Shown: positions 1-23,242 of the stretch, one piece after another
How positions within the stretch are numbered: position 1 is the first letter of the stretch
Layout: every line of letters begins with the position of its first letter
Virus record (IMG/VR): IMGVR_UViG_3300035698_008434
Coordinates: 1-23,242 of that record
Source of the DNA: a virus
DNA: 23,242 nucleotides
Direction: 5' to 3' (one strand)
Made by a program: the position numbers and the translations under genes
The notes under the pieces: model-generated
What the model was told of the DNA's origin: nothing
Databases searched by the model: none
What the model saw: the letters and a program-made list of their open reading frames with translations, nothing else

Positions 1-378
1 AAAGGGTTTAGGATAGAGATAACTAATCATCAACAACAAACTCAACATCAGAAGATTCAGAGTATTGTGCGCAATATAAATAACAATCAGAATCTAAATC
101 TAAATATAGTAGTATCGTTTTCATCGGTTAGTAGTGGCAATGTTGCATATAAGTTTATAAAAATTGACCGCAGTGATATTTCTAGTTACATTAGAAGCAT
201 GAATTTATTTCAGTTCATAAACCATAGGTACTATCCGTCTGGCGACGACAAAGGACTATTAGTTTATGCTATTATGACTAATAGAGAAAAGGTACCGACA
301 ACCACCTACTCTAATTATACAACTGCAAATAATACCAACTATTCGACAAATGGAAACAGTTGGAGTATTTGGAAATAA
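1..378 (+). CDS. Unknown protein, C-terminal part (gene begins before the window)
   Basis: The reading frame is open from base 1 to a TAA at 376-378. It has no stop between base 1 and the GTG at 67, so the gene most likely starts upstream of the window and the GTG is probably internal. No ribosome binding site precedes that GTG. The visible part is about 125 residues. It begins with a Gln/His/Asn-rich stretch, has a likely folded middle (around VVSFSSVSSGNVAYKF), and ends in an Asn/Thr/Ser/Tyr-rich low-complexity tail finishing NSWSIWK. I do not recognise a family. The next gene's ribosome binding site lies just after this stop, so the two are probably co-transcribed. Confidence 0.6.
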   Translation, partial: KGFRIEITNHQQQTQHQKIQSIVRNINNNQNLNLNIVVSFSSVSSGNVAYKFIKIDRSDISSYIRSMNLFQFINHRYYPSGDDKGLLVYAIMTNREKVPTTTYSNYTTANNTNYSTNGNSWSIWK

Positions 379-398
379 ATAATCAAGGAGATATCAAG

Positions 399-728
399 AT
401 GAAAGTATTCGGAAGTAGAATGGTAGTTGCAGCACCAGAAGATCAACGCAAAACATTAGGCGGAGTATATTTACCCACAACATTGTCAGAAGCCGAAGGT
501 GTAAAACCTGTAATATGCACAGTAGTAGCAAAGAATGATAATGAGAAAGACGTTGAGGTAGGCGACAGAGTGCTAGTCAGTGGATTAGCAGTAATGGACA
601 ACCGATCACTTCTTAATAAAGAGAAACGCTGGTATTTAATAGAATATCAGAATGTATTCTTACTACTAGAAGATGGTGAAGAAAAACTAATAAATTCAAA
701 TGCAAAAGAGGTAAAGGATGTCAAGTAA
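399..728 (+). CDS. GroES-like co-chaperonin
   Basis: This 109-residue protein has the layout of a GroES/Cpn10 subunit, a heptameric lid that acts with GroEL in the cytoplasm. Visible matches are a short N-terminal strand (MKVFGSRMVVAAPED), a mobile-loop equivalent at residues 20-27 (LGGVYLPTT, where VYL sits at the position of the GroEL-binding IVL tripeptide of GroES), VEVGDRVLV at 53-61 matching the GroES VKVGDIVIF region, and a closing WYLIEYQNVFLLLE at 78-91. The ATG at 399 is chosen over one at 360 because AAGGAG (385-390) lies 8 nt upstream and homology begins there. Its 3' end overlaps the next gene by 11 nt. Phage co-chaperonins are known (T4 gp31, RB49 CocO) and serve capsid-protein folding; that role here is inferred from the capsid genes in the same block. 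The family call rests on motif recognition only. Confidence 0.8.
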   Translation: MKVFGSRMVVAAPEDQRKTLGGVYLPTTLSEAEGVKPVICTVVAKNDNEKDVEVGDRVLVSGLAVMDNRSLLNKEKRWYLIEYQNVFLLLEDGEEKLINSNAKEVKDVK

Positions 729-1230
729 TAAAAAACAAGTAGAAACAGAAGAAGTATTAGAAGAAGTATTAGAAGAAGTATTAGAAGAACAGCCAGTAGA
801 TCCTACAAAAGGCTCAATGGAAAATCCAGATTACACCCATAACCGTTTGATGGATACATATGGTTTGGAACAAGATAAATATGTTGAGCATGTATCCCCA
901 GGTATGGATAAGTTCAGAGCATTTATGCAACAGGATACAAATGGTGTATCGCAGATCAAAAGTATCCTGGAGTTAATCAATAGTGACGAATATCCAGAAG
1001 TAGCTAAGATGGCCATTATTGTTACATTGTACAATAATACCAGGGATCTTATGAAGGTTAATGCATCAGTTGCTGATCTATTAATGCCGGCACTACAGCC
1101 AATACTGGAGCAGTCATTCGGTGTTATTAAAATGGAAATGGACATGATTCGTAACTCTATTGCACAAGACAAGACTTCATCTGAAGTACATGCCAACGTA
1201 AGTAACATAATAAAAGAATTAGATAAATAA
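718..1230 (+). CDS. Unknown acidic helical protein with EVLE repeats
   Basis: A 170-residue, largely helical protein of unknown function. It starts at ATG 718 inside the end of the co-chaperonin gene, preceded by GAGG at 709-712. Residues 12-23 are three exact copies of Glu-Val-Leu-Glu, encoded by three identical 12-bp units. The rest predicts as helices (around ISQIKSILELI, PEVAKMAIIVTLYNN and the C-terminal HANVSNIIKELDK). There are no cysteines, no signal peptide and no membrane segment. No small terminase subunit is otherwise evident in the window. Size and helical content would allow that role, but I see no DNA-binding motif to support it. A hairpin follows its stop codon. Confidence 0.75.
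   Translation: MSSNKKQVETEEVLEEVLEEVLEEQPVDPTKGSMENPDYTHNRLMDTYGLEQDKYVEHVSPGMDKFRAFMQQDTNGVSQIKSILELINSDEYPEVAKMAIIVTLYNNTRDLMKVNASVADLLMPALQPILEQSFGVIKMEMDMIRNSIAQDKTSSEVHANVSNIIKELDK
751..786 (+). repeat. Three perfect tandem copies of a 12-bp unit
   Basis: The unit GAAGTATTAGAA occurs three times without change (751-762, 763-774, 775-786). It is in frame and encodes EVLE three times in the acidic N-terminus of the unknown protein. Perfect identity at the DNA level suggests recent slippage rather than conserved protein structure. Confidence 0.95.
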
Positions 1231-1238
1231 GAATAATA

Positions 1239-1265
1239 GCCCGGCCAATATGGTCGGGCATTCTT
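1239..1265 (+). terminator. Hairpin, possible intrinsic terminator
   Basis: GCCCGGCC (1239-1246) and GGTCGGGC (1252-1259) form an 8-bp stem with one G-T wobble and the loop AATAT. The downstream run (ATTCTTAAA) is only weakly T-rich, so termination may be partial. It lies 9 nt after the stop of the preceding gene and 20 nt before the next start. Confidence 0.5.
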
Positions 1266-1278
1266 AAAGGGAGGGATT

Positions 1279-1617
1279 ATGTTATACGGATCAGTGTTGT
1301 TAGATCCATTCATGGTGGAATTTGCATTTCCTGGAAAAGACCCAAAACAAGTAAATTTACACTTTCAATCCGGCAAATCATTCGTAGTTAATACTGACTC
1401 CCCAGAAGATGCTATGAATATGATTAAGAATATAGCAGCAGTAAAAGCATCATACTTTGATGATGATGTTGACTTCAGTTTTTTAAGTGAAGATATGTCT
1501 AAGGTTTTACCAAAAGCACACAACCTAAAGCAAGATGGTAGTATTATAAATGTTGAATTTGGAGGTAAAACAAGTGAGCCGGCAAATGAAACAACAGATG
1601 AAAGTACCAATACGTAA
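1279..1617 (+). CDS. Unknown small protein
   Basis: A 112-residue protein with no recognised family. The ATG at 1279 is preceded by AAAGGGAGGG at about 1266-1275. The sequence looks like a compact alpha/beta fold: alternating strands (MVEFAFPG, QVNLHFQSGKSFVVNT), a helix (SPEDAMNMIKNIAAVKASYF), then an acidic stretch DDDVDF. It ends in a hydrophilic Thr/Glu/Asn-rich tail. The last 44 nt overlap the next gene in another frame, and both proteins are low-complexity there, which suggests the overlap arose without cost to either fold. Confidence 0.7.
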   Translation: MLYGSVLLDPFMVEFAFPGKDPKQVNLHFQSGKSFVVNTDSPEDAMNMIKNIAAVKASYFDDDVDFSFLSEDMSKVLPKAHNLKQDGSIINVEFGGKTSEPANETTDESTNT

Positions 1618-1792
1618 CAATATTGGATGTATATTTTCAGATGAAGAAGTATTTGTTATAAATTTAGCACTGTCAGAATTTGCAGATACAACAGATGAAT
1701 CAACAATAGAAAACACATGTCATAAAATAAGATCAAAGATACATAATATAAAGAGAAACGGAATATTAGTAGCGGGAGTTAACCTAAATTGA
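1574..1792 (+). CDS. Unknown 72-residue protein, GTG start
   Basis: The start is set at GTG 1574 because GGAGGT (1561-1566) lies 7 nt upstream, an ideal ribosome binding site. An ATG further upstream in the frame (1550) has none. The protein begins MSRQMKQQMKVPIRNN and continues with a probable helical core (SDEEVFVINLALSEFAD) and a basic C-terminal part (CHKIRSKIHNIKRNG). No family is recognised. It overlaps the preceding gene by 44 nt, and its TGA overlaps the TTG start of the following nuclease gene, so the three are probably translationally coupled. Confidence 0.65.
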   Translation: MSRQMKQQMKVPIRNNIGCIFSDEEVFVINLALSEFADTTDESTIENTCHKIRSKIHNIKRNGILVAGVNLN

Positions 1793-2499
1793 GTACGACA
1801 TTATTCGAAGACTTTGTAAATTCTATATATGCAGCATCTGGCCCTGGTGTTATATTACCAAAGATAAGCGGCGCAGAAAATCCTCAGTATTTTACATACG
1901 AAGAAGCAGTAGTCGTACGTATTATTGATGGCGACACAATAGTAGCAAATGTTAACCATCAAGCAAAAGGTAATGCATATACATTAAAATGGTATGAGAA
2001 AAAGAAGGGCCGCCATTATAGACTATTAAAAATAGACTCACCGGAAATAGCTGGCACAAAAAAGGATACTAATGGTAATGCAGTAACCCACGTTGGGCAT
2101 TTACAAAGTAAAGAAGCTAAAGCTTATATGGAATCATTATGCAAAGTTGGATCAACTATATCTATATTGAATTTTGGAACAGGTGATTACAAGCGGTATT
2201 TAGCATATATATTTATAAATAAAAATATATGCGCCAATTTAGAGATGGTTATAAAAGGATTAGCAATAACTATAAATAAAGTTGCTGGAACTAAACAAAT
2301 AACAAATAGTAAATATGATACAAATAAGAAGAAGTTTAAATATAAAGTTAGCCAAGAGAAGAATACAACATCCCCAACTATTGATAGACATTTCAAATCA
2401 GCGCAAGATAATGCAAGGTCTAATGAATTAGGCATATGGGCATCTGCTGTTAGAGATACCGCATTGATAAAAGCGTGGATTAGCGAAAGATCGAGGTAA
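1789..2499 (+). CDS. Staphylococcal-nuclease-like (thermonuclease family) nuclease
   Basis: A 236-residue protein with an SNase/TNase domain, a Ca2+-dependent OB-fold phosphodiesterase cutting DNA or RNA. Every residue class used by Staphylococcus aureus nuclease is visible: the DGDT metal-binding motif at 47-50, Arg78 and Glu86 in YRLLKIDSPEI with Asp83 between them, and Arg136 in GDYKRYLAYIF. The usual closing elements LEMVIKGLAI (151-160) and NARSNELGIWA are also present. A basic Lys-rich insertion (about 170-190) precedes the last helix. No signal peptide is evident. It starts with TTG at 1789, overlapping the previous TGA, with GGGAG at 1774-1778. Catalytic activity is inferred. Its place in a virion block raises the question whether it is packaged or acts on host DNA. 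It could also process DNA during packaging or ejection. Confidence 0.85.
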   Translation: MSTTLFEDFVNSIYAASGPGVILPKISGAENPQYFTYEEAVVVRIIDGDTIVANVNHQAKGNAYTLKWYEKKKGRHYRLLKIDSPEIAGTKKDTNGNAVTHVGHLQSKEAKAYMESLCKVGSTISILNFGTGDYKRYLAYIFINKNICANLEMVIKGLAITINKVAGTKQITNSKYDTNKKKFKYKVSQEKNTTSPTIDRHFKSAQDNARSNELGIWASAVRDTALIKAWISERSR

Positions 2500-2501
2500 T
2501 A

Positions 2502-3377
2502 ATGGGCATAGATTACGTAGGACCAATAGATAAAGTTGAAGAACAACCAAGTGATCATGTACCAGACTTTGATGACATTACTGGTATAGAAATAAAAGAG
2601 CCACCAGAAGTACCAGATCCACCTATAGAAAATGCAGTAGCTACCACTGATGTATTCAGTAAAGCAACTATAGATAGTTTATCTAAATACTATACAGATG
2701 CAGAATTAAAACATATGCAAACTAATATACCTAAAGATGTAGCAAATAAGATACATCAGACATTAATGAATATGAACACTGGCGCGTATTCGGCAATACC
2801 TAGAATATGTGCTGGTAAAAGATGTCCATCATCACACGCATGTCCCTTTGTAGCAAATGGAGCAGAACAAGCTATCGTCGGTAAGAAATGCCCAGTAGAG
2901 GTTATAATGGTAGATGAGTTAAGAAATCAATATAACGAACTGATGCATGAAAATGATATCAATAATAATATAGTAATAGAAAATTACATATCGGATTTGA
3001 TAGAATGCGACGTATCTAATATGCGACTAAGCCACTATATAGCAAACGATGCTAATAGCGGGGGCGGCGAGGTTGTAAGCGAAGCATTCTTAATAAACCC
3101 AAAAACAGGTGAATCAGAATACCACCAGGCAGAAAACGTAGCATTATCTATTAAGAGTTTTATTGGGGCTAGAAAAGAAAAGGCAATTAAAGCACTAATT
3201 GCCAGTCCATATTGGAAACAGAAGATGTCTGGAAACGCAGGAGACGATGACATAAAACGTACCCAGGACTTATTAGAAAAGGCCAAACAGCTACGAGAAG
3301 AGATGTCAACAGAACAACAAGCACCTAGAGATGCTAGCTTTGAAATCGTCGGAGATGACGAACCGATAAACCTGTAA
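2502..3377 (+). CDS. Unknown protein with four-cysteine motif
   Basis: A 291-residue protein whose first 50 residues are acidic and Pro-rich. A helical segment follows, then a cysteine cluster at C103, C108, C114 and C130 (spacing C-x4-C-x5-C-x15-C, each of the last three followed by Pro). The pattern suggests a bound zinc ion or iron-sulphur cluster, but I cannot assign a named family. The remainder is helical, with a Lys/Glu-rich C-terminal segment (DLLEKAKQLREEMSTEQQ). The ATG at 2502 lies 2 nt after the nuclease stop, with GAGGT at 2493-2497. A DNA-binding or terminase small-subunit-like role is conceivable from size and position, but this is speculation. A strong hairpin follows the gene. 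Confidence 0.7.
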   Translation: MGIDYVGPIDKVEEQPSDHVPDFDDITGIEIKEPPEVPDPPIENAVATTDVFSKATIDSLSKYYTDAELKHMQTNIPKDVANKIHQTLMNMNTGAYSAIPRICAGKRCPSSHACPFVANGAEQAIVGKKCPVEVIMVDELRNQYNELMHENDINNNIVIENYISDLIECDVSNMRLSHYIANDANSGGGEVVSEAFLINPKTGESEYHQAENVALSIKSFIGARKEKAIKALIASPYWKQKMSGNAGDDDIKRTQDLLEKAKQLREEMSTEQQAPRDASFEIVGDDEPINL

Positions 3378-3400
3378 TCACCTAGATAGTACAAAAACAT

Positions 3401-3440
3401 CCCCCATTGGTGCGTTAACGCGTGCTGTTGGGGTTTATTT
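3401..3440 (+). terminator. Hairpin with T-rich tail, probable terminator
   Basis: CCCCA (3402-3406) pairs with TGGGG (3429-3433) and is followed by TTTATTT. Inside the loop is a perfect 10-bp palindrome GCGTTAACGC (3412-3421). It sits in the 77-nt gap between the four-cysteine gene and the exonuclease-bearing gene, marking a likely transcription-unit boundary. No convincing -10/-35 promoter pair is seen in the same gap. Confidence 0.55.
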
Positions 3441-3454
3441 GTAGGAGAGGATAG

Positions 3455-6400
3455 ATGGCTAAGAAAAAGGTACCACAGTTACATATAGGACAGCGAGCTA
3501 ATGCCACGAATGTTAATAAGGCAAAAAACGGACTGTACCAGTATGGGGACATATACAAGGACCCGACTCCTGGATCTAAGAAGTTATATGCATACATTGG
3601 TGGTGAAAAATCATTATCAGGATATGCAATAGATGTAGCAAATGGCCAACACATCCCTATTGCCGATATTGCACATGTATTTCAAGATGCAAATAAAAGT
3701 GGCGATAACTATACCGATGCCACAAAACCTGGTGGAGATATAGTAAGTGCGCCAGCAAGAGCAGTGCAAGAGGCAACAGCTAGTAGACTGTATGATGAAA
3801 AGATATTCGTAGACTTAGAAACCACAGTAAAGTCTATGAAAATAGCAAATGACTATAAAGATGTAACAGAAATAGCATTCGCTAAGACTAGTTCAAATGC
3901 AACAATTAGAGGAGCGTCCGCTGCCACAACAGGAGACGCCGGAGCTAACAGATCTGATGTAAGTAAACTGTCAATACTATTAGGTATGGAATTTGATAAA
4001 TCAGGGAAACTAATAGACACTGCCGGAGAAACTGGTGCCGGTAGAAAAGTCATGGGAGATATATTAAAAAGTATACATGACAGAGGTAGACAGAAGTTAT
4101 TAAAAAGTAGAGATATAAGATTCCAAATGTCCAAAAGCCACGGAGTTCATGGCGAAGGATTTATGGCCGATGATGTACTTAATGCATTAGGAGGAATCCA
4201 AGATGGCGCCAAGAAGGGGCACATCGATTTTGTAGAGACACTTGTAAAGCAAACTGGTAAAGATACTGGGTTTATGATAGACCAAACCTGGAAACAGGGA
4301 AGACAATCTGGGTTTCTTAATAGCGTATGGAAAAACTTAGCAGATTCTCAAAAAGAAGGCGTAGGTACATTCGGGTTTAATACTAGAACATTTGATGGAC
4401 CAATTATAGAAAGATTATCCGGTAATAAAATACACATTAATGATATGAGAGAGCATACTATATTATTATACGGTAACCTTTTTCCAGAGGCCACAGAGAA
4501 GCTAGTACAAAACATGGAACGCCAGTACAGACCATTACTAAGTAAGTCTAAAGATCCGGGAGTTGCCGGTAAAACAATGGATTCAGTACTAGCTACATTC
4601 GGACGTGGGTTTAAAAGCCAGTATACTGGCGGAACTAGTGTAGAACGTATATACAATTTACTATATAACAAAATAGCTAAGGGCAACAATGACTACACAC
4701 ATGAGCTACATGCTGGAGTAGCAGATAACCCATTAGTAGCTAATCTTACTGAGAAGATATTTGCCCAAGAAGATTTCATTAAAAATGCATCGAAAAGATA
4801 TGGCAAAATGGGATTAAGTACCCAAGAAGGTTTAGTTATGGATACCTTCGAGCTTACTTATGCTGAGATGGGAGTAAAGCAGGATCAAGCATATCAAACA
4901 TTCGCCAGACCAGAAACAGTAGACACAAAGGCAGCTGGAAAGATATTCAATAGATATAGACAAGACTTCAAACAACTCATGGACCCAAAAGATGTAAAGA
5001 AGTCATTTGAACAAGCAACTGAACGGCAAGTAAATAGAGCACTGGCAAAGAAAAATGGATGGTTCAAAAATGCAGTGAAATCATCTATGAGCGGAAATGC
5101 ACTTGCCAATATATTAGGCGGGGCAGCTATAAGTGCCGGCGTTAAGATGACAATAGATAAAGTATCAAATATACATAACAGAGTCAAATCTACGCAAGAC
5201 CTCGAAGGCATGAACCATAACTCTATCTTTACAACAATGCGACGTATGACCATGACTGACTTTGGTTCAGCGTGGTTAGGCACAACTGGTAGAATGGCTA
5301 AGCAGATGGCTAAGTATTTCTTTCACGCACCATCTCAAGCCGGACATGCAAAAGCTATATTATCAGGCATGGGTAATATAATGAAAAATGGATTTGCTAG
5401 TGATTTCTTAAGACCAACTAATATTATGAAAGGCATGAGACATTTAGGCGAAGTAATGACCACTGAATTAAAAGCTAGTAGATTCAAAGTGGTAGATAAA
5501 ACAGGTAGAGCATTAGCTAATGTAACTAGACCTAAATACTTTGTTGACAAATATAAAATGGCAATAAACTCCATAAGCGGATTGTTCGGTGGATCAGATA
5601 CATCTATGCACACTGCATCAGTGGGTAGAGCTATGCGCGATATAATACAATCCCCTTCTTCCGCTAAATATATGAAATGGGCTGGAGCTGGCGTAGTAGG
5701 AGCGGTTGGATTAAATACATTAGCTGGTTCATATTTTGGAGAAGATAGATATCCTCAATACTCACAGGTAGATCCATTAGACGGAGCACAGTCAGAAGCA
5801 TTCCAAAATGGCGAGCATCTACTATCAGGATACAAAGTAGAAAGAGGTAAGAGATCAAGTAACTTCTTCTCAACAATGAGAAACTCTACATTACCAGAAG
5901 CAATGAGAATGAGCGATAAAGGTATGGATAGTAAAAACGTATCTAGAAATAGAAAAATTAATAGACAGTCAATAACAGACTTTGGCTCCAAACATAAGCC
6001 GCATTCTCCAACTAGTGCTGCATATACATATGAATTTATGTTAGCTGGGGGAATGGGTAAAGATGGAGAAATAGCATGGGCAGGTACTATGCCAGAAGAA
6101 GATAAACCCAGTAGATTAGCTGACATGTATGAGAAAGCAGTTCGAGAATTTGATATGGGAAAAGGTGAATTTGAGATACAAAATGATACAGAAAATATGT
6201 CAATAACTGCTGAAATACAATCAGCATATAGTAGAATGATAGAAGGAATGACACTACCTGTATCTGAATTGCAAAAAACATTAAAATCCACTGCACCTAA
6301 TATGTCATTCTTTAAAGATAATGATAGAATACAAAAGGCAATACCAAGACCAGTAGATAGCGAACAAGTACAATTAGGCATGCCAAAACCATTTGTTGCT

Positions 6401-7003
6401 AGGGGAATGCACGAAGATACAGTTGGGATAAGAATGAATCCAGAAGTATTAAGTGAGATGACTAGAACTGGCAGTACATATAAGGGATTACCAAATAGTA
6501 ATCTTAAAGTATCTGGAATGAAGACTGGCCTAATATATCCAAAACCTACAGAGTTTCTAGATGCAACCAATACTAGAATGGCTAAGCCAGGCGACGGTAA
6601 GTATAGTAAATCTAAAGCATATCTAGAAACTGGAAAGATACAAGGAAATAGTGACTTAAGATGGGATGATATCAAACTACCAAATGTATATGGAGATGTC
6701 GGCGAAGTAATGCAAAGAGACAAATTCGAAGGATTAGATACAATTACATCTGGTATAGCAAGAGATATATTAAGGGCACAGCCGGCTATGTTAAAACAAA
6801 ATTCCCCTAACATTTCCGGAGGCATAAATTATGATAGAATATCAGGATGGGATGTAGCAAAGTCAGAATCACAACCAGTTAATTTGCGCGAACTAGATAT
6901 GCATGAGACAGCAGCGCTGACTTATGGCCAAGCTAACGATGGCCCTGGATATGCTAGCGAAGACACATATGCAGGAAGAGATAACGATTACCTTTATCTA
7001 TAG
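3455..7003 (+). CDS. Large putative virion protein with N-terminal DEDDh (DnaQ-like) exonuclease domain
   Basis: A 1,182-residue protein. Residues about 115-435 carry the ordered motifs of a DEDDh 3'-5' exonuclease: Exo I KIFVDLETT (Asp120, Glu122) followed by VTEIAFAKT; Exo II GFNTRTFDGPIIERL (Asp314); Exo III HAGVADNPLVANL (His419, Asp424), preceded by a helix (SVERIYNLLYNKI) like the one usually found there. The stretch between Exo I and Exo II is longer than is typical. After residue 450 no domain is recognised. That part has Gly/Ala-rich, weakly hydrophobic segments (547-566 and about 742-761) and a long polar C-terminal region ending DYLYL. The ATG at 3455 follows AGGAG. Neighbours are basic internal-protein-like genes and terminase, so I infer a virion or ejected protein. 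A replication-associated exonuclease is the alternative. Confidence 0.75.
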   Translation: MAKKKVPQLHIGQRANATNVNKAKNGLYQYGDIYKDPTPGSKKLYAYIGGEKSLSGYAIDVANGQHIPIADIAHVFQDANKSGDNYTDATKPGGDIVSAPARAVQEATASRLYDEKIFVDLETTVKSMKIANDYKDVTEIAFAKTSSNATIRGASAATTGDAGANRSDVSKLSILLGMEFDKSGKLIDTAGETGAGRKVMGDILKSIHDRGRQKLLKSRDIRFQMSKSHGVHGEGFMADDVLNALGGIQDGAKKGHIDFVETLVKQTGKDTGFMIDQTWKQGRQSGFLNSVWKNLADSQKEGVGTFGFNTRTFDGPIIERLSGNKIHINDMREHTILLYGNLFPEATEKLVQNMERQYRPLLSKSKDPGVAGKTMDSVLATFGRGFKSQYTGGTSVERIYNLLYNKIAKGNNDYTHELHAGVADNPLVANLTEKIFAQEDFIKNASKRYGKMGLSTQEGLVMDTFELTYAEMGVKQDQAYQTFARPETVDTKAAGKIFNRYRQDFKQLMDPKDVKKSFEQATERQVNRALAKKNGWFKNAVKSSMSGNALANILGGAAISAGVKMTIDKVSNIHNRVKSTQDLEGMNHNSIFTTMRRMTMTDFGSAWLGTTGRMAKQMAKYFFHAPSQAGHAKAILSGMGNIMKNGFASDFLRPTNIMKGMRHLGEVMTTELKASRFKVVDKTGRALANVTRPKYFVDKYKMAINSISGLFGGSDTSMHTASVGRAMRDIIQSPSSAKYMKWAGAGVVGAVGLNTLAGSYFGEDRYPQYSQVDPLDGAQSEAFQNGEHLLSGYKVERGKRSSNFFSTMRNSTLPEAMRMSDKGMDSKNVSRNRKINRQSITDFGSKHKPHSPTSAAYTYEFMLAGGMGKDGEIAWAGTMPEEDKPSRLADMYEKAVREFDMGKGEFEIQNDTENMSITAEIQSAYSRMIEGMTLPVSELQKTLKSTAPNMSFFKDNDRIQKAIPRPVDSEQVQLGMPKPFVARGMHEDTVGIRMNPEVLSEMTRTGSTYKGLPNSNLKVSGMKTGLIYPKPTEFLDATNTRMAKPGDGKYSKSKAYLETGKIQGNSDLRWDDIKLPNVYGDVGEVMQRDKFEGLDTITSGIARDILRAQPAMLKQNSPNISGGINYDRISGWDVAKSESQPVNLRELDMHETAALTYGQANDGPGYASEDTYAGRDNDYLYL

Positions 7004-7012
7004 GAGGACAGT

Positions 7013-7393
7013 ATGGGATTTTTTACAGCAGGACTTAAACACGGATACAAGGCCGGTAGGACTGTATTAGGCGGTGCAAATACTGCTAGGAAAACGCTTA
7101 GTGGCACTCAAGCATTTGGCTCATATGTTAAATCAGCAATGAAAGGCCCATTTAGTATGGCATTAAAGCCAATGAAAACATTAAAGAGTGGATTGAATGA
7201 TTTGAAACCAATACAAAATGTACTTAGTGGATCAAGAGGCGCAGAACATTTAAGGCAAGCTGGACAGGCATCTGCTAGATTACTTGGAACAGCAGCCGGA
7301 GCAACATATGTAACTAGAGCATTAAGAGGCAAAAGCCCATTCAAAAATGGTGGAGACAAACGTGACGTTCTACCATGGGTACCATTTATTTAA
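7013..7393 (+). CDS. Small basic protein, putative internal virion protein
   Basis: A 126-residue, Lys/Arg/Gly/Ala-rich protein with no acidic clusters. AGGAGG (7002-7007) overlaps the previous stop codon and sits 5 nt before ATG 7013. The N-terminal half has evenly spaced Lys residues in Gly-rich sequence; residues about 85-106 (ASARLLGTAAGATYVTRAL) form a mildly hydrophobic helix. The C-terminus is GGDKRDVLPWVPFI, a hydrophobic tail that could be a sorting or docking peptide. No family is recognised. Its composition and position among similar genes suggest a DNA-binding or membrane-active protein carried in the virion. Confidence 0.7.
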   Translation: MGFFTAGLKHGYKAGRTVLGGANTARKTLSGTQAFGSYVKSAMKGPFSMALKPMKTLKSGLNDLKPIQNVLSGSRGAEHLRQAGQASARLLGTAAGATYVTRALRGKSPFKNGGDKRDVLPWVPFI

Positions 7394-7403
7394 GGAGTAA
7401 CAC

Positions 7404-7712
7404 ATGGCATTTGGATTAACCGCAGCACGTAGAGCGTCAAACGCAGCACGCAAAATAGCAAGGAGTGCACTAAAAGCAAAAGCTGCAGCAGGCGTGGGAT
7501 CTACTATGACTGGCATGATTTTGGGAGCTAGAAGCATATCCATACCATTAATCACTGCAGCAGTAATTGGTAAAGTGGCTAAGACTAGCAATAAGATAAT
7601 GAACGCAGGAAATCCCGGAATTATGGGATACGGAAAAAGAGGCATAGATGCTAATAATCTAAATACAGATGGATTAGTACAAGGCCTATCTAAGAAGCGC
7701 CGAGGCAGGTAG
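7404..7712 (+). CDS. Small basic protein with one hydrophobic segment
   Basis: A 102-residue protein starting at ATG 7404, with AAGGAG at 7392-7397 overlapping the previous stop. The first 30 residues form an Arg/Lys/Ala amphipathic helix (TAARRASNAARKIARSALK). Residues about 36-59 (TGMILGARSISIPLITAAVI) are hydrophobic enough for a membrane segment. The C-terminal third ends in GIDANNLNTDGLVQGLSKKRRGR, with a very basic tip. No family is recognised. It resembles its upstream neighbour in composition and may be a small internal or ejected virion component. Confidence 0.7.
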   Translation: MAFGLTAARRASNAARKIARSALKAKAAAGVGSTMTGMILGARSISIPLITAAVIGKVAKTSNKIMNAGNPGIMGYGKRGIDANNLNTDGLVQGLSKKRRGR

Positions 7713-7715
7713 TAA

Positions 7716-9881
7716 TTGGCTAAACAACCACAGGGACAAATCGGTCAGAAAGAGAAAACCGAGCACCCTCTATCAGGATTTACATCAGGAAGATCAACTC
7801 TACTACAGAGTATGATGTTAAGCAAGATGTCCGGAATGGGCCAAATGGCACTAACTGGATATCGACATACTGGTGCACCTACTATGCTCAAAGGATTATT
7901 GGGCGGAGCTAAACCAGGTTCTGTTGGTACTCCCATGGGTAGAACACTTGGTCTTGCTGGACTAGGTTACCAAATAGGCGGACCCTTTGGCGCAGCTATA
8001 GGCGCAGGCGTATCGTATGGCATGGGCGGCCAGGGCGTATTAGAAAAGATGTTCAGAATGAACGAGGGTCTTGCAAAGAAGATTGGATGGGGAGTAGATA
8101 CTAATAATAAAGCAGCATACTTTGGTAAAAATCAAACATCAGGTGGATTATTTAGAAACCCAAATAGAGCTATCAAAGGTGGATTCGGACCTACCAATGC
8201 AGTAAGATCAGGAACTACTAAATTATGGCAGGCTGTAACAGGTCCGCGTATACTAAACGAAGCACGACATGCAGGCAATACAGCATTCGCAGCAAAATAT
8301 AATAATGCATCAGAACTATTCTCAGCATCAAAACTTGCATCAACTAGAGATTTCCAAGGAATGGCACGAGGAGCTGGCGAGAGCGCTACTGAAGTATTAG
8401 AAAATATGTCAAAAGCCAACGTAGCAGTAGCAATAGATAGAAATGCTGTTAATTTAACTGATGCGCAAATAGGTAATGCAATACCAAACTGGGAACAAAT
8501 GTCCCCGGAAGATCTAGCAGATAGTGTGCAAAAGACTAGAGATAGATCTAAAACTATGGTAGATAAATACGATAGCACACTTAATAGAGCAAAAGAGTCG
8601 CAAGCATATCTAACATCAGGTACAGGTATGGCATCTGCAGAAAAAGGACTAAGAGCAGGAGACCAAGCGCAAAGAAGCGCAGCAGCATATAGAGCATTTG
8701 GAGATATGCCAGTAGGATTTAGTAGACAAGAATTAGATATTCTTAGACCGCAATATAGCTCAACCGCAGATTTATTAGCAAGTGGGCAAAGTACAAAAAG
8801 TATAGGAGCATTACAGAACGCAGAGAATACATACCTTAATAGTACATCCAGCTTAAGGCAGCAAAGAAAAAGCACAAAGATGTTAAGAAAAGCGGGCAGA
8901 CGTCTACGAAAATTAGGATTAGGTGGAAATACTTTAGGCGAAGATGTCATGAGCCGAACTGCCACCCCAGAAATGACCGATAGAGCAATATCTACAATAA
9001 TGGGAGATGTGAACGCAGGTAACGGACTAAGCGTGCACAATAGATTAAATATTGTAGGATTGCAAGCAAGAACAGGTGGAATGGCTGGAACATTTGCACA
9101 GCTTCAAGCAGTAGCTTCAGCTCCTCAATCATTCTTTGGTAAAGTAGGATTTGTATTCTCTAACAAAAAGCGGGAAGCATATCGCCAAGCATTATCTAAA
9201 TCATATAAGAATGCCGTGTCAGGATTCTTTTCAAGAGGCGACCCGGCTGGACATATGCTAAGTGAAAAAGCATTTGAGTCTATGGTAAGAAATGCACAAT
9301 CTTTAAATCCAGGAATAATGAAGGTAGAAGATTTAATGGCATTGAACGGCGGCGCAACCTTTAAAGGCATGTCACAGGTACAAGCTACATTAGATGCTAT
9401 AGATGACATGGGATCTAGAGGCGCATTTAGCATGGAATCAATACAGAGTATGAAATCTGAATTGAATCTAGCCAATAAGCTACATATGGATGGCAAGGCA
9501 GCTTCTGGTAAGATTAAGGATATATACAAAAGTATAGAAAAACAAATGGGCGCTGGTGCCGATAGAGCTGCCCTAATACAAACAGGTAAAGTTGCCAGTA
9601 AGTCATCTGCATCATTAATGTCAACAATTGCTAAACCAATATTTGCATTTCAAATAGGTGCGGAATTAGTCGACCTAGGATTCAGAGGCGTATGGAATGT
9701 TGCACAGAATATGAATCTACAAATAGATAAGTTAAAAACTAGGGAGTTTGGCTCTGGTACCGCATTAAATACACAACAAGCTAGTACAGAGAGACAGCGT
9801 GCAATGCAATTGATACAATCCAATCATATGGCAGCATCGTCATTTATGGGATTAGAAGCAAGTATGAGAGCAGGGAGATAA
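7716..9881 (+). CDS. Gly/Ala-rich putative internal virion protein, 721 residues
   Basis: The start is TTG 7716, 3 nt after the previous stop, with GAGG (7702-7705) upstream. Residues 73-107 are glycine-rich and hydrophobic (for example GLGYQIGGPFGAAIGAGVSY), as in membrane-active or pore-forming phage ejection proteins. The middle is long, polar and helical. The C-terminus (about 673-716) carries a module that recurs in the next gene: REFGSGTALNT, then TERQRAMQLIQSN, then MGLEA. No enzymatic motif is seen. Arg/Lys exceed Asp/Glu and cysteine is absent. Position before terminase and portal, with small basic neighbours, suggests a structural or DNA-ejection protein. That function is inferred, not shown. 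Confidence 0.7.
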   Translation: MAKQPQGQIGQKEKTEHPLSGFTSGRSTLLQSMMLSKMSGMGQMALTGYRHTGAPTMLKGLLGGAKPGSVGTPMGRTLGLAGLGYQIGGPFGAAIGAGVSYGMGGQGVLEKMFRMNEGLAKKIGWGVDTNNKAAYFGKNQTSGGLFRNPNRAIKGGFGPTNAVRSGTTKLWQAVTGPRILNEARHAGNTAFAAKYNNASELFSASKLASTRDFQGMARGAGESATEVLENMSKANVAVAIDRNAVNLTDAQIGNAIPNWEQMSPEDLADSVQKTRDRSKTMVDKYDSTLNRAKESQAYLTSGTGMASAEKGLRAGDQAQRSAAAYRAFGDMPVGFSRQELDILRPQYSSTADLLASGQSTKSIGALQNAENTYLNSTSSLRQQRKSTKMLRKAGRRLRKLGLGGNTLGEDVMSRTATPEMTDRAISTIMGDVNAGNGLSVHNRLNIVGLQARTGGMAGTFAQLQAVASAPQSFFGKVGFVFSNKKREAYRQALSKSYKNAVSGFFSRGDPAGHMLSEKAFESMVRNAQSLNPGIMKVEDLMALNGGATFKGMSQVQATLDAIDDMGSRGAFSMESIQSMKSELNLANKLHMDGKAASGKIKDIYKSIEKQMGAGADRAALIQTGKVASKSSASLMSTIAKPIFAFQIGAELVDLGFRGVWNVAQNMNLQIDKLKTREFGSGTALNTQQASTERQRAMQLIQSNHMAASSFMGLEASMRAGR

Positions 9882-9882
9882 T

Positions 9883-10299
9883 ATGAGTTTCGTAGAGAGT
9901 CAATACCCAGTAACTATGTATGATCCGAAGTTAGCAATGGGTATAAATCAGGCAGCATATCTAAGAAATCAACACAAACTTAATCCAATGACTAGATTCA
10001 AACATGAAAACCCACTAGCAATGAAGAAGTTAAATTCGATGGCTAGATGGGGCGGGGCAATGTTCCTAGCCACAACAGTACTTAAAACGGCAGATGTATT
10101 AGTAGGATCAGGATTAGGATTAATAAGTGGCGTAACGCAGGCAGTAAACAAACTAGGATCCAGAGAATTCGGCAACGGCAGAGCACTTACTACAAAACAA
10201 TCAGGCACTGAACGCGAAAGAGCACTGAAGAGAATACAAGCTAATAAGATGGGCCCCAGATCAAACATGGGCAGAGAAGCCCAATTCATAAATTATTAG
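9883..10299 (+). CDS. Small protein sharing a C-terminal module with the preceding protein
   Basis: A 138-residue protein. The ATG at 9883 is preceded by AGGGAG (9872-9877). An N-terminal region of about 55 polar residues is followed by a hydrophobic segment (MARWGGAMFLATTVL, then VLVGSGLGLISGV). Residues 91-133 align without gaps with residues 673-715 of the upstream 721-residue protein, identical at 24 of 43 positions; conserved parts include REFG, the TER-x-RA-x3-IQ-x-N-x-M core and MG-x-EA. This looks like a duplicated C-terminal module on a short carrier. Function is unknown; the shared end suggests both proteins bind the same partner or are routed to the same place in the virion. Confidence 0.75.
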   Translation: MSFVESQYPVTMYDPKLAMGINQAAYLRNQHKLNPMTRFKHENPLAMKKLNSMARWGGAMFLATTVLKTADVLVGSGLGLISGVTQAVNKLGSREFGNGRALTTKQSGTERERALKRIQANKMGPRSNMGREAQFINY

Positions 10300-10317
10300 A
10301 TAGGAGATTATATAAAG

Positions 10318-13300
10318 ATGGGCACAACAGACCTTAAAGATCCTCAGTATGTCAGACCAGGATCTATAATAATAAATGAAAAAGATGGGACTCCTGTAGA
10401 CGTTCCAGAAAGACGAGTCAAATATCTAGACGACAGACTATTGCCCTCAGATATGAATAGAGTAATTGAAAGATTACAACTAACTGCAGATGATGCATTT
10501 AGATTGCAAGTTGCCAATGACCCAGTATTATGGGCAGAAACATATCTGGTAGATCCGGAAAACAACAGAAACAGTCTATCATTACGCTTCTATCAAAGTG
10601 ATATATTATCTACACCAAGCAGATTTAAAGTATTAAGATTGGGCCGCCAGATGGGTAAATGCGTAGGAGAAGACTGTAGGATATCACTACCAAATGGCAC
10701 CAATCCTAAAGCTAAAGACATATTTGAAACATACGGACCTAATCGTGAATTTGATATAGTTACATATGATACAGACAATGACTCGCTTGCGTCATCTGTA
10801 GGTATTATAGAAGACAACGGCGTTAAAGACTGTATTAAAATAGAAACTAGACATGGTATGATAGGTACATTCACTGCCAATCATAAAATGAAAGTATATG
10901 ATGAGGATGACAATCTCCAGGACGTGCCTGCATTTGAAGTAAAGATAGGAGATAACTTACCAGTAGTATTAAGCGAAGAGAAATTCACTGACCTAAGAGA
11001 AAATATACCAACGTACAAAGGGCTTAATGGTGACGATTTAACTGTTCTTGGTATAATGACATTCTCTGGACTCAAGGATTATGACACAATAATTGAAGTA
11101 GTTAACGGGGATAAGAAAAGCATTGTCGAAGAGATACTAGAAGATTACAATGCAAAATACCGTGAGGTTAGAGTATATAAAGATGTTAAACGTAGAAGTA
11201 CACATTATAGAATAGCATTTGAGGGCGGCAATAACAGGTTAATGGAGTTCCTAGAAGATCATGATATGATACCATTTGATAAGTATTCAGATGAGTTACC
11301 AGATTTCGTATATGATTTACCTAAAGAATTAGCATACAAATTCCTGAGGGGAGTATTCTCCAGTAGAACTGTACTGTATGAAAACAAAAAGAAGATGCAT
11401 ACTCCTCCTACTATACTAGTAGAAGCAGTGCATGATATCTATACTAACAAACTCACAATGATGATGAGGCGTATTGGTATTCGTGGAAATAGAGTACACA
11501 AATATGGCACAGCTAATTCAACTAAACCAGATAGTATATATCTTAAGATATCAGGTGCATCAGAATGCTTAGACACTATGAATAAACTGGGTAGATTTAC
11601 CACAGTAGATAAGTGGAAAGCATTTAAGAAGTTCCTTAAGGCCGAAGGAGCTGAAGAACTTACTGATAAAGAAGTAGAGAAAGATGACGTCGTCAAGATA
11701 ACATTTCCCAAGAACATAAAAACATACAATATATCTGTTAAAGATGTGCACAATTTTGTATGCGAAGGAATCATAACTAACAACTCAGTAACAGTAGCAG
11801 TAGATGTATTATGGAGAGCACTAAACTGCAACAGTTATAAGATAGTAATTGTAGCACCGTATCTTGCTCAGATCAATACCTTATTTGGTAGGATTAAAGC
11901 AATGATGCAGGGATCATCTCCAATGCAAAAGATGATAGCTAGAACAACCACCAACCCTCCATATATTGAATTCAGTAATGGGTCTATGATAAAGGGGTTT
12001 GTAGCTGGCGATTCAGTTGCCGGGCAATCCGCCAATGCACTATATTATGACGAATCAGATTATATATCCAATTTTGATAAAGAGCGTATTAACCCTATTG
12101 TGTTTAACTTTCCAGACCATATTATATTTGAAGCATCCACCCCTACAGGAAAAAGAGAAGAATACTATCATACATGTTTAGATGAAAATGCTTACGTAGA
12201 ATTTCATTATCCGTCCCATATGTCACCAACTTGGACAGATGAAACGGATGAAGCATATAGGGCATCACATAGTGCGATGGGATATACTCATGAGGTAGAA
12301 GCATTATTTGGAAACCCAGAAGCAGGGGTATTTAGAGTAGCAGATATTAATGAATGCATCGCACTTAGTAAAACCAAGCAAACAATGGATTATAAGAACG
12401 AATTGGTCAATATCAGCTATACATATGAAGAGCACCTAGCTGACACTATGGCTTTAGCAAAAAAGGATAGGCCCAAATTTATATTAGGCGTAGACTGGAA
12501 TGCTGCCGATAATGGTACGCAAATAGTAGTATTAGGGGTGGCGGAAAAAATATATCTAGCAAACCTAATAAGTATCACAGGTCAAGAATTTACACAAACA
12601 ATAGCAGTAGAACATATAGCTAGGTTAAATGAAATATATGACCCAATAGCAATATATGTAGATATTGGATACGGGGGCATGCAAGTTGAAGTACTTAAAA
12701 TATACGGCAAAGAACATCCAGAAAGTAAATTACACAAACGAGTACACGCAGTTGACTTCGCTAGTAAGATAGAAATACCAGATCCTATTACTGGAGAAAT
12801 TACCAAAAAGAAAATGAAGCAGTTTATGATAGATAGATTCCAAAGATTGGTAGAAAACCACCAATTAGTTATACCGGACATAGAAGAGGGCACGCATGGA
12901 ATAGCTACTGAAATGCGTAACTTTGAAATAGAAAGGTATGGAGTAGACGGAACTCCTATCTATAGTAAGAAGACAGCAGACCATAAGATCATGGCAGCGG
13001 CATTAGCTATACTAGCATACAATCAGCTAATAGAAAAGATAGATAGATTTACGTATATCCCTGGACTTAATAAAGTAACATCAGATTTAACTACTAAAAT
13101 ACGTAAGAATACAATAAGCAAAGACTTACACCAAAGAGCCAAACTTGACAGCTCACTTACTGATAACACTGGAACGCCACCAACCCATAAAACTATAGCT
13201 CAAATAGCTGGCATAAATATACCATTTGCAGGCATTGATCCTGTAGCAGCAGATAGAGCTGGCGCTACCCCTACATCATACCGTAAACGGTATAAAATAA

Positions 13301-13362
13301 GAACATCAAATAAAAGTAATGCACCATTAGGTATTAAACGTGGCTCAAGGAGTAGTTTCTAG
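10318..13362 (+). CDS. terL: Terminase large subunit, interrupted by an intein
   Basis: A 1,014-residue precursor of the ATP-driven packaging motor and headful nuclease. The extein parts total 639 residues, a usual TerL length. ATPase motifs: a Q-like LRFYQSDIL at 89-97; Walker A GRQMGK (109-114) joined after splicing to Ser490 (GKS-VTVAV); Walker B ALYYDE (574-579, Asp578/Glu579); coupling motif STP at 607-609. RNase-H-fold nuclease: Asp726 in FILGVDWN, Asp782 in IYVDIGYGG, Asp888 in TADHKIMAAALA. All catalytic acids are present. The intein occupies residues 115-489 and splits Walker A, so the precursor cannot be an active ATPase until spliced. Start ATG 10318 follows AGGAGA at 10302-10307. 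The stop overlaps the next gene's GTG by one base. Confidence 0.95.
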   Translation: MGTTDLKDPQYVRPGSIIINEKDGTPVDVPERRVKYLDDRLLPSDMNRVIERLQLTADDAFRLQVANDPVLWAETYLVDPENNRNSLSLRFYQSDILSTPSRFKVLRLGRQMGKCVGEDCRISLPNGTNPKAKDIFETYGPNREFDIVTYDTDNDSLASSVGIIEDNGVKDCIKIETRHGMIGTFTANHKMKVYDEDDNLQDVPAFEVKIGDNLPVVLSEEKFTDLRENIPTYKGLNGDDLTVLGIMTFSGLKDYDTIIEVVNGDKKSIVEEILEDYNAKYREVRVYKDVKRRSTHYRIAFEGGNNRLMEFLEDHDMIPFDKYSDELPDFVYDLPKELAYKFLRGVFSSRTVLYENKKKMHTPPTILVEAVHDIYTNKLTMMMRRIGIRGNRVHKYGTANSTKPDSIYLKISGASECLDTMNKLGRFTTVDKWKAFKKFLKAEGAEELTDKEVEKDDVVKITFPKNIKTYNISVKDVHNFVCEGIITNNSVTVAVDVLWRALNCNSYKIVIVAPYLAQINTLFGRIKAMMQGSSPMQKMIARTTTNPPYIEFSNGSMIKGFVAGDSVAGQSANALYYDESDYISNFDKERINPIVFNFPDHIIFEASTPTGKREEYYHTCLDENAYVEFHYPSHMSPTWTDETDEAYRASHSAMGYTHEVEALFGNPEAGVFRVADINECIALSKTKQTMDYKNELVNISYTYEEHLADTMALAKKDRPKFILGVDWNAADNGTQIVVLGVAEKIYLANLISITGQEFTQTIAVEHIARLNEIYDPIAIYVDIGYGGMQVEVLKIYGKEHPESKLHKRVHAVDFASKIEIPDPITGEITKKKMKQFMIDRFQRLVENHQLVIPDIEEGTHGIATEMRNFEIERYGVDGTPIYSKKTADHKIMAAALAILAYNQLIEKIDRFTYIPGLNKVTSDLTTKIRKNTISKDLHQRAKLDSSLTDNTGTPPTHKTIAQIAGINIPFAGIDPVAADRAGATPTSYRKRYKIRTSNKSNAPLGIKRGSRSSF
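10660..11784 (+). mobile_element. Intein in the terminase Walker A motif, with degenerate LAGLIDADG region
   Basis: A 375-residue in-frame insertion (precursor residues 115-489). It begins with Cys115 (block A, CVGEDCRISLPNG). Block B is GTFTANH, with T186-x-x-H189. It ends VHNFVCEGIITNN (blocks F and G) before Ser490 of the host protein. The terminal Asn489 is present; the penultimate residue is Asn488 instead of the usual His. The central part resembles a two-motif LAGLIDADG endonuclease, but both motifs lack acids: LGIMTFSG at 244-251 has Ser where GDG has Asp, and LRGVFSSRT at 343-351 replaces DADG with SSRT. Downstream ISGASECLDTMNKLG matches the usual region after motif two. Splicing is probably kept, while homing cleavage is probably lost. 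Confidence 0.9.
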
Positions 13363-15623
13363 TGGGAAATCGAGTAGATTATAAACCAGATTTTGACCGT
13401 GACTCTAAAAATATTATAGGTGGCCATATTGCAGATTTGAATGCAAAAGAGGCCAGTATAGCAGAAGCTATAGATAGGAAGGTTGATAAAGAATTAACAA
13501 CCGATCCAGAACAAATAAGTAATATGGCTGATCTGGCCAATGTAATAAATGATATAAATGATAAATATAACGACGTTAACAATAGAGCAGATGAGCTAGA
13601 AGCTTTACTGGGAAAGTTTGATCCTATTGATTTGCCAAATGATATCCAAGATGATGCCGCGATATTAAGAGGCGAACCAACTACTCAAATGGATCCTACA
13701 TTAGCTAATTGCACAGTAAAAGTAATAACTGACCATAATGATAAATACGATAAAGTAGATAAGAATATAATTAACAATCCTGATAATCTTAAGAAAATGG
13801 CAGATGACATGTTTCCTAAATGGGGTAATATGTTTCTGATTATATTATTCTTGATGTTCTTGAAAGGCATAACATGGCAGATACTTACAACATTATGTAG
13901 ACTTTTTAGAAAGGTCAAACTAAAGATTGGCCCATTTCGCCCATGTATTGGTTGTCCATTCGCAACAATATTCAGGAATTTAGTAATACTGATTAATGGA
14001 GGCAGGGCGTGGTCACACGATGCAAATGGTAACGTGATAATATGGAATAAATGCCCACCTGATTTTAACCCAAGTCAATTTCGCCCAGATAAAGTAATTG
14101 CAAATGCAATTAATGACAACGGATTAAATAACACAGAAGCACAATCAGTATGCGAACGTGATGATTTACCAAGTCCACAGGAGAGAGAGTCAGCTCATAA
14201 TTTAACAAAATGGGCATTAGAAGAAGGCATCAGAAATCCAACCCCTAATAATTTAAAGATGACACACTACGTTAATGTAAAGAAATCCAATAAAAGTTAT
14301 AGATCTCAGATTAATAGTATATTAAGAAGTATGGTTGAATCAGTAGATACAAAAGGCACAGTATTAAAGAAAGACGATACTGGTAAAATTACTAGGGTAA
14401 AGGGAGATTTAGCAGCAGCTCTAAATAGTTATTCTCCACAGCATGTAATAGATGAATCAACCAAAGGCTTGCTCAAATTAACACAAGGCTTACTCAAAAT
14501 ATGGGATGGATTAATATCTGCTACCCACCATGTTACAAATATTAGCCCAGTAACTAAAGATCTTATATGTTGTTTCATAAACGTATTTGGAATGATCTTT
14601 CCTGAAATATCATTAAATGGAACGTTAAATGTCAAGGGAGTAAAGAAAGTAGTACAGATAATAAATGTACTAATAGATATACAAATGGATGATCTAAGTA
14701 TAGCATTTGGGGCAGAATATTTTACAATGAAAGATTTAAGCGGGGCTATTCAAAATGCTATTATACAAACACTGGTGGGATTACTTGGTCCAATCATAAA
14801 TACCAAATGTCAGGAAATATCAGACATGTTCAATCCAAGTAATATAAAAGATAAGATGCAGAATGAAATAGATAATCTAGCTGGTAAACTTGGCTATGAC
14901 TCTCCAGAAGTAGATCAAAAGACTAAGTTCATGGAAGCAGTAGAGAAGTGTGCATTAATGGGGCATCTATCATGGTTTATTAATTGCCAAGTAGGGCAGT
15001 TGCAAGGCAAAGTCATGAGTTGGCTATTAGGATTTAAAGGTCAAAGTGATATAGTAATTAGGAAAGCCGAATATCAATTAAAGCTGTCAGCTCGCTCAAG
15101 AATTCTCTTCAGTTTGAAAGCAGTTTTAAATGGTATTATAGATAGTATAGAAAAGAATATTAAGACTATAGTTGGAATATGTAATCCAAATGGAAATGTA
15201 ACACCAGTAAAAGTAGATGATGTAGATACAATAATAGAACGAGAAATATTTGAGGATGCGGGCGGAACAATATCAAAACCAGTATTTGGTCCAAATGATA
15301 TAGTTGGATTAGAAGAAAATGATGACTTTGATAATGCATTTACCGACGGAATGTTTTTCGAACCAACATACGATAATATGCAAGGATATGATAATGAAAC
15401 AAGATCAGATACAGATGATAGCAGAGATGCAGCAATAGGTGATAATCAAGGCAAAACCCTATCAGGCGCAGCAATAGGTGATAATCAAGGCAAAACCCTA
15501 TCAGGCGCAGCTAGTGAAATTGATAAGAGTGCAAGAGATTGTTCAGATGCCGCATTCTTAACCGGACTATTATCAGAACTTGCTGCTAATGCAGACAGTA
15601 AAAAGAATCTATTCGAGATCTAA
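13362..15623 (+). CDS. Unknown 753-residue membrane-type protein between terminase and portal
   Basis: The start is GTG 13362, sharing one base with the terminase stop, with AAGGAG (13347-13352) 9 nt upstream. Residues 1-150 are acidic and helical, with coiled-coil-like spacing. Residues 156-178 (NMFLIILFLMFLKGITWQIL) form a clear transmembrane segment followed by a basic patch. A CIGCP motif (C195, C198) and a later NKCPPDF (C231) could bind metal. More hydrophobic helices follow, such as DLICCFINVFGMIF and IQTLVGLLGPIIN. The last 150 residues are acidic and include a 13-residue tandem duplication at 690-715. No family is recognised. Possible roles are a portal or neck protein, or an ejected protein entering the host membrane; the evidence does not decide between them. 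Confidence 0.7.
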   Translation: MGNRVDYKPDFDRDSKNIIGGHIADLNAKEASIAEAIDRKVDKELTTDPEQISNMADLANVINDINDKYNDVNNRADELEALLGKFDPIDLPNDIQDDAAILRGEPTTQMDPTLANCTVKVITDHNDKYDKVDKNIINNPDNLKKMADDMFPKWGNMFLIILFLMFLKGITWQILTTLCRLFRKVKLKIGPFRPCIGCPFATIFRNLVILINGGRAWSHDANGNVIIWNKCPPDFNPSQFRPDKVIANAINDNGLNNTEAQSVCERDDLPSPQERESAHNLTKWALEEGIRNPTPNNLKMTHYVNVKKSNKSYRSQINSILRSMVESVDTKGTVLKKDDTGKITRVKGDLAAALNSYSPQHVIDESTKGLLKLTQGLLKIWDGLISATHHVTNISPVTKDLICCFINVFGMIFPEISLNGTLNVKGVKKVVQIINVLIDIQMDDLSIAFGAEYFTMKDLSGAIQNAIIQTLVGLLGPIINTKCQEISDMFNPSNIKDKMQNEIDNLAGKLGYDSPEVDQKTKFMEAVEKCALMGHLSWFINCQVGQLQGKVMSWLLGFKGQSDIVIRKAEYQLKLSARSRILFSLKAVLNGIIDSIEKNIKTIVGICNPNGNVTPVKVDDVDTIIEREIFEDAGGTISKPVFGPNDIVGLEENDDFDNAFTDGMFFEPTYDNMQGYDNETRSDTDDSRDAAIGDNQGKTLSGAAIGDNQGKTLSGAASEIDKSARDCSDAAFLTGLLSELAANADSKKNLFEI
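15429..15506 (+). repeat. Perfect 39-bp tandem duplication
   Basis: Two identical adjacent 39-bp units (15429-15467 and 15468-15506), plus the first 4 bases of a third, lie in frame near the 3' end of the membrane-type gene. Each encodes AAIGDNQGKTLSG. Complete identity, including silent positions, points to a recent duplication by slippage or recombination, or to an assembly artefact. Confidence 0.97.
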
Positions 15624-15633
15624 GGACTGAACC

Positions 15634-17340
15634 ATGAATATAATTGACTCTATGAAATACGCATATGACAAATCTAAAGTAAATCGCACTATGACAAATG
15701 TTGAAGAAGTTGTTAGAACTGGACTGATAAGACATGCGTCATCAGATCTTGCAACTCCTAAAATGAGAGCGGCTAGTGGAATTACCGGCAAACTCACCAA
15801 ACTACTTGGTAGAATGTTCACATCTAACAGAACATATTTTACTGATAATAGTGGATATAACCTAAGTAGAATTATGACTGCGTATGAAACAGAAACCTTT
15901 GTGGCAAGAGTAGTCGACTTTTATGTAATAAGTGTATTACAAAAAGGATGGGACCTTACAGGTAACAACCCACATTATGTTAAATATATCAGAAAAAGAT
16001 TATTCGAGATGGAATTGGTTTCCGGAACTAGCCTCAGGGCTAATCTGTCTAAACTAGTCAGTCAGATATTACTGAGTGGAAACGGGTTCTTATCAAAAGT
16101 AAGAAACCCTAAAGCATCAAGTGGTAAAAAATGGACTAGATTCGATGGGCATGAATTCGAACCAATAGCTGCAGTTGAAGTACAAGACGCAGTAGCTATG
16201 CGGATTGCATACGATTACGATAAGAATAAAGCAGCCAAATACTATCAGTACAAGAAATCAACATATGGAGATGATGGTACTGCAATTAGATCAGGCGGAG
16301 GCGATAAGCGAAAACGTAGAAATACCCCAGATTATTCTAACTGGACTACAGACGATATGATACATGTCCGCTTTCATCCACTCCCAGGTAAGGTTTGGGC
16401 TATGCCACCTTTCCAACCAGTGATAGAAGATATACTTGCATTAAGAGAAATAGAAGAATCAATACAATTGTTAGTGTATCAATACGGGCACATCTTCTTA
16501 CATGGAACTGTAGATATATTATCACCAGAAGAAAAGCAGCAAGAGATCAATAATGTAATTGCACAGTTAGAAAGAATGGCAGGCAACGGCGCTATGGTAA
16601 CTGGACAAGAAGTGAAATTCCAAGCTATTGGCGCAGAAGGTAAAGCCATTAGAGCTGAGGGATACTTAAAATACTTTCAGCAAAGAGTATTAGCTGGACT
16701 ATTTACATCATCATTAGCTATGGGTCAGGGAGATACTGCTAATAGAAATACTGCAGATTCAGTAGATAAACAGAAACAGGAAGTAACTAAAGATATACAA
16801 AGCATAATCATTGATGCAATGCAGGGATTATTTGACGAATTACTATTTGAAAGTGGCGCAACTGTAGATCAAATATGGCAGGGACGGGTTGCACTATGGT
16901 TTCCCGAACCAGATATTGATTCTAAGATTAAACAAGAACAGCACGCAATGCTGCTGTATCAAAGTAATAGTGTCACTGAACCTGAGATGCGGGAAATGAT
17001 TGGAAAGAAGGCATTAGAAGAATCAGAAAGGCAAGATCTCTACTATAACAAAGTAGGATTGGAACAATTAAAAGCAGAGACTCTGTCACAAATGGCAATC
17101 TCTGCAGCAAGTGCTAAATCACAAGGCACTAGTGTTGGGAATAGTACTAATTCGAATGGCAATAGTACTCGTAAAAAGTCAGAAGGAGCTAGTAAAACTG
17201 CAAAACAAACAACCAAACCAGCCAATCAACATGGAACAAAGACAGGTCCTGGTTCTATTAAAAACAGTATACTAGCTATTGATTATGACAAATATGGTAA
17301 TGCAGTGGTTGATTTTGACAAGCTATTTAATCCTGAATAA
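15634..17340 (+). CDS. Portal protein
   Basis: A 568-residue protein with features of the dodecameric portal, the DNA channel and terminase dock at one capsid vertex. Seen: the N-terminal wing region (SGYNLSRIMTAYETETFVARVVDFYVISVLQKGWDLTG, about 73-110); SKLVSQILLSGNGFLSKVRN at 139-158; the DDMIHVRFHPLPGKVWAMPPFQPVIEDILALR segment (240-271), which resembles portal crown/stem sequences; and the RVLAGLFTSSLAMGQGDTANR region at 351-371. An Arg/Lys loop lies at 224-229. A Ser/Thr/Asn/Lys-rich low-complexity tail (about 493-545) precedes a short folded end. The ATG at 15634 follows TAAGGA at 15621-15626. Its position after terminase and before protease fits the call. A 122-nt gap with a candidate promoter follows. 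Confidence 0.88.
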   Translation: MNIIDSMKYAYDKSKVNRTMTNVEEVVRTGLIRHASSDLATPKMRAASGITGKLTKLLGRMFTSNRTYFTDNSGYNLSRIMTAYETETFVARVVDFYVISVLQKGWDLTGNNPHYVKYIRKRLFEMELVSGTSLRANLSKLVSQILLSGNGFLSKVRNPKASSGKKWTRFDGHEFEPIAAVEVQDAVAMRIAYDYDKNKAAKYYQYKKSTYGDDGTAIRSGGGDKRKRRNTPDYSNWTTDDMIHVRFHPLPGKVWAMPPFQPVIEDILALREIEESIQLLVYQYGHIFLHGTVDILSPEEKQQEINNVIAQLERMAGNGAMVTGQEVKFQAIGAEGKAIRAEGYLKYFQQRVLAGLFTSSLAMGQGDTANRNTADSVDKQKQEVTKDIQSIIIDAMQGLFDELLFESGATVDQIWQGRVALWFPEPDIDSKIKQEQHAMLLYQSNSVTEPEMREMIGKKALEESERQDLYYNKVGLEQLKAETLSQMAISAASAKSQGTSVGNSTNSNGNSTRKKSEGASKTAKQTTKPANQHGTKTGPGSIKNSILAIDYDKYGNAVVDFDKLFNPE

Positions 17341-17400
17341 GTTAACTATCTGCAATATCATGAATTATAATATTACTAAAGTCGAAAAGCGGTATATATG

Positions 17401-17409
17401 TGGTATAAT
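17401..17409 (+). promoter_or_regulatory. Candidate extended -10 promoter for the capsid genes
   Basis: TGGTATAAT (17401-17409) is a perfect extended -10 (TGnTATAAT) in the only long intergenic gap of the block (17341-17462). The region 17 nt upstream (GTCGAA, 17381-17386) is a poor -35, as extended -10 promoters tolerate. Transcription would start near 17416, giving a leader of about 47 nt. The gap otherwise holds only AT-rich sequence. Confidence 0.5.
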
Positions 17410-17462
17410 ACCCAACATTAAATATTAGTGAAATCTTATACAAAACTCCGGGGCAAGTTATT

Positions 17463-19472
17463 GTGAAAAAACAGATATTCTTTATTAGGCAGAACATTAC
17501 CCAGGCGGCTAGTCTTATTACTAGCCCCCATATGGAAGACGCTTTAACTAATAATGCTGATGTAACTTTCAAAGCAATTTACGAATCAGCTAAGACAAAG
17601 TTCATGAAACAAAATGGGGACATGCAATTTCCCTTCGTATTTGAACAAACAAAAGCTACCCACCTTGGGTACGTTAATTCAAACAATAGTTATTACCCAG
17701 ACAAATATGGTGCCAAGAATGCGAAATCATGGACACATCCATATCCTAAACCGGTATTGGTAAACCATGATTTACATAGCTCACCAATAGGTAGACATAT
17801 TGATTCAATATATCTACCATATAAATTAACAGCACAACAAAAGAAGAGCTTAAAAACTCCTAATGGTGTGGTATTAACACACTCCCTTATCAGCGATAAA
17901 GATGGAATGGAAAAAGTATTGGATGGAAGATTTCTCACTGTTTCAATAAGTGGAAAATCACCCGATTGCAACTGTTCTATATGTGGACAAGATTGGACAG
18001 AAATAAATCGTTGGGATGATGATTATTGTAATCATACCCCTGGCGAGATATATGACGGTAAGCTTTGCTATAAAATTACTGGATCTCTAGAATATATAGA
18101 ACGCAGTTTTGTTAACCTACCAGCAGACCAAGGGAATTCGCATTATGCCGGCCTCACTAATTATGAACTAATTATGCCGGAAGATATGATGACAGATGCT
18201 GATTACATTACAAAAAACATGTTGTATTCTAAAGAATCCCCAATGATTATGGACAACGCCGGATTCACCTTATTCTTAACTAAAGATGAAAACAACCGTT
18301 ATCCTACATCATCTCCAGTGTTTGCTTTTAATTCTCCACACACATTAGAAGGAGATGCCGATGGCGATTTTGCTAACTTTAATAGTAAATCTGATAGTGG
18401 CGATTGGGATGGCGATATGGCTAATGGGTCGGATGAACAATCTGACGAAATGACCATGGACGATTGGTTTTATTTAGACCATGAGTTAACCAATGAAATG
18501 GGAGATGCAGCACTTACCCCAGAACAAAGAAAAGCACTTAAGTCAGGACAATTCTGTGGACCTAATAGAAGCTTTCCGGTCCCCTCCAGCGATTATTATC
18601 ATGCTGCAAAACGGCTCATCGAAAGATACGAAGGTGCCGGGAATAAACAAAAGATACTAGATAGTATTGAAAGTAAAGGACGCAAACTAAAATGCACACA
18701 GAATAGTAATGAAAATCAAAATGAAGATAATATAGAACTCGTACCAGATATCAACCTGGATCAGATAGACCAATATCTCGGCAAAGAGAGCCTGCCCCTT
18801 TCTAACGAGAATAACTCAGACGATCTAAGTGTGGATAAAAAGTCCGAAATACAATCTAGAAAGGAGTATTCAGAAATGGAGTGGAACAAAGTCTCTATTG
18901 ACGATGCCCTCAAGAATGTAAAGGGACTGGACTTAGTTATTGCAGACCGTGTTAATAAAACAGCAACAGACATGTCATCTGAAGCAGTAGGTGCAAAAGC
19001 CATTGCAGAAGAAAGTGTTGTTAAAATTCAGTCTGACCTTGATTCAACCAGCACAAAACTGGAAGAAGTCACAGGACAGGCCAAATCAATTGCTGTTGAT
19101 ACTATCATGTCTCTGATAGCTCAGCTACAGAAACCCCAATACACTAAGCTTGTATCAGCGCATAAAGACAATGAAGTGTCTTTTGCAGAAGAGCTTAAGA
19201 AAATGAGGGATCATATCGAAACTCGTGAATTGAATTCACTTTTCGATACTATTTCAGACCTAAAGGCAGAATTAGATGCCAAGATGGTCAGTGATGCAAA
19301 TGAACCTGAAGCAGATGAACCTGGCGATGGAGAGCCCACCGGCGATCCAGCACCTGAAGATTCAGCAGCAGGCACAGGCATAACAGAACAAGTCGATCCT
19401 ACAGGCGTATCATCTGATGGCCGTGTAGACGACAAAACCAAAACAAAAAAGACTAGCAAGTCTTTGGTCTAA
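17463..19472 (+). CDS. Prohead protease with C-terminal scaffold region
   Basis: A 669-residue protein. Residues about 55-222 resemble a phage prohead serine protease: His102 in VLVNHD, a Ser in FLTVSISG (Ser161 or Ser163), and Glu213 in YIERSFVNLPAD, which matches the family's E-x-S-x-V-x-x-PA segment. A Cys/His insertion (C169, C171, C174, C189, H191, C202) looks like a metal-binding knuckle. Residues 351-411 form a separate small helical domain (LTPEQRKALKSGQFCGPNRSFPV onward). From about 472 the protein is coiled-coil, then acidic Pro/Glu-rich, ending in a basic KTKTKKTSKSLV: a scaffold-like profile. The GTG start at 17463 has only GGGG upstream; ATG 17532 is in frame but lacks a binding site, so the exact start is uncertain. 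Confidence 0.8.
   Translation: MKKQIFFIRQNITQAASLITSPHMEDALTNNADVTFKAIYESAKTKFMKQNGDMQFPFVFEQTKATHLGYVNSNNSYYPDKYGAKNAKSWTHPYPKPVLVNHDLHSSPIGRHIDSIYLPYKLTAQQKKSLKTPNGVVLTHSLISDKDGMEKVLDGRFLTVSISGKSPDCNCSICGQDWTEINRWDDDYCNHTPGEIYDGKLCYKITGSLEYIERSFVNLPADQGNSHYAGLTNYELIMPEDMMTDADYITKNMLYSKESPMIMDNAGFTLFLTKDENNRYPTSSPVFAFNSPHTLEGDADGDFANFNSKSDSGDWDGDMANGSDEQSDEMTMDDWFYLDHELTNEMGDAALTPEQRKALKSGQFCGPNRSFPVPSSDYYHAAKRLIERYEGAGNKQKILDSIESKGRKLKCTQNSNENQNEDNIELVPDINLDQIDQYLGKESLPLSNENNSDDLSVDKKSEIQSRKEYSEMEWNKVSIDDALKNVKGLDLVIADRVNKTATDMSSEAVGAKAIAEESVVKIQSDLDSTSTKLEEVTGQAKSIAVDTIMSLIAQLQKPQYTKLVSAHKDNEVSFAEELKKMRDHIETRELNSLFDTISDLKAELDAKMVSDANEPEADEPGDGEPTGDPAPEDSAAGTGITEQVDPTGVSSDGRVDDKTKTKKTSKSLV
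17507..17526 (+). other. Short hairpin near the protease gene start
   Basis: GGCTAG (17507-17512) and CTAGCC (17521-17526) form a perfect 6-bp stem with an 8-nt loop. It lies between the GTG at 17463 and the in-frame ATG at 17532, so it would be in the coding region or, if translation starts at 17532, just upstream of the start. It may be fortuitous. Confidence 0.3.
18876..19472 (+). CDS. Nested scaffold protein, in-frame internal start in the protease gene
   Basis: AAAGGAG (18860-18866) lies 9 nt before an ATG at 18876 that is in frame with the protease gene (its Met472). This would give a separate 198-residue protein starting MEWNKVSIDDALKNVK. The product is helical and coiled-coil-like (about residues 30-150), then acidic and Pro/Gly-rich, then Lys-rich at the end: typical of a capsid scaffold with a C-terminal capsid-binding tip. 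Lambda uses the same arrangement (Nu3 scaffold within the C protease gene). Codon use also shifts near this point toward CTT/CTG/CGT, as in the two capsid genes downstream. Production as a separate protein is inferred, not demonstrated. Confidence 0.7.
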   Translation: MEWNKVSIDDALKNVKGLDLVIADRVNKTATDMSSEAVGAKAIAEESVVKIQSDLDSTSTKLEEVTGQAKSIAVDTIMSLIAQLQKPQYTKLVSAHKDNEVSFAEELKKMRDHIETRELNSLFDTISDLKAELDAKMVSDANEPEADEPGDGEPTGDPAPEDSAAGTGITEQVDPTGVSSDGRVDDKTKTKKTSKSLV

Positions 19473-19484
19473 CACGAAGACCGA
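19464..19484 (+). other. Hairpin spanning the scaffold stop codon
   Basis: TTGGTCT (19464-19470) and AGACCGA (19478-19484) pair over 7 bp with one G-T wobble and a 7-nt loop. The stop codon TAA begins in the stem. There is no T-run after it, so it is not an obvious terminator. The strong ribosome binding site of the next gene starts 6 nt downstream, so it could mark an mRNA processing or stability site. Confidence 0.35.
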
Positions 19485-19504
19485 CCTTTAAGGAGGAATA
19501 AAAA

Positions 19505-20659
19505 ATGGCAAGCATCTTTGACCTAAACCTAGATGGTAGCTACCAGGGTCTTCCTATACGTACAGAGGGTCGCTTTCTAACAAGATCTCCAAAAGAATGG
19601 AACCTTGTTCGTAGCGCAAATGGGATAGCACCTGAATCTATTTTCCCAAATAGAATGCTCCCCGTTTTAGCTTTGGATACCAGTACAGATGATTACATTA
19701 GCATCCCACAGGGTGTTATTGTAGCACTGCACAATGTTTTCCCAAGAACTCTTTATCCTACCATCGGTGCTGATGCTGAAGTTGGAATCAGTGGATCCGG
19801 TTATCTTCACGTAGGAACAAACGAATATGGAAGCGCAATCACTTATCCTGCTGACGATGTTAAATCAGCATATAGTGACTACCAAAACACAGTTATGACT
19901 ATCGCAAATGGTGGAGAAACTGTAGACGATGTATATCAAGCATTAGACGTTGCCGCTGGCAAAACAAACGCCGCTGGTACTGCTGTTGTAGCAACAGACA
20001 CAACTGCTCGTGCAGCTAATATACCTTACGGTGTAACTGCAGTACGTGTATTTGATGACTATCGTGGAAAATACCTGAACAGTGATGGTACTGGACAGGA
20101 ATTGAACGCACCTGTTATTGACTCTTATATATGGGTACCATATGTAATTGACGATGCAGGAAACACCTACGAATTCCCAGATAATACAGTTGGTGGAACA
20201 ACTAAGTTGAACGAAGGTACCCCTGGAACTACAGGTGGATACAATGCTGTTCTTCATTATTCCGGCTTCTTATATATGGGTGCTCGCACCGGCGTTGCCG
20301 CTGCAAGCGTAGAAGACGCTTTCGCACTTGGTGAATACCTTGTATCTGATCCTAATGGTCGTTTCATACCACAGGCAACTACTACAAGTAATGCACTTAC
20401 TCAGACTAAAACTGCCCAAACTATTGGTCGGTTAATTAGTCTTGATAACAAGTGGCCGAAAGACCTGAGCGAACTTGTTGATACTTATGAAGGTTCCGGC
20501 ATGACTGGTACCGACATCCGTGGTATTGACAAATTCCTGTACGACTTTGTTGCTCTAGCATTAGCTGGCGCTAGCAAAACTACTACACGTTCAGACATCA
20601 AAACAGCAATCGATTCTGGCAGATTTGGTATGGCCACTATCGAAATACTACCCGCGTAA
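19505..20659 (+). CDS. Probable capsid decoration/stabilisation protein
   Basis: A 384-residue protein with one of the best ribosome binding sites in the window (AAGGAGG, 19490-19496, 8 nt before ATG). It is Gly/Thr/Ala/Asp-rich and mostly beta-like, with no cysteine or membrane segment. Near residues 275-315 it has FALGEYLVSDPNGRFIPQ followed by QTIGRLISLDNKWPKD. This resembles the 'G-x-x-V-x-S-D-x-x-G' plus 'IGR-x-x-x-x-D' pattern that I associate with phage head decoration or fibre proteins. It sits directly between scaffold and major capsid gene, the classic place for such a protein (compare lambda D), and shares their host-like codon use, suggesting high copy number. A second structural capsid protein is the alternative. 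Confidence 0.6.
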   Translation: MASIFDLNLDGSYQGLPIRTEGRFLTRSPKEWNLVRSANGIAPESIFPNRMLPVLALDTSTDDYISIPQGVIVALHNVFPRTLYPTIGADAEVGISGSGYLHVGTNEYGSAITYPADDVKSAYSDYQNTVMTIANGGETVDDVYQALDVAAGKTNAAGTAVVATDTTARAANIPYGVTAVRVFDDYRGKYLNSDGTGQELNAPVIDSYIWVPYVIDDAGNTYEFPDNTVGGTTKLNEGTPGTTGGYNAVLHYSGFLYMGARTGVAAASVEDAFALGEYLVSDPNGRFIPQATTTSNALTQTKTAQTIGRLISLDNKWPKDLSELVDTYEGSGMTGTDIRGIDKFLYDFVALALAGASKTTTRSDIKTAIDSGRFGMATIEILPA

Positions 20660-20669
20660 GGAGTGAACA

Positions 20670-22070
20670 ATGGGACGTAATTCATCATCATACGAAGTAT
20701 TTGATGCTCGCTACACTCCTGACGTGATCCGTGACGAAGTCGTCAGAAGTGGTGCATATAAATCTATTAGTGATAAGCTCACTGATGATACTTTCACCAC
20801 TGATCATGTTGTTGAGACAATCGATAGCATCAAAGAAGCACTCTATACTGGTGCTGTACACACAGATAATGGCTACAAACAGTTTAACGATATTCTGAGC
20901 ACACCCGCTCTTACACGCTTCACTGAAGCAGCCGTTGTAGAAGTAATGCGCTCATCTATTGAGCCTAATCTAGTAATAGTACCTAACCTGTTCACTACAA
21001 TGAACGTAACTGGTCCTGTTCCATCCATCCGTATAACCACTGTTGGTCCTGTAAGAATCAGCGAAGTTGCGGAAGGTGGAGATTACAAAGATTCAGACTT
21101 AGAGATGGACGAAGAACTGCAAAGAATCGACATCGCAATACGCAAGTATGGCGGAATGATTCGTATCACTGAAGAAGTGATTGAGCAGAACTTTGTTGAC
21201 CTCATCAGAATGTGGATCCAGAAAATGGGTACCTCTTTTGCACAGCACAAAGAGAAAACTGCTCTTCAGATGATTAACAGAATGGGTAAGATCGTCATGG
21301 ACGGTGCTAATCCTTCTTCATCTGTACTTGGTTCACCTACCGGTCGTGGAATTGACGGAAATGCCAATGGCACAATGTCCCTTCATGACTTCTTCGACAT
21401 GTATGCTTTCTTAGTAATGCGTGGTTTCACCCCGGATACCATGATCATGAACCCGATGGCATGGAAAATGTTTATGACCGATCCTGAAACCAGAGAAATC
21501 ATTGTCAAAAATGGTGTACTCGCAACCCGGCAAATGCCTAACGGCTCTTATGCTCCAGGTTGGGGATCATCTTTTAACGGACTTGGCGAACGTCATGTTG
21601 GTACAGGTCTTAGTACAATCGATCCTTCTGGTACACAGAAAGCCGGTGTTAGTGCCTTTGGTACTTCATTAGCGACTAACCATAACCTCAGCATGCTGGG
21701 TGGAACTTTCAATATTCCTCCTAGTGCTAATTTCCTTAGCCCGCTGAAGATTATTGTTACACCTTATGCTGGTTTCCGTTCAGTATCTAGCCCAAGTGGT
21801 GCTTATGCTACCGATGTATATCTTGCAGATTCTTCTGCTTGTGGTGTACTCGTACAGCGTGAACTCCCAATGATCGAAGAATTCTCCGATCCGTGGAGAG
21901 ATATCCAGGTTACTAAAGCCCGTGAAAAATACGGATTTGGTATCCTTGAACAAGGCAAAGGCATAGCCGTTGCTAGAAACATAGTTGTAGATCGTAACTA
22001 CGTATTTGAAAATACTAATACAGCAACTCTTAGCGAGCTTACTTCAAGCGTCGCAACAGCAACTGTATAG
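20670..22070 (+). CDS. Major capsid protein (HK97 fold)
   Basis: A 466-residue protein. Residues 1-80 are charged and helical, resembling a delta/scaffold-like N-terminal arm that the upstream protease could remove. HK97-fold signs are the E-loop region with EVAEGGDYKDSDLEMDEELQ (132-151), then IDIAIRKYGGMIRITEEVIEQ (153-173), the long spine helix NFVDLIRMWIQKMGTSFAQHKEKTALQ, and the P/A-domain stretch TPDTMIMNPMAWKMFMTDPETRE. The C-terminal region (LKIIVTPYAGF, then VYLADSSACGVLVQRELPMIEEFSDPWRDIQ) is typical of the A domain. AAGGAG (20658-20663) precedes ATG 20670. Arg codons are mostly CGT/CGC, unlike the AGA-dominated upstream genes, consistent with very high expression. A terminator follows. 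Confidence 0.88.
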   Translation: MGRNSSSYEVFDARYTPDVIRDEVVRSGAYKSISDKLTDDTFTTDHVVETIDSIKEALYTGAVHTDNGYKQFNDILSTPALTRFTEAAVVEVMRSSIEPNLVIVPNLFTTMNVTGPVPSIRITTVGPVRISEVAEGGDYKDSDLEMDEELQRIDIAIRKYGGMIRITEEVIEQNFVDLIRMWIQKMGTSFAQHKEKTALQMINRMGKIVMDGANPSSSVLGSPTGRGIDGNANGTMSLHDFFDMYAFLVMRGFTPDTMIMNPMAWKMFMTDPETREIIVKNGVLATRQMPNGSYAPGWGSSFNGLGERHVGTGLSTIDPSGTQKAGVSAFGTSLATNHNLSMLGGTFNIPPSANFLSPLKIIVTPYAGFRSVSSPSGAYATDVYLADSSACGVLVQRELPMIEEFSDPWRDIQVTKAREKYGFGILEQGKGIAVARNIVVDRNYVFENTNTATLSELTSSVATATV

Positions 22071-22104
22071 TAGAAACAATACGTAACTGCTATTAATAAC
22101 AAAA

Positions 22105-22136
22105 CCCTGGGTCTTTTATAAGGCCCAGGGCTTTAA
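22105..22136 (+). terminator. Intrinsic terminator after the major capsid gene
   Basis: CCCTGGGTC (22105-22113) and GGCCCAGGG (22122-22130) form a 9-bp GC-rich stem with one G-T wobble and an 8-nt loop, followed by CTTTAAT. It is preceded by AAAA, which could extend the pairing. It is the best terminator in the window and would end or attenuate the capsid transcript. Confidence 0.75.
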
Positions 22137-22160
22137 TATAAAATAAATAAGGAGAACAAA

Positions 22161-22646
22161 ATGGCAACAGCACAAAAAGCACAAATAGTTGAGTTTACTC
22201 TAGGGCCAAGAAAAGCAATATGGAATCCTGATATAGATGGATACGACGGCCTAAATGCTATGGCGGAAGATCCAGTAATATCAGGATCAGCCAATAGTCT
22301 AAAAGAACCAGAATTATTTAACGCAGCAGTTAAAGCTATTAGATTAGGTGCGTTACGAAAAGCATCTAAAACAAAAAAGAAGGTCAGGGACACATCCAGT
22401 TTAAAACTTGGCGATAAAGAAGCAGAGAAAAGTCTACCAAGTTCAGATGAACAAGCTAAAGCTGTAATGATTAAATACAACGAAGCGGCACTGATCAAAT
22501 ATATTGAAGACCACAATGACATTAACTTCATGCAGATTCTCATTGAAGATGAGATGCGTGGATTAAACAAAGCAAACAGGCGTAGGGATAAAGTCCTTAA
22601 AGCTCTCAAACTTAAGATTAGAGAGTTAGAAAAACCTGTTATATAA
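22161..22646 (+). CDS. Unknown 161-residue protein after the capsid gene
   Basis: The ATG at 22161 has AAGGAG at 22149-22154. The protein starts with a short strand-like segment (IVEFTLGPRKAIWNPDIDGYDG), has a Lys-rich middle (ALRKASKTKKKVRD) and ends in charged helices (LIKYIEDHNDINFMQILIEDEMRGLNKANRRRDKVLKALKLKIREL). No cysteine, signal peptide or membrane segment is seen. I recognise no family. Codon use returns to the AGA/ATA type of the upstream genes, so it is probably made at lower level than the capsid protein. A head-completion or adaptor role would fit the location but is not supported by any motif. Confidence 0.7.
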   Translation: MATAQKAQIVEFTLGPRKAIWNPDIDGYDGLNAMAEDPVISGSANSLKEPELFNAAVKAIRLGALRKASKTKKKVRDTSSLKLGDKEAEKSLPSSDEQAKAVMIKYNEAALIKYIEDHNDINFMQILIEDEMRGLNKANRRRDKVLKALKLKIRELEKPVI

Positions 22647-22667
22647 ATAACCAAAGGAGTTGCCTAG

Positions 22668-23242
22668 GTGCTAACATTAACTAGTTCGATTGCTGATGGT
22701 GCAACTGCAGTATATAGAGACACTACATTAGAACTTACTTTCTCGGAAGAAGTTAAAGATGCAGCTATAACTGATACTAATTTTGTATTATATGAACGCG
22801 ATGGTGCGACATATGTAGCACAGCATCCGTTACTAGTTAACAAAGAAACTGGAACTCCAACCATCCTATCTATCGCTCCATCTGGAGATCTTGCAGCATC
22901 CACCACATACACACTATTGGTACGTGGCGATATGGATCTAGCAGATGGGATAGTAGATGGGGTACATTCTATTACAGATGATGTAATTAGCGGTAATACT
23001 GTTATTACATTTACAACTGGAACAGAAGTAGCAGATCCAGATGAAGAAGTACCAGTTACATATGCGCCCGGAGAAGGCGATACTGTTACAACTAGTACTG
23101 TAGTAAATACTGTTCTTTCTACAGATCCGTCAAATGGTGAATCTAATATTGGCACGCTAACTGGATTAGAAATAACATTTCAATATCCATTATCAGACAC
23201 AGTAGACGTAGATGATATGATTAGTTTAAATGTAGAGGCAGC
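22668..23242 (+). CDS. Ig-like (SbsA/Big_5-type) repeat protein, partial at the window end
   Basis: An open frame from GTG 22668 runs to the window edge without a stop (191 complete codons). AAAGGAG (22653-22659) lies 8 nt before the GTG. The translation begins MLTLTSSIADGATAVYRDTT, then LELTFSEEVKDAAITDTNF, and later AASTTYTLLVRGDM and NTVITFTTGTE. This order (dG-A/T-x-V..., ltFSe-V, nF-l, L-x-x-x-T-x-Yt-l, fTT) is that of an SbsA-type Ig-like beta-sandwich. A second unit starts at about residue 150 (LSTDPSNGESNIG, GLEITFQYPLSDTV). Such domains occur on virion surfaces and tail or adaptor proteins, often binding cell-surface carbohydrate. The role here is unassigned because the rest is outside the window. 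Confidence 0.7.
   Translation, partial: MLTLTSSIADGATAVYRDTTLELTFSEEVKDAAITDTNFVLYERDGATYVAQHPLLVNKETGTPTILSIAPSGDLAASTTYTLLVRGDMDLADGIVDGVHSITDDVISGNTVITFTTGTEVADPDEEVPVTYAPGEGDTVTTSTVVNTVLSTDPSNGESNIGTLTGLEITFQYPLSDTVDVDDMISLNVEA

Follow-up and report, generated by a model that had tools for sequence, protein, structure and literature searches.

The gene neighbourhood of P0001

The window (the whole stretch of DNA analysed, 23,242 bases) is an IMG/VR genome fragment from a 0305phi8-36/ME3-like myophage. Its portal, terminase and capsid proteins were 24–32% identical to those of Acinetobacter phage ME3, Bacillus phage KLEB27-3 and Moorella phage MTATph1. The structural proteins of Bacillus phage 0305phi8-36 are partly common to ME3 (PMC5000817). 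As a single-sequence query against viral contigs the portal gave no match; 80 related viral loci were collected via the portal alignment. The following genes were recognized:

360-728: GroES-like co-chaperonin (PHROG 3188, 2.5e-8)
1789..2499, + strand: SNase (staphylococcal nuclease), a stand-alone gene (Pfam, 3e-12)
2502..3377, + strand: w4, a Cys-rich conserved neighbour, 5' of the putative cargo gene in most loci
3455..7003, + strand: P0001, a 1182-aa modular protein with a predicted DEDDh domain, a hydrophobic segment, a linker and an unrecognised C-terminal half
7013-7393, 7404-7712, 7716-9881 and 9883-10299, + strand: four basic Gly/Ala-rich genes in the P0001-terminase interval
10318..13362, + strand: terminase large subunit with an intein
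15634..17340, + strand: portal protein, through which the phage group was found

The co-chaperonin gene lay close to the putative cargo and head genes. The SNase gene was separate, two genes upstream of P0001. The w4 protein was acidic, with a conserved Cys cluster (CAGKRC...C...GKKC), and its gene stood 5' of the putative cargo gene across the group. P0001 had been described as standing among basic internal-protein-like genes, directly before terminase and portal; the pI of its neighbours, 10.1–12.0, and the identification of the terminase and portal genes agreed with this. Small Gly-rich hydrophobic genes matching the 7013..10299 set were also present in relatives.

The gene directly 5' of the terminase often carried a C-terminal motif, TERQRALQxIQxxxxxARxxxGxEA (window 7716-10299; L005:2-826; L003, L006, L009, L013, L014 and L045), which the window has twice, once in the 721-aa protein and once in the 138-aa protein. 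A search with the terminase pair matched only L005, whose contig begins within a homologue of the 721-aa gene. The intein in the window terminase followed GRQMGK (Walker A) and spanned residues ~116–489; the terminases of L005, L009 and KLEB27-3 were comparably long.

The DEDDh domain of P0001

The P0001 ORF had an ATG start and a ribosome-binding-like stretch (AGGAGAGG) 5' of it. Used alone as a query, P0001 gave no match in Pfam, PHROGs, PDB, phage records or viral contigs, so the original prediction of a DEDDh exonuclease had rested on motifs only. The parts delineated within the protein, all on the + strand, were:

3782..4804, + strand: DEDDh exonuclease domain, residues ~110–450 (predicted from motifs, alignment and family profile)
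3800..3826, + strand: Exo I, IFVDLETTV (D120 and E122; within it VDLETT), invariant in alignments
4370..4408, + strand: Exo II, GFNTRTFDGPI region (N309, F313, D314; Asp314 in GFNTRTFDGPII), aligned in the 22-row set
4607..4726, + strand: pre-Exo III element YTGGTSVERIYNLL and Exo III HELHAGVAD (H419, D424)
5099..5155, + strand: Gly-rich hydrophobic segment, residues 549–567, before the linker
5174..5278, + strand: linker motif, residues 574–608 (DLEGMNHNSIFTTMRRMTMTDFGSAW), found with a held-out profile
5681..5737, + strand: second hydrophobic segment, residues 743–761
5954..5998, + strand: possible second, degenerate linker end (INRQSITDFGSKH), residues 834–848, weak (4.9–7.0 bits)
6002..7000, + strand: acidic C-terminal third, pI 5.0, in which no domain was recognised

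Among 200,000 shuffled versions of P0001, one matched the strict pattern that requires Exo I, II and III in order, and none of the other control ORFs (519, of at least 400 aa) did. When residues 100–470 were aligned with 21 relatives (unguided MAFFT), overall conservation was low and the only invariant columns were D120, E122, T123, F313, H419 and D424, with N309 conserved to >90% in the 22 rows. D120, E122, H419 and D424 were also invariant in an alignment of 39 domains, where MAFFT left Exo II of P0001 unplaced because of its ~190-aa Exo I-II spacer. The Exo II acid was a Glu in most relatives, and an Asp in P0001 and some others. The original claim that Asp120/Glu122, Asp314 and His419/Asp424 are present in order was thus confirmed in the ORF, by the shuffles and in the alignments. 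Judged from these comparisons, Exo I and Exo III are secure, and Asp314 is the likely Exo II acid, the least certain of the three motifs.

Among PDB chains, a family profile built without the window recovered PolC, DnaQ and RNase T at 1e-5. The domain model of the best-modelled relative, L053 (pLDDT 78, pTM 0.74), had the RNase-H-like core of these enzymes; by Foldseek it was closest in the PDB to DnaQ/RNase T-type folds, with a TREX1-like enzyme at 4.6e-6. The model of the P0001 domain itself was weak (pLDDT 55, pTM 0.50); its Foldseek matches were mostly DnaQ-like, with many exonuclease folds of polymerase and TREX1-like type among them, and were not significant. The held-out DEDDh profile scored P0001 at a marginal 5.7 bits versus a best of 5.5 in 1,000 shuffles, via the element YTGGTSVE...H...D. 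Two relatives, L111 (2097-5945) and L093 (3961-8196), had inteins directly after the Exo II acid (FE/C...HN/S). An intein located directly at a catalytic residue is typical of working active sites. Very probably, then, P0001 carries an N-terminal DEDDh exonuclease domain, with a predicted 3'-5' activity.

The five catalytic positions are common to the P0001 family and to the PolC/DnaQ proofreading domain, RNase T, oligoribonuclease and the TREX1-like Plex9.1. Unlike classical DEDDh enzymes, the family has long Exo I-II and II-III insertions and mostly a Glu in Exo II. Its domain is fused into a polyprotein of the virion locus, whereas the classical ones are polymerase domains or free RNases.

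The ~750 residues following the domain had been described as unrecognised and Gly/Ala-rich. Both hydrophobic segments exist, but the remainder is partly explained by the one at 549–567 and by the linker next to it.

A linker-defined protein family upstream of the terminase

In several related loci the w4-terminase interval contained an ORF of 600–1174 aa with a shared linker, a repeated stretch of ~37 aa (consensus xxFSGxDDxYNTIEGLxHxGIAxxxRKxxTxFGSGxx, core EGLxHxGIAxxxRKxxTxFGSG). A linker profile made without the window matched residues 574–608 of P0001 at 3.6e-6 among 16 window proteins and at 0.0018 among 8,297 ORFs, with 23.7 bits versus 9.0 for the best of 2,000 shuffles. The match dropped to E = 0.056 with an enlarged profile, which makes P0001 an outlying member of the linker family.

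A search of viral DNA with a degenerate DNA pattern of the linker returned 87 stretches; a window-specific pattern returned none. Altogether there were 96 linker ORFs, 64 of them non-redundant, with 1–5 linkers each. Every linker copy in the contigs checked fell within one ORF. A 2419-aa ORF on the contig of L016/L102/L138 had six linker matches. Against bacterial/archaeal genome contigs the linker patterns gave 0 and 7 matches, and profiles detected no linker, terminase or nuclease ORF at the 7 loci. Searches of the linker proteins against cultured phages matched only through the SNase module. A literature search, covering few subscription papers, found no account of the linker or of a DEDDh-SNase architecture. 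A Glu-specific prohead-protease site was considered for the linker and rejected, since some copies have D, Q, T or L in place of the E.

The proteins were modular. DEDDh was found in 34 of the 64 non-redundant linker ORFs (E < 1e-3), always 5' of the first linker, SNase in 32, and both together in 22; because contig ends truncate some ORFs, the numbers without a given module are upper bounds. Since the SNase, separate from P0001 in the window, is fused to DEDDh in those 22, the relatives tie both nucleases together. Of 38 members, 25 had an SNase by Pfam and ~10 had kinase-type families, the kinase counts being taken from Pfam because the automatic kinase profile overlaps the linker and over-counts. 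By motif only, HExxH was present in ~17 of the 64, and GNAT-like segments in others. Many relatives had at least two unlike enzymatic or effector domains; DEDDh was the only enzyme domain recognised in P0001. In 45 of 58 relatives the first linker was preceded, at a distance of at most 60 aa, by a hydrophobic segment, as against 9% of background windows, and P0001 conforms to this arrangement. Short C-terminal tails were conserved as well: linker proteins that end in SNase had an SPIGHHRM-like tail (e.g., L095:500-4444), and DEDDh proteins that lack the linker had HHEY/HYEY (e.g., L032:1920-3518). These tails are possible targeting tags.

A terminase match was present at 51 loci, and at 50 of these the linker gene lay 0.8–3.7 kb 5' of it, on the same strand. 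The exception, L113, also fits when the whole contig is read, its main terminase match being ~1.4 kb downstream of the linker gene. In the window, the gap between P0001 and the terminase was 3.3 kb, with the w4 homologue on the 5' side. We surveyed the position of DEDDh in 50 long records (41–235 kb). It was matched in 24, reducing to ~19 independent cases because some are near-duplicates, and in 23 of the 24 there was a match 2.4–8.6 kb upstream of the terminase, on the same strand. Two other DEDDh matches away from the terminase were weak, in ORFs of ~200 aa. The original placement of P0001 in a virion block was thereby extended to a large phage group, DEDDh recurring at the exact locus, and homologues consistently in replication modules, which would have spoken against it, were not found in the 50 contigs. 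A replication proofreading subunit was rejected on this position upstream of the terminase.

The whole genomes of the cultured KLEB27-3 and MTATph1 gave no DEDDh match. Linker-less DEDDh proteins occupied the same w4-terminase locus in L032, L033, L038 and the cultured Acinetobacter phage vB_AbaM_ME3. In the latter, ME3_11 (AND75172.1, “hypothetical protein”) has the DEDDh domain, followed by a Gly-rich hydrophobic segment, and lies between a w4 homologue and the terminase; it differs from P0001 in having 529 aa, no linker and no extra modules recognised. The polymerase genes of ME3, ME3_60/61, are away from this locus.

Possible roles of P0001 and its relatives

Phages and conjugative elements encode large multidomain proteins, described as polyvalent proteins, for which packaging and injection have been predicted (Iyer et al. 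2017, PMC5512222). Like the linker family, they are encoded near portal and terminase and combine kinase, GNAT and zincin-like peptidase domains; unlike in polyvalent proteins, the zincin is not universal in the linker family. SNase, DEDDh, a repeated linker and a strict pre-terminase locus do not appear in the text of PMC5512222. A polypeptide in which nuclease, kinase-like, HExxH and GNAT modules replace one another follows, by analogy, the logic of polyvalent proteins. T4 Alt, phage P1 DdrB and the N4 virion RNA polymerase are virion-packaged enzymes (PMC5512222). They are carried in the head, and Alt and the N4 RNA polymerase are delivered with the DNA. Their activities are others than exonuclease, and their packaging was shown experimentally, whereas that of the P0001 family is predicted.

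We infer from the locus and the modular composition that P0001-type proteins are probably virion cargo. For P0001 itself, the reading we favour on balance is a cargo (ejection) polyprotein of the polyvalent kind, encoded in the virion locus of a 0305phi8-36/ME3-like jumbo-type myophage, with DEDDh as one interchangeable module in a family whose enzyme units are joined through a hydrophobic segment and the repeated linker. A consideration against such cargo is that a nuclease ejected with the phage DNA must spare that DNA. An exonuclease that acts alongside the neighbouring terminase, to trim or guard the end of the genome while it is packaged, and that is never delivered to a cell, would explain the constant position just 5' of the terminase and the occurrence of DEDDh in several sub-lineages, with or without linkers. 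We consider such a packaging accessory unlikely, because KLEB27-3 and MTATph1 gave no DEDDh match and because many linker proteins have, instead of DEDDh, an SNase, kinase-like, HExxH or GNAT module with no obvious packaging role. Accordingly, the comparative data strengthened the DEDDh assignment and the virion-locus reading of the original prediction, but made its suggestion of trimming or guarding the packaged end less likely. Slightly less probable again is a late intracellular nuclease for host genome recycling, recombination or repair, placed in the structural block by chance and never entering the virion. The annotation of SNase relatives in SPbeta-type phages as chromosome-degrading nucleases is in line with it; the synteny with head genes, conserved across a deep group, argues against it, as do the hydrophobic segments and effector modules to which the nuclease is fused and which are typical of injected proteins.

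The large size, the Gly-rich hydrophobic segments and the low sequence conservation would also suit a structural, tape-measure-like protein, in which the DEDDh fold is a non-catalytic relic, a scaffold or a nucleic-acid binder. This we regard as improbable: only catalytic residues are invariant, inteins sit at the Exo II acid, the SNase modules are well recognised, and swapping of enzyme modules is not expected of proteins that set tail length. It is very improbable that the DEDDh call is a false positive for P0001 itself while being real in the relatives. P0001 alone had no significant profile match and its model was poor, but the rarity of the pattern among shuffles, the motif alignment and the placement of the domain relative to linker and terminase, as in the relatives, point to a genuine domain.

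Under the favoured cargo reading, P0001 would be made late in infection, taken into the head or tail along with the basic Gly-rich proteins encoded next to it, and ejected together with the phage DNA. The hydrophobic segment may help it to cross or sit in the envelope, and, as infection begins, the DEDDh exonuclease and the separately encoded SNase would degrade nucleic acid that belongs to the host or is related to defence. We propose this specific role, in which host or defence nucleic acids are the target of the nucleases, with reserve, as somewhat short of an even chance. More speculatively, the linker could be a capsid-targeting and/or processing signal, by which any enzyme located between linkers would enter the virion and be delivered as an effector of its own, DEDDh and SNase being the commonest pair.

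Because the relative ME3 has been cultured, the DEDDh part can already be put to the test. The single enzyme is of less interest than the family with its linker-joined modules and the conservation of its locus. Ejection of these proteins would mean that a large phage group, of which hardly any members are cultured, delivers enzymes, nucleases and kinases among them, by way of an interchangeable carrier encoded at one fixed locus. This would raise the question of how the phage DNA survives co-delivered nucleases. The catalogue of early-infection effectors would then be readable from contigs, and the linker may provide a natural signal for module loading.
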